Shown here in pieces: positions 1 to 64,000 of a DNA stretch of 64,000 nucleotides; positions within the stretch are counted from its first letter, which is position 1, and every line of letters begins with the position of its first letter. Source of the DNA: Thermus neutrinimicus (GTDB lineage Bacteria; Deinococcota; Deinococci; Deinococcales; Thermaceae); NCBI RefSeq assembly GCF_022760955.1, contig NZ_JAKTNU010000006.1:1-64000 (forward strand). Direction: 5' to 3'. The translations under genes were made by a program, and so were the position numbers. Under the pieces are notes generated by a model. The model had not been told where the DNA came from, did not search any database, and saw only the letters and a list, made by a program, of their open reading frames with translations.

Positions 1-706
1 GGAAGGCGCGGAAGTCCCTTGGGGTTATGCCCTATGGAGGTTTTGACGTGTACATAGCCTGGGGGGAAGCTACCTGAAAAACGGCAAGCTGGTCCTGAAC
101 TCCAAGGAGGCGGTGGAGGCCCTCACCCTTCTGCAAAACGGGGTGAAGGAGGGGTGGGCCAAGGCCATCACCTCCGGATACATCAACCAGAACCTGGGCT
201 CCGGCCCTTACGCCTTCAGCGTGGATACCTCCGCCGGCTACACCTACTACCGCCAGGGGGCCAAGTTTGACCTGGGGGTGGCCACCCTGCCGGGCCGCAC
301 CCCCGGGCAGCCGGGTTTCGGCCTGGTCCAGGGCACCAACCTGGTGGTCTTCCGCCAGGCCAGCAAGGAGGAGCAGGCGGTGGCCAAGGACTTCCTGCAG
401 TTTGTCCTTTCCCCCAGGGCCCAGGCGGTCTTTGCCACCGCCACCGGGTACGTGCCGGTCACCGAGGGAGCCCTTAAGGACGCGGTCTACCAGACCTACG
501 CCGCCGAGAACCCCGACTTCGCCACCATCGTGCGCCAAGGCCGTTACGCCAGGTTTGAGCCGGCCTTGGCGGAGTGGGAACAGATCCGTTTTGATATCCT
601 GGGCCAGGCCATCAAGGAGGCCATCTTGAACAAGGCGGATCCCAAGTCCGTCCTGGACAAGGCCCAGAAGCTGGCCGAGGATCTTTTGGCGGGGAAGACC
701 CGCTAG
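1..706 (+). CDS. ABC transporter sugar-binding protein, C-terminal part (5' end outside window; apparent frameshift)
   Basis: This is the C-terminal part of a periplasmic solute-binding protein of the UgpB/MalE type, which would deliver a sugar or glycerol-phosphate-like ligand to an ABC importer. Family-typical segments are GGSYLKNGK, a substrate-pocket stretch with YINQNLGSGPYAF, and LVQGTNLVVF. The frame open from about position 47 to 706 has a stop at 44-46. The sensible upstream sequence (YGGFDVYIAW) lies in the next frame. One extra G in the six-G run at 61-66 would join them as AWGGSYLKNGK, so a one-base deletion (real or a sequencing error) is likely. The gene ends at TAG 704-706 and is followed by a strong hairpin. 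The exact substrate cannot be told. Confidence 0.8.
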
Positions 707-718
707 CGGAGGCGGCTT

Positions 719-746
719 AACCCCTGGGGTCAAGGCCCCAGGGGTT
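719..746 (+). terminator. Hairpin terminator after the binding-protein gene
   Basis: A perfect 11-bp inverted repeat (AACCCCTGGGG, 719-729, and CCCCAGGGGTT, 736-746) with a 6-nt loop starts 12 nt after the stop codon. There is no long T tract, only AAACTTT. The right arm runs into the presumed -10 element of the next gene. Confidence 0.7.
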
Positions 747-750
747 AAAC
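745..750 (+). promoter_or_regulatory. Leaderless-type -10 element for the AOR gene
   Basis: TAAACT ends 7 nt before the ATG at 758 and there is no Shine-Dalgarno sequence in between, so the transcript probably starts at or next to the start codon. No clear -35 box is visible. Confidence 0.45.
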
Positions 751-757
751 TTTGCTT

Positions 758-2620
758 ATGCCCAAGGGCTATCACGACCGCGTGGCCTTCGTGGATCTCT
801 CCACGGGACGGACCTGGTATGAGAGCTACGGCGAGGCGTTTTGGAGGAAGTTCCTGGGGGGCAGGGCCCTTTCCGCTTACCTCCTCCTGAAGCACGTGCC
901 CCAGGGAAGAGACCCCCTGGGCCCGGAAAACGCCCTTATCTTTGCCCCCGGCATCCTCACGGGTACGCCCATCTCTGGCTCGGGCCGCAACACCGTGGCC
1001 GCCAAAAGCCCCCTCACCGGAGGGTACGGGGATGCGGAGGCCGGGGGGTTCTTCGGGGCCGAGATGAAGAACGCCGGCCTGGACGCCCTGGTGGTCCTGG
1101 GGCAGGCGGAGGAGCCCGTATACCTTCACCTCGAGGGGGGCCAGGTGGCCCTTTACCCGGCTTCCCACCTCTGGGGTAAGGACCCCTTGGAGGTGGAGAC
1201 CCTCCTCAAGGCGGCGCACGGGCCCAGCACCCGCGTGGCCCAGATCGGCATCGCCGGGGAAAACCGGGTTCTCACCGCCAACGTGATCCACGACCTGGCC
1301 CACTTCGCCGGGCGGGGGGGGCTGGGGGCGGTGATGGGGGCCAAGCGCCTGAAGGCGGTCTCCGCCCGGGCCAGGAAGGACACGCGTCCCGCTTACCACG
1401 ATCCCGCCCTCCTTTCCACCCTGGCCCGGCGCATGGCAGGGGAGCGCATGGAAAGGGCTGCAGGCCTGGTCACCATGGGCACCGTGGGCACGGTGAAGCC
1501 CTTCAACCTCCGGGGGGTTCTTCCCAGCCACAATTTTCTGGATGGTTTCCTGGAAGGGGCCGAGGCCTTGGACGGCACCAGCCTGGATGCCCTGGGCATC
1601 CGCATTGGCCGGGATACCTGTTACGCCTGCGCCATCCGCTGCAAGCAGGTGGTGCGGATTGAGGGCACCGGCAGGTACGACGTGCGCCCCGAGTACGGGG
1701 GGCCGGAGTACGAGGGGCTTGGGGCCTTGGGTTCCACCTGCGGGGTAACGGATCCCTATGCGGTCACCAAGGCCAACACCCTTTGCAACCAGTACGGCCT
1801 GGACGTGATCGGGGTGGGGGTGACCATAGCCTCGGCCATGGAGGCGGTGGAGAAGGGCTATCTGGACGACGAGGGCCTGGGGCTTCGCTTCGGCAACGGG
1901 GATGCCTTGATCGCCGCCATAGAGAAGCTGGCCCGCAAGGAGGGGCGGCTTGGGGAGCTCTTGGCCTTGGGGTCCAGGCGGTTTTCCGAGGCCATTGGGC
2001 ATCCGGAGCTGGCCATGCAGGTAAAGGGCCAGGAGGTGCCCATGCACGACCCCCGGTACAAGCGGGCCCTGGGGGTGGGGTATGCGGTGAGCCCCACGGG
2101 GGCCGACCACAACCACAACCTGCACGACACCGCCTTCGCCAAGGAGGGGAAGGCCCTAAAGGAGCTTCGCTTCTACGGGGAAGACTTCGCACCCCTCCCC
2201 CCGGAGGACCTTTCCGAGGCCAAGATCCGCATGCTCTGGACCAAGACCCGGGAGCGGGGCTTCGTGAATAGCCTGGTGCTGTGCGACTTCGTGCCCTGGA
2301 CCCCGGAGGAGTGGCAGGAGGCGGTCTACGCCACCACGGGGTGGCGGCTTTCCTCCCAGGAGATGCTGGAGGTGGGGGAGAGGACCTTGCAGCTCACCCG
2401 GCTTTTCAACCTGCGACACGGGATCGGCCCGGAGGAGGACCGCCTGCCTGAGCGGTTCTTCCAGCCCTTCCGGAAGGGCAACCCCGAGGCCCATCTGGAC
2501 CCCCATGCCTTCCGGGAGGGGGTGCGCACCTACTGGCGGCTTGCGGGGTGGGAGGAAGGGGGCGTGGATCCTGAAAGGCTAAGGGCCCTAGGGCTCGAGG
2601 AGTTTGCCGGGGCGGACTAG
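758..2620 (+). CDS. Aldehyde ferredoxin oxidoreductase family protein (tungsten-type)
   Basis: A 620-residue member of the AOR family, enzymes that hold a tungsten bis-pterin cofactor and one [4Fe-4S] cluster and oxidise aldehydes to acids with ferredoxin. The N-terminal pterin-binding domain starts with GKxxFVDL-like sequence and FLGGRALSAYLL. The cluster ligands are visible as C288-x2-C291-x3-C295 (DTCYACAIRC) plus C509 in LVLCDF; the first three fall at the residue numbers known for the Pyrococcus furiosus AOR. EYGGPEYE is a conserved cofactor-region motif. I chose ATG 758 rather than TTG 752 because of the -10 spacing. It overlaps the convergent DUF58 gene by 4 nt. A mobA homologue lies at 34.8 kb, but the natural substrate is unknown. 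Confidence 0.9.
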   Translation: MPKGYHDRVAFVDLSTGRTWYESYGEAFWRKFLGGRALSAYLLLKHVPQGRDPLGPENALIFAPGILTGTPISGSGRNTVAAKSPLTGGYGDAEAGGFFGAEMKNAGLDALVVLGQAEEPVYLHLEGGQVALYPASHLWGKDPLEVETLLKAAHGPSTRVAQIGIAGENRVLTANVIHDLAHFAGRGGLGAVMGAKRLKAVSARARKDTRPAYHDPALLSTLARRMAGERMERAAGLVTMGTVGTVKPFNLRGVLPSHNFLDGFLEGAEALDGTSLDALGIRIGRDTCYACAIRCKQVVRIEGTGRYDVRPEYGGPEYEGLGALGSTCGVTDPYAVTKANTLCNQYGLDVIGVGVTIASAMEAVEKGYLDDEGLGLRFGNGDALIAAIEKLARKEGRLGELLALGSRRFSEAIGHPELAMQVKGQEVPMHDPRYKRALGVGYAVSPTGADHNHNLHDTAFAKEGKALKELRFYGEDFAPLPPEDLSEAKIRMLWTKTRERGFVNSLVLCDFVPWTPEEWQEAVYATTGWRLSSQEMLEVGERTLQLTRLFNLRHGIGPEEDRLPERFFQPFRKGNPEAHLDPHAFREGVRTYWRLAGWEEGGVDPERLRALGLEEFAGAD

Positions 2621-3291
2621 AGGGGCTCCACCACCCCCTGCCGGAGGAGGGCGGGAAGGGGAGGCTCGCCCACCTTCAGGAGGGCGTAGTGTCCCCGGAG
2701 AAGGGCCAGGAGGCGCAGGGCTTTTAGGTGCTCCTCGAGGGCCTTTTGGTAGTCCTTCACCTCCTCCGGCCCCACGGGGAGGGATTCCCCGGTTTCCACA
2801 TCCCTGAGGAGGGCCGCCTCGAGGGGTGGGGACAGCTCCACGGGCGCCAGGACCTGGACCAGGACCACCCGCCTCGGAAGGACCCTGGGCCAAGGCAAAG
2901 GGTCTAGCCCGTCGGTGATGAGGACCAGGGTGCCCCGGCCCGGACGAAGGGCCTCCGGCCTGCCCCGTTCCAGCCGGGCCAGGGCGTCCTCCTGGCGGGC
3001 GATTCCTAAGAGGAGCCTCGCCACCTCCTCCCCATAGGCCAGCTTGCCGAAGAGGCGCATGCTTTCGCTTTCGTCCAGGTGGATGCGAAAGCGGCTTCGC
3101 TCGGGTGCGGTTTCCAGGCGGGTGTAGAGCCTTCCCGTCTTGGCGTAAGCCCGCCAGTGGACCCGCCTTACCTCGTCCCCAGGGGCATAGGGGCGGAGCT
3201 CATAAAACTCCCCCCCCAGGCCCTTCCTGCGGGCCAGCCGCTCCCCGGGGTAGGGAAAGTAGGGCTTGGTGGCGATGCGGTAGCGGGTCAT
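2617..3291 (-). CDS. Short DUF58 protein with VWA-like MIDAS motif
   Basis: A 224-residue DUF58 protein. The family core is seen in FYELRPYAPGDEVRRVHWRA, followed by a von Willebrand-A-like segment with the metal-site motif D-E-S-E-S. DUF58 proteins usually have N-terminal membrane helices and sit beside a MoxR ATPase. This copy has neither: it starts directly at MTRYRIATKPYFPYPG and is probably soluble. Its ATG overlaps the nrdJ stop (ATGA), so the two genes are translationally coupled. Its stop codon overlaps that of the convergent AOR gene in the tetramer CTAG. Function unknown. Confidence 0.85.
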   Translation of the reverse strand: MTRYRIATKPYFPYPGERLARRKGLGGEFYELRPYAPGDEVRRVHWRAYAKTGRLYTRLETAPERSRFRIHLDESESMRLFGKLAYGEEVARLLLGIARQEDALARLERGRPEALRPGRGTLVLITDGLDPLPWPRVLPRRVVLVQVLAPVELSPPLEAALLRDVETGESLPVGPEEVKDYQKALEEHLKALRLLALLRGHYALLKVGEPPLPALLRQGVVEPL

Positions 3292-5048
3292 GCCGTTTGG
3301 CAGAAGGTGCAGACCCCCACCGGGGGTAGGGGTTCGATGACCTCCTCCCGGCTTCCCTCCCGGAAGACGGTGAGGCCCTTGCACCCCTCCTTCCAGGCGG
3401 TGAGGAAGAGGTTTTCCACCACCTCCTTGGGGGTTTCCCGGGGGAGGTTCACCGTGGAGGAGATGCTTTGGTCCACATGGCGTTGCAAGATGGCCTGGAG
3501 GCGCACCCTCCCGAAAGGATCCACGGTGTGGGCCGTGGGCCAGTCCGGCACCTTGCCTCCCCGCTCCCTGCGGTACCGCTTCAAGAGGGGATGTTCAGCT
3601 AAGAACACCTGCCCCCCGGCGTGGCGCAGGTAGGTGAGGGCGAAGATGGGCTCTATCCCGCTTGTCACCCCAGCCAGGATGGAGATGGAACCGGTGGGGG
3701 CGATGGAAAGGAGGGCGGCGTTCCTCAGGCCCCTTTCCACCGCCTGGATGAGGGCTTCGGGTAGGGCCTGGATGAAGGGGCTTTTGAGGTGCTCCTTGGG
3801 GTCAAAGGCGGGGAAGGATCCTTTGTGCCTTGCCAGGCGGGTGCTCTCCCAGTAGGCGGCTTCCTTGATGCGGCGCATGGCCTCTTGCGCGAAGGCTAGG
3901 CTTTCCTCCGCCCCATAGGGCAGGCCCAGCATGGCCAGGGTGTCCGCCAGGCCCATGATCCCAAGGCCGATGCGCCGGCTTCTTAAGGAAGCCTCCCGCT
4001 GGGCCCTTAGGGGGTGGCGGTTTTTCCCCAGGTCCACCACCGCATCCAAAAACCGCACGGCTAGACGGGTGGCCTCCTCGAGGCCAGCCCAGTCCAGCCG
4101 GGCCCTTTCCCTGAAGGGTTCCTGCACGAAAGCGGCAAGGTTCAGGCTTCCCAGGTTGCAGGCCCCATAGGGTTCCATGGGCACCTCCCCGCAGACGTTG
4201 ACCCCCTCCACCTCCATCCCCCCGTACTGGGCCGTGGCCCAGGTGCGCACCCGATCCCAAAAGAGGAGGCCGGGTTCGGCGCTTTGCCAGGCAGCCTCCA
4301 CCAAAAGATCCCAAGCTTCCTTGGCCCGGATGGTGCGGGTTAGGCGCTCCCGGGGTGTGGTAAAGGAAAGCGTCCAGGGTTCGTCGGCCAAGGCGGCCTG
4401 TAAAAAGGCGTCCGTGGCCCTTAGGGAGATGTTGGCGTGGCGCACCCGGCTGCGCTCGGGGTCGGTTTTGGCCTGGAGGAACTCCAGGAGATCGGGATGC
4501 CGGTCGGAGAAGGTGAGCATCAAGGCTCCCCGCCGGCCTCCGCTGGCACCCATGACCCCCGCCAGGGTGGAGAAGAGCTCCATGAAGCTCACCGCCCCCG
4601 AGCTCTCCACGCCCGCGTTGCCCACCTTGGCCCCCTTGGGCCTTAGGACATCGGCGTTGGTGCCCACCCCGCCCCCGTAGGCGAAGGTGCGGGCGGCCTC
4701 GTCCAGGAAGCGGGTGATGCCCTTTACCGAGTCCTCCCGGATGGGGATGTAGTAGCAGTTAAAGAGGGTGGACCGGCGCCAGTTCCCCAGGCCAAAGAGG
4801 ATCCGTCCCCCGGGGACGAAGCGAAAGTCGGAGAAGAGCCAGGAGAACTCCCTTGTGGCGCCCTTTTCCGCTCGGGCGGCCTCCCGGACCAGCCGCCGCC
4901 ACATCTCCTCTGGGGTGGCTTCCAGGAGCCGGCCTTCCGTGTCCTTGAGGGCGTAGCGGTGGAGGAATACGGAGGCCCTGAGCTCATCGCCCTGGAAGAA
5001 ATCCAGGGCAAGCCTTAGGGCTTCTTCCTCGGCGTACCTGCGGGGCAC
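3288..5048 (-). CDS. nrdJ: Adenosylcobalamin-dependent (class II) ribonucleotide reductase
   Basis: A 586-residue B12-dependent ribonucleoside reductase, which makes deoxyribonucleotides without oxygen or a separate radical subunit. The thiyl-radical site is N284-V-C286-G-E288 (the N-x-C-x-E motif). The partner redox cysteines are C98 (LFNCYY) and C297 (CNLGSLNL), and the C-terminal CTFC pair (C580/C583) would re-reduce them. APTGSIS and the downstream GIEP motif are phosphate-site sequences. There is no N-terminal ATP cone, so this is the compact form. The start is GTG 5048. The gene follows glpX by 9 nt and overlaps the DUF58 start. Confidence 0.93.
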   Translation of the reverse strand: MPRRYAEEEALRLALDFFQGDELRASVFLHRYALKDTEGRLLEATPEEMWRRLVREAARAEKGATREFSWLFSDFRFVPGGRILFGLGNWRRSTLFNCYYIPIREDSVKGITRFLDEAARTFAYGGGVGTNADVLRPKGAKVGNAGVESSGAVSFMELFSTLAGVMGASGGRRGALMLTFSDRHPDLLEFLQAKTDPERSRVRHANISLRATDAFLQAALADEPWTLSFTTPRERLTRTIRAKEAWDLLVEAAWQSAEPGLLFWDRVRTWATAQYGGMEVEGVNVCGEVPMEPYGACNLGSLNLAAFVQEPFRERARLDWAGLEEATRLAVRFLDAVVDLGKNRHPLRAQREASLRSRRIGLGIMGLADTLAMLGLPYGAEESLAFAQEAMRRIKEAAYWESTRLARHKGSFPAFDPKEHLKSPFIQALPEALIQAVERGLRNAALLSIAPTGSISILAGVTSGIEPIFALTYLRHAGGQVFLAEHPLLKRYRRERGGKVPDWPTAHTVDPFGRVRLQAILQRHVDQSISSTVNLPRETPKEVVENLFLTAWKEGCKGLTVFREGSREEVIEPLPPVGVCTFCQTA

Positions 5049-5057
5049 GCCCTTAGT

Positions 5058-6026
5058 CTAAACCCGAATGGTGACCCGGGCCCCGGTTTCATAGAGGTGG
5101 ATGGAATCTATGAACCGCACGGTGCGGGTGGCGTGGCCCAGGACGATGGAATGGGTCCTGGCCCCGCCCCCGAAGAAACGCACCCCCTGGAGGATATCCC
5201 CGTCGGTGATGCCGGTGGCGGCGAAGACGATCTCCCTCCCCGGGGCCAGGTCCTCGGTGCGGTAGATGCGGTTCTCATCCCCGCCCATGGCCTTGAGCCG
5301 GGCCCGCTCCTCCTCGTTTTGTGGGGTGAAGCGGGCCTGGATCTCCCCGCCCAGGCACTTTAAGGCGGCGGCGGCCAGCACGCCCTCGGGGGCCCCGCCG
5401 ATCCCCATCACCGCGTGCACCCCCGTGCCCCGGATGGCGGCGGCCAAGGCGGCGATCACGTCCCCATCGGAGATCAGCTTCACCCTTGCCCCCGCCTCCC
5501 GGATCTCCCGGATGAGGCGTTCGTGGCGGGGTCGGTCTAGGACCACCACCACCAGGTCCTCCACGGAGCGCTGCAGGGCCAGGGCCAAGGCCTTCAAGTT
5601 GGCGGAAACCGGCCAGGAAAGGTCCACAAGCCCTGCGGCCGGGGGAGGGACGATGAGCTTTTCCATGTACATGTCGGGGGCGTGGAAGAGGCCCCCCTTC
5701 TCGCTGATGGCGATCACGGTCACGGCATTGGGCAGGCCCTTGGCGGCGGTGGTGGTGCCCTCCACGGGGTCCACGGCGATGTCCACCTCCACACCGCCCT
5801 GCCCCAAAACCTCCCCGATGTAGAGCATGGGGGCCTCGTCCATCTCCCCTTCGCCAATCACCACCGTGCCCTTAATGGGAAGCTCGTTCAGGACCCGGCG
5901 CATGGCTTGGGTGCCCGCCTCGTCCACGGCCTCCTTATCCCCCTTGCCCGCCAGGCGGCTTGCCGCCAGGGCAGCCTGTTCGGTTACCCGCACCACCTCG
6001 AGGACCAGCCGGCGTTCGATTTCCAT
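5058..6026 (-). CDS. glpX: Class II fructose-1,6-bisphosphatase
   Basis: A 322-residue GlpX-type phosphatase of gluconeogenesis (fructose 1,6-bisphosphate to fructose 6-phosphate). Metal and substrate motifs are visible: [11 protein letters not shown] near residue 58, [13 protein letters not shown] near residue 86, and GIGGAPEG and AATGITDGD in the second half. Length and motif order match the family. It lies between hisIE (17-nt gap) and nrdJ (9-nt gap) in one minus-strand run. Confidence 0.95.
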
Positions 6027-6043
6027 GTTTCCATCATAAGGGC

Positions 6044-6679
6044 TTAGTTGGCAGCATGGCCGCCTTGGGGCCGGTGCCGCTCCCAGAGGGTCCTGGCCAG
6101 GTCCTCGAGGCTGACCCCCGTTTCCGCCAGCACCAGGAGGAGGTGGAAGAGGAGATCCGCAGCCTCCCAGCGCACCTCCTCAGGGTTTTGGTTCTTGGCG
6201 GCGATGATGAGCTCCCCGGCCTCCTCCCCGATCTTCTTCAGGATGCGGTCCAGGCCCGCCTGGTGGAGCCTGGCCACGTAGCTTCCCTCGGGGAGGGTTC
6301 TAAGGCGCTCCTGGATGGTGGCGTAGACCTGGGAAAGGACCAAGCCCAGGCTGGGTTCGCCGGAAAGGAGGGGGCGGTGGAAACAGCTTCGCTCCCCCGT
6401 GTGGCAGGCGGGGCCATGGGGGAGGACCCGGTAGACCACGGCATCCCCGTCGCAGTCCAGGAGGACCTCCACCACCTCCTGGATGTTCCCCGAGGTCTCC
6501 CCCTTGCGCCACAAGGCCTTTCGGCTGCGGCTAAAGAAGGTGCTCCGCCTCGTCCTTAGGGTTTCCTCCAGGGCTTCCCGGTTGGCATAGGCCAGGGTCA
6601 GGACCTCACCCGTTTGGGCATCCTGCACCACCACGGGCACCAGGCCCTCTGGGTCAAACTTCACTTGGGATAGATCCAT
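6044..6679 (-). CDS. hisIE: Bifunctional phosphoribosyl-AMP cyclohydrolase / phosphoribosyl-ATP pyrophosphatase
   Basis: A 211-residue fusion doing steps 2 and 3 of histidine biosynthesis. Residues 1-110 are the HisI cyclohydrolase with the zinc-binding segment [11 protein letters not shown] and the [11 protein letters not shown] metal motif. Residues 115-211 are the HisE pyrophosphohydrolase with [16 protein letters not shown] and [13 protein letters not shown]. It overlaps the end of hisF by 26 nt, which suggests coupled translation. Confidence 0.95.
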
Positions 6680-7433
6680 CTAGGCGCACCTCCAAGCCCC
6701 TTTCGGCCAGGAACCGCTTGAGTTCGGGTATGGGGATCTCGCCGAAGTGGAAGACGCTGGCGGCCAAGGCGGCGTCGGCTCCGGCCAGGAAGGCCTCGAG
6801 GAAATGCTCCTCTCTCCCCGCCCCCCCGCTTGCGATCACCGGCACGCTCACCGCCTCGGCCACCATGCGGGTAAGCCTCAGGTCATAGCCTTCCTTGGTG
6901 CCGTCCTTATCCATGCTGGTGAGGAGGATTTCCCCGGCGCCGAGTTCCGTTCCCCTCACGGCCCATTCCACCGCGTGAAGCCCCGTGGGGATGCGTCCCC
7001 CGGCGATATAGACCTCGGGGAAGTCCCCGTTCCAGCGGGCGTCTATGGCCAGGACCACCGCCTGGGAGCCAAAGTGGTGGGAAAGCTCCTGGATCAGCTC
7101 CGGGCGCTTCACCGCGGCCGAGTTCACGCTCACCTTGTCGGCCCCGGCCAAAAGGAGCCTGCGGGCGTCCTCCAAGGAGCGGACCCCTCCCCCCACGGTC
7201 AAGGGGATGAAGACCCTTTCCGCCACCTGGGCCACCACCTCCAGGAGGATGGCCCGCTCCTCATGGGTGGCGGAGATGTCCAGGAAGACCAGCTCATCGG
7301 CGCCGGCCTCGTCGTAGGCCTGGGCGGCCTCCACGGGGTCGCCCGCGTCCCGGAGGTTGACGAAGTTCACCCCTTTCACCACGCGGCCCCCGTGGACGTC
7401 CAGGCAGGGAATGATGCGCTTGGCCAGGCTCAT
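6654..7433 (-). CDS. hisF: Imidazole glycerol phosphate synthase, cyclase subunit
   Basis: A 259-residue TIM-barrel subunit that joins ammonia to PRFAR, giving imidazole glycerol phosphate and AICAR. The start is family-typical ([21 protein letters not shown]), with the catalytic first Asp in CLDV and the second in LTSMDKDGT. The C-terminal phosphate site is ASGGAG. The glutaminase partner HisH is not in the window. It heads the hisF-hisIE-glpX-nrdJ-DUF58 run. Confidence 0.95.
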
Positions 7434-7511
7434 AGGGGATACACCTTCAGCCGGTGCCGCACCGCCATAGGGTCATTTTACCCGCCCTTTTTCCGGATCC
7501 GGCCCGGGTGG

Positions 7512-7517
7512 TAGCAT
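7512..7517 (+). promoter_or_regulatory. Leaderless promoter -10 of trmFO
   Basis: TAGCAT lies at exactly -12 to -7 relative to the ATG at 7524, with no ribosome-binding site between, so the mRNA should begin at the start codon. A T-rich stretch at 7488-7492 lies where a -35 would be expected. Confidence 0.5.
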
Positions 7518-7523
7518 AGGGGG

Positions 7524-8837
7524 ATGGAACGGGTAACGGTGGTGGGCGGAGGCCTGGCGGGAAGCGAGGCCGCCTGGACCCTGGCGCGGCTTGGGGTTCC
7601 CGTGCGCCTTTACGAGATGCGCCCCAAGCGCATGACCCCAGCCCACGCCACGGGACACCTGGCGGAGATCGTCTGCTCCAACTCCTTGGGGGGCGAGGGG
7701 CCCACCAACGCCAAGGGGCTGTTGCAGGCGGAGATGCGCCGGGCAGGAAGCCTGGTCATGGAGGCAGCCTTTAGGGCCAGGGTGCCTGCGGGAGGGGCCT
7801 TGGCCGTGGACCGGGAGGAGTTTAGCCAGTACGTCACGGAGAGGCTTTCGCGGCATCCCCTTGTGGAGGTGGTGCGGGAGGAGGTGGCGGAGATCCCCGA
7901 GGGCCTGGCCATCCTGGCCACGGGTCCCCTCACCTCCGATGCCCTTTCCGAGGCCATACGGCGCCGGTTTGGCGACCCCTTCCTGAGCTACTTTGATGCG
8001 GCGAGCCCCATCGTCCTCTACGAGAGCATTGACCTGGAAAAGTGCTTCCGGGCCGGGCGCTACGGGCAGGAGGCGGACTACCTCAACTGCCCCTTGACCG
8101 AGGAGGAGTACCGGCGGTTCTACCAGGCCCTCCTCGAGGCGGAGGCCCACACCCCCCATGAATGGGAGAAGCGCGAGTTCTTTGAGGCCTGCGTGCCCGT
8201 GGAGGAGCTGGCCCGAAGGGGCTTCCAAACCCTCCTCTTTGGCCCCATGAAGCCCGTGGGGCTTAAGGACCCAAGGACGGGTAAGGAGCCCTTTGCCGTG
8301 GTACAGCTTCGCCAGGAGGACAAGGGGGGGCGGATGTGGAGCCTGGTGGGGTTCCAGACGGGTCTTAAGTGGCCCGAGCAGAAGCGGCTCATCCAGATGA
8401 TCCCGGGCTTGGAAAACGCCGAGATCGTGCGCTACGGGGTCATGCACCGGAACACCTACCTAAACGCCCCTCTTCTTTTGCGGGAGACCCTGGAGTTCAA
8501 GGAGGAGGAAGGCCTCTTCGCCGCCGGGGTGCTGGCGGGGGTGGAGGGCTACCTGGAAAGCGCCGCCACAGGGTTCCTGGCAGGCCTCAACGCTGCCCGG
8601 CGCTACCAGGGGCTAAAACCCGTGGCCCCGCCGGAGGAGAGCATGCTGGGGGGGTTGGTGCGCTTCCTGGCCAGCGCCAATCCCCAGGGCTTCCAGCCCA
8701 TGTACGCCAACTGGGGGTTGGTGCCCCCGGTGGAGGGAAGGATGGCCAAGAGGGAGAAGCGGGAAGCCATGTACCAGAGAGGCCTTAGGGCCTTTGAGGA
8801 CTGGTTGGCTTCCCTAGGGATGCTCGCCCCCACCTAG
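7524..8837 (+). CDS. trmFO: Methylenetetrahydrofolate-tRNA-(uracil-5-)-methyltransferase
   Basis: A 437-residue flavoprotein that makes 5-methyluridine at position 54 of tRNA using methylenetetrahydrofolate. The N-terminal FAD-binding motif VVGGGLAGSEAAW is followed by the family signature YEMRPKRMTPAH and CSNSLGGEGPTNAKGLL. C-terminal motifs include MHRNTYLNAP and GVEGYLESAATG. In Thermus m5U54 is a precursor of the 2-thiolated thermostabilising base at that position. It overlaps convergent murE by 24 nt. Confidence 0.96.
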   Translation: MERVTVVGGGLAGSEAAWTLARLGVPVRLYEMRPKRMTPAHATGHLAEIVCSNSLGGEGPTNAKGLLQAEMRRAGSLVMEAAFRARVPAGGALAVDREEFSQYVTERLSRHPLVEVVREEVAEIPEGLAILATGPLTSDALSEAIRRRFGDPFLSYFDAASPIVLYESIDLEKCFRAGRYGQEADYLNCPLTEEEYRRFYQALLEAEAHTPHEWEKREFFEACVPVEELARRGFQTLLFGPMKPVGLKDPRTGKEPFAVVQLRQEDKGGRMWSLVGFQTGLKWPEQKRLIQMIPGLENAEIVRYGVMHRNTYLNAPLLLRETLEFKEEEGLFAAGVLAGVEGYLESAATGFLAGLNAARRYQGLKPVAPPEESMLGGLVRFLASANPQGFQPMYANWGLVPPVEGRMAKREKREAMYQRGLRAFEDWLASLGMLAPT

Positions 8838-10274
8838 ACCCAAGGCCTTGAGCCCCTCGAGGGCCACCGCCCTTTCGTCCCAGGGCAGGGCCAGGGTGCC
8901 CCTTTCCAGGGTGCGTTCGTGCCCCTTGCCGGCCAGGAGCACGGTATCCCCTTCCCGGGCCTCGGCGAGGGCGCGAAGGATGGCCTCCTGGCGGTCGGGG
9001 ATCAGTTCAAAAAGCCCCCCCTCCTCCATGGCGGCCCGGGCCAGGGCCTTCAGGATGGCCCAAAGGTCCTCCGAGCGGTGGTCCTCCTCGGTGAAAAAGG
9101 TCTTGTCGGCCAGCCTCGCCGCCACCCGTCCGATATCCTCCCGCCTCCTGGGGTCCCGTTCCCCGGCAGCCCCCACCACCAGGAGAAGCCTACCCCGGGT
9201 GGTGGCCCGCAAGGTCCTTAGGGCTTCCTCCAGGCTTTTCCCCGTGTGGGCGAAGTCGATCACCACCCGGAAGGGCTTTGCCTGCACCACCTCCATCCGC
9301 CCCGGCACCCCCCTAAAGGTGGCGAGGCCCTCAAGAACCCTGTCCAGGGAAAGCCCATGGGCCAAGGCGGCGGCGCTTGCGGCCAGGGCGTTATCCAGGT
9401 TGTACCTCCCCAGCATGGGCAAAAGGGCTTCTCCCGAGCCCCAGGGGGTGTGCAGGGTAAAGCGGAGGCCTTCCTCCCCTTCCCGCAGCCCCTCCCCCCA
9501 GACCTCCCCACCCGGCCCGAAGAGGAGGTGGGGCCTGGAAAGGAGGCGCTTCAGGTGGGGCAGGCGGGTGTTTAAGACGGCGAGGTGGGAGCGCTCCAGC
9601 AAAAGGGCCTTGGCGGCAAAGTAGGCCTCTGCGGTGCCGTGCAGGTCCAGGTGGTCGTCGGGGTAGAAGCTCACGAAGACCCCGATGCGGTAGGTGAGCC
9701 CTTCCACCCGCTTCAGGGCCAGGGCGTGGCTGGAGACCTCCAGCACCGCGGCCTCTAGCCCCCTGTCCACGGCTTCCCGCAAAAACCCGTACACCTCGGG
9801 GGCCTCGGGGGTGGTGAAGTGGCCCATGTTGGGACGGGCCTCCTCCCCCAGGCGTAGCCCCACGGTGGAGAGGAGGGCAGCCGGTTTCCCACCCCATTGC
9901 AGGAGGTGGTGAAGGAGGTTTGCCGTGGTGCTCTTCCCCTTGGAACCGGTGACGCCCAAAAGGGCCAGCTTCCGATCGGGCTCGCGGAAGAAGCGGCGGG
10001 CCAGGTGGGCCAGGGCCTCCCGGGCATCCCCCACCCGCAGGTAGGGCACGGGAAGGCTCAGCTCCCTTTCCCCCACCACGGCGATGGCCCCCTTGGCCAA
10101 GGCCTCGGGGATGAAGTCGTGCCCGTCCAAGGGCTTGCGGTGGGGAAGGGGCACCCCGGGCACGGCCACGAAGACGTACCCGGGTTCCACCCGCCTCGAG
10201 TCCAGGGTGAGGCCCAAAACCCGAAGGGGCGGGGCCTGGAGGCCAAAGGGAGCGAGGAGTTCCTGGAGGGTCAT
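8814..10274 (-). CDS. murE: MurE-type UDP-N-acetylmuramoyl-dipeptide ligase (amino acid 3 of peptidoglycan)
   Basis: A 486-residue Mur ligase adding the third residue to UDP-MurNAc-L-Ala-D-Glu. The ATP-binding loop GSKGKSTT starts at G110, the central domain has VLEVSSHAL, and the C-terminal domain carries the specificity loop. That loop reads E397-D-H-R400 followed by SED, where diaminopimelate enzymes have DNPR. Thermus peptidoglycan is known to contain L-ornithine at this position, so an ornithine ligase is the best guess. The ATG overlaps the stop of the upstream kinase gene (ATGA). Confidence 0.92.
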   Translation of the reverse strand: MTLQELLAPFGLQAPPLRVLGLTLDSRRVEPGYVFVAVPGVPLPHRKPLDGHDFIPEALAKGAIAVVGERELSLPVPYLRVGDAREALAHLARRFFREPDRKLALLGVTGSKGKSTTANLLHHLLQWGGKPAALLSTVGLRLGEEARPNMGHFTTPEAPEVYGFLREAVDRGLEAAVLEVSSHALALKRVEGLTYRIGVFVSFYPDDHLDLHGTAEAYFAAKALLLERSHLAVLNTRLPHLKRLLSRPHLLFGPGGEVWGEGLREGEEGLRFTLHTPWGSGEALLPMLGRYNLDNALAASAAALAHGLSLDRVLEGLATFRGVPGRMEVVQAKPFRVVIDFAHTGKSLEEALRTLRATTRGRLLLVVGAAGERDPRRREDIGRVAARLADKTFFTEEDHRSEDLWAILKALARAAMEEGGLFELIPDRQEAILRALAEAREGDTVLLAGKGHERTLERGTLALPWDERAVALEGLKALGLGGGEHP

Positions 10275-10879
10275 AGCCCAATCCGGGAGCGCAGGGCGGC
10301 GAGGAGGGCATCGCGGTCCTCCGCCTTTTCCACGAAGTCTACCCGGTCCGCCTCCACCACGTACACGGGGGAGAGGTCCCAGGAGGCGATGAGCTCCTCG
10401 TAGAGGGCGTTGAGGCCGAGGAGGTAGCGGTCGGGGAGGTTCTGCTCAAAGGGCCTTCCCCGCTTTCGTATCCGCTCCCTTAAGGTGGGGAGGCTTGCCC
10501 GCAGGTAGATGAGTAGGTCGGGCCTCCTGAGGGCTGGGGATACGCTGTGGAATAGATCCATATAGGTCCGCCAGTCCCGCTCCTTCAGGTGGCCTTCCCG
10601 GTAAAGGTTCTGGGCGAAGACCAGGGCGTCCTCGTAGACCGTGCGGTCCTGCACCACGGCCCCTGCCCCGTTCACCTCCAGGAGATGCTGGCGCACCCTT
10701 CTCGCCAGGAAGAAGACCTGGGAGTGGAAGGCATAGGCCCCCATATCCCGGTAGAAATCCTCCAGGTAGGGGTTTTCGCTCACCGCCTCGTACACCGGCT
10801 TTAGCCCCAGGGCCTGGGAGAGCAAGGCGGTGAGGGAGCTCTTGCCGCTACCGATGTTGCCGGCGATGGCCAGGTACAT
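10271..10879 (-). CDS. Deoxynucleoside kinase (dAK/dGK family), copy 1
   Basis: A 202-residue deoxynucleoside kinase that phosphorylates salvaged deoxynucleosides. The P-loop is GNIGSGKSS (residues 7-15). Substrate-site sequences are SENPYLEDFY, FHSQVFFLARR and QDRTVYEDALVFAQNL (DR catalytic motif), with the lid KRGRPFEQ. It forms a pair with the next gene upstream (11-nt gap), as in bacteria whose dAK and dGK act as a heterodimer. Which base it prefers is not evident. Its stop overlaps the murE start. Confidence 0.88.
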   Translation of the reverse strand: MYLAIAGNIGSGKSSLTALLSQALGLKPVYEAVSENPYLEDFYRDMGAYAFHSQVFFLARRVRQHLLEVNGAGAVVQDRTVYEDALVFAQNLYREGHLKERDWRTYMDLFHSVSPALRRPDLLIYLRASLPTLRERIRKRGRPFEQNLPDRYLLGLNALYEELIASWDLSPVYVVEADRVDFVEKAEDRDALLAALRSRIGL

Positions 10880-10890
10880 GTTGGGCCCTT

Positions 10891-11499
10891 TCAGGCGGTC
10901 CTGCCGTCCAGGGAAAGGTGGGCCTTCACCAGGGCCACCACCTCCTCCTGGTCGGGACCGGGTTGGCTGTAATCCAGCTGGTCCGCCTCGAGGACCAAAA
11001 GGGGGTGGACGTAGCGGGCAAAGTGGCGCTCGTAGGCTTGGGAGAGGGCCTCGAGGTAGGCGGGGTCCATCCCCTCCTCAAAGGGCCGGCCCCGTTTCCC
11101 TATGCGTTCCAATAGCACGGGCACCGGGGCCCTCAGGTAGACCGTGAGGTCGGGCGGGGGAAGCCTGGGGGAAAGCTCCCGGTAAAGGTCCAGATAAAGG
11201 TCCCACTCGGGGCCTTCCAGGTTGAGGCTGGCGAAGATGGCGTCCTTGTCGAACAGGTAGTCGGCCACCACCCCGCCAAAAAGGGGCCTTTCCCTGAGGC
11301 GGGAAAGCTGCCGGTAGCGGGAAAGGAGGAAGAAGACCTGGGTCTTGAAGGCGTAGCGCCTGGGGTCCTGGTAGAAAAGGGGCAGGAAGGGGTTCTCCTC
11401 CACCACCTCCAGAAGGGGTTCGGCCCCAAGCCTTTGGGCAAGAAGCCGGGCCAGGGTGGTCTTGCCTGCGCCGATGGGGCCTTCTATGGCGATGTACAC
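10891..11499 (-). CDS. Deoxynucleoside kinase (dGK/dAK family), copy 2
   Basis: A 202-residue paralogue of the downstream kinase. The P-loop is GPIGAGKTT. Substrate motifs are EENPFLPLFYQD, FKTQVFFLLSRY and DYLFDKDAIFASLNL, the last being the form common in bacterial deoxyguanosine kinases; the lid is KRGRPFEE. I chose GTG 11499 because GGAGG lies 5 nt before it and the protein then starts at the family-typical VYIAIEGPIG. A longer open frame to 11583 would overlap the protease gene and adds no conserved sequence. Confidence 0.88.
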   Translation of the reverse strand: MYIAIEGPIGAGKTTLARLLAQRLGAEPLLEVVEENPFLPLFYQDPRRYAFKTQVFFLLSRYRQLSRLRERPLFGGVVADYLFDKDAIFASLNLEGPEWDLYLDLYRELSPRLPPPDLTVYLRAPVPVLLERIGKRGRPFEEGMDPAYLEALSQAYERHFARYVHPLLVLEADQLDYSQPGPDQEEVVALVKAHLSLDGRTA

Positions 11500-11519
11500 G
11501 CTTACCTCCGCAAGGTAGC

Positions 11520-12569
11520 CTAAGGGCTCCTGGGCCTCGCCACCATGGTGAGGGTGACCTCGAGCCTCCGCCCTTCCCGCCATAGGGTAAGCTTTACCCG
11601 GTCCCCAGGGCGGTAGCGGGCGATGAGGCGCACCACCTCCGCCTTGCCCTTCACCGCCTTACCGTTCACCGCCAGGATCACGTCCCCCAGGGCGAGAAGC
11701 CTCCCCTGGGCGTCCCGCTGGGCCCCCCTTAGGCCGGCGCGGGCTGCGGGACTTCCCGGTTCCACCCGGTCCACCATGGCCCCTTGGGTGGTGGTGAGGC
11801 CCACCGCCTTTAGGAGCACCGGCGGGAGCTCCTCCAGGCTGACCAGGCTGGCCCCCAGCCAGCCCCGCTGGGGGATGCCGAACCGCTCCAGGTCCTGGAC
11901 GCTTTGGGCCACCAGGTCTGCCGGGATGGCCACCCCGATCCCCCCCACCCCCGAGGGCCCTCCCACCACGTCCGCCACCACCCCCACCACCTCCCCTTGC
12001 AGGTTCAGGAGGGGGCTTCCCGAGTTGCCCACGGTGAGGGGGGCATCGGTGAAGAGGTATTCCCCCACCTCGGCACCCACGCTGGGGTCGGGGGAGGGAA
12101 CCTCGAGGGGACCTACGCCGGAGAGGATCCCGTAGGAGGCCAAAGGACCTTGACCGAAGGGAAACCCCACCAACACCACCCCCATGCCCAAAGGAAGGCT
12201 CTTGGCGGGGGTTTTGCTAAAGCTTAACGTGCCTAGGGCTTGGAGTCCCCGCACCGTAAGCAGGGCGATGTCAATCCCGGGGTCCACGGCGAAGCGCTCT
12301 GCTGGGAAGGCGCGCCCGTCCGCAAGGCGTACGGTGAGGTCGGCTAGGTCCTGGACCACGTGGTAGTTGGTGACCACCCGGAAGGGGCTCACGAAGAACC
12401 CCGTGCCCACCACCTGGTTCTCCCCGGGAACGGTGGGGGAGCCCTGTACCCGGACCACCGCGGGCAGGGCCTTTTGGATCACCTGGCTTCGGGCCACCTC
12501 CTCGGGGGAGACCAGGCGCTGGCCCAGGGCCAAGAGGGAAAGGAGAAGGGCGAGGAGGACGAGGCGCAT
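11520..12569 (-). CDS. Secreted trypsin-like serine protease with PDZ domain (HtrA/DegP type)
   Basis: A 349-residue exported protease. Residues 1-16 are a signal peptide ([17 protein letters not shown]). The chymotrypsin-fold domain has the triad H70 (VVTNYHVV), D100 (GIDIALL) and S183 (VGNSGSPLL). A PDZ domain follows from about residue 235 (GWLGASLVSLEELP, with AARAGLRGA and GDVILAVNGKAV). This is a DegQ/HtrA-like quality-control protease of the cell envelope. It lies 4 nt downstream of argS and 20 nt upstream of the kinase start. Confidence 0.92.
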   Translation of the reverse strand: MRLVLLALLLSLLALGQRLVSPEEVARSQVIQKALPAVVRVQGSPTVPGENQVVGTGFFVSPFRVVTNYHVVQDLADLTVRLADGRAFPAERFAVDPGIDIALLTVRGLQALGTLSFSKTPAKSLPLGMGVVLVGFPFGQGPLASYGILSGVGPLEVPSPDPSVGAEVGEYLFTDAPLTVGNSGSPLLNLQGEVVGVVADVVGGPSGVGGIGVAIPADLVAQSVQDLERFGIPQRGWLGASLVSLEELPPVLLKAVGLTTTQGAMVDRVEPGSPAARAGLRGAQRDAQGRLLALGDVILAVNGKAVKGKAEVVRLIARYRPGDRVKLTLWREGRRLEVTLTMVARPRSP

Positions 12570-12573
12570 GCCC

Positions 12574-14352
12574 TTACATTACCTCAGGGGCGGGGATGCC
12601 CAGGAGGGAAAGCCCCGTCTTCAGGGTTTCCTGCAGGCTCTTCACCAGGCCAAGGCGGAGTTCCCTTAGGCCCGAAGGTGCCGTGAGCACCGGGGTGGCG
12701 GGCCTTCCGTTCTCCTTGGCGTTGTAGTAGGCGTTCCAGCTGGCGGAGAGGTCCAGCAGGTACTGGGCGAGAACATGGGGGGTCTTCTCCTCGGCGGCTT
12801 CCAGCACCGCCTCCTCAAAGTCCAAAAGGGCCAGGGCCAGTTCCCGCTCGTACGGGGTGGCCTGGGCAGGGTCTGCTTCTGCCCACTCCCCGGCCTTGCG
12901 CAGGATGCTGTGGGCCCGGGCGTGGGCATACTGGACGTAGGGCCCCGTATCCCCTTCAAAGGAAAGGGCTTCCGCGTAGCGGAAATCGATCTGCTTCCTG
13001 GGCTCCGTCTTCACCATGGCAAACCGGATGGCCCCCAAGGCCACCATCCGGGCCGCTTCCCCCTTGGCGGGGTGGTCGGGGTTTTTCTCCTCTATGACGG
13101 CATGAGCCCGCCTTTCCGCCTCCTCCAGGACCTCGTCCACGCTCACCGCCAGGCCCTTGCGCCCGGACATCTGCTTGCCCTCCAGCAGTACGGTTTCATA
13201 GGCCAGGTGGAAGGCGCCCTCCGAGAGCTCCGGATGCCCCGCCAGGGCCAAGGCCGCCCGCACCAGGGCCTGGGGGTGGCTTTGGCGCACGTCGATGACG
13301 TTGACCGTTTCCCGGGCCCTGGGGGTGTAGGGTTCCCCCTCGGGGGCGCTGGTCCTCAGGGCCGGGTAGTAGGGGTTCTCGTAGGGTTGGAAGTACAACC
13401 CCTCCAAAAGGCCCATCTTCCAGAACTGGAAGGCGATGTCCTTGGCGTAGTAGGTGGCGGCCCCCCCGGAGCGCACCAGGACGAAGTAGGGGTCTTCCAG
13501 TCCGGGGATGAAGGGGCTTGCGTCCATGACCAGGGCCCCCGCATACTTGCCCTCCGTGGGGCGGAAGACGTGGGGACTCCCTTCCAGGATCCTCAGGGCC
13601 TTATGCAAAAGCCCCGCCCGGACGATGTCGGATTCCCACACCAGAAGGTCGTAGTGGGCGTTTAGGGCCTTCATGGTGGCCATTTGGGCCAGGAGGATGC
13701 GGTTCACCTCCTCCCTGAGCTCTCCCCGCTCCAGGGCGTGGAGGATTTCCTCTATGTCCCCTTGAAGGCTCGGGTACTCGGGGTCCTGGTGAAGGCGCAC
13801 GTAGGCCCTGCCGGCGAAGTGGTCGTACTTCTCCTTTCCGTCCCAGAGGAGGCCGTAGTGCCGTAGGGCGAAGAGGGTTTCCGCTGCTTGGCGGCCCGTG
13901 TCGTCAATGTAGTTCAGGACCAATACCCTTCGCCCGGCATAGTCCAGGATGCGGGCCAGGCTGTCCCCCAGGGCGATGTTCCGCAAGTGGCCCACGTGGA
14001 GCTCCTTGTTGGGGTTAACCGAGGTGTGCTCGATGAGCACCAGGCCTTCCCTCTTAGGGAAAGGCCCCTTGGGCCTCAGGGCCTCCTCTAGGAGATCCTC
14101 CGTGCGGATGCGGAAGTTCAAATATCCCCCCACGGGGATGACTTCCTCCACGAATGGGGGAAGGTCCAGGCGGGCCCTGAGCTCCTCGGCGATGGCCTGA
14201 GGAGGCTTCCTTAGCTCCTTGGCCAAGGCGAAGAGGGGAACCCCGTAGTCCCCTGGCTTGTCCTTGGGGGCCTTGGCCACCTTCAGGCGGAGGTCCAGGC
14301 CCATCTCCTTTAGGGCGTGGCGAATGGCCTCTTCCAGGGCGCGGCGCACCAT
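12574..14352 (-). CDS. argS: Arginyl-tRNA synthetase
   Basis: A 592-residue class I synthetase. The HIGH-type motif is HVGHLRN and the KMSKS-type loop is KQMSGRKG. The N-terminal Add1 domain and the C-terminal anticodon-binding domain (YVQYAHARAHSILRK onward) are intact. A TAAGAT element (14362-14367, minus) lies 9 nt before the ATG, giving a leader of only 2-3 nt. The protease gene follows 4 nt after the stop. Confidence 0.96.
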   Translation of the reverse strand: MVRRALEEAIRHALKEMGLDLRLKVAKAPKDKPGDYGVPLFALAKELRKPPQAIAEELRARLDLPPFVEEVIPVGGYLNFRIRTEDLLEEALRPKGPFPKREGLVLIEHTSVNPNKELHVGHLRNIALGDSLARILDYAGRRVLVLNYIDDTGRQAAETLFALRHYGLLWDGKEKYDHFAGRAYVRLHQDPEYPSLQGDIEEILHALERGELREEVNRILLAQMATMKALNAHYDLLVWESDIVRAGLLHKALRILEGSPHVFRPTEGKYAGALVMDASPFIPGLEDPYFVLVRSGGAATYYAKDIAFQFWKMGLLEGLYFQPYENPYYPALRTSAPEGEPYTPRARETVNVIDVRQSHPQALVRAALALAGHPELSEGAFHLAYETVLLEGKQMSGRKGLAVSVDEVLEEAERRAHAVIEEKNPDHPAKGEAARMVALGAIRFAMVKTEPRKQIDFRYAEALSFEGDTGPYVQYAHARAHSILRKAGEWAEADPAQATPYERELALALLDFEEAVLEAAEEKTPHVLAQYLLDLSASWNAYYNAKENGRPATPVLTAPSGLRELRLGLVKSLQETLKTGLSLLGIPAPEVM

Positions 14353-14414
14353 CAGGGGGTTATCTTACCCCAGGGTTTAAGCCTGTTTTAGACGGCTGGG
14401 GTTAACCTGAGGCT

Positions 14415-15488
14415 ATGGGATGGCGACGGTGGGGTGGGTTAACCCTTTGGCTCTTGGGGATGGCTCTTTCCCAAGGGATGCTGTGGGCGGGTTCTGGGCA
14501 TAGCCTTTTCCTCAAACAAGGCGTGGTTAAACTGGGCGCCCTATGGGGCTGGGGCTGGAACTACCACGGCCAGCTGGGGGACGGCACCTTCTTAAACCGC
14601 AGCCGGCCGGTCCTCTTGTTGCAGGGGGTGGTGAGCGTGGCCGCGGGCAGCGCCCACACCCTGGCCTTGGACCCCATGGGACAGGTGCTGGCCTTTGGCC
14701 GCAACGAGGAGGGCCAGCTGGGCCTGGGTTCCTGGGCCAGCCAGGGCCGGCCGGTGCGCGTGGAAGGATTGCCCAGGATCGTGGGGGTGGCGGGAGGGTA
14801 TCAGCACAGCCTTTTCCTGGCGGAGGGCGGGGCCGTGTATGCCTCCGGGGCTAACGAGGAAGGCCAACTGGGGGATGGCACCCACGAGCGCCGGAAGTCC
14901 CCTGTGCGGGTTCAGGGGCTTCCCCCGGTGGTGGCGGTGGCGGCAGGATACTTCCACTCCTTGGCCATAACCCGCGAGGGGCGGCTTTACACCTGGGGAG
15001 CTAACCTTTCGGGGCAGCTGGGGGATGGCACGGTGGAGTCCCGCTCCAAGCCCTTGCCGGTGGAGGGTCTATCCCGCGTGGTCCAGGCTGTGGGAGGGGG
15101 TAGCTTTAGCGCGGCCCTTACGGAGGATGGTTCGGTGTACGTCTTCGGCTTGGATTCGGCCACCCCGAGGCGGCTCGAGGGCGTGCCGCCAACAGTGGCC
15201 TTGGCGGCGGGCCGGGAGCATCTTCTCTGCCTGACCCGGGAGGGGGAGGTGTGGGCCTTGGGCGCCAATGAGGCTGGCCAGCTGGGGGACGGCACCGAGG
15301 AATCCCGCCTCGAGGCCCGTCGGATCGAGGGTTTAAGGGGGGTTGTGGCCTTGGCCGCAGGGGACGCCCATAGCCTGGCCCTGACCGGGGAGGGGATCCT
15401 TTACGCCTGGGGCAGGAACGAGTACGGGCAACTGGGGGACGGGACCCGGGAAAATCGCTTCAGACCCGTGGTGGTGAGGTTTCCCTAG
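14415..15488 (+). CDS. Secreted RCC1-repeat beta-propeller protein
   Basis: A 357-residue protein with an N-terminal signal-like segment (WGGLTLWLLGMALSQG) and then nothing but RCC1/BNR repeats. Six repeats carry the G-x-N-x2-G-Q-L-G core, for example GWNYHGQLGDGT and GANEAGQLGDGT. A seventh, degenerate copy lies around FGLDSATPRR, which gives the seven blades of an RCC1 propeller. Function in bacteria is unknown; surface binding is plausible. TAACCT at -12 to -7 suggests a leaderless mRNA. The end overlaps uvrC by 29 nt. Confidence 0.85.
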   Translation: MGWRRWGGLTLWLLGMALSQGMLWAGSGHSLFLKQGVVKLGALWGWGWNYHGQLGDGTFLNRSRPVLLLQGVVSVAAGSAHTLALDPMGQVLAFGRNEEGQLGLGSWASQGRPVRVEGLPRIVGVAGGYQHSLFLAEGGAVYASGANEEGQLGDGTHERRKSPVRVQGLPPVVAVAAGYFHSLAITREGRLYTWGANLSGQLGDGTVESRSKPLPVEGLSRVVQAVGGGSFSAALTEDGSVYVFGLDSATPRRLEGVPPTVALAAGREHLLCLTREGEVWALGANEAGQLGDGTEESRLEARRIEGLRGVVALAAGDAHSLALTGEGILYAWGRNEYGQLGDGTRENRFRPVVVRFP

Positions 15489-17259
15489 GGAGGTTTTCCA
15501 GAGCAGCTTTTAAAGCCTCAGCGGCTTTGCGGTTCATGCCAGGCAGGCGGGCAAGCTCCTCCAAAGGGGCTTCCCTCAGGGCCCTAAGCCCCCCATAGTG
15601 CTTCAGGAGAAGGCGCCTTCTTGCCTCCCCAATCCCGGGGATGCCCTTTAGCACCTGGAATAGCTCCTGGCTCCTTCGCTTCTGGTGGTAACGGAGCCCG
15701 TTTTGGTGGGCCTCGTCCCGGAGGTGGATGAGGAGCTGGAGGGCGGGGTGGGTCAGGGGCAGGCGGATTTCCCGGCCCTCTTGGGTGAGGAGGACCTCCT
15801 CCCTCTTGGCCAGGCCCACCAAGGGTAGGTTTAGCCCAGCCCTTTCCAAAGCCTTGGCCGCAGCCCGCACCTGGCCGAGCCCGCCATCGATCAGGAGGAG
15901 GTCGGGAAGGGGCAGGTCCTTAAGGCTTCCCGTGAAGCGCCGGTATACTCCCTCCTCCATGGCAGCGTAGTCGTCGTTTCCCGCCTTAAGCCGCATCCTG
16001 CGGTACTCCGCCCGCTTAGGCCTTCCCCCTTCCAGGACCGCCATGGAAAAGACCCGGGCCTGGCCCTGGAGGTGGCTTACGTCGTACCCCTCGAGGCGGT
16101 AAGGCCTTTGGGATAGCCCCAGGATCTCCTGGAGGGCCTTTAGGGCAGGGTGGTCCCCCCGCCTTTCCCGCAGCTTAAGCTCGGTTTCCAGGGCCAATAG
16201 GGCGTTCCTCTTCGCCAGCTCCAAAAGCCTTACCTTTTCCCCCTTTTTGGGCACCCTAAGCTCCACCTTCCGCCCGGCTCGGCGGTGAAGGAGGGCCGCC
16301 AGGCTTTCCAGGTCCTCCATAGGGAAGGGGAGCAGGACCAAGGGGGGCAGGGGAGAGGCCTCCAGGTAGTGGGCCCTGAGGAAGGCCCAGAGGATTTCCT
16401 CAGGGCTGGTCTCCTCCTTTTCCACCACCCGGCTGATCCGGCCCAGGATGCGGCCCGAGCGCACCTGGTAAAGTTGCACCACCGCCAAGGGCCCCGCCTG
16501 GGCTAGGCCCAGGAAGTCCAGGTCCCCCATCTCTGGGTCAACGGCCTGCTGGGCGGTGGAGAAGAAGGCCCTGAGGGCCTCCATTTGATCCCGGATCTCC
16601 GCTGCCCGCTCAAACTCCATCCTCTGGGCAGCCTGGCGCATCTTGGCTTCCAGCTCCTTTAGGAGACCATCCACCTTCCCTTCCAGCACCGCCTCCACCT
16701 GGCGCACCACCTCCTGGTAGGCCCTGGGGTCGGCCAGGCCCGCACAAGGGGCCAGGCAGCGGCCCATGCTGTGGTTCAGGCAGGGGTAACGCCTCCTTTT
16801 CATGGGGTAGCCCGAGTTCTTGCGCAAGGGGAAGAGGCGGTCGATGAGGGTCTTGATGCGCCTGAGGGCGCTGGCCTCGGGGAAGGGGCCGTAGTACTTG
16901 GCGCCATCCTCCTCCACCCGCCGCACCACCAAGAGGGTGGGGAAGTCCTCGCGGGTCAGCTTCAGGAAGGGGTAGTGCTTGTCGTCCTTGAGGAGGACGT
17001 TGTAGGGGGGGCGGTGGGCCTTGATGAGGTTGGCCTCGAGGAGGAGGGCTTCCACCTCGTCCCGGGTGGCGATGAAGTCCAAGGCGGTGGCCTCCTGGGC
17101 GATGCGGGCCGCCTTGCCCTCCGCGTGGAAGTAGCTCCGCACCCGGGCCCTGAGGTTCTTGGCCTTGCCCACGTAGAGGACCTCTTCCCCTTGCTTCCAC
17201 AGGTAGACCCCGGGGGCCTCGGGAAGGGGGGGAAGCTCGGAAGGCCGCACGATCCCCAT
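15460..17259 (-). CDS. uvrC: Excinuclease ABC subunit C
   Basis: A 599-residue nucleotide-excision-repair nuclease that makes both cuts around a lesion bound by UvrB. Residues 13-90 form the GIY-YIG nuclease (APGVYLW, VLYVGKAKNLRARV). The UVR helix pair for UvrB contact is near residue 200 (MEFERAAEIRDQMEAL). The RNase H-like half contains GYDVSHLQG and LLIDGGLGQV. A helix-hairpin-helix is at the end (GIPGIGEARRRLLLKHYGG). Its start is only 14 nt from the divergent dipeptidase start. Confidence 0.96.
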   Translation of the reverse strand: MGIVRPSELPPLPEAPGVYLWKQGEEVLYVGKAKNLRARVRSYFHAEGKAARIAQEATALDFIATRDEVEALLLEANLIKAHRPPYNVLLKDDKHYPFLKLTREDFPTLLVVRRVEEDGAKYYGPFPEASALRRIKTLIDRLFPLRKNSGYPMKRRRYPCLNHSMGRCLAPCAGLADPRAYQEVVRQVEAVLEGKVDGLLKELEAKMRQAAQRMEFERAAEIRDQMEALRAFFSTAQQAVDPEMGDLDFLGLAQAGPLAVVQLYQVRSGRILGRISRVVEKEETSPEEILWAFLRAHYLEASPLPPLVLLPFPMEDLESLAALLHRRAGRKVELRVPKKGEKVRLLELAKRNALLALETELKLRERRGDHPALKALQEILGLSQRPYRLEGYDVSHLQGQARVFSMAVLEGGRPKRAEYRRMRLKAGNDDYAAMEEGVYRRFTGSLKDLPLPDLLLIDGGLGQVRAAAKALERAGLNLPLVGLAKREEVLLTQEGREIRLPLTHPALQLLIHLRDEAHQNGLRYHQKRRSQELFQVLKGIPGIGEARRRLLLKHYGGLRALREAPLEELARLPGMNRKAAEALKAALENLPRETSPPRV

Positions 17260-17261
17260 TG

Positions 17262-17267
17262 TAGAGT
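17262..17267 (+). promoter_or_regulatory. Leaderless -10 element inside a 14-nt divergent gap
   Basis: TAGAGT sits at exactly -12 to -7 of the dipeptidase ATG (17274). On the opposite strand CAAACT (17265-17270) is placed similarly for uvrC, so the two -10 elements overlap. Confidence 0.45.
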
Positions 17268-17273
17268 TTGCCC

Positions 17274-18236
17274 ATGGACCCCGTCATGGTGGATGCCCAC
17301 CTGGATCTGGCCTACAACGCCCGAATCCTGGGGCGGGACCTCTCCCTTCCCCTAGAGCGGCTTAAGGAGGTGGACCCCCATCCCGAAACCCCCTTGGTAA
17401 CCCTGGAAAGCCTCCGGGAGGCCAGGGTGGGGGTGGCCTTCGCCACCTTGTTCGTGGACCCCAGGGAAGGGGGGCCAGAGGACTGGCAGGAGGAGGTGTA
17501 CGCCCAGCTGGCCCTGTACGAGGCCTGGGAGGCGAAGGGATGGGTGCGGATCCTCCGCCAGGGCAGGGATCTGGAGCTTCACCTGGCCCGCTACCCGGAG
17601 GACCGCATCCTGGGCCTGGTGCTTCTCCTGGAAGGCGCCCATGCCCTCCCCGCCCCTGAGGCGTTGGCTCCCTTGCGGCAAAGGGGCCTCAGGCTTCTTT
17701 CCCTTACCTGGGCCACCCGGAATGCCTATGCCGGGGGCAACGCCGAGGAGGCCCCCTTGACCGGGTGGGGAAGGGCCCTCTTGCGGGAAATGGAGGACCT
17801 GGGAATGGCCCTGGACCTCTCCCACCTGGCGGAGGAGGCGGCCTTCCAGGCCCTGGAGGTCTTCTCGGGGCCGGTGTGTGCCACCCACGCCAACGCCAGG
17901 GCCCTGGTGCCTTCCCCTCGCCACCTTTCCGACCGGCTCCTCGAGGCCCTGGCGAAACGGGATGGGGTTTTGGGCCTGGTACCCTATAACGCCTTTCTGG
18001 ACCCCAGCTGGAAGCGGGGCGATCCCAGGCTTCCCCTTGAGGCCTTTTTCCGCCACAAGGCCCATGCGGAGGCCATCCTGGGCCCCAGGGGGGTGGGCCT
18101 GGGCACGGACTGGGATGGGGGGTTTGGCCTCGAGGCGGTTCCGTTGGGTCTGGAGCGCCACCGGGACCTCTGGGTTCTGGGGGATGCCGCCTTCCTGGGG
18201 GAGAACTGGCTTCGCTGGCTACGCTCCTGGTTCTAG
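17274..18236 (+). CDS. Membrane-dipeptidase family (peptidase M19) protein
   Basis: A 320-residue amidohydrolase-fold peptidase related to renal dipeptidase, expected to cleave dipeptides, including D-amino-acid ones. The first zinc motif is H9-L-D11 (VDAHLDLAYN). Later ligands are in LVLLLEGAHAL, MALDLSHLAEEA and VCATHANARAL, and the final Asp is in GLGTDWDGGFG. No signal peptide is visible, so it is probably cytoplasmic. ATG 17274 fits the -10 spacing. The last 18 nt overlap the convergent thioesterase gene. Confidence 0.9.
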   Translation: MDPVMVDAHLDLAYNARILGRDLSLPLERLKEVDPHPETPLVTLESLREARVGVAFATLFVDPREGGPEDWQEEVYAQLALYEAWEAKGWVRILRQGRDLELHLARYPEDRILGLVLLLEGAHALPAPEALAPLRQRGLRLLSLTWATRNAYAGGNAEEAPLTGWGRALLREMEDLGMALDLSHLAEEAAFQALEVFSGPVCATHANARALVPSPRHLSDRLLEALAKRDGVLGLVPYNAFLDPSWKRGDPRLPLEAFFRHKAHAEAILGPRGVGLGTDWDGGFGLEAVPLGLERHRDLWVLGDAAFLGENWLRWLRSWF

Positions 18237-18623
18237 GGGCACCACCGCCAGGGTACAGCGGCTGGCCGCCACCAGCCTTTCCTCCTCGTCGTACACCTTG
18301 ACTTCCCACACCTGGGTGGTGCGGCCCACGTGTAGGGGCCTGCCCACGGCCCGGACGGTCCCTTGGCGTTTCCTGCGGATGTGGTTGCAGTTGATCTCCA
18401 AGCCGAAGGCGGCATGCCCTGGCGGGCAGTTGAGGAAGCCTCCCACGCTGGCCACGCTTTCCGCCAGGGCCACCGTGGCTCCCCCGTGCAGGAAGCCGAA
18501 GGGTTGGTGCACCCTGGGGGTCACCTCCAGCTCGGCTATCACCTCGTCCTTTTCCAGCTTCAGGTAGCGCACCCCTAGGGTGGCGTCCAGGGTCTCCCCT
18601 CCGGGAATGCCCTTTCCTTCCAT
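18219..18623 (-). CDS. Hotdog-fold PaaI-type thioesterase
   Basis: A 134-residue hotdog thioesterase, likely hydrolysing acyl- or aryl-CoA. The signature region is PRVHQPFGFLHGGATVALAE, with HGG as the expected catalytic turn, followed by the long helix and the strand INCNHIRRKRQG. ATG 18623 was chosen because TATACT lies just upstream at leaderless spacing and the extra residues of the longer frame are not family-like. It is divergent from the hydrolase-like gene at 18645 with only 21 nt between. Confidence 0.85.
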   Translation of the reverse strand: MEGKGIPGGETLDATLGVRYLKLEKDEVIAELEVTPRVHQPFGFLHGGATVALAESVASVGGFLNCPPGHAAFGLEINCNHIRRKRQGTVRAVGRPLHVGRTTQVWEVKVYDEEERLVAASRCTLAVVPLEPGA

Positions 18624-18630
18624 GCCCTGG

Positions 18631-18638
18631 AGTATAAA
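18631..18638. promoter_or_regulatory. Overlapping divergent -10 elements
   Basis: On the plus strand TATAAA (18633-18638) is at -12 to -7 of GTG 18645. On the minus strand TATACT (18636-18631) is about one base off the same spacing for ATG 18623. Both starts look leaderless and the two elements share four base pairs, so polymerase can occupy only one at a time. Confidence 0.5.
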
Positions 18639-18644
18639 GGGGAG

Positions 18645-19277
18645 GTGGGTGAGATCCGCCTTTTTCCCGGGCTCCTTTCCCCTCCGGCGGGGTTGGAGTT
18701 TTTTTCCCACCTTCCCTCCGAGGAGGGGCTTCACCTGGTGGCCTTTGCCGAAGGGGCCCTTTCCGCCCTAAAGGTGGCCTTTGGGGAAGAGGTGAGGAGC
18801 CTTGTGCTCCTTTCCCCCATCCTGCGCAAGGATCCCCTTCTCTCCGCCAAGGTGGCGGCCTTGCGCTTTGGCCTGGAAAAGGGGGGGCTTGAGGGGTTCG
18901 CCCGGGTGGGCCGGGCCTTTTTCTTCGGCCCCCAGAGCGTGGGCAGCGAGGAGATATTCACCCTCTGGAGGGAAGGGCTGTCCGAGGAGGGGGTAAGGGC
19001 TTGGCTGGCCTTGCTGGAGGGACTTTCCGACGAGCGCCGCTGGCTTCGGGGCACGGAGGCCCGGACCCTGGTGATCCAGGGCGCCTGGGACGTCTTTACC
19101 CCGCCCCAGTATGGCAAGGAGGTGGTGGATTTCGCCAAGGGGGAGGCCTTGCGCTTCGCCCTGGAAGGGGCTGGCCACCTGGTCCCCTGGGAGGCGAGGG
19201 AGGAGGTGGTGGACCTGGTGGCGGACTTCCTTACGGGGGAGGCCTTCCGCCCCCTGCCCGGAGGCCTCGCCCTATGA
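18645..19277 (+). CDS. Alpha/beta-hydrolase-like protein lacking the nucleophile
   Basis: A 210-residue alpha/beta-hydrolase-fold protein. The late catalytic positions are present: Asp in VIQGAWDVFTPPQYG and His in EGAGHLVPWE. The elbow where G-x-S-x-G is expected reads A33-F-A35-E-G (LVAFAEGALSAL), so the serine is replaced by alanine, and the protein lacks the first strands of the fold. It is unlikely to be a normal serine hydrolase. The next gene overlaps its stop (ATGA) and looks like the N-terminal half of the same fold. Confidence 0.75.
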   Translation: MGEIRLFPGLLSPPAGLEFFSHLPSEEGLHLVAFAEGALSALKVAFGEEVRSLVLLSPILRKDPLLSAKVAALRFGLEKGGLEGFARVGRAFFFGPQSVGSEEIFTLWREGLSEEGVRAWLALLEGLSDERRWLRGTEARTLVIQGAWDVFTPPQYGKEVVDFAKGEALRFALEGAGHLVPWEAREEVVDLVADFLTGEAFRPLPGGLAL

Positions 19278-19639
19278 GGCGGACCGGGTACCTTCACCTC
19301 TATGGGCTACCCCTGGTCTTTGACCGGGTGGGAAGGGGGCCTGTGGTGATCCTCTTGGCCGAGGAGGCCCGGGCTTGGCCCGAGATGCTTCCCGCAGGGT
19401 TTACCTTTTACCTCTTGGACCTTCCGGGCCACGGCCGCACGGGTGGGCCCAGGATGGCCCCGGAGGAGCTGGCCGAGTACGTGGTGGGCTTTCTCGTCAT
19501 GCTCAACCTGGGTTCCCCTCCCATCCTGGTCCGGGGGCTGGGAAAGGCGGTGGGGGAGGTGCTTAGGGAGAGGGGGTATCGGGTATTCCCTGGAGATCCC
19601 CTGGCGGAAAGCTTGCAAAGCGCCATGGATATGGGGTAG
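19274..19639 (+). CDS. Short alpha/beta-hydrolase-like protein (N-terminal half of fold)
   Basis: A 121-residue protein with the first strands of an alpha/beta hydrolase: YGLPLVFDRVGRGPVVILL, then YLLDLPGHGRTGGP, then the elbow region ILVRGLGKAVG where a serine is expected but absent. It stops soon after, with no catalytic Asp or His. It starts at ATG 19274, overlapping the previous stop, so the pair is probably translated together and may form one two-chain fold. Function unknown. Confidence 0.7.
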   Translation: MRRTGYLHLYGLPLVFDRVGRGPVVILLAEEARAWPEMLPAGFTFYLLDLPGHGRTGGPRMAPEELAEYVVGFLVMLNLGSPPILVRGLGKAVGEVLRERGYRVFPGDPLAESLQSAMDMG

Positions 19640-19661
19640 CATGCACCTGGGAGGTGTGCTT

Positions 19662-20102
19662 ATGCGGAGGATTTTGGGAGTTTTGGCGGTGGTGTTCGGC
19701 TTCAGCTTGGCGCAGTTTTCCTTGGAGAACCTGAAGCCCTCCCTGGCGGTGGTGGGGGGTACCCAGGGCTTTGGCCTCGAGGCCTCCTGGCACTGCCTCC
19801 TCTTCCAGCCCCCGGTGGGGGAGGTGCGGCCGGCCTTGGACATCGCCTATGACGTGAACGGCAACTGGAATGGGGCCTTCCTCTTCCGCTACCTCTACCC
19901 CCTGGCCGAGGGCCTGAAGGCAGGGGTGGGTCTGGGCGTGGTCATCCCCGGGTTCCAGTTTGCGAGCACCAGCCTCTACTTCCGGGCCGATGCGGAGTAC
20001 GATCTGAAGGCTGCCTTGGGGGCGCCGCTTTTCCTGGGTGGGGATCTAGGTGTCGCTACCGGTAAGCTGGCGGCCCAGCTCAAGGTGGGCTACCGCTTCT
20101 AA
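19662..20102 (+). CDS. Small outer-membrane beta-barrel-like protein
   Basis: A 146-residue exported protein. A signal peptide (MRRILGVLAVVFGFSLAQ) is followed by alternating hydrophobic strands rich in G, A, Y and F, and the chain ends in GYRF, the terminal aromatic typical of outer-membrane barrels. I chose ATG 19662 because GGAGGTG is spaced about 6 nt before it. A hairpin terminator follows. It could be a small porin-like protein or a secreted beta-sandwich; no family is recognised with certainty. Confidence 0.7.
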   Translation: MRRILGVLAVVFGFSLAQFSLENLKPSLAVVGGTQGFGLEASWHCLLFQPPVGEVRPALDIAYDVNGNWNGAFLFRYLYPLAEGLKAGVGLGVVIPGFQFASTSLYFRADAEYDLKAALGAPLFLGGDLGVATGKLAAQLKVGYRF

Positions 20103-20113
20103 GGGCTATCCGG

Positions 20114-20147
20114 GCCTGGGGGAGGGTTTAGCCCTCCCCCAGGCTTT
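20114..20147 (+). terminator. Hairpin terminator between the barrel gene and truD
   Basis: A perfect 13-bp stem (GCCTGGGGGAGGG, 20114-20126, and CCCTCCCCCAGGC, 20132-20144) with a 5-nt loop is followed by TTT. The right arm lies inside the 3' end of truD, encoding its last residues on the other strand. Confidence 0.75.
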
Positions 20148-21183
20148 CCTCCTCCTCCGGGGCATCCACCTCCACCTTCATCACCTCCCTTAGGAGGCTG
20201 GTGGCGTAGCTGCCCTTGGGCAGAAAGAAGCTGAGCCATAGGCCTTCGGGGGTTTCCTCCAGGGTCCAGCCCGTGAGGGGGATGCGGATGGGCCTCCTTG
20301 CCCCCCGGCGGGCGCGAAACTCCTCCCGCCCAAGCTGGTAGCGGGCCAGGATCTCGTCCTCCAGGGCCCTGGCCTCCCCTTGGGCCTCGGGGTATTTCTT
20401 GCCGAAGAGGGGTCCCGTGGCGCTGATTTCCAGCCTCAAGGCCCTTTCCGCCTCCTCTTCCCGTTCCACCAAAAACTCTCCCCCGGTGGCGTGCTTCTTG
20501 GCCCAGTCCCCGGGGATGACCCGGTCGTAGAGCCCCCTTTCCATCCTTAGGGCCACCCAGTCGTTGAAGAGAAGGCTCTGCAGGCTGCCGATCAGGAAGC
20601 GCTTAAGCCAGGGATTTCCCCTTCCCTTACCCTTCTTCACCAGCTCGTAGCCCTTCACCGGGTTCTTCCCCTCGAGGCCGAAGCGCTGGGGGCCGTAGTA
20701 GTTGGGAATGCCCTTGGCCTCGAGGGTCTTAAGTATGGCCCGGGCCTTCTCCCCATCGTGAGCCCCGCGGATGAGGATGCGGAAGCGGTTTCCCTTCAGG
20801 TGGCCTGTGCGCAGCTTGTGGGTGTGGAAGCTGGCCTCCAAAAGCCGGGTTCCCCTTAGGTTTTCCAGCAGGCAAAGGGCGTCCTCGTGCCTACGGGGGA
20901 TGGAGAACCACTGCCGGGTTTTGGCGTGCTTGTCCTTTAGCCCCGCCACCCCGATCTCCTTTTCCGTAACCCCCACCTCGTCCCGAAGAAACTCCACCAC
21001 CTGGCGGGTGGTGAGGCCCTCCTTCTCCAGGAGGAAGTAGAGGTGTTCCCCTTCCCCGCTGGGCAGGTAGGCGGGCACCTCCTCCACCTGGAAGTCCTGG
21101 GGGAGGAGGCGGATCCTGCCCCCCACGCCGGGAAGGTCCTGGGTGAGGTAGGGGTAGCGCCTTGGGCGAAAGACGAGGTCCAT
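20128..21183 (-). CDS. truD: tRNA pseudouridine(13) synthase TruD
   Basis: A 351-residue TruD-family pseudouridine synthase. The catalytic Asp is in GVAGLKDKHAKTRQW, a TruD hallmark. NYYGPQRFG and the insertion domain also match the family. The start MDLVFRPRRYPYLTQDLPG fits. Its 5' end is 14 nt from the upstream oligopeptidase stop, so the two are probably co-transcribed. Confidence 0.93.
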   Translation of the reverse strand: MDLVFRPRRYPYLTQDLPGVGGRIRLLPQDFQVEEVPAYLPSGEGEHLYFLLEKEGLTTRQVVEFLRDEVGVTEKEIGVAGLKDKHAKTRQWFSIPRRHEDALCLLENLRGTRLLEASFHTHKLRTGHLKGNRFRILIRGAHDGEKARAILKTLEAKGIPNYYGPQRFGLEGKNPVKGYELVKKGKGRGNPWLKRFLIGSLQSLLFNDWVALRMERGLYDRVIPGDWAKKHATGGEFLVEREEEAERALRLEISATGPLFGKKYPEAQGEARALEDEILARYQLGREEFRARRGARRPIRIPLTGWTLEETPEGLWLSFFLPKGSYATSLLREVMKVEVDAPEEEESLGEG

Positions 21184-21197
21184 CCCTCCATTTTGCC

Positions 21198-22913
21198 TTA
21201 CGGAAGGGCCTTAAGCCAAGATTCCAGGACCCCGAACCCGTACCGGAAGAAGGCCTCGGAGGCCAGGTCCACCCCGGCCTGGGCCAGGATCTCCTTGGGG
21301 CTTTGGCTTTCCCCCGCCTCCAGGATCCCCAGGTACTTGGGCACGAAGGCCTCCCCCTCCTCCTGGTACTTGCCGTAGAGGGCCAGCACCACCAGGTACC
21401 CCAGGGCGTAGCTATAGGTGTAGAAGCGGTAGTGGACGAAGTGGGGGATGCCCGCCCAGGCCGCCTGGTCCAGCTCCGTCCACTCCACGGCCTCCCCGTA
21501 AAGCTTCCCTTGCTCCTCCTGCCAGATCCCGTGGAAGGCCTCGGGGGAGAGGGCGGCTTCCCGGCGGGCCTCGAGGCTCCTTCGCTCAAAGAAGGTGTAC
21601 ATGACCTGGCGGAAGAGGGTGTTGATGGCATCCTCCACCCTCTCGGCCAAGAGCAGGGTGCGCTCCTCCCCGGAAAGCTTTTCCAAGAGGAGGTCGTCCA
21701 GGAGGATCTCGGCAAAGACGCTGGCGGTTTCCGCCAGGGGGGTGGAGGCCCCGAAGTTCAGGAGGCGTTGCTTCCTGGCCAGGTGGAAGTGCACTCCATG
21801 CCCAAGCTCATGGGCCAGGGTGTGGGCGGCGTCCAGGTCGTCGGTGTGGTTGAGGAGGATGTAGGGGTGGGTGGAGGGAAGCCCGCCGGAGCAGAAGGCC
21901 CCTCCCCGCTTGCCGGGCCTGGGGTACACGTCGATCCAGCGTTTCTCAAAGAACTCCCGGGCGATCCCTTCCAGCTTCGGGGAAAAGCGGCGGAAGGCGG
22001 TGAGGACCAGGTCCTTGGCCTCCTCAAAGGGCACCCGGGGCTTCTCCTTGGCCAAAGGGGCCAGGAGGTCGGGGCTTGGGGTTTTCTCCAGGCCCAACCT
22101 TCTGGCCTTCCAGCGGTAGTAGGCCTCCACCAGGGGGTAGTGGGCCTGGGTGGCCTCGAGGAGGGCCTCTATGTCCTTCACCTCCACCTCGTCCCTGAGG
22201 GCCACGGGCTCTAGGGGATGCTGGAAGTTCTTGAGGCGGAGGTCCTGGAGATAGTCCAGGTAGACCGCGTTGAACACCGCGCTTAGGGTGGGCGCCTCGG
22301 CCATGAGCTTCCCGTAAAGCTCCCGGTGGGCTTCCCGCCGTACCCCGGGGTCGGGGTCCCGTCTAAGGGCCCGGACCTCCATCTCGGTGAGCTCCCTTTC
22401 CCCCAGCCGGAAGCGGAAGCGCCCGGTGTATTCCGTGTAGAACTGGCTCCAGGCGCTTCGTCCCACCAGGCCCTTGAGGTTTAAAAGCTCCTCTTCCCGC
22501 TCGGAAAGGGTGTGGGGGGCGTAGGCCCTTTGCCTTTGCAGGAAGTGGCGCAGATCAGCAAGGCCAGGGTGCTCCAGGAGGGCCTGGAAGGCTCCCTCGG
22601 GAATCTTGCGCAGGGCCACCTCGAGGGGCACCAGGCGGTTTCGCACCTCGGTGTAGCGGTTCCTTACCCGGTCCAGAAGGGCCTTGGCCACGGGGTCCTG
22701 GGTGCGGGTGGCAAAGTACAAGGAGGCGTAGTTCAAAGGCTTATAGGCCTTCTCCAAGGCCTCCTCGTAGCGCCGGAAAAGGTCTTCTGCCCGGATGGGG
22801 TCCAGGAGGTCCTTGGGGTCCAGGCTGTGGGCAAGGTGTAGGGCCTCGGCCAGGTCTCGTTCAAGGCCTGGGTCCTCAGGGCCCCGGTACAGGTCGCTAA
22901 GGTCCCACTCCAT
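21198..22913 (-). CDS. M3-family oligoendopeptidase (PepF type)
   Basis: A 571-residue cytoplasmic zinc peptidase that degrades short peptides. The zinc motif is H368-E-L-G-H372 (TLAHELGHGVHFH), with the third ligand in the following helix (TASVFAEILLDDLL). FCSGGLPSTHPYILLN is the usual preceding strand. I chose ATG 22913 over GTG 22922 because TATAGT (22921-22926, minus) is placed for a leaderless start there. Confidence 0.92.
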   Translation of the reverse strand: MEWDLSDLYRGPEDPGLERDLAEALHLAHSLDPKDLLDPIRAEDLFRRYEEALEKAYKPLNYASLYFATRTQDPVAKALLDRVRNRYTEVRNRLVPLEVALRKIPEGAFQALLEHPGLADLRHFLQRQRAYAPHTLSEREEELLNLKGLVGRSAWSQFYTEYTGRFRFRLGERELTEMEVRALRRDPDPGVRREAHRELYGKLMAEAPTLSAVFNAVYLDYLQDLRLKNFQHPLEPVALRDEVEVKDIEALLEATQAHYPLVEAYYRWKARRLGLEKTPSPDLLAPLAKEKPRVPFEEAKDLVLTAFRRFSPKLEGIAREFFEKRWIDVYPRPGKRGGAFCSGGLPSTHPYILLNHTDDLDAAHTLAHELGHGVHFHLARKQRLLNFGASTPLAETASVFAEILLDDLLLEKLSGEERTLLLAERVEDAINTLFRQVMYTFFERRSLEARREAALSPEAFHGIWQEEQGKLYGEAVEWTELDQAAWAGIPHFVHYRFYTYSYALGYLVVLALYGKYQEEGEAFVPKYLGILEAGESQSPKEILAQAGVDLASEAFFRYGFGVLESWLKALP

Positions 22914-22920
22914 GCCGCCC

Positions 22921-22926
22921 ACTATA
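22921..22926 (-). promoter_or_regulatory. Leaderless -10 of the oligopeptidase/truD unit
   Basis: TATAGT on the minus strand ends 7 nt before ATG 22913. The rest of the gap to 23195 holds no recognisable gene. Confidence 0.45.
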
Positions 22927-23195
22927 CCGCCCTGGCCGTTTAAGGAGCGTGTAAGGCCCCCGGCCTAAGGTGGGAAGTGGATAGGAGGTGGGAGCTTGCG
23001 GAAGCCACGGCGTTTGCCCTGGGGTTTTTGGGCAGAGAGGGTCCAGTGGAAAAGGGCCTTGAGCGACCTTGATTCCTCTTACCAAGGCCCTCAGGATGGG
23101 CAGCAGGCAGGGATGGCGGTTACCCGGGAAGGGGAAGAGTCCCTCGCGCTGGAGGCAAGGGGGTGGCCCGTCCCCTGTCCGAAGAAGGAGGGGGC

Positions 23196-24377
23196 ATGAA
23201 GAAGGGGATTTTCCTTGGGTGGTTTCTTTGGGGTGCCTTCACCTGGGCCCAGGTGGGTCTTCCCGGTCTGCCGCAGGCCCCGGGTGCGGGCGGGCAGGTT
23301 TACCAGAATCCGGCTTTGGGGATGGCTTTCCCCATCCCTCAGGGTTTCCAGCTGGCGCAGGAGGTTCCCCTTGAAGGGGGTTTAACGGCGGTCTTCTACC
23401 ACCCCATGGGTGCCGAGCTCTATGCCACATCCATGGCCCTTGCCCAGCCCATGGACTTGCAAGGCTTTCACCAGGCCAACCTGCAACGCCTGGCCCAGGG
23501 GGACCAGGCCCTACGCCAGCAGGGAGTCCAGGTGCAGCGCCAACCCCTTTCGGGCCTGACCTTAGGGGGCAGGCCGGCTATGGGGGTGTTAAGCCAGGTG
23601 GTTTTCCAAGGGCAAAACTACATAGACCTCTCGGTCTACACCGTGGAGGGCGGGCGGGCCTACGGCCTGCAGCTCACCGCTTTTGCCCAGGTGTTTTCCC
23701 AGGTGCAACCCCTTTTCCAGCAACTGCTGGCCCAGGTGCAGCTGACGGGGGTGGGTGGGGGCTTTTCCCCAGTCCCTGGGGGGATGCCGGGGTATCCGCC
23801 CTCCAGTCCCAGCGTGCCCGGACTTCCCGGCTCCCCTGGTGACCTGCCGGGGCCTGTCCCCCCGTACCCGGGTCTACCTTCCCAGCCCCCGCCTCCTAGC
23901 GGGGCGGCCCAGGCTCCCTCCCCTACCCAGGGGCAACCCGCCTTTACCCCCCCCAGCAACCGGGCAGTGGAACTCCGCTACGGCAAGGAGGTGGGGGACG
24001 GCAAGCAGTTCGCCGTGGTCCTGGGCGGTCTCTACTACCGCATAGAGCCCGCGGGGGCTGGCCGCTGGCGGGTGACGGAGGTGGTGGAGGATGCGGAGGG
24101 TAGGACCGAGGACACCTTCCTCCTGGATGGGTTGGGGTTGCAGAACGGGAAGGAGGTACTCCTGCCTCCCGTCTGGCACACGGGTAGAACGGAGATAGGC
24201 GGCACCAGGTTCACCCGGAGCTCGCAGGGCAACCTAATCCTTTACCAGTTCCAGGATAGCCGGTCGCGGATAGAGGTGGCTTACCGCAGGGATGGTTGGC
24301 TGGCCCATTTCCTGTACTGCGACCTCAGTAAAGAACGCAATCCCTGTAGCCGCTATACCCTGAAGGAGGTCCGCTGA
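23196..24377 (+). CDS. Secreted protein with Pro/Gly-rich linker, function unknown
   Basis: A 393-residue exported protein: signal peptide (residues 1-18, GIFLGWFLWGAFTWAQ), a PsbP/DcrB-like domain to about residue 190 (NPALGMAFPIPQGFQLAQ), a collagen-like Pro/Gly/Ser linker at about 190-265 (PGLPGSPGDLPGPVPP), and a C-terminal beta-rich domain with two cysteines near the end (YCDLSKERNPCSRY). I chose ATG 23196 for its AAGGAGGGGG ribosome site. It opens a run of six same-strand genes of unknown function. No confident family assignment. Confidence 0.75.
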   Translation: MKKGIFLGWFLWGAFTWAQVGLPGLPQAPGAGGQVYQNPALGMAFPIPQGFQLAQEVPLEGGLTAVFYHPMGAELYATSMALAQPMDLQGFHQANLQRLAQGDQALRQQGVQVQRQPLSGLTLGGRPAMGVLSQVVFQGQNYIDLSVYTVEGGRAYGLQLTAFAQVFSQVQPLFQQLLAQVQLTGVGGGFSPVPGGMPGYPPSSPSVPGLPGSPGDLPGPVPPYPGLPSQPPPPSGAAQAPSPTQGQPAFTPPSNRAVELRYGKEVGDGKQFAVVLGGLYYRIEPAGAGRWRVTEVVEDAEGRTEDTFLLDGLGLQNGKEVLLPPVWHTGRTEIGGTRFTRSSQGNLILYQFQDSRSRIEVAYRRDGWLAHFLYCDLSKERNPCSRYTLKEVR

Positions 24378-24398
24378 GGGGTGAAGGGGGGTGAACGC

Positions 24399-25259
24399 AT
24401 GGGAGGCCTTTTACGGGTAGGTCTCAGGTGGGGGTTGGGCATCCTCCTGATGGGGGCCCTGGCCCAGCAGGTGCTCTATCCCCCTAGCTTCGGTCCCTAC
24501 GAGGACCTCCGCCTCCAGGCCCATGCCCAGTGCCAGGGGCATTTGGCCCAGGGGGCCCAGGCCTACATCTCGTGCTTGCAATATCTCGCCGTGAGCATGT
24601 GCATGGGGCCTTATGCGCCGCATACGGATCCCATGTCAGGCATGGCCTGCACCGCTGCGGTTTCCGCCGGCTACCCTGCCCCCGGGAAGCCCGTCCTCAC
24701 CCGGCCTCACTACCGGGTGGAAGTAGCGGGGGGAGTGGAACGGGAGCGGGATGTGCGCACGGGCCAGGTAATCCGGCAGAAGTCCATCCCCCCTCACCTT
24801 ATCGACACCCTGGAACGCACCCCACAAGGGACCTACCGGGGCACCCGTTACGATCCCCAAGGCCAGCCCCTGTTTGTCTACCCGGTAAGCCCGGCCTGCG
24901 AACTCTTAGACCAAGGTGGGCGGCCTGCGATGGACGGCTTGGGGTGCCCGGTGTACCCGGGTAAGCCTTATCTCCATCATCTCATCCCCTCCCCCCTAGC
25001 CGGTATGCCCCCCAACGCCCAGTTTTACACCCCAGGTCGCCTCGCCGACGACTTTGACGGGGACGGGGTGGTGGAGATGGGATACATGGCCACGGGAGGC
25101 ACGGGGGGGCGCACCTACACTTCGGGCTGGGCTCGCGCGGTGGGTTACGATCCCAAAACCCATCTGCTGAAGTTCCAGTACGAGATGGCCGCCCGAGAGT
25201 CGGAAAGCGCCTACACCAGTTATGCCATTGAGCGGTTGGTCCTTTTCCGGGTGAGGTGA
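24399..25259 (+). CDS. Secreted cysteine-containing protein, function unknown
   Basis: A 286-residue exported protein with a signal peptide (GLGILLMGALAQ). The segment from residue 35 is cysteine-rich (AHAQCQGHL, YISCLQYLAVSMCMG, GMACTAAV), suggesting disulfides. Near residue 225 an acidic D-x-D-G-D-G stretch (DDFDGDGVVEMGY) resembles a calcium loop. I chose ATG 24399 because GGGGGTG precedes it; the frame from GTG 24381 is a poor alternative. It lies 21 nt after the previous gene and 4 nt before the next. Confidence 0.7.
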   Translation: MGGLLRVGLRWGLGILLMGALAQQVLYPPSFGPYEDLRLQAHAQCQGHLAQGAQAYISCLQYLAVSMCMGPYAPHTDPMSGMACTAAVSAGYPAPGKPVLTRPHYRVEVAGGVERERDVRTGQVIRQKSIPPHLIDTLERTPQGTYRGTRYDPQGQPLFVYPVSPACELLDQGGRPAMDGLGCPVYPGKPYLHHLIPSPLAGMPPNAQFYTPGRLADDFDGDGVVEMGYMATGGTGGRTYTSGWARAVGYDPKTHLLKFQYEMAARESESAYTSYAIERLVLFRVR

Positions 25260-25263
25260 GGCC

Positions 25264-26055
25264 ATGGAGGTTCTTGCCTATGCACCTTGGCAGAAGCGGG
25301 CTGCTTTGGGCCGTCTTGTCCTGGGGCTTTTGTTCATGGGGTTCCTCCTGTGGCTGGGCTGGGCCGTGGCGGCGGAGGGGGACTGGGCATGGGGCTTGGG
25401 CCTTGGGTTGGTCGCCCTCTTGCTGGGGCTTTTCCTCTACCCCTCCGCCGTGGGGCCCCTTATGCGCTGGGGGTTCCAGGTGGTTTTGGAGCCCGAGGGG
25501 ATCCGGGTGGGCGGAAGGCTATACCCGAGGGAGGGCTTTTCGGGGTTGGAGGGGCCCTTTCGTGGGGAGGGCACCGAGGCCCAGTGGCAGAGGTTGATGG
25601 AGGTGGGTCGCCTGTCCGCAGGGCCCCTTTTCCACCTGGCCTTTCATGGGGAGCGGGTGCCCCTTTGGCTAGACCTGCCGGGTTGGGACCGGATGCTGGC
25701 CCATCTGGGTGTGGATTGGAAGGAGCATCCGGCGCTGGCGCGCTACCTCCACTCGGTGCGCGGTCTAGCCTGGCTGAACGGGCTCTTATACCCGCCTAAG
25801 GAGGTGGAGGAGGAGTGGGAAAGGGCTAGGAGACGCTACCAAAGGCTTTTTGCCTGGCTGTGGATGGGGGTGGGCCTGGCGGTGGGAGGCTACACGCTTG
25901 GCGATGCTTCTGAGGTGGTGGGCCAGATCCTCTTCCTCGGGGGCTTGGCGCTCGCCGCCTATGCCTCCTTTGCCCTTTTTGGCGGCAAGTCCCTACGGGA
26001 CGGCTGGGCCGAGAGGTACAACCCCTTCAGGGAGGAGCAGGAAATCAGGGGGTAG
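25264..26055 (+). CDS. Integral membrane protein with PH-like segment, function unknown
   Basis: A 263-residue membrane protein. Two hydrophobic helices near residues 18-60 (LVLGLLFMGFLLWLGWAV, LGLVALLLGLFLY) are followed by a soluble part starting VVLEPEGIRVGGRLYPREG, which resembles a bacterial PH-type domain. Two more helices lie near 195-245 (LFAWLWMGVGLAVGGY, ILFLGGLALAAYASF). The start is ATG 25264, 4 nt after the previous stop, and the next gene begins 2 nt later, so it is part of one operon. Confidence 0.75.
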   Translation: MEVLAYAPWQKRAALGRLVLGLLFMGFLLWLGWAVAAEGDWAWGLGLGLVALLLGLFLYPSAVGPLMRWGFQVVLEPEGIRVGGRLYPREGFSGLEGPFRGEGTEAQWQRLMEVGRLSAGPLFHLAFHGERVPLWLDLPGWDRMLAHLGVDWKEHPALARYLHSVRGLAWLNGLLYPPKEVEEEWERARRRYQRLFAWLWMGVGLAVGGYTLGDASEVVGQILFLGGLALAAYASFALFGGKSLRDGWAERYNPFREEQEIRG

Positions 26056-26057
26056 GT

Positions 26058-26669
26058 ATGGAAGCGGAAGGACAGGACAGGCAGGAAAGGCCGAGGATAA
26101 AGCTTCTTTGGCCGCGCACGGGGCGGGATTGGTTCCTCCTTTTGATGGCCGGGATCGTGGTTCTTGGCATTGTAGGGAACCTCCTTCCCCAGGGGCCTAA
26201 GGAGGTGCAGGTGGGGCAGGTGCGCCTGGGGGTGCCTCCAGGATGGGAGGCCAAGGAGGTACAGGGGGGTTGGGCCCTCCTAAGCCCCTTGGAGGGCCCC
26301 AAGGACACCTTCCGGGAAAACCTCACCCTCCTGGTGGAACCCCTTCCCCAACCCATGAACTCCCTTCAGTACGCTCAGGTTGTGGCCTGGCGGAACGCCC
26401 AAGGGGTGGAGGGGTTCGTGCCGGGGCCGGTCCAGGTGGTTCCCTTGGCGGGCGTGGAGGCCGTGGCCTTTGCCGGGCAAGGGCGGCATGGGGGGCGGGC
26501 CCTGGAGTTTTGGGTGTATGCCTTCGTGGTGGGCCGGGAAGGGTACCAGCTCACCCTCACGGGGGAGGTGGGCAGGCTGGTGCGGGTACGGCCCCAGGTG
26601 GAAACGGTTCTGGCCTCCATGCGGGTGGAGGGGAGTGGTCCCGTGGCCCAGCCGGGGCCGGGCGGATAG
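26058..26669 (+). CDS. Single-pass membrane protein with PsbP/DcrB-like domain
   Basis: A 203-residue protein with a charged N-terminus, one membrane helix (WFLLLMAGIVVLGIVGNLL, about residues 24-42) and an extracytoplasmic domain beginning VGQVRLGVPPGWEAKEV, which resembles the DcrB/PsbP-like fold. This is the same type suggested for the first gene of the cluster, so the two may be distant paralogues. Only 2 nt separate it from the previous gene. Function unknown. Confidence 0.72.
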   Translation: MEAEGQDRQERPRIKLLWPRTGRDWFLLLMAGIVVLGIVGNLLPQGPKEVQVGQVRLGVPPGWEAKEVQGGWALLSPLEGPKDTFRENLTLLVEPLPQPMNSLQYAQVVAWRNAQGVEGFVPGPVQVVPLAGVEAVAFAGQGRHGGRALEFWVYAFVVGREGYQLTLTGEVGRLVRVRPQVETVLASMRVEGSGPVAQPGPGG

Positions 26670-26699
26670 GGTGGGGCCCCTGCGCCCCTTTCCCCGTCC

Positions 26700-27026
26700 A
26701 TGCCCTGGGGGCCGCCCATGGGTGGGGAGCCCTATTCCCCGGGATTCCCGGGTGGCGGGGATTGGGGGTCCCCTTATGGCCACGAGCCCGGGGACATTCC
26801 TGGAGGAGGGTCGCCCATGGACCTCCCGGGTTTGGGCTGGGATTCCTCGAGGTTGGACGAGAGCCTACAGGAGCACCGGGACTTCAACACCTGGATGGCG
26901 GAGGAGTGGAGCCAGCTCCTTTCCGGGGAGACCCCCGAGCCCACCCACCAGGACGAGGAGGGGAATCTCTACTGGGAAGGTCCCTCGGGCCTGCTCCACG
27001 AGTGGGGGGATTACAGCGGTGAGTGA
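26700..27026 (+). CDS. Small acidic Pro/Gly-rich protein, function unknown
   Basis: A 108-residue frame whose first third is Gly/Pro-rich (PGGGDWGSPYGHEPG) and whose last two thirds are acidic and Trp-containing (FNTWMAEEWSQLLSG, EGNLYWEGPSG). There is no signal peptide and the ribosome site is weak, so expression is uncertain. It fits the gap between two genes of the same operon and has ordinary codon use, which supports it being real. No family recognised. Confidence 0.5.
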   Translation: MPWGPPMGGEPYSPGFPGGGDWGSPYGHEPGDIPGGGSPMDLPGLGWDSSRLDESLQEHRDFNTWMAEEWSQLLSGETPEPTHQDEEGNLYWEGPSGLLHEWGDYSGE

Positions 27027-27041
27027 GGAGGGGTGGGGGGT

Positions 27042-27485
27042 ATGCGGTCCTTCTTGCTGTTGGTGGCGTTGGTTTGGGGTTTGGCCCTGGGGCAGGGGCT
27101 GGTCCGGGGCGTGACCCCGGAGGAGGTGGAAGGCCTCTTGAGGGAGATGGGCGTGGTCTACGAGAAAAGGGACCACCACCTCTTTCTCCTGGAGCTGGCA
27201 AGCCCCAAGGTATGGCTGGAGCTGGATTGGTGCGAGGAGGGGCGCTGCGGGTTGGTGGCCCTTTCCGCGGGGTTTAGGAAAAAGGTGGACCTCGAGCACC
27301 TTAACGCCTGGAACCGGGATTACCGCTTTAGCCGGGCCTATCTGGATCGGGAGGGGGACCCTTGGGTGGAGTGGGAGCTGGACCTCACGGGTGGGGTGAG
27401 CTGGGAGGCTTTGCGGGAGTTTTTGCGCTTGTTCGCTGAGGCGGTTCTTCCCAAATTCATGGAGCACATCGGATTCGAGCCCTAG
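27042..27485 (+). CDS. YbjN-domain protein with signal peptide
   Basis: A 147-residue protein with a signal peptide (MRSFLLLVALVWGLALGQG) and a YbjN-family domain. The family pattern is clear in FRKKVDLEHLNAWNRDYRFS and RAYLDREGDPWVEWELDL, then GGVSWEALREFLRLF. The YbjN fold is similar to type III secretion chaperones and usually binds a partner protein. An exported copy is unusual. I chose ATG 27042 for the GGAGGGG stretch before it. It ends the unknown-function cluster. Confidence 0.8.
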   Translation: MRSFLLLVALVWGLALGQGLVRGVTPEEVEGLLREMGVVYEKRDHHLFLLELASPKVWLELDWCEEGRCGLVALSAGFRKKVDLEHLNAWNRDYRFSRAYLDREGDPWVEWELDLTGGVSWEALREFLRLFAEAVLPKFMEHIGFEP

Positions 27486-27500
27486 GGTATCCTTAGGGGC

Positions 27501-29288
27501 GTGGCCGCGTTGGTGGTCTACAAGGGTAGGCCCGCCTTGGCGGTGGAGAAGGGGGACCGGCTAGAGCTCACCCTGCCTGGTGGTTCCCAGGTAAGGGTGC
27601 GTCCCAAGGACGTCCTCTGGCTTCACCCTGGGCCCGCTTCTTTGGAGTTAAGCCCGCCCGAGGGCGAGGAGGAGGCTGCCTGGGAACTCCTCCAGGGCCA
27701 GGTGGTGGAGCTTAAGGACCTGGCGGAGCTGGTCTACGGGGCGTACACGCCCGATACCGCTTTCGGTGCCTATCTTTTGGCGCAAAGGGGGGAGCGCTTC
27801 CTCCTGGAAGGGGAGAGGGTCCGGGCCCGCACGCGGGAGGAGGTGGAGGCCCGCCTCGAGGCCCAAAGGCAACGGGAGGAGCGGGAAAGGCTTTTCCAGG
27901 AGGGGATAAGGCGGCTTAGGGAAGGGGTGCTGGCCCTGGAGGACCGCCCCTTGGTCCAGGAGGTGGAGGCCGTGGCCTTGGGGGAAAGAAGGGAAAGCCG
28001 GGTGCTCAAGGCCCTGGGCCTTCCCGAGACCCCGGAGGCGGCCCACGCCCTTCTCCTTCGCCTCGGGGTGTGGCGGCGGGAAAACCCCCATCCCCGGCGT
28101 CTTGGCTTAGCCCTTTCCCCCCCTGGGCTTTCCGTGCCCCCTTTGCCCGAGGAAGGGCGGGTAGACCTCACCCACCTCCCCGCCTACGCCATTGACGACG
28201 AGGAAAGCCAGGACCCGGATGACGCCGTCTTTGCCGAGAGGGTAGAGGAGGGGTTTCGGCTTTGGGTGCACGTGGCGGATGTGGCGGCCTTGGTGGAGCC
28301 CTATAGCCCCTTGGACCAGGAGGCCATGCGCCGGGGGGCTAACCTGTACCTGCCCGAGGGTACGGTACCCATGCTTCCTCCTGGGATCACCGAGGCCTTG
28401 GGGCTTGGGCTTAGGGAGGTTTCCCCGGCCCTCACCTTTGCCCTTTGGGTTTCCGAGGAGGGGGAGGTCCTCTCCGAGGAGGTCTTCCCCAGCTGGGTGC
28501 GGGTGGAAAGGCTTAGCTACCGGGAAGCCCTAGGGGTGGCGGAGCTTGAGGCCCTAAGGGAGCTGGCCCTAATCTTTCGCCGCAGGCGGCTGGCCCAGGG
28601 GGGCCTCGAGCTCCGCCTGCCCGAGGCCAAGGTGCGCCTGGAAGGGGACGAGGTGCGGATCCGGCCCCTGGAGGCCTACGAGAGCCGCATCTGGGTGCAG
28701 GAAGCCATGCACCTGGCGGGCTACGCCGCTGCCCACCTGGCTTATAGGGAAGGCCTTCCCTTTCCCTTCGCCACCCAGGAGGCTCCCTCTAAGCGGGTGG
28801 AAGGGGAGGGCCTAAGCGCCATGTGGGAGCAGCGGAAGGCCCTGAAACGGGCCCAGCTTAAGGCGGTGCCCGCCCCCCATAAGGGCCTTGGCCTTCCCCT
28901 TTACGCCCAGGTGACGAGCCCCTTGAGGCGGTACCTGGACCTGGTGGCCCACCAGCAGCTAAGGGCCTGGCTCAAGGGGGAAAAACCCCTTTCCCAGGAG
29001 GAGGTCCTGCAACGGGTGGGGGCGGCGGAGGCCATGGCCGATCTGGTGCGGGAGGGGGAAAGGAGAAGCAAGCTCCACTGGACCCTGGTGTACCTGATGG
29101 AAAAGGGGTACGAGGGGAGGGGGGTCTTGGTGGAGAAGAGGGGAGGGCAGGGGGTTTTCCTCCTGCCGGAACTTGGCCTTAGCGCCCAGGTGGCCCTGCC
29201 TAGGCCCTTAGCCCTGGACACCGAGGCCACCCTCCGTTTCCTGGAGGCGGATCTTCCTCGCCTCGAGGCCCGCTTTGCCCTTCTCTAG
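27501..29288 (+). CDS. RNase II-family (RNB domain) exoribonuclease
   Basis: A 595-residue 3'-5' exoribonuclease homologue. The RNB catalytic core is IDDEESQDPDDAVF, providing the Asp cluster for magnesium, and the domain ends with TSPLRRYLDLVAHQQL, both diagnostic. The N-terminal part is shorter than in E. coli RNase II, and the C-terminal segment is a short S1-like barrel (GYEGRGVLVEKRGGQG). The start is GTG 27501, with TATCCT (27488-27493) almost exactly at leaderless spacing, so it may be transcribed apart from the cluster upstream. Confidence 0.9.
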   Translation: MAALVVYKGRPALAVEKGDRLELTLPGGSQVRVRPKDVLWLHPGPASLELSPPEGEEEAAWELLQGQVVELKDLAELVYGAYTPDTAFGAYLLAQRGERFLLEGERVRARTREEVEARLEAQRQREERERLFQEGIRRLREGVLALEDRPLVQEVEAVALGERRESRVLKALGLPETPEAAHALLLRLGVWRRENPHPRRLGLALSPPGLSVPPLPEEGRVDLTHLPAYAIDDEESQDPDDAVFAERVEEGFRLWVHVADVAALVEPYSPLDQEAMRRGANLYLPEGTVPMLPPGITEALGLGLREVSPALTFALWVSEEGEVLSEEVFPSWVRVERLSYREALGVAELEALRELALIFRRRRLAQGGLELRLPEAKVRLEGDEVRIRPLEAYESRIWVQEAMHLAGYAAAHLAYREGLPFPFATQEAPSKRVEGEGLSAMWEQRKALKRAQLKAVPAPHKGLGLPLYAQVTSPLRRYLDLVAHQQLRAWLKGEKPLSQEEVLQRVGAAEAMADLVREGERRSKLHWTLVYLMEKGYEGRGVLVEKRGGQGVFLLPELGLSAQVALPRPLALDTEATLRFLEADLPRLEARFALL

Positions 29289-29399
29289 CCGGGGGAGGGG
29301 GCAACCGGGTGGCCCACGGGGGCGGGCTTATATCCTTTCCTCCTGTTTCGTTCTCTAAGCCCCAACGAGATGACGCCTACCGAAGGCCCTTTCCGGGGC

Positions 29400-29427
29400 C
29401 CCCACCCTGGCGCAAGCCAGGGTGGGG
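29400..29427 (-). terminator. Hairpin terminator downstream of icd
   Basis: A perfect 12-bp stem (29400-29411 with 29416-29427) closes a 4-nt loop, which reads GCAA on the plus strand. It starts 5 nt after the icd stop on the minus strand. There is no T tract. It could also stop read-through from the plus-strand RNase gene. Confidence 0.65.
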
Positions 29428-29432
29428 TGGTA

Positions 29433-30710
<1,278 letters not shown>

Positions 30711-30759
30711 GGCTAACCTCCGGGGCATAGCATACCCCTTTCCCGAGGGAAGGGTGTCC

Positions 30760-30765
30760 TAGACT
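30760..30765 (+). promoter_or_regulatory. Leaderless -10 of the FAD oxidoreductase gene
   Basis: TAGACT is at exactly -12 to -7 of ATG 30772, with no ribosome-binding site between them. Confidence 0.5.
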
Positions 30766-30771
30766 GGGGGC

Positions 30772-31884
30772 ATGCCCGATGCCCTTGTGGTGGGGGCGGG
30801 GATCGTGGGGGCGGCCTGTGCCTACCGCCTGGCCCAGGTGGGGTTTAAGGTGGTGGTCCTGGAGAAGGAGGCCACCTTTGCCCAAGGCTCCACCGGGAGA
30901 AGCGCCGCCGGGGTGCGGGTGCAGTTCTCCGAGCCCTTGAACGTGCTCCTTTCCTACCATTCCATCCTGGAGTACCAAGGGATTCCTGAGGCCGGTTACC
31001 GGCCCATCGGGTACCTTTTCCTGGTGCCCGAGGCCCTAAAGGAGGTCCAGGAGGAGGCCCTGGCCACCCAGAAGGCCTTGGGGGTACCGGTGGCCAAGCT
31101 TTCCCTAAGGGAAGCCCAGGCCCATGTGCCCTTCCGGGAAGAGGGCCTGGCCTACGCCACCTTTGGCCCTATGGACGGGATCATAGACCCCCATGGGGTG
31201 ACCGCCCATTACCTTAGGGAGGCCAGGCGGCTTGGGGCCCAGGTGCGCTTTTCCGAGCCCTTGCTCTCGGCCCGCAGGGCAAAGGGCGTGTGGCGGGTGG
31301 AAACGCCCAAAGGGGAGCTGGAGGCCCCCTTTCTCCTCCTCTGCACCGGGGCCTGGACGGGGGAGGTGGGGGAAAGGCTTGGCCTGGAGATCCCCATCCA
31401 GCCCGTGCGCCGCATGGTCTTCGCCACGGGGCCAGTGCCCTTTTCCCACGCCTTTCCCCTCACCATAGACCTGGCCACGGGCTTTTACCTGCGCTCGGAG
31501 GGTCCTAGGGTGCTCCTGGGCCGGTCCAACCCGGATGAGCCCCCGGGTTTTAGGGGAGGCATGGACTGGGGGTGGCTTGCGCCCACCCTCGAGGCGGGTC
31601 TCTTCCGCTTTCCCTTCCTGGAGGGGCTTGCCCTGGACCGGAAGGCCAGCTGGTGGGGCTACTACGAGATGACTCCCGACGCCAATCCCATCCTGGGCTT
31701 TGTGGAGGAGGGGCTTTTGGTGGCGGCGGGCTTTTCCGGCCACGGGGTGCAGCAGGCGGCCATGGTGGGGAGGCTCATGGCGGAGGAGGTGGCCCACGGG
31801 AAGGCCAGGAGCCTGGATATAAGCCCTTTCCGCCTGGACCGCTTCCGGAAGGGGCATTTGCTGAAGGAGAGGGGTATCGTCTGA
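30772..31884 (+). CDS. FAD-dependent oxidoreductase of the D-amino-acid oxidase (DAO) family
   Basis: A 370-residue flavoprotein. The N-terminal Rossmann motif is VVGAGIVGAACAYRLAQVG, then EKEATFAQGSTGRSAAGVR binds FAD as in glycine/sarcosine oxidases. The C-terminal family motif is MTPDANPILG followed by AAGFSGHGVQQAAMVG. The substrate is probably a secondary amine or amino acid such as glycine, sarcosine or proline, but cannot be told from sequence. It stands alone, divergent from icd. Confidence 0.88.
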   Translation: MPDALVVGAGIVGAACAYRLAQVGFKVVVLEKEATFAQGSTGRSAAGVRVQFSEPLNVLLSYHSILEYQGIPEAGYRPIGYLFLVPEALKEVQEEALATQKALGVPVAKLSLREAQAHVPFREEGLAYATFGPMDGIIDPHGVTAHYLREARRLGAQVRFSEPLLSARRAKGVWRVETPKGELEAPFLLLCTGAWTGEVGERLGLEIPIQPVRRMVFATGPVPFSHAFPLTIDLATGFYLRSEGPRVLLGRSNPDEPPGFRGGMDWGWLAPTLEAGLFRFPFLEGLALDRKASWWGYYEMTPDANPILGFVEEGLLVAAGFSGHGVQQAAMVGRLMAEEVAHGKARSLDISPFRLDRFRKGHLLKERGIV

Positions 31885-31966
31885 GGGCAAGCTCTCCTAA
31901 GGTGGCCTGGGGGCCGGGACGGAAAAAGGGGTTTTATGGGGATGGTTTTGGCGGGATTGCTGAGCC

Positions 31967-31995
31967 TTGACCGCTTGGGGGCCCTCCCCTAAGAT
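31967..31995 (+). promoter_or_regulatory. Sigma-70-type promoter of the tRNA gene
   Basis: TTGACC (31967-31972), a 17-nt spacer and TAAGAT (31990-31995) form the best consensus promoter in the window. Transcription would start near 32003, about 15 nt before the tRNA. Confidence 0.8.
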
Positions 31996-32017
31996 GGGGA
32001 TTGCCTGGTGCGCCCGT

Positions 32018-32094
32018 GGCGGCGTAGCTCAGGTGGTCAGAGCACACGACTCATAATCGTGGTGTCGTGGGTTCGAGTCCCACCGCCGCCACCA
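32018..32094 (+). tRNA. tRNA with CAT anticodon, probably elongator tRNA-Met
   Basis: A 77-nt cloverleaf: acceptor GGCGGCG/CGCCGCC, D arm GCTC...GAGC, anticodon stem CACGA/TCGTG with loop CTCATAA (anticodon CAT), variable loop GTGTC, T arm GTGGG TTCGAGT CCCAC, discriminator A and encoded CCA. The G1-C72 pair and the lack of three G-C pairs in the anticodon stem exclude the initiator. The D-loop and variable region resemble elongator Met more than the lysidine-modified Ile2 tRNA, but that alternative is not fully excluded. Confidence 0.93.
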
Positions 32095-32114
32095 GCCCCT
32101 AAGCCCAAAGCCTA

Positions 32115-32140
32115 ACCCCCCGGTGGCCTGGCCGGGGGGT
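32115..32140 (+). terminator. Terminator of the tRNA transcript
   Basis: A 9-bp stem (ACCCCCCGG, 32115-32123, with CCGGGGGGT, 32132-32140) lies 21 nt after the CCA end and is followed by a moderately T-rich stretch. Confidence 0.65.
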
Positions 32141-32254
32141 GTGGCCTTTCTCGAGGGCAGGGAGTCCGGGAAGGTGGTTTGGCCTTAAGGGCCTAGAGGT
32201 TGCTACACTAAAAACCACGGGGCCCGGGATCCCCCCGGACGCCCTAGGAGGAGT

Positions 32255-33577
32255 ATGCGCGCCCACATCATTACCTTCGGATGCCAGATGAACGAGTACG
32301 ACTCCCACCTGGTGGCCAGTGAGCTGGTGAGCCTGGGGTGGGAGTTGGTGGACTCGGTGGAGGAGGCGGACTTCGTCCTGGTGAACACCTGCGCCGTCCG
32401 CGGCAAGCCCGTGGAGAAGGTGCGCTCCCTTTTAGGCCAGCTCCGTAGGGAAAAGGAGAGGAGGGGCCTTCTCATCGGGCTCATGGGCTGCCTGGCCCAG
32501 CTGGACGAGGGGCAGCAGATGGCCCGCAAGTTTGGGGTGGATGTTCTCCTGGGCCCCGGGGCCCTCACCTCCCTGCCCGAGGCCTTGAAGGGGAACCAGC
32601 GCTTTTGGGACCTTACCTTCAAGGAAGACCTTTTGGACTACATTCCCCCACCCCCCAAGGGAGCCCTTTCCGCCCACGTGACCATCATCCGCGGGTGCAA
32701 CCACCACTGCACCTACTGCATCGTCCCCACCACCCGGGGTCCTGAGGTCTCCCGCCACCCGGACCTGATCCTGAGGGAGATAGAAGCCCTGAGGGAGGCC
32801 GGGGTGGTGGAGGTTACCCTACTGGGGCAGAACGTGAACTCCTACGGCAAGGACCAGCCGGGCTTTCCCAGCTTCGCTGAGCTCCTAAGAATGGTGGGGC
32901 AGATGGGCATCCCCCGGGTGCGCTTCCTCACCAGCCACCCGGTGAACTTCACCGACGACATCATTGAAGCCATTGCCGAAACCCCCGCCATCACCCGTTA
33001 CATCCACCTTCCGGTCCAGTCTGGCTCGGACCGGGTGCTTAGGCGCATGGCCCGGGAGTACCGGCGGGCACAGTATCTGGAGCGGATCCGGAGGATCCGG
33101 GAAGTCCTGCCGGATGCCGTGCTTTCCACGGACATCATCGTGGGCTTCCCCGGGGAGACGGAGGAGGACTTCCAGGAGACCCTTTCCCTCTACGACGAGG
33201 TGGGTTACGACCAAGCCTACATGTTCATCTACTCTCCTAGGCCCGGTACTCCCGCCTACAAGCACTTCCAGGACCTGCCCCGCGAGGTGAAGGTGGAAAG
33301 GCTCCAACGCCTCATTGAAAAGCAGAAGGAGTGGAGCTACCGCCGCAACCTGGAGTGGGTGGGGAAGACCGTGGAGGTCCTGGTGCGGGGGGTGGCCAAG
33401 GAGGAGGGGTATGCCCAGGGGCACGACCGGGGTAACCATCCGGTGCTGGTCCCCGCCCACCAGGCCCCCACCCCGGGGCTCTACCCGGTGGAGATCAAGC
33501 AGGCCACCCCGCACCTGCTCCTCGGGGAGGTGGTGGGGGCCAGGGAGCCCGCTCCCATCCCCTTGCCCGTGGCCTAA
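32255..33577 (+). CDS. miaB: tRNA-2-methylthio-N6-dimethylallyladenosine synthase
   Basis: A 440-residue radical-SAM methylthiotransferase acting on i6A37 of tRNA. The N-terminal cluster cysteines are in [17 protein letters not shown] and MGCLAQ. The radical-SAM motif is C-x3-C-x2-C ([12 protein letters not shown]), and a TRAM domain ends the protein. A good ribosome site (AGGAGGAG, 32246-32253) precedes ATG 32255. TACACT (32204-32209) may be the -10, flanked by GTGGTTT (32174) and AAACCAC (32212) as an inverted repeat. Confidence 0.96.
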
Positions 33578-33587
33578 AGGGGGCGGC

Positions 33588-33923
33588 ATGCGCCAGCGTA
33601 TCCTGCCCTTTAGCGGTGCCTTGGCCCTTTTTCTTCTCGTATATGCGGCTTCCCGCTTTGCCCTTTGGGGTTTTGCCCTGGCGGCCTCCCTTGCCTTTTT
33701 GCTGTACCTGGGCCTATTCCGCTGGCAGGGAAGGCTTTTGGCCAAGGGGCCTTCGCGGGCGGCCTTGGAGCGCTTGGCCATGAGGGAGGCCTGGCGGAAA
33801 GGGGGGGTCTTGCGCCCGGAGGACCTGGAGCCTTTCCTGTCCGAGCCTGAGGCCCGGGCGCTTTTGGAGGGCCTGGCGGCCAGGGGTTTGTGCCGTAGGG
33901 AAGGGGAGGGTTTTCGCTTCTGA
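33588..33923 (+). CDS. Small membrane protein with C-terminal helical domain, unknown function
   Basis: A 111-residue protein. Two hydrophobic helices fill residues 7-45 (GALALFLLVYAASRFALWGF, LAFLLYLGLFRW). The remaining part (LAMREAWRKGGVLRPEDLEP, EARALLEGLAARGLCRREG) reads like a small winged-helix or helical bundle in the cytoplasm. ATG 33588 is 10 nt after miaB, and the next gene starts 12 nt later. No family recognised. Confidence 0.7.
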   Translation: MRQRILPFSGALALFLLVYAASRFALWGFALAASLAFLLYLGLFRWQGRLLAKGPSRAALERLAMREAWRKGGVLRPEDLEPFLSEPEARALLEGLAARGLCRREGEGFRF

Positions 33924-33935
33924 CCCCAAGGTGGG

Positions 33936-34847
33936 ATGAGGCGGGTGGGGGAGGCCGAGGTGGTGGTCCTGGGGGCCGGGGTGGCGGGGCTTACCGCCGC
34001 CCGGCTCCTCCGGGAAAGGGGGCACCGGGTGTTGGTGGTGGCCCAGGACCTGGGGGAGGCAAGCCGGGTGCCTGTGGCCCTGGTGAACCCCTTGCGGGGG
34101 AAGCGGTTTACCCTGGCGAGGAGGGGAGAGGAGGCCCTCGAGGCGGCCCTTCGCTTCTACAGCCGCTTCGTGCCCTTGCACCTTGGGGTCTTCCGTCCGG
34201 TGCCGGAAGGGGAAAGGGAAAAGGTGGCGGCGCGGCTCGGAGGGCTCCAGCATTCCTGGGAAGAAGGGGGGGTCCTTTTGGAGGAGGCCTTTTGGCTGGA
34301 GCCCAGGGCCCTTTTGGGGAGGCTTGCGGAAGGGCTTTCCCTTCTTAAGGCCCGGGTGCTGGCCTGGGAGCCCCCCTATTTGGTCCTGGAGGGCGGGGGA
34401 AGGGTCCGGGGGGAGGTGTTGGTCTACGCTGGGGGTGGGCAGGGGGCCCATCTTCTGCGCTTGGAGGGGCGGCACATCCCGGGGCTGGTCCTCCTCCTGC
34501 TGGACTACTTCCCCCGGGCCATCAGCTACCGGGTCTACCTGGCGGGAAGCGCCCTAGGGGGAAGCTACCTTCCCCATCGTTCCCACCCCGAGGCGCCTCC
34601 TCCCACGGAGGGGGAGGTGGAATGGCTCCTAAAGGGCGCGGAAGGGCTTCTGGGCTACCGTCCCTCGGTGGCCTCCCTATGGCGGGGTGTGCGCTTCCGT
34701 TTGGACCAGCCCCTTCCGCCTGGGGGTTTGGACCTTCCCTACCTTTTTCCCGTGGAAGGGGGCTTTGCCCTCACGGGTTTTGGCTCCACGGGGTTCCTCT
34801 ACGCACCCTGGCTAGGGGAAAGGCTTCTTGAGGCCCTAGGATGGTAG
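33936..34847 (+). CDS. FAD-dependent oxidoreductase (DAO-like, MnmC2-like layout)
   Basis: A 303-residue flavoprotein with the dinucleotide motif VVVLGAGVAGLTAARLLRERG. The segment VPVALVNPLRGKRFTLARRG corresponds to the NP-type FAD loop seen in DadA/MnmC-C proteins. The C-terminus has LTGFGSTGFLYAPWLGERLL, which closes the FAD site. At about 300 residues it is short for DAO-family proteins. The gene order with miaB hints at, but does not prove, a link to tRNA modification. It overlaps mobA by 7 nt. Confidence 0.78.
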   Translation: MRRVGEAEVVVLGAGVAGLTAARLLRERGHRVLVVAQDLGEASRVPVALVNPLRGKRFTLARRGEEALEAALRFYSRFVPLHLGVFRPVPEGEREKVAARLGGLQHSWEEGGVLLEEAFWLEPRALLGRLAEGLSLLKARVLAWEPPYLVLEGGGRVRGEVLVYAGGGQGAHLLRLEGRHIPGLVLLLLDYFPRAISYRVYLAGSALGGSYLPHRSHPEAPPPTEGEVEWLLKGAEGLLGYRPSVASLWRGVRFRLDQPLPPGGLDLPYLFPVEGGFALTGFGSTGFLYAPWLGERLLEALGW

Positions 34848-35407
34848 GCATGTACTCGGGGGCGGTGATCGCTGGGGGGCTTTCCCGCAGGTTTGGGGAG
34901 GACAAGGCCCTTTACCCTTACCGGGGAAAGCCCCTCCTTAGATGGGTCTTGGATAGCCTCGAGGAGGCGGGGGAACGCTTCATCGTGGCCAACCGGCCCT
35001 ACCCTGGCTTCGGCGTGCCCGTGTACCCTGATCTGCTCCCAGGGGCGGATAGCCTTTCGGGTCTCCACTCCGCCCTCTTCCACGCCCGCCATTCCTGGGT
35101 GGCGGTGGCGGCCACGGACCTGCCCTTCCTGACCCCAGGGTACTGGGCCTTTCTCTTTGAAAAGGCCTTGGCCTCCCCTTACCCGGTGGTGGTGGCCTAT
35201 AACCCGGAAGGCCACCTCGAGCCCCTCATGGCCCTCTACCATAAGGACTGCCTTCCCCAGGTGGAACGGCAGATCCGGGAAGGGGATTTCCTCCTGAGGC
35301 GGGTGATGGAGGCCTTGGGCGCCACCTATATCCCCGCGGAGGAGGTGGTGGCCCGCTTCGGTGCCCAGGTCTTCCTCAACGCCAACCGCAAGGAAGAGCT
35401 TCCCTAG
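34841..35407 (+). CDS. mobA: Molybdenum cofactor guanylyltransferase MobA
   Basis: A 188-residue nucleotidyltransferase that attaches GMP to molybdopterin. The signature is VIAGGLSRRFGEDKALYPY, and the metal-binding Asp lies in AAATDLPFLTP. ATG 34841 overlaps the previous gene; ATG 34850 is an equally plausible start just after that stop and would begin MYSGAVIAGG. The stop overlaps that of the convergent usher-like gene in CTAG. Its cofactor product could serve molybdenum enzymes elsewhere in the genome. Confidence 0.9.
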   Translation: MVGMYSGAVIAGGLSRRFGEDKALYPYRGKPLLRWVLDSLEEAGERFIVANRPYPGFGVPVYPDLLPGADSLSGLHSALFHARHSWVAVAATDLPFLTPGYWAFLFEKALASPYPVVVAYNPEGHLEPLMALYHKDCLPQVERQIREGDFLLRRVMEALGATYIPAEEVVARFGAQVFLNANRKEELP

Positions 35408-38262
35408 TCCCGCACCCGGATGCGGGCGGAGTGGACCCGGTTCCCGTCCAGGTAGAGCTCCAGCTCGTAGGCGCCTGGGGTTTTGGGGGCCAGGAGGGTG
35501 CCCCGGTAGGTGAACTCGTCCACCCGCTCCAGGGGCAGGACCATGGGGCCAAGCCGCACCTCTACCCGGCTTGCCCTGCGGTGGAGGCGGGCCTCGAGGT
35601 GCACCTCCTCCCCGGGGTCCAGGAGGGCTGGGGTGGCCTGCAGGGTGGCCAAGGGGCCGGGCCGCACGGTGAGGAGAGCGGAGGCCTCGCTCCGTTCCCC
35701 TCGGCCCTCGGCCACCACCTTGACTTCTAAGGTACCCTGTCCCTCCACGGGGAGGTAACCCCCAAAGATCCCCTCTCCCTTGGGCTCCAGGGGCAGGCTA
35801 CGGCCTCCCAGCTCGGCCCAGACCCGCTCCGGGCTCCCTTGGACCTGGGCCTCGAGGGCGAGTTCAGCCCCTGGGGGCAGGACCGAGGGCAGGGGTTTCA
35901 AGACCACCGCCAGGGTCTCCTCGGTAAGGGTGCGCACAATCTCCCGCACCACGGGCCGGGCAAAAAGGAGGACCTGGGGCAGGGGGCCGGGAGAGAGGGT
36001 GAGGGACACGGGTTCGCCGGGCTCCTGGAGCCTGTCCAGGCTGGTTGGCTCCAGGCTCAGGCTGTAGTTTCCCGGAAGGAGCCCTCCCACCACAAAGACC
36101 CCGCGCCCATCGGTGAGGGCGGTGCGGGCCTCCAGGCCTTGGATGCGGACGCGGACATAGGGCAGGGGAGGCTCCCCCTCATCCCTTATCCCGTTACGGT
36201 TTTCGTCCAAGAAAACCTGGCCCATCAGGCCCACCACGGTTTCCACCGGGAGGTCCAGGGGCAGGGACACGCCCCGCTCCACCCGGGCTTCCAGCCGGCG
36301 GCGCAGGGCCAGGTTGGCCTCGAGGCCCCCCACCTCTAGGCGGTAGGTTCCCGGGTAGAGCTCCAGGCGGTAGCGGCCTTCGGCATCCGCCACCACCTCC
36401 AAGGCCCCCACCCGCACCTTGGCTCCGGGAAGGGGGGGGTCGTCCGGACCTTTTACCCCATCCCGGTTCCGGTCGTGGAAGACCACCCCTTCCACATACC
36501 CCGTGGCCCGGCCGCCGAAGGCCTGGACCACCTCCTCAGGGGTATCGAAACCCCCTTTGACCTCCAAGGTTCCCAAGGCGGCGAGCTGGAGGACCCCGGA
36601 GGCGTACCGACCCTCGAGGCCCAGGCCCCAGACCCCTTCCCGGTAGGCGAGGCCAAAACGGGCCTCCAGCCGGTTCTGTCCCCAGTCGTAGCCCAAGGCC
36701 GCGCTCCCTTCCAGGGGAGGGAAGGACCCTTGGGCGGCCAACTGAAGGCGCCGGGTGTCGGTGGCCGTGTAGCCCACCTGCAGGCCAAAGTCTCGCTCCC
36801 GGTAGCCGGCGTAAAGGGCCAGGTAAGGACCCTGAGGGTTGCGGCCGAGGCTTCCGCCAACCTCCAGTCCACCTTCCCGGAACCGGGCGGCCAGGCCCAG
36901 GACCAGCCCCCCCTGGGCCCCCACCGAGCCGCTTAGGGAGAGGGGTCCTCCCAGGGGGCGGTAGGCCAGGGTGTAAAGGAGGCCGTAGGTATTGGCCAGC
37001 CGGAAGGTGAGGCTTTGGGTGAAGGCTTCGTCAACGCGGTGGCTCAGGCTGGCGCTTCCCTGGAGGCTACCGGTCTCGTAGGCCACCTCGCCCTTAAACC
37101 CCAGGGGATCCTGGCTACGGGTGGCCCCTCCTAGGCGGAACCTGAGGCCTTCCAGGTACTCGAGCCTTCCCGTGAGGCTGAGCTCGCGGTTTTCCAGTTT
37201 CCCCTCGAGGCCCACCCCTGCCTGCACCGCCTCGGGGTCGGCCCGCCGGCGCACCACCCCGTAGGGAACCAGGGTGAGCCCGCCTTCCTGGAAGGCATAG
37301 CCCACGCTAAAGCGCTGGCCCAGCCCGCTCAGATGGGTGGCCAGGCGCCAGGGTCCCTCCTGGTATAGACCCCCAAGGCTAAGCCCTCCTCCTGCCCAAG
37401 CGGCGTAGCCCTGTAGGGGGCCCCAGGAGGCTTCCAGGCGGTAGACCCCTGGATAGGCCCGTAGGCCCAAGGCGAAATCCTCCCCGTAGAAGACGGCCTC
37501 GCCGGCAAGGCCCTCCGCCCTCAGGTTCAGGCCGGTGGACAGGCGCACATAGTCGGAGAGGGCACCTCCTAGGGAGAGGCCCAGAGCGTATCCCCAGCCT
37601 CCTGACCCGTACCTGGCGGTTAGGCCGAACCGGTAAAGGAGGGCCTGCCGGGAGAGGGACTCGGCCCCGGCAAAGGGCCGGATGACGGTTTCCACCACCC
37701 CGTAGGCCCGCACCTTGGGGTCCAGGCCGGAGTAGGCGAAGACCGTGGCCGTGTCGCGATTGCGTCCGGTGAGGCGCAGTTCCAAGGCAACCTCCTTAGC
37801 TTCCCCGGGGTCCAGCTCCAGGACCTCTTGGGAAAGCCGGTAGGGAAGGAGGCTTCGCACCTCGAGGCGCACCTTATCCCTGGCGTTTCCTGCATTGCGC
37901 ACGCTGAGGGCATACCGAAGGCTTTCCCCTTCCACCCCTTCCATCCCTGGGGGAACCTTCAGCTCCACGCTGGCCCGCACGGGGATGCGCACCCGCACCG
38001 TGCGGGTTTCCCGGGCATCCCTAAGGACCAGGAGGTGTTCCCCGGCCAAGGCCTCGGGCCCCACCAAGAAGTTCAGGACCCCTTCCCCCTCGACCTCCTG
38101 GGAAAGGGGGACGAGCCCCTTGGGCACCTCCACCGCCGCCACGGTTCCTTCCCCCCGTATGGGCACGCTGAGGAAGCCTCCCGGCTGGGCCTCCAAGGTC
38201 TCGGGGGCCTCGAGGGCCAGCCCTAAGGCCAGGAAAAAGGGGAGAAGGACCAGGCCCCGCAT
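35404..38262 (-). CDS. Usher-like outer-membrane protein with SdrD-B-like domains
   Basis: A 952-residue exported protein, probably the outer-membrane platform of the appendage system. Order: signal peptide (1-17); a NEW3-like beta-sandwich at about 90-190 (LRYALSVRNAGNARDKVRLE); a long run of alternating amphipathic strands at about 210-600 (for example LGYRERDFGLQVGYT-like segments), read as a large beta-barrel; two SdrD-B/carboxypeptidase-regulatory-like domains with acidic Ca-type loops (DRNRDGVKGPDD, DENRNGIRDEGE); then Ig-like domains to the end. This is not a textbook PF00577 usher, so the usher role is inferred from position after a PapD-like chaperone and subunits. A repeat-rich adhesin is the main alternative. 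Confidence 0.7.
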   Translation of the reverse strand: MRGLVLLPFFLALGLALEAPETLEAQPGGFLSVPIRGEGTVAAVEVPKGLVPLSQEVEGEGVLNFLVGPEALAGEHLLVLRDARETRTVRVRIPVRASVELKVPPGMEGVEGESLRYALSVRNAGNARDKVRLEVRSLLPYRLSQEVLELDPGEAKEVALELRLTGRNRDTATVFAYSGLDPKVRAYGVVETVIRPFAGAESLSRQALLYRFGLTARYGSGGWGYALGLSLGGALSDYVRLSTGLNLRAEGLAGEAVFYGEDFALGLRAYPGVYRLEASWGPLQGYAAWAGGGLSLGGLYQEGPWRLATHLSGLGQRFSVGYAFQEGGLTLVPYGVVRRRADPEAVQAGVGLEGKLENRELSLTGRLEYLEGLRFRLGGATRSQDPLGFKGEVAYETGSLQGSASLSHRVDEAFTQSLTFRLANTYGLLYTLAYRPLGGPLSLSGSVGAQGGLVLGLAARFREGGLEVGGSLGRNPQGPYLALYAGYRERDFGLQVGYTATDTRRLQLAAQGSFPPLEGSAALGYDWGQNRLEARFGLAYREGVWGLGLEGRYASGVLQLAALGTLEVKGGFDTPEEVVQAFGGRATGYVEGVVFHDRNRDGVKGPDDPPLPGAKVRVGALEVVADAEGRYRLELYPGTYRLEVGGLEANLALRRRLEARVERGVSLPLDLPVETVVGLMGQVFLDENRNGIRDEGEPPLPYVRVRIQGLEARTALTDGRGVFVVGGLLPGNYSLSLEPTSLDRLQEPGEPVSLTLSPGPLPQVLLFARPVVREIVRTLTEETLAVVLKPLPSVLPPGAELALEAQVQGSPERVWAELGGRSLPLEPKGEGIFGGYLPVEGQGTLEVKVVAEGRGERSEASALLTVRPGPLATLQATPALLDPGEEVHLEARLHRRASRVEVRLGPMVLPLERVDEFTYRGTLLAPKTPGAYELELYLDGNRVHSARIRVRD

Positions 38263-38265
38263 GGC

Positions 38266-38736
38266 CTAAAGCCGGCTTAGGGTGAAGAGGAGGCTTCCCC
38301 GGTAGACCCCGGGTACCTCCTGCCCCGTGAGCACCAGTCGGAACTCCAGAACGTAGCTTTGGTACCCGGCCGTGGGCCCGCTTCCCGTGAGCAGGATGAT
38401 CTTGGGACCCAAGGGGATCCAAGGACCCCCGTTCAGGCGGTACTCCACCTGGCTAGAGGGGATCTGGACTCCGCCTTCAGCGAGAAGAGGGGTTGCCTCC
38501 ACCTCCACGGCAAAACCCCCCTCGAGGTTGGTGAAGAGCCTAAGGGTTAAGGGTCCTGGGGGGGCGGTGGGGGCGTAGGCGTAGGGGAAGCTGGGCGGGG
38601 GAAAAGGGCTTTGCGTGAGGTCAAAGACCACTTCCTCGGCGCTCAGGGAGAGGCTGGTGCCCTCCGGCAGGTTGACCCCGATGGGCACCTGGGCCAGGGC
38701 CAAGGCCAGAAGGGGGAACAGGGCCAGGAATCGCAT
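38266..38736 (-). CDS. Fimbrial-subunit-like secreted protein (minor subunit candidate)
   Basis: A 156-residue exported beta-protein: signal peptide (MRFLALFPLLALALAQ), N-terminal LPEGTSLSLSAEEVVFDL that resembles the mature N-termini of the three upstream subunits, and the C-terminal strand VPGVYRGSLLFTLSRL, which matches the G-x-Y-x6-F-T-L pattern shared by all four. Such an end is typical of spore-coat-U/DUF4402-type pilins. ATG 38736 overlaps the chaperone stop by one base (TGATG). It sits between chaperone and usher-like genes, where tip or minor subunits are often found. Confidence 0.7.
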   Translation of the reverse strand: MRFLALFPLLALALAQVPIGVNLPEGTSLSLSAEEVVFDLTQSPFPPPSFPYAYAPTAPPGPLTLRLFTNLEGGFAVEVEATPLLAEGGVQIPSSQVEYRLNGGPWIPLGPKIILLTGSGPTAGYQSYVLEFRLVLTGQEVPGVYRGSLLFTLSRL

Positions 38737-39518
38737 CACCTCACCTCGATCCGTCCTTCCCCGGCGATGAGGTTGGGGCTTCCGTAGTCCAGGACCGCCA
38801 ACACCAGGTAGCGCCCCGCCGGGAGGGGTTTGTCCAAGGGAGCGGGGAGCTCGTGGGTGGCCCCAGGAAGGCTGGCGGTTTCCGGAACCTCCCCCTGGGC
38901 TAAGGGCCGACCCTGGGGGTCCCGCACCTCCACCCGGCCCTTTAGGCGAAGGAGGCCGGTGCCCGTGTTCTGGAAGACCAGGCGCACCTGGGCGGGGGCC
39001 TCGCGGCTTGGCGGCAGGTAGCGGAAGCCCTGGATGCGCCCCGAACGGCTCACCTGCCCCACCTCCACGTAAACCACGTGTCCCACCCGGGTCTTGACCC
39101 GGATGCCCAGCCCCTCCCCACCCTGGCGGCTTCCCGCCGGGGCCGACTCGAAGAAGATGATGCCCCAGTAGGTGCCTGCCTGGATTCCCTGGGGCACCTG
39201 CACCGTGTAGCGCACCTCCTGGCTGGCCTGGGGCTGGAGGAGGAAGGCCAAGGGACTTACGGAAAGCCAGCGGCTCAAGGAGCGGGGGTGGGCTCCTGGG
39301 TCCAGGTAAAGGGGTCTGCCATCCGCCTGGAGGAGAACATCCTGCAACACCACCTCCACCTGCAGGGTGCCGCTCCGCCCCGGATGGTCCACCAGGATGC
39401 TCCCCGTGAGGCTGGTTCCTGGGGTGGCGGGGTAGAGGGCCCTAGGGGGGCTTACCCCTACTCCGGTTTGGGCTTGGGCCGCACCCAAGAGGATCAGAAG
39501 GGGAAGGAGTTTTCTCAT
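38736..39518 (-). CDS. PapD-like periplasmic pilus chaperone (candidate)
   Basis: A 260-residue exported protein with a two-domain Ig layout. After the signal peptide (LLPLLILLGAAQAQ) comes VGVSPPRALYPATPGTSLTG, then a second strand set with LLQPQASQEVRYTVQVP and IQAGTYWGIIFFES, the arrangement of fimbrial chaperone N-domains. A second beta-domain starts near residue 150. Family-level similarity is judged by eye. Its place between the subunit genes and the usher-like gene supports the role of capturing subunits in the periplasm. Confidence 0.7.
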   Translation of the reverse strand: MRKLLPLLILLGAAQAQTGVGVSPPRALYPATPGTSLTGSILVDHPGRSGTLQVEVVLQDVLLQADGRPLYLDPGAHPRSLSRWLSVSPLAFLLQPQASQEVRYTVQVPQGIQAGTYWGIIFFESAPAGSRQGGEGLGIRVKTRVGHVVYVEVGQVSRSGRIQGFRYLPPSREAPAQVRLVFQNTGTGLLRLKGRVEVRDPQGRPLAQGEVPETASLPGATHELPAPLDKPLPAGRYLVLAVLDYGSPNLIAGEGRIEVR

Positions 39519-39533
39519 GTCACCATTCTAGGG

Positions 39534-39564
39534 AAAAAGGGGCTACCCCCAGGAAGCCTGGGGG
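39534..39564 (-). terminator. Intra-operon terminator/attenuator between subunit and assembly genes
   Basis: On the minus strand a hairpin with an 8-bp perfect core (39546-39553 pairing with 39557-39564, loop 3 nt) is followed 7 nt later by TTTTT (39538-39534). It begins 12 nt after the stop of the third subunit gene and ends before the chaperone start at 39518, so partial termination would lower chaperone/usher output relative to subunits. Confidence 0.65.
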
Positions 39565-39576
39565 CAGCCCTGGGGC

Positions 39577-40254
39577 CTAGAGGGCCGCAAGCTGGAAGAG
39601 GAAGTTGAACTGGTAGGTGCCCGCCTCCTCGGAGCCATCAAACCAGAAGGCCTCGATGATCTCGTCGTCCAGCCAGCCGGGAAGGCGCTGGCCCAAGACC
39701 TTGAGGAGTTCCAGGGGGGTGCCGTCGTCCACCCCGTTGAACTGGACGAACTTGGTGTGGTTAATGTCAGGAGCGTTATCCACCACCCCGCCCTGGCCGT
39801 AGTCGGGCCCGCCCTGGGTCCGGGTCACCTTGAGGTCCAGCTCGCACCCATCCCCGTTGTTGCAGAACTTCTGGAGCACCTTCTGGTTAAGGCAGATGAT
39901 GGTGCCCTTCTCGCCCTCGTCGATCTGGCCATTGCCGTTCAGGTCCTTGATGGCGGGGTAGGTGTCGATGGGCTGGAAGTTGCCGGCCAAGGCATCGTTG
40001 ATGGCGTCTTCCAGGCTGCCTTGGTAGCCCTTGGGCACCAGGTAGCACCCTTCGCCGTTTTGCCCGGGAACGGGGTTATTGAGGTCCACGACCCATTCGT
40101 CCTCCGTGAGGTGCAGGGCCACCCGCTGGGGGATGGTGAGGTTGATGCGCTCGGTGACGGTGGCCTCCTGGTCGCCCACGTTCCACTCCTCGCCACCGTT
40201 GGCCAAGGCCAGGGCCAAGAGCCCGCTAAGCGCTAAAAGGACAAGCTTCCGCAT
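39577..40254 (-). CDS. Fimbrial-subunit-like secreted protein with EF-hand loop, subunit C
   Basis: A 225-residue exported protein, paralogous to the product of the gene just upstream. Signal peptide (1-19), then IPQRVALHLTEDEW near residue 41, a conserved cysteine pair (C70 in GEGCYLVPK, C121 in TIICLNQKVLQKF), and a canonical 12-residue EF-hand loop (D104, N106, N108, E115). The C-terminus is GTYQFNFLFQLAAL, the shared subunit end. It probably polymerises or decorates a calcium-stabilised fibre. It follows the upstream subunit by 12 nt. Confidence 0.75.
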   Translation of the reverse strand: MRKLVLLALSGLLALALANGGEEWNVGDQEATVTERINLTIPQRVALHLTEDEWVVDLNNPVPGQNGEGCYLVPKGYQGSLEDAINDALAGNFQPIDTYPAIKDLNGNGQIDEGEKGTIICLNQKVLQKFCNNGDGCELDLKVTRTQGGPDYGQGGVVDNAPDINHTKFVQFNGVDDGTPLELLKVLGQRLPGWLDDEIIEAFWFDGSEEAGTYQFNFLFQLAAL

Positions 40255-40266
40255 GGCCTACCTCCT

Positions 40267-41004
40267 TTAGAGACCCGCCAGGGTGAAGGTCACGTCGATG
40301 GTGTAGGTGCCGTCCAGCTCCGAGCCGTCAAACCAGAAGCCCTCCACGATCAGGTCGTCCAGCCAGCCGCCCGTGGGGCCAGTGCCCTGGGCCACCATCA
40401 CGGGTCCATAGGGCAGGCTGTTGGTGGCAAAGCCGCCCATGGGCACCTGGTTGATGAGATCCGCCAGGCCGAAGTAGCCAAAGCCGCTGGCGGGAGTCCC
40501 GGTCACGGAAACGCTCAGCTGCCAACCATCGGGGTCGTTGGAGAACTTCTGCAGGATTTTGTGGTTCACGCAGATGAGGGTCCCCTTTTCCTCGTCGGAA
40601 AGCTTCCCGTCCCCGTCATAGTCCTTGGCCGCCGGGTAGGCGCCGATGGGGCGGAAGATGCCACCCTGTAGGGCGTAGTTGATGAGGTCGTTCGGGGTCC
40701 TCACCGCCTTGGGGACCAGGTAGCATCCCTCCTCAGGGGGTTGGGGATTATTGGGATCGAAGACATAAGGGGAGGGAGCCTCAGGGGGGTTATTGAGATC
40801 CAGGTTCCACTCGTCCTCGGTGAGGTGCAGGGCGTAGCGCGGGGGGATGATGACCTTCACCTTCTCCTTCACCGCCGCCTGGTCGTGGTTATCGTCCCAA
40901 AGCTCTTCCACGTTCCCGTCCAGGTCGCCTTCCGAGGGGAAGTTCACTTGGGCGTAGCCCACCGCCAGGGCCAGGGCCAGTGCCGCGATCATCCACTTCT
41001 TCAT
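40267..41004 (-). CDS. Fimbrial-subunit-like secreted protein with EF-hand loop, subunit B
   Basis: A 245-residue exported protein with signal peptide (MKKWMIAALALALAVGYAQ), then IPPRYALHLTEDEWNLDLNN near residue 53, cysteines C94 (EEGCYLVPK) and C145 (LICVNHKILQKF), and a canonical EF-hand loop at D128, D130, D132 and E139. The C-terminal strand is DGTYTIDVTFTLAGL. The close relation to the downstream product indicates tandem duplication. GGAGG lies just before the ATG, so strong translation is expected. Confidence 0.75.
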   Translation of the reverse strand: MKKWMIAALALALAVGYAQVNFPSEGDLDGNVEELWDDNHDQAAVKEKVKVIIPPRYALHLTEDEWNLDLNNPPEAPSPYVFDPNNPQPPEEGCYLVPKAVRTPNDLINYALQGGIFRPIGAYPAAKDYDGDGKLSDEEKGTLICVNHKILQKFSNDPDGWQLSVSVTGTPASGFGYFGLADLINQVPMGGFATNSLPYGPVMVAQGTGPTGGWLDDLIVEGFWFDGSELDGTYTIDVTFTLAGL

Positions 41005-41056
41005 GGTTACCTCCTTTACTGCCGAAAGAACCTAAAAGCCTTGTGCCGAAAGCCTC

Positions 41057-41857
41057 CTAGAGAAGCGTGAGGGTGTAGACCAACCAACCCTCGTACTCCC
41101 CTGGCGTTTCGGAACCGTCCAGCCGGAGCTTGATCCCCAGGGTGACCGACTGCCAGCCCCCGGGATGGTCGGTGACCTCCTCCAGGAGTACCCCCCCATC
41201 GGGCCCCGAGGGAGCCGGGCAGATGTGGGAGGGCGGGCGGTCCCAGTCCGGGTGGTAGGCCAGGCACTTCCAGTGAGGGGTGGGGGGAAGGCCGCCCCTC
41301 CCGGTGAGGATGGAGTGCATGGCGAAATGGCTGGCGTCCAGGACCCTACCATCCGGGCTGATGGGTTCGGTCTCAAAGGCCACGGAAAGGGCCCAGTGCC
41401 GCCTTTGGGTGAAGACGTGAAGCCGCATGGAGGGGTGGGTGAAGTACTGGGGAAAGCGCTTGGATCCGGGGATCACCCGACCGTCCCCGTCCAGGAGGAG
41501 GGGAGGGTATGGGCGTCCATCCTCGTCCAAAAAGCGTCCATCCCCGCCGTAAAGGTCTACGCAATGGGCAGGCACAGGGCCTAGGGTGGCGCACCGAAGG
41601 TCAAAGACCACCACCGGATCCCGCAGGCAGAGGGTGGGGTCGCTGGGGTCCCGGGGACAATATGGGGGTTGGCTGGGGTTTCCCCCACCTCCCCTGCTGG
41701 CCCACAGGGGACCCGCCACCTTGCCCCCCACCGCCGGGGGTTCCAACACCAGGGCCGCGCGTTCCGGAATCCTGACTTCCAGCCGCACGGAGGCTTGGGG
41801 ACCTGCTGCCCCCAGGATTAAGGGCAGGATCAGCCACGACCAAAGCCCAAGCCTCAC
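41057..41857 (-). CDS. Fimbrial-subunit-like secreted protein, subunit A (first gene of operon)
   Basis: A 266-residue exported protein. Signal peptide (LGLWSWLILPLILGAAG), then VRIPERAALVLEPP, which parallels the mature N-termini of subunits B and C. A Gly/Pro/Cys-rich middle follows, with acidic turns (YGGDGRFLDEDG), and the chain ends in TPGEYEGWLVYTLTLL. I chose GTG 41857, placed 7 nt after GGAGG; the open frame to 41899 would overlap the promoter. It heads the six-gene operon and follows the 11-bp repeat promoter. Confidence 0.72.
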   Translation of the reverse strand: MRLGLWSWLILPLILGAAGPQASVRLEVRIPERAALVLEPPAVGGKVAGPLWASRGGGGNPSQPPYCPRDPSDPTLCLRDPVVVFDLRCATLGPVPAHCVDLYGGDGRFLDEDGRPYPPLLLDGDGRVIPGSKRFPQYFTHPSMRLHVFTQRRHWALSVAFETEPISPDGRVLDASHFAMHSILTGRGGLPPTPHWKCLAYHPDWDRPPSHICPAPSGPDGGVLLEEVTDHPGGWQSVTLGIKLRLDGSETPGEYEGWLVYTLTLL

Positions 41858-41883
41858 CGTCCCACCTCCTTTCGCCCCAGAGG

Positions 41884-41916
41884 GTAGATAAGGGGGCATT
41901 AAGGGAACGTTAAGGG
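41884..41916 (-). promoter_or_regulatory. Subunit-operon promoter with three 11-bp tandem repeats
   Basis: Read on the minus strand, CCCTTA recurs three times at exactly 11-bp steps (starting at 41916, 41905 and 41894). The third copy contains TTATCT/TATCTA, a likely -10 box, and the first two lie where a -35 box is missing. This is the geometry of SARP/OmpR-family activator sites. The start codon GTG 41857 is about 30 nt downstream with a ribosome site. Confidence 0.7.
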
Positions 41917-41981
41917 AGGATGTGCTTTTCTGACGTGGGTATGGTTTTGAGGCGTTAAGCTGGAGGCAGAGGGTAGGGAGG

Positions 41982-42013
41982 CTCTTAACGGTTTCTTAAC
42001 GATGGGGTTAACG
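41982..42013 (+). promoter_or_regulatory. TTAACG repeats upstream of the regulator gene
   Basis: Three TTAACG copies on the plus strand start at 41985, 41996 and 42008 (steps of 11 and 12 bp), ending 12 nt before ATG 42025. A lone minus-oriented copy (41953-41959) lies between the two arrays. The arrangement suggests autoregulation. Confidence 0.6.
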
Positions 42014-42024
42014 GGGTGGGAGGG

Positions 42025-43706
42025 ATGAAGGTGCGGTTGCCCCTATACGGTCCTGCCCGGGCGGAAGGGCCCTTGGGTCCCCTTTCCCTACGCCGGAAGG
42101 CCTTGGGAATCCTCTACTACCTGGCCCTCGAGGGCCCCACCCGAAGGGAAAAGCTGGCGGACCTCCTTTGGGGCCATGGGGCTGCCCTGCAGAACCTGCG
42201 GGTGGAGCTCACCCACCTCCGCCAGCTTTTCGGAAAGGAGGCCTTTCGAGGCTCGGTCCTGGAGCTGCCCCCAGGGGTAGCCCTGGACCGCACGCCCGCG
42301 GGGGAGGAGGTGCTGGAGGGCCTCGAGGACCTTTCCCCTGCCTTTACCGACTGGGTGCAGATGCAGCGGGCCCGCCTTGGGGTGCCCCAGGAAGGCCTGC
42401 CCCTTCCCGAGAGGCTTACGGAGATACGCCCCCCTGCCTTGGTGGGCCTCATCGGTCCCCCGGGTTCAGGGCAGGCTGCCTTGGCGCGGAAGCTGGCGGA
42501 AACCCTGGGCCTCCCCTTCCGAGAGGGGCTTGGCCAAGGCCCAGGGGTCTTTTACCTGGCCGACCCCCTGCCGTCCCTAGACGAGGCCCTCAGGCTCCGC
42601 CCTCAGCCGGGGCAGGTCTTGGTGGTGGCCAGGAGCCGTTTCGGGGAGGACCCGGCCTTTCTCCTGGCCCTGAGGGCCCGCTTTCCCGCGGAGATCACCC
42701 GGGTTCTCCCCGTGCCCCGTCTGGGGTTTGCCGAGGCCCGAAACCTTTTCCTGCGCCATCTCCCCTTTAGGGAGGCAGCCCGCTATTACCTGGAAAGCGG
42801 GGGCCGGCCCGGGGTACTCCGAGAGCTTCTGGCCATGGGGGATTCCCAGGCCTTGCCCCAAAGGGTGCGGGCCATGGTGGCCCTCGAGGCCCGCCATCTT
42901 CCCCAACCTGCAAGGCAGGCCCTGGAGGTGCTGGCCCTTCACCCAGGAACTTTCCCAAGCGCCCTGGCCGAGGCTTTGGGGTTTGGGGGGTATTTGGGGG
43001 AGCTGGAGCGCAGGGGTTGGCTTCACTTCCTTGAAGGCCGTTACGGGTTCACCGAGCCCCAGTTCCGCCGGTACCTTTGCGCTTCCATCTCCCAGGGGGA
43101 AAGGGTCCGCCTTCACCTCCAGCTGGCCCAAGCCTTTCGGGAGCTTGGGGATTTGGTGGCTGAGGCCTTTCACCTAAGCCGTGCTGGGGAGCCCGTGGAG
43201 CCGAGGGCCTTGCTACGGGGCTTGAGGGAGTGGCGACGGGTGAGCGCGGATCCCCAGTTCCCCTGGTCGGAATTCCCCCCGCCCAACGTGCTCCTGGGCT
43301 TGGGTCCCTCGGTGCCTTTGGAGGCTCCGGAGGTGTTCTCCCTGGTCTCCCTGGGCGGGGAGCCCGTGGAGGTGCCCCTGGTGCTACCTGAGCCTATGGT
43401 GGTCAGGTTGGAGGGACAGGTGTACCAGGAACTGCCTCTGGGCCTCGGCCCCGATGCCATGTCCTTTCCCTTGCGCCTTCTAGGGGAGGAACGGAGCCTT
43501 TACTTCCTCCCCACCCCCTCGGGGAGTAGCCTCTTTTGGGGGACGGTCCTTCCGGAAAACCCCTTGGACTACCTTCTTCTTATGCTCCCCGGTGTGTACC
43601 GCTTAGGGCTTGGGGTGCGGGGGCTGGCGGAGTTGAAGCTCAGGGCCTACCGGCCCGCACCGGGGACCTTGCGGGTGCTGGCCCCCTTGGGCCAGACCGT
43701 GGAGGT

Positions 43707-43710
<4 letters not shown>
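42025..43710 (+). CDS. SARP/BTAD-type transcriptional regulator with degenerate NTPase domain
   Basis: A 561-residue regulator. Residues 1-70 form an OmpR-like winged helix as in SARP proteins (LRRKALGILYYLALEGPTRR, EKLADLLWGHGAALQNLRVE). A P-loop-like sequence starts at G144 (GPPGSGQAA), but the Walker lysine is Q150, so nucleotide binding is doubtful. A STAND-like helical middle follows, then a beta-rich C-terminal domain from about residue 415 that I cannot assign and that may sense a signal. It is divergent from the fimbrial operon and convergent with lon (4-nt overlap). The direct-repeat sites next to it are its probable targets. Confidence 0.82.
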
Positions 43711-46094
<2,384 letters not shown>

Positions 46095-46103
46095 CTAGCC
46101 CCT

Positions 46104-46109
46104 ATCATA
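46104..46109 (-). promoter_or_regulatory. -10 element of lon
   Basis: TATGAT on the minus strand ends 9 nt before the lon ATG; any -35 box would lie in the T tract of the preceding terminator. Confidence 0.45.
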
Positions 46110-46127
46110 GCCCCGAGGGTGGGGAAG

Positions 46128-46155
46128 AAAAAACCCGGGGGCACAAAGCCCCCAG
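46128..46155 (-). terminator. Intrinsic terminator of the lipoprotein gene
   Basis: On the minus strand an 8-bp G/C stem (46155-46148 with 46142-46135, loop 5 nt) is followed almost at once by TTTTTT (46133-46128). This is the most classical rho-independent terminator in the window and isolates lon from the gene upstream. Confidence 0.8.
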
Positions 46156-46174
46156 GGGGGAAAGGTCCTTTAGC

Positions 46175-46591
46175 CTAGAGGCCCACGGTTACGAGGGCCT
46201 TGGGGTTCTTGAGGGTGAAGTTTACCGGGCCGGAGGGCAGGCCCTGGACCTCGAGGCCCAGCCAGAACCCGCCTTGGGCGATGCCTTGGGTGAGGTTTTC
46301 CCCTTGGAGGGTAAGGGGTGCGCTTGGGCTCCATTGAAACCGGGCTTCCCCGGCTCTTTCGTCGTCGGGTCCTATGCCGCACGCATAGGCTTGGATGCCG
46401 TAGGAGGATAAGTCCGTGCATCCAGGGTCGGTGGCGGGGTCCTTAATGGGGTACAGGATCTTCCCTTGGGTGTTGGGCAAAGCTGCGACGCTGAAGCTCC
46501 GCTCCGGAAGGTCCACGGTAACCGCAAAGGAGCAGGCGGTGAGAAAAAGGCCCAGCAACGCCCCATAGCCCAGGCGAAAGGGTCCTCGCAT
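46175..46591 (-). CDS. Small lipoprotein, function unknown
   Basis: A 138-residue exported protein with a lipobox (LFLTAC, cysteine near residue 20), so it should be lipid-anchored. The mature part is beta-rich, with two further cysteines (PGCTDL, AYACGIG) and the ending PKALVTVGL. No family is recognised. TATACC (46599-46604, minus) is at leaderless spacing from ATG 46591. It is divergent from pyrD and has its own terminator. Confidence 0.72.
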   Translation of the reverse strand: MRGPFRLGYGALLGLFLTACSFAVTVDLPERSFSVAALPNTQGKILYPIKDPATDPGCTDLSSYGIQAYACGIGPDDERAGEARFQWSPSAPLTLQGENLTQGIAQGGFWLGLEVQGLPSGPVNFTLKNPKALVTVGL

Positions 46592-46598
46592 GGGCTAG

Positions 46599-46635
46599 GT
46601 ATACCTTGGAGGGGCGGGCGGGGTCAAGGTACCAT
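46599..46635. promoter_or_regulatory. Divergent promoter region, lipoprotein / pyrD
   Basis: Minus strand: TATACC (46604-46599), leaderless for ATG 46591. Plus strand: TTGGAG (46606-46611), an 18-nt spacer and TACCAT (46630-46635), placed 8 nt before the pyrD ATG at 46644. GGTATACC at 46599 is itself palindromic. Confidence 0.5.
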
Positions 46636-46643
46636 GGGCCCGT

Positions 46644-47687
46644 ATGCACCGCCTGCTCTTCGCCCTGGACCCGGAGGAGGCCCATGAGCTTACCCTTGGG
46701 TGGCTTTCCTGGTGGTCCGAGAGGGGGCCTCTCCTGGAGGTCCCCGCCAGGCTCCTGCGGCTAGAAGACCCCAGGCTTCAGGTGGAGGCCTTTGGCCTGC
46801 GCTTTCCCAATCCCTTGGGCCTGGCGGCAGGGATGGATAAGGATGCCCGGGCCCTAGGGGCCTGGTGGGCCCTGGGCTTCGGCTTTGCCGAGGTGGGGAC
46901 CCTAACCCCTAGGCCCCAGGAGGGAAACCCCAGGCCCAGGCTTTTCCGCTTGGTGGAGGATAGGGCCCTCATCAACCGCATGGGCTTCAACAACCGGGGG
47001 GCGGAGGAGGCGGCCAAGAGGCTTAAGCGGTTCCGGGAACGGGGGCTTTCCTTCCCCGTGGGGGTGAACCTGGGCAAGAACCGGGATACCCCCTTGGAAA
47101 GGGCGGCGGAGGACTACCTAAAGGCCTTAGAGGTCCTGGAGCCTTATGGGGATTACTTCGTCCTCAACGTGAGCTCTCCCAACACCCCAGGGCTACGCAC
47201 CCTGCAGGAGGGTCCCTTTTTGGATGAGCTTCTTTCCCGGCTCCGCCCCGGCACGAAAAAGCCCCTTCTCCTCAAGGTGGCCCCGGACCTCACCCTTGAA
47301 GCCCTGGATCAGGTGGTGGCCCTGTGCCTCAAGCACGGCCTCGAGGGCCTGGTGGCGGTGAACACCACCTGGGAGCGGCCGAACCTCAGAAGCCCCCTGG
47401 CCGGGGAAGCGGGAGGGCTTTCCGGGAGGCCCTTGAAGGGACGGGCCTTGGAGATGCTAAGGCACCTTTCGGGGGTGGGGGGCCTGACCCTGGTGAGCGT
47501 GGGAGGCGTGGAGGGTCCTGAGGATGTTTGGGAACGCTTGAAGCTGGGGGCCAGATTGGTCCAGGTCTACACGGGTTTCGTCTATGGGGGCCCCCTTTTC
47601 CCCCGCCGGGTGCTGAAAGGCCTCCTGAGGCTTATGGAGGCGGAAGGGATAACGAGCCTAGGAGAGATGGTGCCCCCTAAACGGTGA
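46644..47687 (+). CDS. pyrD: Dihydroorotate dehydrogenase (class 2, quinone)
   Basis: A 347-residue flavoenzyme of pyrimidine synthesis. The class 2 N-terminal helices (HRLLFALDPEEAHELTLGWL) that contact the membrane quinone are present. Family motifs are FPNPLGLAAGMDKDARAL, NRMGFNNRGAE, FVLNVSSPNTPGLR (catalytic Ser region) and VSVGGVEGPEDVWERL. It lies close to, but on the opposite strand from, the pyrRBC operon, and overlaps the 3' end of the Uma2 relic by 11 nt. Confidence 0.95.
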   Translation: MHRLLFALDPEEAHELTLGWLSWWSERGPLLEVPARLLRLEDPRLQVEAFGLRFPNPLGLAAGMDKDARALGAWWALGFGFAEVGTLTPRPQEGNPRPRLFRLVEDRALINRMGFNNRGAEEAAKRLKRFRERGLSFPVGVNLGKNRDTPLERAAEDYLKALEVLEPYGDYFVLNVSSPNTPGLRTLQEGPFLDELLSRLRPGTKKPLLLKVAPDLTLEALDQVVALCLKHGLEGLVAVNTTWERPNLRSPLAGEAGGLSGRPLKGRALEMLRHLSGVGGLTLVSVGGVEGPEDVWERLKLGARLVQVYTGFVYGGPLFPRRVLKGLLRLMEAEGITSLGEMVPPKR

Positions 47688-48075
47688 GGGTGCAACCGCA
47701 AAGGAGCTGGAGTTCCCCAGGGGACACATGGCGCCAGGCGCCCTCCTTTCCCAGGTGAAGGACTAAGGGGGTATGGGGGTCGACGATCACCACGTCCTTC
47801 ACCCCCTGGGACAGGTAGAACCGGGGGGCGATGTCCAGGTCCTTGGCCTCGTATCCCTGGTTCACCACCTCCACCACCGCCTCGGGCAGGAGGGTGATGG
47901 CCTCGTCCAGTTCCTCGGGCTCTTGGCAAAAGAGGGCGATATCGGGCCGCTTGTAGGAGCCTTAGGGAAAGCGGACGTACGCGTGGGCCACGTGGGTGCA
48001 GGGGCATGGGAAACCCTCTTTGGGGCGGATGCTTTGGCGAATGCGCTCCACGGCCTTCTGGTACCGGTAGGTGGG
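47677..48075 (-). pseudogene. Broken Uma2-family (DUF820) endonuclease-fold gene
   Basis: In one minus frame the sequence reads TYRYQKAVERIRQSI, then VAHAYVRFP, a TAA stop at 47962-47964, then GSYKRPDIALFCQEPEELDE, EAVVEVVNQGYEAKDLDI and GVKDVVIVDPHTPLVL. This is the second half of a Uma2/DUF820 protein (PD-(D/E)XK-like fold) with one in-frame stop. The N-terminal half is missing: similarity begins just after a perfect inverted repeat at 48070-48107. No start codon serves the downstream part, so it is probably a decayed gene. Confidence 0.75.
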
Positions 48076-48107
48076 CTGGGCTTCCCCTTTGGGAAGCCCA
48101 GCCCACC
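48070..48107. repeat. Perfect 17-bp inverted repeat with 4-nt loop
   Basis: GGTGGGCTGGGCTTCCC (48070-48086), loop CTTT, and its exact complement (48091-48107). It lies 55 nt after the pyrC stop on the minus strand and may terminate the pyr operon, though there is no T tract. It coincides with the truncation point of the Uma2 relic, so it could also be a mobile or repetitive hairpin. Confidence 0.8.
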
Positions 48108-48161
48108 CATTCCGGACGCAGGCCCAGTTGATCGGCCTCCAGGAGCCGCTTCAGCACGCTC

Positions 48162-49442
48162 CTATCCCAAGGCCTGGTGTACCACCCGCCCCTCCACCAG
48201 GGTGAGAACTGGCCACCCCCCTAAAACCCACCCCGCCCAGGGCGAAAACCGGGCCTTGGAGGCAAAGCCACGGGGGTCCACGGGGCGTTCCTTGGGGTCC
48301 AGGAGGACCAGGCTGGCCTCAGCGCCTTCCTCCAAGTGGAGGGGCCTTAGGCCCAGGATGTTCCTTGGGCCATCGGTGAAGAGCTCCACCAGGCGCTTTA
48401 GGGGGATTCCCCGCTTCCGGTGAAGCTCGGTGTATAGGAGGGGGAAGGCCACCTCGAGGCTGGGTATCCCAAAAGGTGCCCGCAAAAGGTCCATCTCCTT
48501 CTCCGCCTGGGTGTGGGGGGCGTGGTCGGTGGCGATGGCGTCCAGGGTACCATCCAGAAGGCCTTCTATAAGGGCTTCCAGGTCCTCTTGGGTGCGGAGG
48601 GGTGGGGCCACCTTGTAAAGGGGATCCAAGGACCTAAGGGCTTCCTCCGTGAGGGTGAGGTGGTGGGGGGTGGCCTCGGCGGTCACGGGAAGCCCAGCCC
48701 CCTTGGCCTCCCGCACCAGCTCCAGGCCCCGTTTGGTGGAAAGGTGCTGGATGTGGAGGTGGGGTTTCCCATGGCTCCGGCGCACCGCATAGCGCAGGAC
48801 CTCGAGGTCCCGGGCGATGCGGGCGGCCTCCGCCTCCGGGGGATTGCCGGGAAGGCCCAAAAGGTCGGCCAGGGGACCATCGTTCATCACCCCACCCCGG
48901 CGCAAGGAGGCATCCTCGGCGTGCACCGCCACGGGCAGGCCGAAGGCGGAAGCCTGCAGAAGCCCTGCCGCCAGGATCCCCGCGTCCTCGTTGGTGCGGC
49001 CGTCGTCGGTGAGAAGGGAGGCTCCAGCCTCCTTTAGGAGGCCGGCTTCCGTGAGGGCCTTTCCCTCCTGGCCCTGGGTCAGGGCGGCGGCGGGGTGGAG
49101 CCGGGCAAGCCCCAGGGCCTGGGCCTTTTTCCTGAGGGCCTGCACGGCTTCTTTGGTGTCCACGGGCGGGTTGGTGTTGGGCATGGAGACCACATCCGTG
49201 TACCCTCCCCGCACGGCAGCCAAAAGCCCGCTGGCCAGATCCTCCTTCACCTCCTGGCCGGGTTCCCTGAGGTGGGCGTGGAGGTCCAGGAAGCCAGGGG
49301 CCAAGAGGAGGCCCTTTCCCTCCAGAACCCTTTCCGCTTTCCCCCCGCTTAGGCTAAGGATCCTCCCCTCTCCTATGAGCACGTCCGCAGGACCCCGTTC
49401 CCCTAGGGCGTCCACCAGCATGACATTCTTGATGAGCAGCAT
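48162..49442 (-). CDS. pyrC: Dihydroorotase
   Basis: A 426-residue amidohydrolase closing carbamoyl-aspartate to dihydroorotate. The zinc motif is [10 protein letters not shown], with [11 protein letters not shown], the HxxH region [12 protein letters not shown] and the final Asp in [10 protein letters not shown] chose ATG 49442; the open frame to 49523 overlaps pyrB and adds unrelated residues. It follows pyrB by 28 nt. In Thermus strain ZO5 an extra gene, bbc, lies in this gap; here it is absent. Confidence 0.95.
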
Positions 49443-49470
49443 GCGTTCCTCTCCCTTCAAAGGGGGTGTC

Positions 49471-50994
<1,524 letters not shown>

Positions 50995-51006
50995 CCCTCC
51001 TCCTTT

Positions 51007-51024
51007 CCGGCCTCGCTGGACCGG
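51007..51024 (-). promoter_or_regulatory. PyrR-binding RNA loop
   Basis: The minus strand reads CCGGTCCAGCGAGGCCGG: CCGG arms around TCCAGCGAGG, which matches the conserved PyrR-binding core UCC-N-G-N-GAGG. It lies 12 nt before the leader-peptide ATG and includes or abuts its ribosome site region. Confidence 0.75.
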
Positions 51025-51040
51025 TTTAAAGGCCCACCTC

Positions 51041-51069
51041 ACCTTACCGCCTCTTCGGATAAGGCGCAA
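51041..51069 (-). promoter_or_regulatory. Promoter of the pyrRBC operon
   Basis: On the minus strand TTGCGC (51069-51064), a 17-nt spacer and TAAGGT (51046-51041). The predicted start near 51034 is about 115 nt before the pyrR GTG, the distance reported for the mapped start in Thermus ZO5. Confidence 0.75.
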
Positions 51070-51117
51070 GAGGCCAATCCGCCTAGGCCAAGGCCGAGGC
51101 GGGGGCCACGAACATCT

Positions 51118-51318
51118 TTAGGCTGCTCGGGGTTTTTCCCGGGTGACGCTGAGGGCCAAAATCCCCACTAGGACGCCCACGATCAGGGCGTTCCACATGG
51201 CGTTTCCCAGGCCGCTAAAGCCCAAAGCCACGGAGAAAGGATGAGCCACATCCTGCCAGCGTTGCCTTCGCCCACTTCCTTTTACGGAAGTCCACCTCGG
51301 CCTCGAGGAATAGTGCAA
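51118..51318 (-). pseudogene. SPW-repeat-like membrane protein, probably truncated
   Basis: A 66-codon frame whose second half, RWQDVAHPFSVALGFSGLGN then AMWNALIVGVLVGILALSV, looks like one SPW-type two-helix unit from which the middle of the first helix (the LLLSPW part) has been lost. The first 20 residues are not family-like and another frame upstream reads FRKRKWAKA, so a frameshift or deletion is likely. It follows the TSUP gene by 4 nt. It might still be expressed as a short membrane peptide. Confidence 0.45.
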
Positions 51319-51322
51319 AAGC

Positions 51323-52078
51323 TCACCGTTTCCGGCCGGAGGGACTGAGGTAGCGCCAGGAAGTCCATAGGAGCACCATGGCGAAGACCAGGCGCAGGGT
51401 GGTCTCGGGCAGAAAGTGGGCGGCCTCGCCTCCCAAAAAGGTACCCAAGAGCACCCCAGGTACCAGGCCAGGGGCCAGGAGGGTATCCACGTTGCCCAGG
51501 CGGTGGTGGGTGTAAGCCCCCACCAGGCTGGCGGGCACCATGGCGAGGAGGCTCGTGCCCTGGGCGGTGTGCTGGTCCATGCCCAAGGCCAGGACCATGG
51601 CCGGGACCATGATGGTCCCTCCTCCCACCCCCATCATGCCCGAGAGGAAGCCGGTGAGGCTTCCCGCCAGGAGGAGGGTGAGATCCTCCCAAACCTCGCC
51701 CCGGACCAGGCCTACGGGGGCTAGGTAGGGCTTCAGGAGAAGGAGAAGGGAGACGAAGAGGAGGAAAAGGCCGAAGGCCCGCTTGAGGTCCTTTTCCGCC
51801 AGGCCGTGGGCGTAGCGGGCCCCTAGGCGGGCGGTGAGGATGGCGGTGGTTGCCAGGAACAAGGCGGCCTTGAGGCTCAAGGACCCCTGGAGCCCGTAGG
51901 TGAGGGCGCCCATGAGCCCGGTGAAAAATACGGCCACCAGGCTGGTGCCATGGGCCTTGTGCTGGGAAAGCTTGAGGATCCCCACCATCAGGGGGATCAT
52001 CACCGTGCCTCCCCCAAGACCCACAAGCCCTCCAAAGCCCCCACCGAGAAGGCCGATGACGAAGCCCATGGGGCTCAT
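51323..52078 (-). CDS. TSUP-family (TauE/SafE) membrane transporter
   Basis: A 251-residue membrane protein with about seven or eight hydrophobic helices and the internal duplication typical of TSUP proteins: GGFGGLVGLGGGTVMIPLMV near the N-terminus and SGMMGVGGGTIMVPAMVLAL in the second half, both followed by AxGTSL. The family exports or imports small anions such as sulfite or sulfoacetate; the substrate here is unknown. ATG 52078 overlaps the upstream dehydrogenase stop (ATGA). Confidence 0.88.
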   Translation of the reverse strand: MSPMGFVIGLLGGGFGGLVGLGGGTVMIPLMVGILKLSQHKAHGTSLVAVFFTGLMGALTYGLQGSLSLKAALFLATTAILTARLGARYAHGLAEKDLKRAFGLFLLFVSLLLLLKPYLAPVGLVRGEVWEDLTLLLAGSLTGFLSGMMGVGGGTIMVPAMVLALGMDQHTAQGTSLLAMVPASLVGAYTHHRLGNVDTLLAPGLVPGVLLGTFLGGEAAHFLPETTLRLVFAMVLLWTSWRYLSPSGRKR

Positions 52079-53013
52079 ACTACTGGGTTTGGGGGCTCCC
52101 TGCCCTCCAAAACGGCGAGCAGATTCTCCACCGCCATCTCCGCCATGCGTTCCCGGGTTCGCCTTCCTGCCGAGCCGATATGGGGGGTGATCACGGCGTT
52201 GGGCAAGGCGTATAGGGGATGGCCTCTGGGCAAGGGCTCGGGATCGGTGACGTCCAAGCCCGCCCCAAAAAGATGCCCCCTTAGGGCTTCCACCAGGGCT
52301 TCCGTGTCCACCAGGCCTCCCCGGGCGGTGTTGATCAGGATGCTTCCTGGCTTCATGGCAAAAAGCCTTTCCCGGTTTATGAGGCGGTGGGTCTCGAGGG
52401 TCAAGGGGGTGTGGAGGCTCACGATGTCGGATGTGGCCAAAAGGGCCTCCAGGGAAAGGTAGGGGTAGGGGAGGGGCTTTGGCGTGCGGCCTGTGTAGAC
52501 CACCCGCATCCCGAAGGCCTCGGCCCTTTTGGCCACCGCCTGGCCGATGCGGCCCATGCCCACGATGCCCAGGGTGGCGCCCTCGAGGTCCATCCCCAGA
52601 AGGAGTTCGGGATGCCAGGCCTGCCAAAGGCCCTTTCGGGCGTAGTCCACCCCCTCCGCCACCCGCCTGGCCACCGCCAAGAGAAGGGCCAGGGTGAGGT
52701 CAGCGGTAGCCTCGGTTAACACCCCAGGAGTCTGGGTCACGCGGATGCCCCGGGCTTTGGCCGCCTCGAGGTCCACGTGGTCCACCCCCACGCTGTAGCA
52801 GGCGATGACCTTAAGCCCGGGGGCACGGTCCATGACCTCGGCGTCAACGCGGTCCTTCACCGTGGGGATAAGGCCTATGGCTCCCTCCACCTTCTTGAGA
52901 AGGTCTTCCCGAGAGAGGAATAGCCCCTCGTGAGCCTCTACCCGGTAACCCCTTTCCCGCAGGTGCTCCAGGGCGCTTCCCGGAAGGCTCCGGGTGACCA
53001 GGATTTTCCCCAC
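52075..53013 (-). CDS. D-2-hydroxyacid dehydrogenase (glyoxylate/hydroxypyruvate reductase type)
   Basis: A 312-residue NAD(P)-dependent dehydrogenase. The Rossmann motif is LGIVGMGRIGQAVAKRAEAFG. Catalytic residues are Arg in INTARGGLVD, Glu in the DPEPLPRGHPLY region, and His in ITPHIGSA. The substrate loop SVGVDHVDLEAA resembles glyoxylate/hydroxypyruvate reductases. I chose GTG 53013, directly after the upstream stop; TTG 53028 is the alternative. Confidence 0.88.
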   Translation of the reverse strand: MGKILVTRSLPGSALEHLRERGYRVEAHEGLFLSREDLLKKVEGAIGLIPTVKDRVDAEVMDRAPGLKVIACYSVGVDHVDLEAAKARGIRVTQTPGVLTEATADLTLALLLAVARRVAEGVDYARKGLWQAWHPELLLGMDLEGATLGIVGMGRIGQAVAKRAEAFGMRVVYTGRTPKPLPYPYLSLEALLATSDIVSLHTPLTLETHRLINRERLFAMKPGSILINTARGGLVDTEALVEALRGHLFGAGLDVTDPEPLPRGHPLYALPNAVITPHIGSAGRRTRERMAEMAVENLLAVLEGREPPNPVV

Positions 53014-53014
53014 G

Positions 53015-54325
53015 CTAAACACCCGCAAAGGAAAGCTCCGCCACTGCCACCATAGGGCTTCCGAAGGCGGCCCCCATCACTTCCCAGTCCAGCTCGCCCC
53101 CCACGGCCTCAATGGCCTGGAGGAGATCCAAAAGGTTCCCAGCCACGGCGAAGTTCTCCACCGCATACCGCACCTCCCCCTCCTCCACCCAAAGCCCCAG
53201 GGCTTGCAGGGAGAAGTCCAGGCTCACGGGGTTGGCCCCGGCATGGAGGCCCATGAACTCGGTCACCAGCACGCCCTTTTCCAGGCTTAGGTTGCCCACG
53301 GGCTCCAGGTAGAGGTTCGTGGGGGCCACGTCCATAACCCCCCGGTAGGTGCGGAAGGCGTGGCCGGTGTTCTCCTGGCCCAGGGCTTTGGCGGTTTCGC
53401 TGTTGTGGAGAAAGGTCTTGAAGACCCCCTTCTCCACCACCACCGTGCGCCGGGCCGGGGTGCCCTCGGCGTCGAAGGGGCGGGAGAGGAGCCCCTTTTC
53501 CAGGGTGGGGTCGTCCACCAGGGTGACCCACTCCGAGGCGATCCGTTCCCCAAGCCGGTTTAGGAGGCGGCTTTTGCCCTCCAAGGCGCTTTTCCCGGAA
53601 AGGGAGCGGGAAAGCACCAAGAGGAGGCCCGCCATGGCCTTGGGCTCCAGGTAGGCCCGGTAGCGGCCCGTGGGGAGGGGTCTGGCGTTTAGGAGCCGGG
53701 CGGTTTTCTCGCGGATCTCCAAGGCGGTGCGGCCGGGGTCCAGGAGGTGGAATTCCTTGGCCAGCTTGAAGTCCCAGCCTTGCTTAAGGCTGGGGCCGTC
53801 CGCCATCACCAGGCTGCCCCCCATCCCGGCAAGCCCGGTGCGGTAGGCCCCTTCGGCGCCCCGGGTGCTGGCCAGGGCCACCCGGACCTCCTTTTCCATG
53901 TAGCCCCCCATAAGGACGCTTTTGCTCCTGGGGTCTTCCCACAAGGCCCGTTCCAGCTCCAGGGCGCTCTGCTTCTTGGTATCCAGGGGGGCGGATAGCC
54001 CTTCCCCCAAAAGGTCGTGGCTTCCCAGGGCCTGGCCCGTGGATATGTGGCCTTCCTTGCCCGCAAGGAGGGCGTTATCCCGGGCCTCCGAGAGGGCCCA
54101 CTCCAGGGCTTCCAGGGAGAGCTCCTCCGTGTAGGCGTAGCCCATGCGGCCTTGGACCACCACCCGGAGGCCAACCCCCCCCTGGCGGGCTTCCTTGATC
54201 TCCTCCAAGGTGCCTTGCCGGGCCCTGAGGGAAAGCTCCCGCTCCTCCTGGAAGAGAACCTCCGCCTCGAGGCCCAGTTCCTTCGCCCGTCTCAACAGGT
54301 AGCGTTTGGCTTCCTCCAGCGTCAT
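53015..54325 (-). CDS. tldE: TldE/PmbA-family protein
   Basis: A 436-residue partner of TldD. The TldD-TldE heterodimer is a zinc protease that matures small ribosomal peptides and degrades unfolded peptides. TldE supplies a non-catalytic half, and indeed no HExxxH is present. Family motifs are RQGGVGLRVVVQGRMGYAYT near residue 48 and STRGAEGAYRTGLAG. It overlaps the tldD stop by 4 nt (ATGA). Confidence 0.9.
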   Translation of the reverse strand: MTLEEAKRYLLRRAKELGLEAEVLFQEERELSLRARQGTLEEIKEARQGGVGLRVVVQGRMGYAYTEELSLEALEWALSEARDNALLAGKEGHISTGQALGSHDLLGEGLSAPLDTKKQSALELERALWEDPRSKSVLMGGYMEKEVRVALASTRGAEGAYRTGLAGMGGSLVMADGPSLKQGWDFKLAKEFHLLDPGRTALEIREKTARLLNARPLPTGRYRAYLEPKAMAGLLLVLSRSLSGKSALEGKSRLLNRLGERIASEWVTLVDDPTLEKGLLSRPFDAEGTPARRTVVVEKGVFKTFLHNSETAKALGQENTGHAFRTYRGVMDVAPTNLYLEPVGNLSLEKGVLVTEFMGLHAGANPVSLDFSLQALGLWVEEGEVRYAVENFAVAGNLLDLLQAIEAVGGELDWEVMGAAFGSPMVAVAELSFAGV

Positions 54326-55716
54326 GCCCTACCTCCCACCACGATCTCCGAGACCAGCACGTGGGGCTGGCCCACCTCCACGGGCACCATTCCCGACAGG
54401 CTCCCGCACATCCCAGGGGCGTTTTCCCAGTCCTTGGCCACGGCCACCACCCTCCTGATGGTCTCGGGCCCCTTGCCCACCAGCATGGCCCCGCGCACGG
54501 GCTCCTCTATGCGGCCATGGCGGATGATGTACCCCTCCTGCACGGCGAAGTTGTACTCCCCGGAGCCCGGCTTCACCTGCCCACCCCCCAACTCCTTGGC
54601 GTAGAGGCCGAATTCCACGCTGGCGATGAGGTCCTCCACCTCTTTATCCCCGGGGGCGATGAAGGTGTTGCGCATCCTCGAGGTGGGGGCGAAGGTGTAA
54701 TCCTGTCTGCGCCCCGAGCCGGTCATGGGGTAGCCGGTGAGGAGGTGGCCTAGGCGGTCCACCATGTAGGCCTTGAGCACCCCCTTTTCGATGAGCACCG
54801 TGCGCTCCGTGGGACGGCCCTCGTCGTCCACCTCCGTGGAGCCCCAGGCGTGGGGCAGGGTGCCGTCGTCCACGTAGGTCACCACGGGGCTTGCCACCTC
54901 CTCCCCCAGCTTGTCGGCCAGGACGCTGGCCTTCTTGGCCACGCTGGTGGTTTCCAAGAGATGGCCCAGGGCCTCGTGGAAGATAACCCCGCCGAAGGCG
55001 TTTCCCACCACCACGGGCATGGTTCCCGCGGGGGCGGGCTTGGCCCTCAGGTTGGTGAGGGCCTGGCGGGCAGCCCTGGCCCCCACCTCCTGGGGTGGGT
55101 AGAGGTCAAAGAGCTCCAGGCCCACGCTTTTGCCGGGGGCCGCGTAACCGGTTTGCACCTCCGTGCCCTCTTGGGCCACCGCCAGCACGAAGAGCCGGGT
55201 ACGGACCCTTTTTTCCTCGGCCCACGTGCCCTCCGTGTTGGCGATCAGGACCTCTTGCTCCCACTCCTGGAGGCTGGCCTCCACCTGCTTGATTTCCGGG
55301 GAGATGCGAGCGCCCGCCTCGGCTTCCAAGAGCCTTTCCAGGCGGTAGCGCTTGTCCTTTTCCCCGTAGGGCGTGCTGGGGGCGTGAAGGCCCCTGGGGA
55401 GAGCCTTGCGGAAGTCCAGGCCCCCAGCGCCCCTCTCGTCCACCTGGCCCAGGCCTCCCTTGGCCCGGAGAAGGGTTTCCAGGGCCTCCAGGAGGCCTTC
55501 AGGGGTGAGCTGGTTGGTGTAGGCGTAGACCACCTCGGTGCCGAAGAAAAGCCTTAGGCCTGCCCCGTAGTCCAGGCCGGAAATGGCTTCCTCCATTCGG
55601 CCCGCGCGCACCGTCATGCGCCGTCTTCTGGAGCGCTCCGCGTAGATCTCGGCGAAGTCGGCCCCGCCCTTTAGCGCCTGCCGCAGGAGGCTTTCCACCA
55701 GATCTGGGCTTAGCAT
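54322..55716 (-). CDS. tldD: Metalloprotease TldD
   Basis: A 464-residue zinc protease, the catalytic half of TldDE. The motif H247-E-A-L-G-H252 (IFHEALGHLLETTSVAKKAS) is the family's HExxxH. The N-terminal SGLDYGAGLRLFFGTEVVYA strand and the C-terminal VGKGPETIRRV region are conserved. No precursor-peptide gene is recognisable nearby, so a general housekeeping role is as likely as peptide maturation. Confidence 0.93.
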   Translation of the reverse strand: MLSPDLVESLLRQALKGGADFAEIYAERSRRRRMTVRAGRMEEAISGLDYGAGLRLFFGTEVVYAYTNQLTPEGLLEALETLLRAKGGLGQVDERGAGGLDFRKALPRGLHAPSTPYGEKDKRYRLERLLEAEAGARISPEIKQVEASLQEWEQEVLIANTEGTWAEEKRVRTRLFVLAVAQEGTEVQTGYAAPGKSVGLELFDLYPPQEVGARAARQALTNLRAKPAPAGTMPVVVGNAFGGVIFHEALGHLLETTSVAKKASVLADKLGEEVASPVVTYVDDGTLPHAWGSTEVDDEGRPTERTVLIEKGVLKAYMVDRLGHLLTGYPMTGSGRRQDYTFAPTSRMRNTFIAPGDKEVEDLIASVEFGLYAKELGGGQVKPGSGEYNFAVQEGYIIRHGRIEEPVRGAMLVGKGPETIRRVVAVAKDWENAPGMCGSLSGMVPVEVGQPHVLVSEIVVGGRA

Positions 55717-55782
55717 GGAAGGAGGCTAACCCAGGGCTGACCTGTGGGTCAACTCCCTAGGCAGGGATTCCCCGGGGTGGTG

Positions 55783-56682
55783 TCATTGAGGCCCTGCCGG
55801 CGTGAGGCGGAGGAGGGTGTGGACCGCCCTTTCCAGGGCCAGCCAGGGATCCTTGCCTTCCTTGGCCCGGCGTTCCGCCTGGATCAGGGCGTCCAGGCTG
55901 CCCTCGAGGGTCTCCCTAGCCAGGCCTCGTGCCAGCTCCAGCGCCCTTTTGGCCGCATAGGGATGGGCCTCGAGGCGGGCGAGGTCCGCCTCCGTGGGCC
56001 TGGGGTTTTCCCGAAGGAGCATCCAGGCCCTGGCCAGAAGGGAAAACTGCCAGGCGAAGGCTCCGAGGAGCCTCAAGGGTTCCTCCCCCTCCTCCCTTAG
56101 CCGCCTGAGGTGGCGGAAGGCGGCCCTGGCATCCCGATCCAAGACGGCCCGCACCAGGTCAAAACCGCTTATGGGGGGTTTTAGGGCCACCACCCGCTCC
56201 ACCTTCTCCAGGGTGAGGGGAGGTGGCAGGAGGGCAAGCTTTTCCAGCTCCCTCTCCAGGGCCTCGAGGTCCCCCTCCAGGGAGGCCAGGTACTGGGCGA
56301 TGCCCGCGGGCAACCTAAACCCCAGGCGCTTGGCCCGGTTTTCCAGGTGGCGTACGAGGTCCTTACCCCTCGGGGTGGGGAAGTCCCGCCTTTCGCGGGT
56401 GCGGTAGAAGGCGGCCCGGGCGGTGGTGGGCTTGGGGTCAAGGAGGAGCACGGCCACCTCCTCGGGGACGTTTTCCAGGAGGGGTTTTAGCGCCTTCCAT
56501 TCCCCGTCGCTCACCTCCCGCAGGTCCAGCATGGCCCCCGCCCCCCCGAAAAGCCCAGGGCTTAGGGCCTCTGAGAGGGCCTCGGGGGTGGGCTCGGTGA
56601 AGCGGCTAAAGCCCCTGAGGGAGGCCTCCTGGAGGAGCGCCTCCTTGGCCAGGAAGTGGTCTCCCGTGAAGGCGACGACCAT
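55783..56682 (-). CDS. holA: DNA polymerase III subunit delta
   Basis: A 299-residue clamp-loader wrench subunit. Layout fits HolA: N-terminal AAA-like domain without a Walker A site (MVVAFTGDHFLAKEALLQEA, VAVLLLDPKPTTARAAFY), then the helical lid with LASLEGDLEALERELEKLAL and the collar domain (LLGAFAWQFSLLARAWMLL). It follows the acyl-CoA dehydrogenase gene by 19 nt. Confidence 0.88.
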   Translation of the reverse strand: MVVAFTGDHFLAKEALLQEASLRGFSRFTEPTPEALSEALSPGLFGGAGAMLDLREVSDGEWKALKPLLENVPEEVAVLLLDPKPTTARAAFYRTRERRDFPTPRGKDLVRHLENRAKRLGFRLPAGIAQYLASLEGDLEALERELEKLALLPPPLTLEKVERVVALKPPISGFDLVRAVLDRDARAAFRHLRRLREEGEEPLRLLGAFAWQFSLLARAWMLLRENPRPTEADLARLEAHPYAAKRALELARGLARETLEGSLDALIQAERRAKEGKDPWLALERAVHTLLRLTPAGPQ

Positions 56683-56701
56683 GCCCGCCGTTTCCCGCCT
56701 C

Positions 56702-57859
56702 CTACAGGGCGTTCAGCCCCGTGGCCTCCCGCCCCAGGACCAGGGTGTGGATGTCGTGGGTGCCCTCGTAGGTGTAGACGGTTTCCAGGTTAAGCATGTG
56801 GCGGATGGCGTGGTACTCCAGGGTGATGCCGCTTCCCCCCAGGATGTCCCGGGCCAGGCGGGCCGCCTTCAAGGCCTTCCACACGTTCTGCCTCTTAGCC
56901 AGGGAGACCTGGGCGGGCTTAAGCTTCCCCTCGTCCTTGAGCCGGGCCAGGCGCCAGGCGAGAAGGAGCCCCTCCGTGTGGTCGGCAAGCATCTCCGCCA
57001 GCTTGGCCTGCAAAAGCTGCTTTTGGGCAAGGGGCGTTCCGAAGGTGCTCCGGCTTTTGGCAAACTCCACCGCCTCCGTGTACACGGCCTCCAAGGCCCC
57101 CAAGGCCCCCCAGGCGATGCCGAAGCGGGCCTGGGTGAGGCAGGAAAGGGGGGCTTTTAGGCCTATCGCCTGGGGCAGGCGTAGGGCCTCGGGCACCCTC
57201 ACCTCCTCCAGCACCAGCTCGCTGGTCACCGAGGCCCTTAGGCTCATCTTGCGCTTCACCTCCCGGGCCTGGAAGCCTTTGGTGTCGGTGGGGACGATGA
57301 AGCCTAGGACCCGCCCCTCCTCGTCCTTGGCCCAGATGATGGCGATGTGGGCCAGGTTGCCGTTGGTGATCCACATCTTGGTGCCGTTCAGGACCCAGGT
57401 GTCCCCCTCGAGGCGGGCCTTGGTCTTCATGTTGCCGTAGGGGTCCGAACCTCCGTCGGGCTCGGTGAGGCCGAAAGCCCCCACCATCTCCCCCCGGGCC
57501 AGCCTGGGGAGGAACTCCCGCTTCTGCTCCTCGCTGCCGAAGGCGTAGATGGGGTACATGACCAAGGAGCTTTGCACGCTCACGAAGCTCCTAAGCCCCG
57601 AGTCCACCCGTTCCAGCTCGTAGGCGATGAGGCCGTAGGCGGCGCTGGAGACCCCTGCCCCCCCGTACTCCGGGGGCAGGGTGGGGCCTAGGAAGCCCAG
57701 CTCCGCGAACCGGGGTATGAGGTGGGTGGGGAAGACCCCTTCCTCCCACCACTGGCCGATGTAGGGCAGGGCCTCCCTTTCCAGGAAGCGACGGGCTGCC
57801 TTTTGGATCTCCTTCTCCTCCGGGGTAAGGAGGTCTTCTATGGCGTAGAAGTCCAGCAT
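56702..57859 (-). CDS. Acyl-CoA dehydrogenase, glutaryl-CoA dehydrogenase type
   Basis: A 385-residue FAD enzyme. The signatures GAFGLTEPDGGSDP and WITNGNLAHIAIIWAK are acyl-CoA dehydrogenase motifs. The C-terminal YEGTHDIHTLVLGREATG, with the catalytic Glu in YEGTHD, matches glutaryl-CoA dehydrogenases (lysine/tryptophan breakdown). I chose ATG 57859; the longer frame to 57946 adds unrelated residues. TAAACT (57877-57882, minus) is a plausible -10. Confidence 0.88.
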   Translation of the reverse strand: MLDFYAIEDLLTPEEKEIQKAARRFLEREALPYIGQWWEEGVFPTHLIPRFAELGFLGPTLPPEYGGAGVSSAAYGLIAYELERVDSGLRSFVSVQSSLVMYPIYAFGSEEQKREFLPRLARGEMVGAFGLTEPDGGSDPYGNMKTKARLEGDTWVLNGTKMWITNGNLAHIAIIWAKDEEGRVLGFIVPTDTKGFQAREVKRKMSLRASVTSELVLEEVRVPEALRLPQAIGLKAPLSCLTQARFGIAWGALGALEAVYTEAVEFAKSRSTFGTPLAQKQLLQAKLAEMLADHTEGLLLAWRLARLKDEGKLKPAQVSLAKRQNVWKALKAARLARDILGGSGITLEYHAIRHMLNLETVYTYEGTHDIHTLVLGREATGLNAL

Positions 57860-58001
57860 GGGGCACCTCGAGGGGAAGTTTACCGGAAAGGGTTGGCCCC
57901 ATTCCCCTTCTCGCCCCACCCTGCCCCCAAAGGGTTCTAAACCCATGTGGGCAAGGGATTTGCCGGGGTCCCCACCGCGGTGGAGGCCAAGGGGGGTGGG
58001 A

Positions 58002-58220
58002 TTAGAGCATCCCCGCCAAAAAGCCCTCTTCCCGGATGGTGCGGAGGAGGTCCATCACCGTGAGGACCTGGGGATCGTACTCCACCAGGACCTGGGCGGG
58101 GCCGGTGGCCTGGACCTGGGAGGTGCCCTCGAGGGCCCGTAGGGCCTTGAGAATCCGCTCCATCCCCTCGGGGGTAGGCTCCCCCCGGATGCCGATGAGA
58201 ACCCGGTTCATGCTCCTCAT
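58002..58220 (-). CDS. HMA-like ferredoxin-fold protein without metal cysteines
   Basis: A 72-residue protein with the pattern of a heavy-metal-associated domain: LIGIRGEPTPEGMERILKAL, then a glycine turn, VQATGPAQVLVEYDPQVLTV and MDLLRTIREEGFLAG. The loop that normally holds C-x2-C reads EPTPEG, so it cannot bind copper in the usual way. ATG 58220 overlaps the upstream GNAT stop (ATGA); ATG 58211 is an alternative. Function unknown. Confidence 0.75.
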   Translation of the reverse strand: MRSMNRVLIGIRGEPTPEGMERILKALRALEGTSQVQATGPAQVLVEYDPQVLTVMDLLRTIREEGFLAGML

Positions 58221-58642
58221 TCTAGGACGCCCCGGGTTTCGCCCCGTTGCCCGCGGCTTCCCAGGACCCTCACCGCCAGGACCAGGGGTTCTACGGAGAA
58301 TCCCTGGGCCTGTAGGGCCGCCTGGAGGTCTTGCCGTTTGGGGTCCAGGTGCAGGGCCACCTCGTAGACCCCAGCGTCGTAGGCGCTTTTCACCACGGCG
58401 GCCAGGAGGCCTTCCAGGACGGCCTGGCTCCTGCCCTCCACCCGGCTGACGAGGACCGTGATGGCCTCCCCCTGCCACACCGCCTGCGCCAGGGCAAAGC
58501 CCATGGGCTCCTCCCCCTCTTCCGCCAGGAAGGAGTGGCCGGTGCGGGCAAAAAAGCGCACGGCGCCCAGGCTCAGGGGCCGGCTTCCGGCTACGCGATT
58601 GAGGAGGTCCAGATCCAGCTCGGTGAAAGGACGGAAGCGCAT
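58217..58642 (-). CDS. GNAT-fold protein of the DUF1999 type
   Basis: A 141-residue protein starting MRFRPFTELDLDLLNRVAGS, with LAEEGEEPMGFALAQAVWQG as the GNAT core strand and VSRVEGRSQAVLEGLLAAVV in place of the acetyl-CoA loop. It resembles the Thermus-restricted DUF1999 family, of which a T. thermophilus member has a solved structure. The substrate is unknown. It overlaps the HMA-like gene and follows the VWA gene by 7 nt. Confidence 0.8.
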   Translation of the reverse strand: MRFRPFTELDLDLLNRVAGSRPLSLGAVRFFARTGHSFLAEEGEEPMGFALAQAVWQGEAITVLVSRVEGRSQAVLEGLLAAVVKSAYDAGVYEVALHLDPKRQDLQAALQAQGFSVEPLVLAVRVLGSRGQRGETRGVLE

Positions 58643-58649
58643 GGGCCCA

Positions 58650-59981
58650 TTATGCCTCCTGGGCCTGGGGTTTGGGGCGGAAGAGAAGGGCTTCCAGGAG
58701 GAGCACCAAGGCGGCGAGGAGGGCAAGGAACCGGCCTGCCCCTCCTTGGCTTTGCGGAAGGAAGCTGGGCCCAGGGGTGGGGAGAAGGGTTTCCCCTGGG
58801 GAAAGGAGGCCCGTGCGCACCTCCCGGTAGGGTTTGAGGAAGTTGTAGACCAGCAGGGGGAAGAAGGGGCGGTCCTGGATGGCGGCCAAGGGGGGCAGGT
58901 AAAGGCCTCCTTCCGTGTGGTAGATGAGGCCTACCCCGTCCTCCCCTTCCGCCAGGGACCGCCAGGAAGAGGGGGGTGGGGGAGGAGGGGAGAGGTGCTC
59001 CCCCACAAGGGTCACCCCTTCCAGGAGGGGGTGAGGGGTGGTGAGGAGAACCGGGGTGGGGTCTCCCCCGGAAGGGGCGAGTAAAAGGGTGGGCCCATCG
59101 GGGGGCCCTTGGGGCACCGCCACGCGCACCCGCACCTCCCTCCCTGGAGTTGCCCCCAGGAGGAGGAAGAGCCTTTCCAGGGCGGGGGTCCTGGGGTAGT
59201 CCACCCCAAGCCGCTTGAGGCCGAAGCCCACCTCGTCGTCCAGAGGGAGGGCATCCCCATTCAGGAGCTGGGCGGTAAAGGTGGGGGGCAGGTTTTCCAA
59301 CCGGGCAAAGCCCCGGGGCGGAACCGGCACCTCCTCTACCTCACCGCCCACCTCCACCCGGGCGGTAAGGGTGCGGTTTGCGCTGTTGCCAAGGGCCAAA
59401 AACCCTTGGGCCACGGCCACGATTCCCAGGTTCTCCCTGGGGCTTCCCACCCCTAGGTACCCATCCGCCCCAGGGGGCGGAGGCCCGTCGCTGACCACCA
59501 GCACCGGGGCCCTGAGGAGCCTCCGCCCTAGGGCCATGGCCTCCTCCAGCCTGGCCTCCCGGTCCTTGGCCTCCAGCTCCAGAAGCCTGGCCCTCAGGAC
59601 GATCCCGGGGGCGGGGCCATAGGCCTCGGGCTTTTCCCCAGCCCGCACCAAGACGGCCTCCGGGGTTCTTTCCAGAAGGGGGAGGAGCCTTTCCTTGGCC
59701 AGGTCCAGACGGGTCTTGGCCCCCTCCTGGGCGGCCATGCTGGCGGAGGTGTCCACCACATAGACCATGGGGGAAGGTCCTAAGGGGGGATCCTCGAGGG
59801 CCAGGACCACGAGGGCGGCCGCCAGGAGGAGGAGAAGAAGCCTTAAGTCCAGCCGGGGCCGAAGGCGTTGCCTCCTGCTCCTCTGCCATAGCCACACCCC
59901 GGCCCAGGGGCGGACCCGGGGCCTTTTCGCCCGGTAGAGGAGGTAGACCAGAAGGAGGACCGGAGGAAGAAGCCAGAGCAT
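58650..59981 (-). CDS. BatA-like membrane protein with VWA domain
   Basis: A 443-residue protein. Helices near residues 1-16 (LWLLPPVLLLVYLLY) and 47-62 (LLLLLLAAALVVLALE) precede a von Willebrand A domain with the complete-type MIDAS motif D-T-S-A-S (VYVVDTSASMAAQ) and VVSDGPPPPGADGYL. A long extracytoplasmic part follows, and a last helix (FLALLAALVLLLEALLF) closes it, the BatA/aerotolerance layout. ATG 59981 starts it; the longer frame is in non-coding sequence. The DUF58 protein at 2.6 kb would be its usual partner but is far away. Confidence 0.82.
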   Translation of the reverse strand: MLWLLPPVLLLVYLLYRAKRPRVRPWAGVWLWQRSRRQRLRPRLDLRLLLLLLAAALVVLALEDPPLGPSPMVYVVDTSASMAAQEGAKTRLDLAKERLLPLLERTPEAVLVRAGEKPEAYGPAPGIVLRARLLELEAKDREARLEEAMALGRRLLRAPVLVVSDGPPPPGADGYLGVGSPRENLGIVAVAQGFLALGNSANRTLTARVEVGGEVEEVPVPPRGFARLENLPPTFTAQLLNGDALPLDDEVGFGLKRLGVDYPRTPALERLFLLLGATPGREVRVRVAVPQGPPDGPTLLLAPSGGDPTPVLLTTPHPLLEGVTLVGEHLSPPPPPPSSWRSLAEGEDGVGLIYHTEGGLYLPPLAAIQDRPFFPLLVYNFLKPYREVRTGLLSPGETLLPTPGPSFLPQSQGGAGRFLALLAALVLLLEALLFRPKPQAQEA

Positions 59982-60107
59982 TGCCCTTAGCCTAGCCCCC
60001 GCCTGGGGGCATGGGCTAGAGTGACGGAAGGGGATGTTGTGCCGGGTGCCCGGGCTTCCCGAGGAGCCCTCTAAACCCCCGGTGCAGGACCTAAGGGAGG
60101 GGTAGAC

Positions 60108-61079
60108 GTGTGGGTTTTGGGCATCGACACCTCCTGCGACGACACGGGGGTGGGCCTGGTGAAGGAGGGGGAGGTGGTGGTGAACCTGGTGGCGGGCCAG
60201 GTGGCCCTGCACCAGGCCTTTGGCGGGGTGGTGCCCGAGCTGGCCAGCCGGGAGCACCTGAAGGTGATCCGTCCCTTAGCGGAGAAGGCCTTGGCCGAGG
60301 CGGGGATAGCCCCTAAGGACCTTTCCCTGGTGGCCGCCACCCGGGGCCCAGGGCTCATCGGGGCCCTGCTGGTGGGGTACACCTTCGCCAAGGGCCTAGC
60401 CTGGGCCCTGGGGAAGCCCTTCTACGCCATCCACCACCTCGAGGCCCACATCGCCGCCGCCTGGCCTCCCGGCCTGAACCCCCCCTTCTTGGCCCTGGTG
60501 GCCTCGGGCGGGCACACCCACCTTTTCGCGGTGGAGGCTTTGGGACGCTACCGGCTTCTCGGGGCCACCCGGGACGATGCCGCCGGGGAGGCCTTTGACA
60601 AGGTGGCGAGGCTTCTCGGCCTGGGGTTTCCCGGGGGGCCTGAGATTGAGCGCCTGGCCCAGGAGGCCAGGGAGAAGGTGCCCTTCCCCGTCCCCCTCAA
60701 GGACCAGAAGGGGTACGAGTTCAGCTTCTCCGGCCTCAAGACCAAGGCGGTGCAGCTGGTGGAGGCCGGATATCCCGCCCCGGCCTTGGCCAAGGGGTTC
60801 CAGGAGGCGGCGGTGGAGCACCTGGCCCAGGTGGTCCTCCGGGCTGCCCAGGACACCGGGCTCCGGGTCCTTCTGGTGGCCGGGGGGGTGGCGGCGAACC
60901 GGGCCTTGCAGGCTCGCTTCCGGGAGGCGGGGCTTAGCGTGTACTTCCCCCCCAAGGGGCTTTCCCAGGACAACGGGGCCATGGTGGCCTTGGCCGCCTG
61001 GCGGCGCTACCAAGGGGGTTTTCCCCCTAGCCCCTTGTCCCTGGGGGCCGCCGCTTACTGGCCCCTCGAGGAGGCCTGA
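60108..61079 (+). CDS. tsaD: tRNA N6-adenosine threonylcarbamoyltransferase
   Basis: A 323-residue enzyme that transfers threonylcarbamoyl to A37 of ANN-decoding tRNAs. The metal motif is [11 protein letters not shown]. Nucleotide-site motifs are [35 protein letters not shown] and [11 protein letters not shown]. The start GTG 60108 has AGGGAGGGG just upstream. The 126-bp gap before it holds a GC hairpin but no gene. Confidence 0.96.
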
Positions 61080-61101
61080 AGGCTTTCTCATCCTGTGGGG
61101 G

Positions 61102-61107
61102 TACAAT
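61102..61107 (+). promoter_or_regulatory. -10 element of secA
   Basis: TACAAT lies 10 nt before ATG 61118, predicting a leader of only about 4 nt. The -35 region is not clear. Confidence 0.5.
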
Positions 61108-61117
61108 CGGCCTTAGG

Positions 61118-64000
<2,883 letters not shown>

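Follow-up and report, generated by a model that had tools for sequence, protein, structure and literature searches.

What do six adjoining Thermus genes that encode nothing but exported proteins do together? The genes lie codirectionally on the minus strand, from 41899/41857 to 35404, of the stretch of Thermus neutrinimicus DNA that we analysed (64,000 nucleotides, positions 1 to 64,000 of contig NZ_JAKTNU010000006.1; hereafter the window), and are spaced, in operon order, by 52, 12, 58, -4/-1 and 3 bases (Table 1). The original prediction placed a chaperone-usher-like surface appendage operon here, and all six reading frames are found as predicted, each product beginning with a signal-peptide-like segment as judged by a crude hydrophobicity test. 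When the proteins are scanned singly with Pfam and NCBIfam models, SdrD_B/CarboxypepD_reg is the sole match; the Pfam PapD, usher and SCPU models find nothing among the six. A search of the open-access literature found no publication that describes the system in either Thermus or Deinococcus. We argue below that the operon probably specifies a chaperone-usher-like system for assembling a surface fibre.

Table 1. Features of the operon and its flanks, with positions in the window.
Feature	Position	Strand	Remark
266-residue exported subunit-like protein	41057..41857	-	Alternative start at 41899 gives 280 residues
245-residue exported large subunit, EF-hand-type loop DYDGDGKLSDEE, two Cys	40267..41004	-	
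225-residue exported large subunit, EF-hand-type loop DLNGNGQIDEGE, four Cys	39577..40254	-	
14-bp GC-rich hairpin followed by TTTTT, in the gap between subunit genes and chaperone gene	39540..39570	-	
260-residue tandem-Ig periplasmic chaperone-like protein, PapD/WxLIP superfamily	38736..39518	-	Profile and fold
156-residue small exported subunit-like protein	38266..38736	-	Alternative start GTG at 38739
952-residue predicted outer-membrane protein	35404..38262	-	AlphaFold2 model and Pfam
559-residue divergent regulator-like ORF	42031..43710	+	SARP-like N-terminus, P-loop ATPase-like region
Divergent intergenic region, expected site of the operon promoter	41858..42030	.	
Molybdenum-cofactor-like nucleotidyltransferase ORF flanking the operon	ends 35407	+	Named from sequence

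Is this gene set a unit? Comparison among genomes shows the anatomy of the operon. The chaperone-like protein and the 952-residue protein are each present in 35 of the 61 genomes of the order, the two sets of genomes largely coincide, and the two genes are no more than a few kilobases apart. Genes were called in forty loci. The locus type of the window, subtype A, occurs in 9 Thermus genomes. Subtype B has one subunit of about 277 residues, the chaperone, a small subunit of about 162 residues and a barrel protein of about 1037 residues; subtype C has a subunit of about 200 residues, the chaperone, another subunit of about 200 residues and a barrel protein of about 800 residues; and in subtype D the barrel gene is convergent. 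The window's own genome carries a second copy, of type B (L074, G000:C1:226000-241000), which is followed by two more exported proteins of 388 and 143 residues, the latter lipoprotein-like, with no Pfam match. A subtype E arrangement is seen at 1-4055 of locus L101 (genome G017), with a chaperone, a 778-residue barrel-type protein and two subunits that both end in GAYQVVITYTLMAQ. The operon has decayed in two Thermus genomes. In one (L084 4487-6981, genome G010) just the 3' end of the barrel gene persists beside an intact regulator gene, and in the other (L085 5984-7293, genome G019) fragments of a type A operon, including the barrel-gene end, are kept in the same place. These remnants indicate that the operon is dispensable, and its genes appear to be lost together.

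Beyond the order, the chaperone profile finds matches in 76 of the 111 genomes of the phylum, about 56 of them strong (E below 1e-20) and the remainder short or weak. Four Deinococcus loci (L147-L150), all on large plasmids, contain counterparts of four of the genes in unchanged order, so that the succession subunit, chaperone, small subunit, barrel is conserved from Thermus to Deinococcus. The profile matches there have E-values of at most 1e-99 for the barrel protein, 3e-53 for the chaperone and 2e-8 for the small subunit, and of 2.7e-27 to 2.5e-66 for the counterparts of the large subunits, found with the large-subunit profile. Of these 16 Deinococcus proteins 15 are annotated as hypothetical, and one barrel protein is annotated for a carboxypeptidase-like regulatory domain.

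What kind of protein is encoded at 39518, where a PapD-like chaperone had been predicted? Sequence profiles and a predicted fold together show the 260-residue protein to be a member of the PapD/WxLIP superfamily, and the prediction is borne out. In HHalign, 21 family members were set against a profile built from ten chaperones of E. coli K-12 plus one of archaic type; the match has a probability of 95.0% (E 3.5e-8, score 61) and, when realigned, covers both domains. None of 40 column-shuffled decoys scores above 18, and the reversed profile scores 16. The family profile also retrieves, at E 7.9e-7, the archaic PapD-type chaperone of a fragmented genome in the phylum bin (G045, discussed below). 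Pfam PapD_N is matched by neither the 260-residue protein nor its family. Searched against PDB sequences, the family profile ranks a ciliary PapD-like protein top, the WxL-interacting protein (WxLIP) of Enterococcus faecium as the best bacterial match (E 3e-5), and EcpB at E 0.42.

The predicted fold was taken from the T. arciformis orthologue (L073), where the subunit and chaperone genes share a reading frame and are separated by a single TAG. With this codon read as Q, a modelling device, subunit and chaperone were modelled as one chain (mean pLDDT 86, pTM 0.61), of which only the chaperone part is really tested. Its nearest solved structure is again the E. faecium WxLIP (9i1y/9i25, Z 16.3/15.9; Foldseek E 5.5e-10; VIA-align Z 16.3, rmsd 6.3, 230 residues aligned), a relative that had no place in the original interpretation. 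The pilus chaperones come next, within a Z range of 11.5-13.6: YadV (Z 13.6), Caf1M, FimC, CsuC (Z 12.7) and PapD (Z about 11.6). The WxLIP and PapD folds are close, so that a WxLIP match is compatible with a chaperone role. The best reading is that this protein, related to both PapD chaperones and WxLIP, bridges the two systems.

What would such a chaperone serve? Four of the proteins in the operon, those of 266, 245, 225 and 156 residues, have the C-terminus G-x-Y-x5-[FY]-[TQ]-L-x2-L. The shared terminal motif of the original prediction is thus present in all four subunit candidates, but with a spacing of x5; the x6 form as predicted yields no match. Among the 615 ends of window ORFs of at least 60 residues, the x5 motif is found at exactly these four, and in 0 of 200,000 shuffled tails. 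The subunits also have an N-terminal segment in which hydrophobic residues visibly alternate (VxVxVP...). The kinship with spore-coat-U/DUF4402 pilins was not borne out, since no pilin family, SCPU and DUF4402 included, is matched by the subunits. Matches of the subunit profile to Ecotin and PilA were rejected as due to signal peptide or composition, and so was a profile match between the subunits and E. coli pilins, which was confined to the signal peptide.

The individual subunits differ in character. The 266-residue protein, whose orthologue is present in 9 of 9 type-A loci, has six conserved Cys and ends in GEYEGWLVYTLTLL; it is possibly a tip subunit or adhesin. The 225- and 245-residue proteins each contain a canonical 12-residue EF-hand-type Ca2+ loop, the pattern being kept in 9 of 9 loci for each. 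The predicted EF-hand subunits therefore stand as regards the loops, but the Pfam EF-hand model is not significant on the operon proteins (E 0.52). The gene for the 156-residue small subunit invariably sits between the chaperone and barrel genes.

Between the gene for the 225-residue subunit and that for the chaperone lie 58 bases, which include a 14-bp GC-rich hairpin with a run of five T after it (dG -36.9, z -3.8). Is this a chance structure? A stem of at least 9 bp is found in all 32 subunit-chaperone gaps, and one of at least 11 bp in 29 of the 32, versus 15 of 67 other codirectional gaps; strong hairpins are visible in the corresponding gaps of the Deinococcus loci as well. Across the nine type-A gaps 95% of cells keep the stem, three pairs have changed on both sides, and sliding the partner, as a control, cuts stem pairing to 45-69%. 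A hairpin after the major-subunit gene has been described in fimbrial operons, and with one here the operon has the anatomy of a fimbrial operon; such a hairpin supports, but does not define, a chaperone-usher pathway. The position of the hairpin points to the subunits upstream of it as the abundant ones; the 225-residue protein, whose gene is the last subunit gene before it, is the presumed abundant subunit.

Is the 952-residue protein an usher? An AlphaFold2 model built from 34 sequences (mean pLDDT 85, pTM 0.46, a low value that leaves the placement of the domains uncertain) predicts two Ig domains at about 22-195, a barrel at 209-567, a short helix, an SdrD_B/CarboxypepD_reg segment at 588-737 and two further Ig domains at about 785-950. 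The predicted barrel has 28 strands of at least 8 residues, joined by loops of about 6 residues or less, with a strand pLDDT of mostly 85-94; from the even number of strands, both barrel ends would face the periplasm. The SdrD_B/CarboxypepD_reg match is significant (Pfam E 1.9e-13), and there are two such domains. The expected barrel and SdrD-B domain are therefore both in place, the barrel as a large predicted one, and one of the outcomes that would have spoken against the original prediction, a model with no barrel, did not occur. The identification as an usher fares worse: the predicted barrel has 28 strands instead of 24, the model shows no plug domain inserted between the strands, and there is no usher-type N-terminal domain, the model having two all-beta Ig domains there and PapC_N giving no match. 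Profile comparison of the N-terminus with usher N-termini gives no match either. The two N-terminal Ig domains could do the chaperone-binding job of the usher N-terminal domain.

Comparison of the barrel itself is uninformative as to kind. Foldseek lists FimD and PapC among the best barrel matches of the model, and in VIA-align TonB-dependent receptors, MtrB and ushers all score Z 14-17; with equal Z for all three, the similarity is generic and speaks for a large barrel only. HHalign of the N-terminal, barrel and C-terminal parts does not separate ushers from FhuA, LptD and FecA. Compared as a whole with the usher profile, the 952-residue profile gets no further than 10% (E 0.003), and the scores of single ushers resemble those of FhuA, FecA and LptD. 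In this full-profile alignment the final barrel strands and the C-terminal domains correspond in approximately the same order, a hint of relationship that is suggestive at most. The usher model PF00577 is unmatched in the window and in the 111 genomes, an absence that we discount because the same model misses a control archaic usher (the 735-residue usher-like protein of locus L109) and EcpC. The C-terminal domain of EcpC overlaps CarboxypepD_reg, and for this reason the SdrD_B-like domains of the 952-residue protein may be counterparts of the usher C-terminal domains.

How then does the system compare with the known ones? With the classical, alternative and archaic chaperone-usher systems (Fim/Pap, Ecp/CFA, Csu) it shares a tandem-Ig chaperone homologous to PapD, a predicted outer-membrane barrel flanked on either side by periplasmic domains, several exported subunits that have a C-terminal strand in common, and the gene order subunits, hairpin, chaperone, barrel. 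It differs from them in the plugless barrel already described, in the C-terminal part of the barrel protein, with its two SdrD_B/CarboxypepD_reg domains and its Ig domains, in the small subunit encoded between chaperone and barrel, and in having EF-hand-type loops, a SARP-like regulator and no SCPU or pilin match. With the WxL/WxLIP (DUF916-DUF3324) clusters of Firmicutes it shares the tandem-Ig partner that is closest by fold and profile, partner proteins that end in a terminal strand of the YTL type, and a tandem-Ig partner that is predicted to complete its client's sandwich; it differs in the diderm host with its outer-membrane barrel and in lacking a transmembrane anchor on the tandem-Ig protein and a WxL motif match.

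The most likely reading is that the system works like a chaperone-usher pathway. All six proteins would be exported by Sec, as their signal peptides suggest. In the periplasm the 260-residue chaperone would bind each subunit and supply what its incomplete Ig-type fold lacks, probably with a strand from the chaperone's own edge. For WxLIP, a study of 2023 (PMC10599100) predicts that the WxL sandwich is completed by a strand which WxLIP inserts, so that both nearest relatives of the chaperone point to one mechanism. Subunits would then be passed to the 952-residue protein. Its wide 28-strand barrel is a candidate export pore, and the Ig and SdrD_B domains before and after the barrel, in the periplasm, may replace the usher N-terminal domain, plug and C-terminal domains. 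Outside, polymerisation by donor-strand exchange would follow if the N-terminal extension (VxVxVP...) of one subunit enters the groove of its neighbour, and a fibre would result. The conserved hairpin would allow more subunit than assembly protein to be made, and in hot springs the subunits may gain stiffness from Ca2+ in their EF-type loops.

Could the operon be a surface complex that makes no fibre? One might picture a diderm version of the WxL/WxLIP complex, in which the tandem-Ig protein fixes the subunits to the envelope (peptidoglycan or S-layer) and the barrel is an anchor. According to PMC10599100, WxLIP binds WxL on peptidoglycan; it is the closest solved structure by profile (E 3e-5) and by fold (Z 16.3), and its Pfam model WxLIP_PGBD (DUF916) is weakly matched by 6 of 21 chaperone family members (best E 9e-4, below the curated cut-off). 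We regard this picture as unlikely, however: the C-terminal transmembrane helix of WxLIP is lacking in the 260-residue protein, which in sequence and model has none and ends in a beta strand, the Pfam WxL domain is absent from 22 subunits at E 0.1, and an outer-membrane barrel and a subunit-biased hairpin are features of fimbrial systems. A transporter in the outer membrane with accessory Ig proteins and no appendage would account for barrel alignments to TonB-dependent receptors and MtrB that are as good as those to ushers, but TonB box and plug are absent, and there are four subunit-like proteins with common ends and the hairpin and gene order of a fimbrial operon; we give this idea very little credence.

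It might be thought instead that the operon is a true archaic chaperone-usher system, with an usher and pilins that divergence has made unrecognisable. The homology of the chaperone is genuine, by HHalign and by the profile match to an archaic chaperone; the misses of PF00577 on the L109 control usher and on EcpC make a missing usher match weak evidence; and EcpC resembles the 952-residue protein in its CarboxypepD_reg overlap. Against this, the barrel model has 28 strands and neither plug nor usher-type N-terminal domain, and HHalign of the barrel protein to ushers is no better than that to control barrels. We consider such a descent quite improbable. The phylum bin offers an archaic operon for comparison: PapD_N and SCPU, searched over the 111 genomes, are absent except in the fragmented genome G045, which at L109 805-4191 encodes a PapD_N chaperone, the usher-like protein and an SCPU subunit. 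Its chaperone is the one found by the Thermus profile, but with its PapD_N and SCPU matches, its 735-residue usher-like protein and no SdrD_B, that archaic operon differs from the present one. The belief that archaic chaperone-usher systems occur in the phylum thus has one genome in its favour, but at a different locus, and the genes could be contamination in this fragmented order-level genome. The failure of PF00577 on the usher-like protein of L109 shows that this model underreports archaic-type ushers.

Because the model lacks both a 24-strand barrel with plug and an usher-type N-terminal domain, we do not file the system as a member of the chaperone-usher family. We tentatively entertain, as a possible classification, a separate class of Deinococcota fibre-assembly systems, with a WxLIP/PapD-type chaperone that would load pilin-like subunits onto a plugless 28-strand outer-membrane barrel, a class that would preserve an evolutionary link between the WxL/WxLIP complexes of Gram-positives and chaperone-usher pili. 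The gene set of Thermus and Deinococcus looks like an undescribed fibre-building kit. If this is true, roughly half of the examined Deinococcota genomes carry an unrecognised fibre-assembly system. The chaperone would link the PapD pili of diderms and the WxL complexes of monoderms, which have been thought separate, and a common origin becomes testable. Thermus, a genetically tractable model known for its type IV pili, would own a second kind of surface filament. A plugless barrel of 28 strands in a single chain would exceed the usher in size. How would it be kept closed?

What controls the operon? Homologues of the divergent 559-residue ORF adjoin the type B loci and three of the four Deinococcus loci (E 5.6e-26 to 3.8e-19). 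The N-terminus of this ORF presumably resembles a SARP-type winged helix, and the SARP label is based on this N-terminal pattern and on homology to the Deinococcus neighbours; Pfam matches on the ORF are not significant, and neither they nor BLAST to a Deinococcus BTAD protein confirmed SARP. From its synteny, the SARP-like regulator may control the operon. No sigma-70-like consensus was found in the divergent intergenic region. Three of the Deinococcus loci adjoin a SARP-like regulator of 735-748 residues. Farther out in the window, beyond a lon-like gene, lies a 138-residue lipoprotein-like ORF (46175-46591, minus strand), which is a neighbour of the lon-like gene in one other Thermus (L084) as well.
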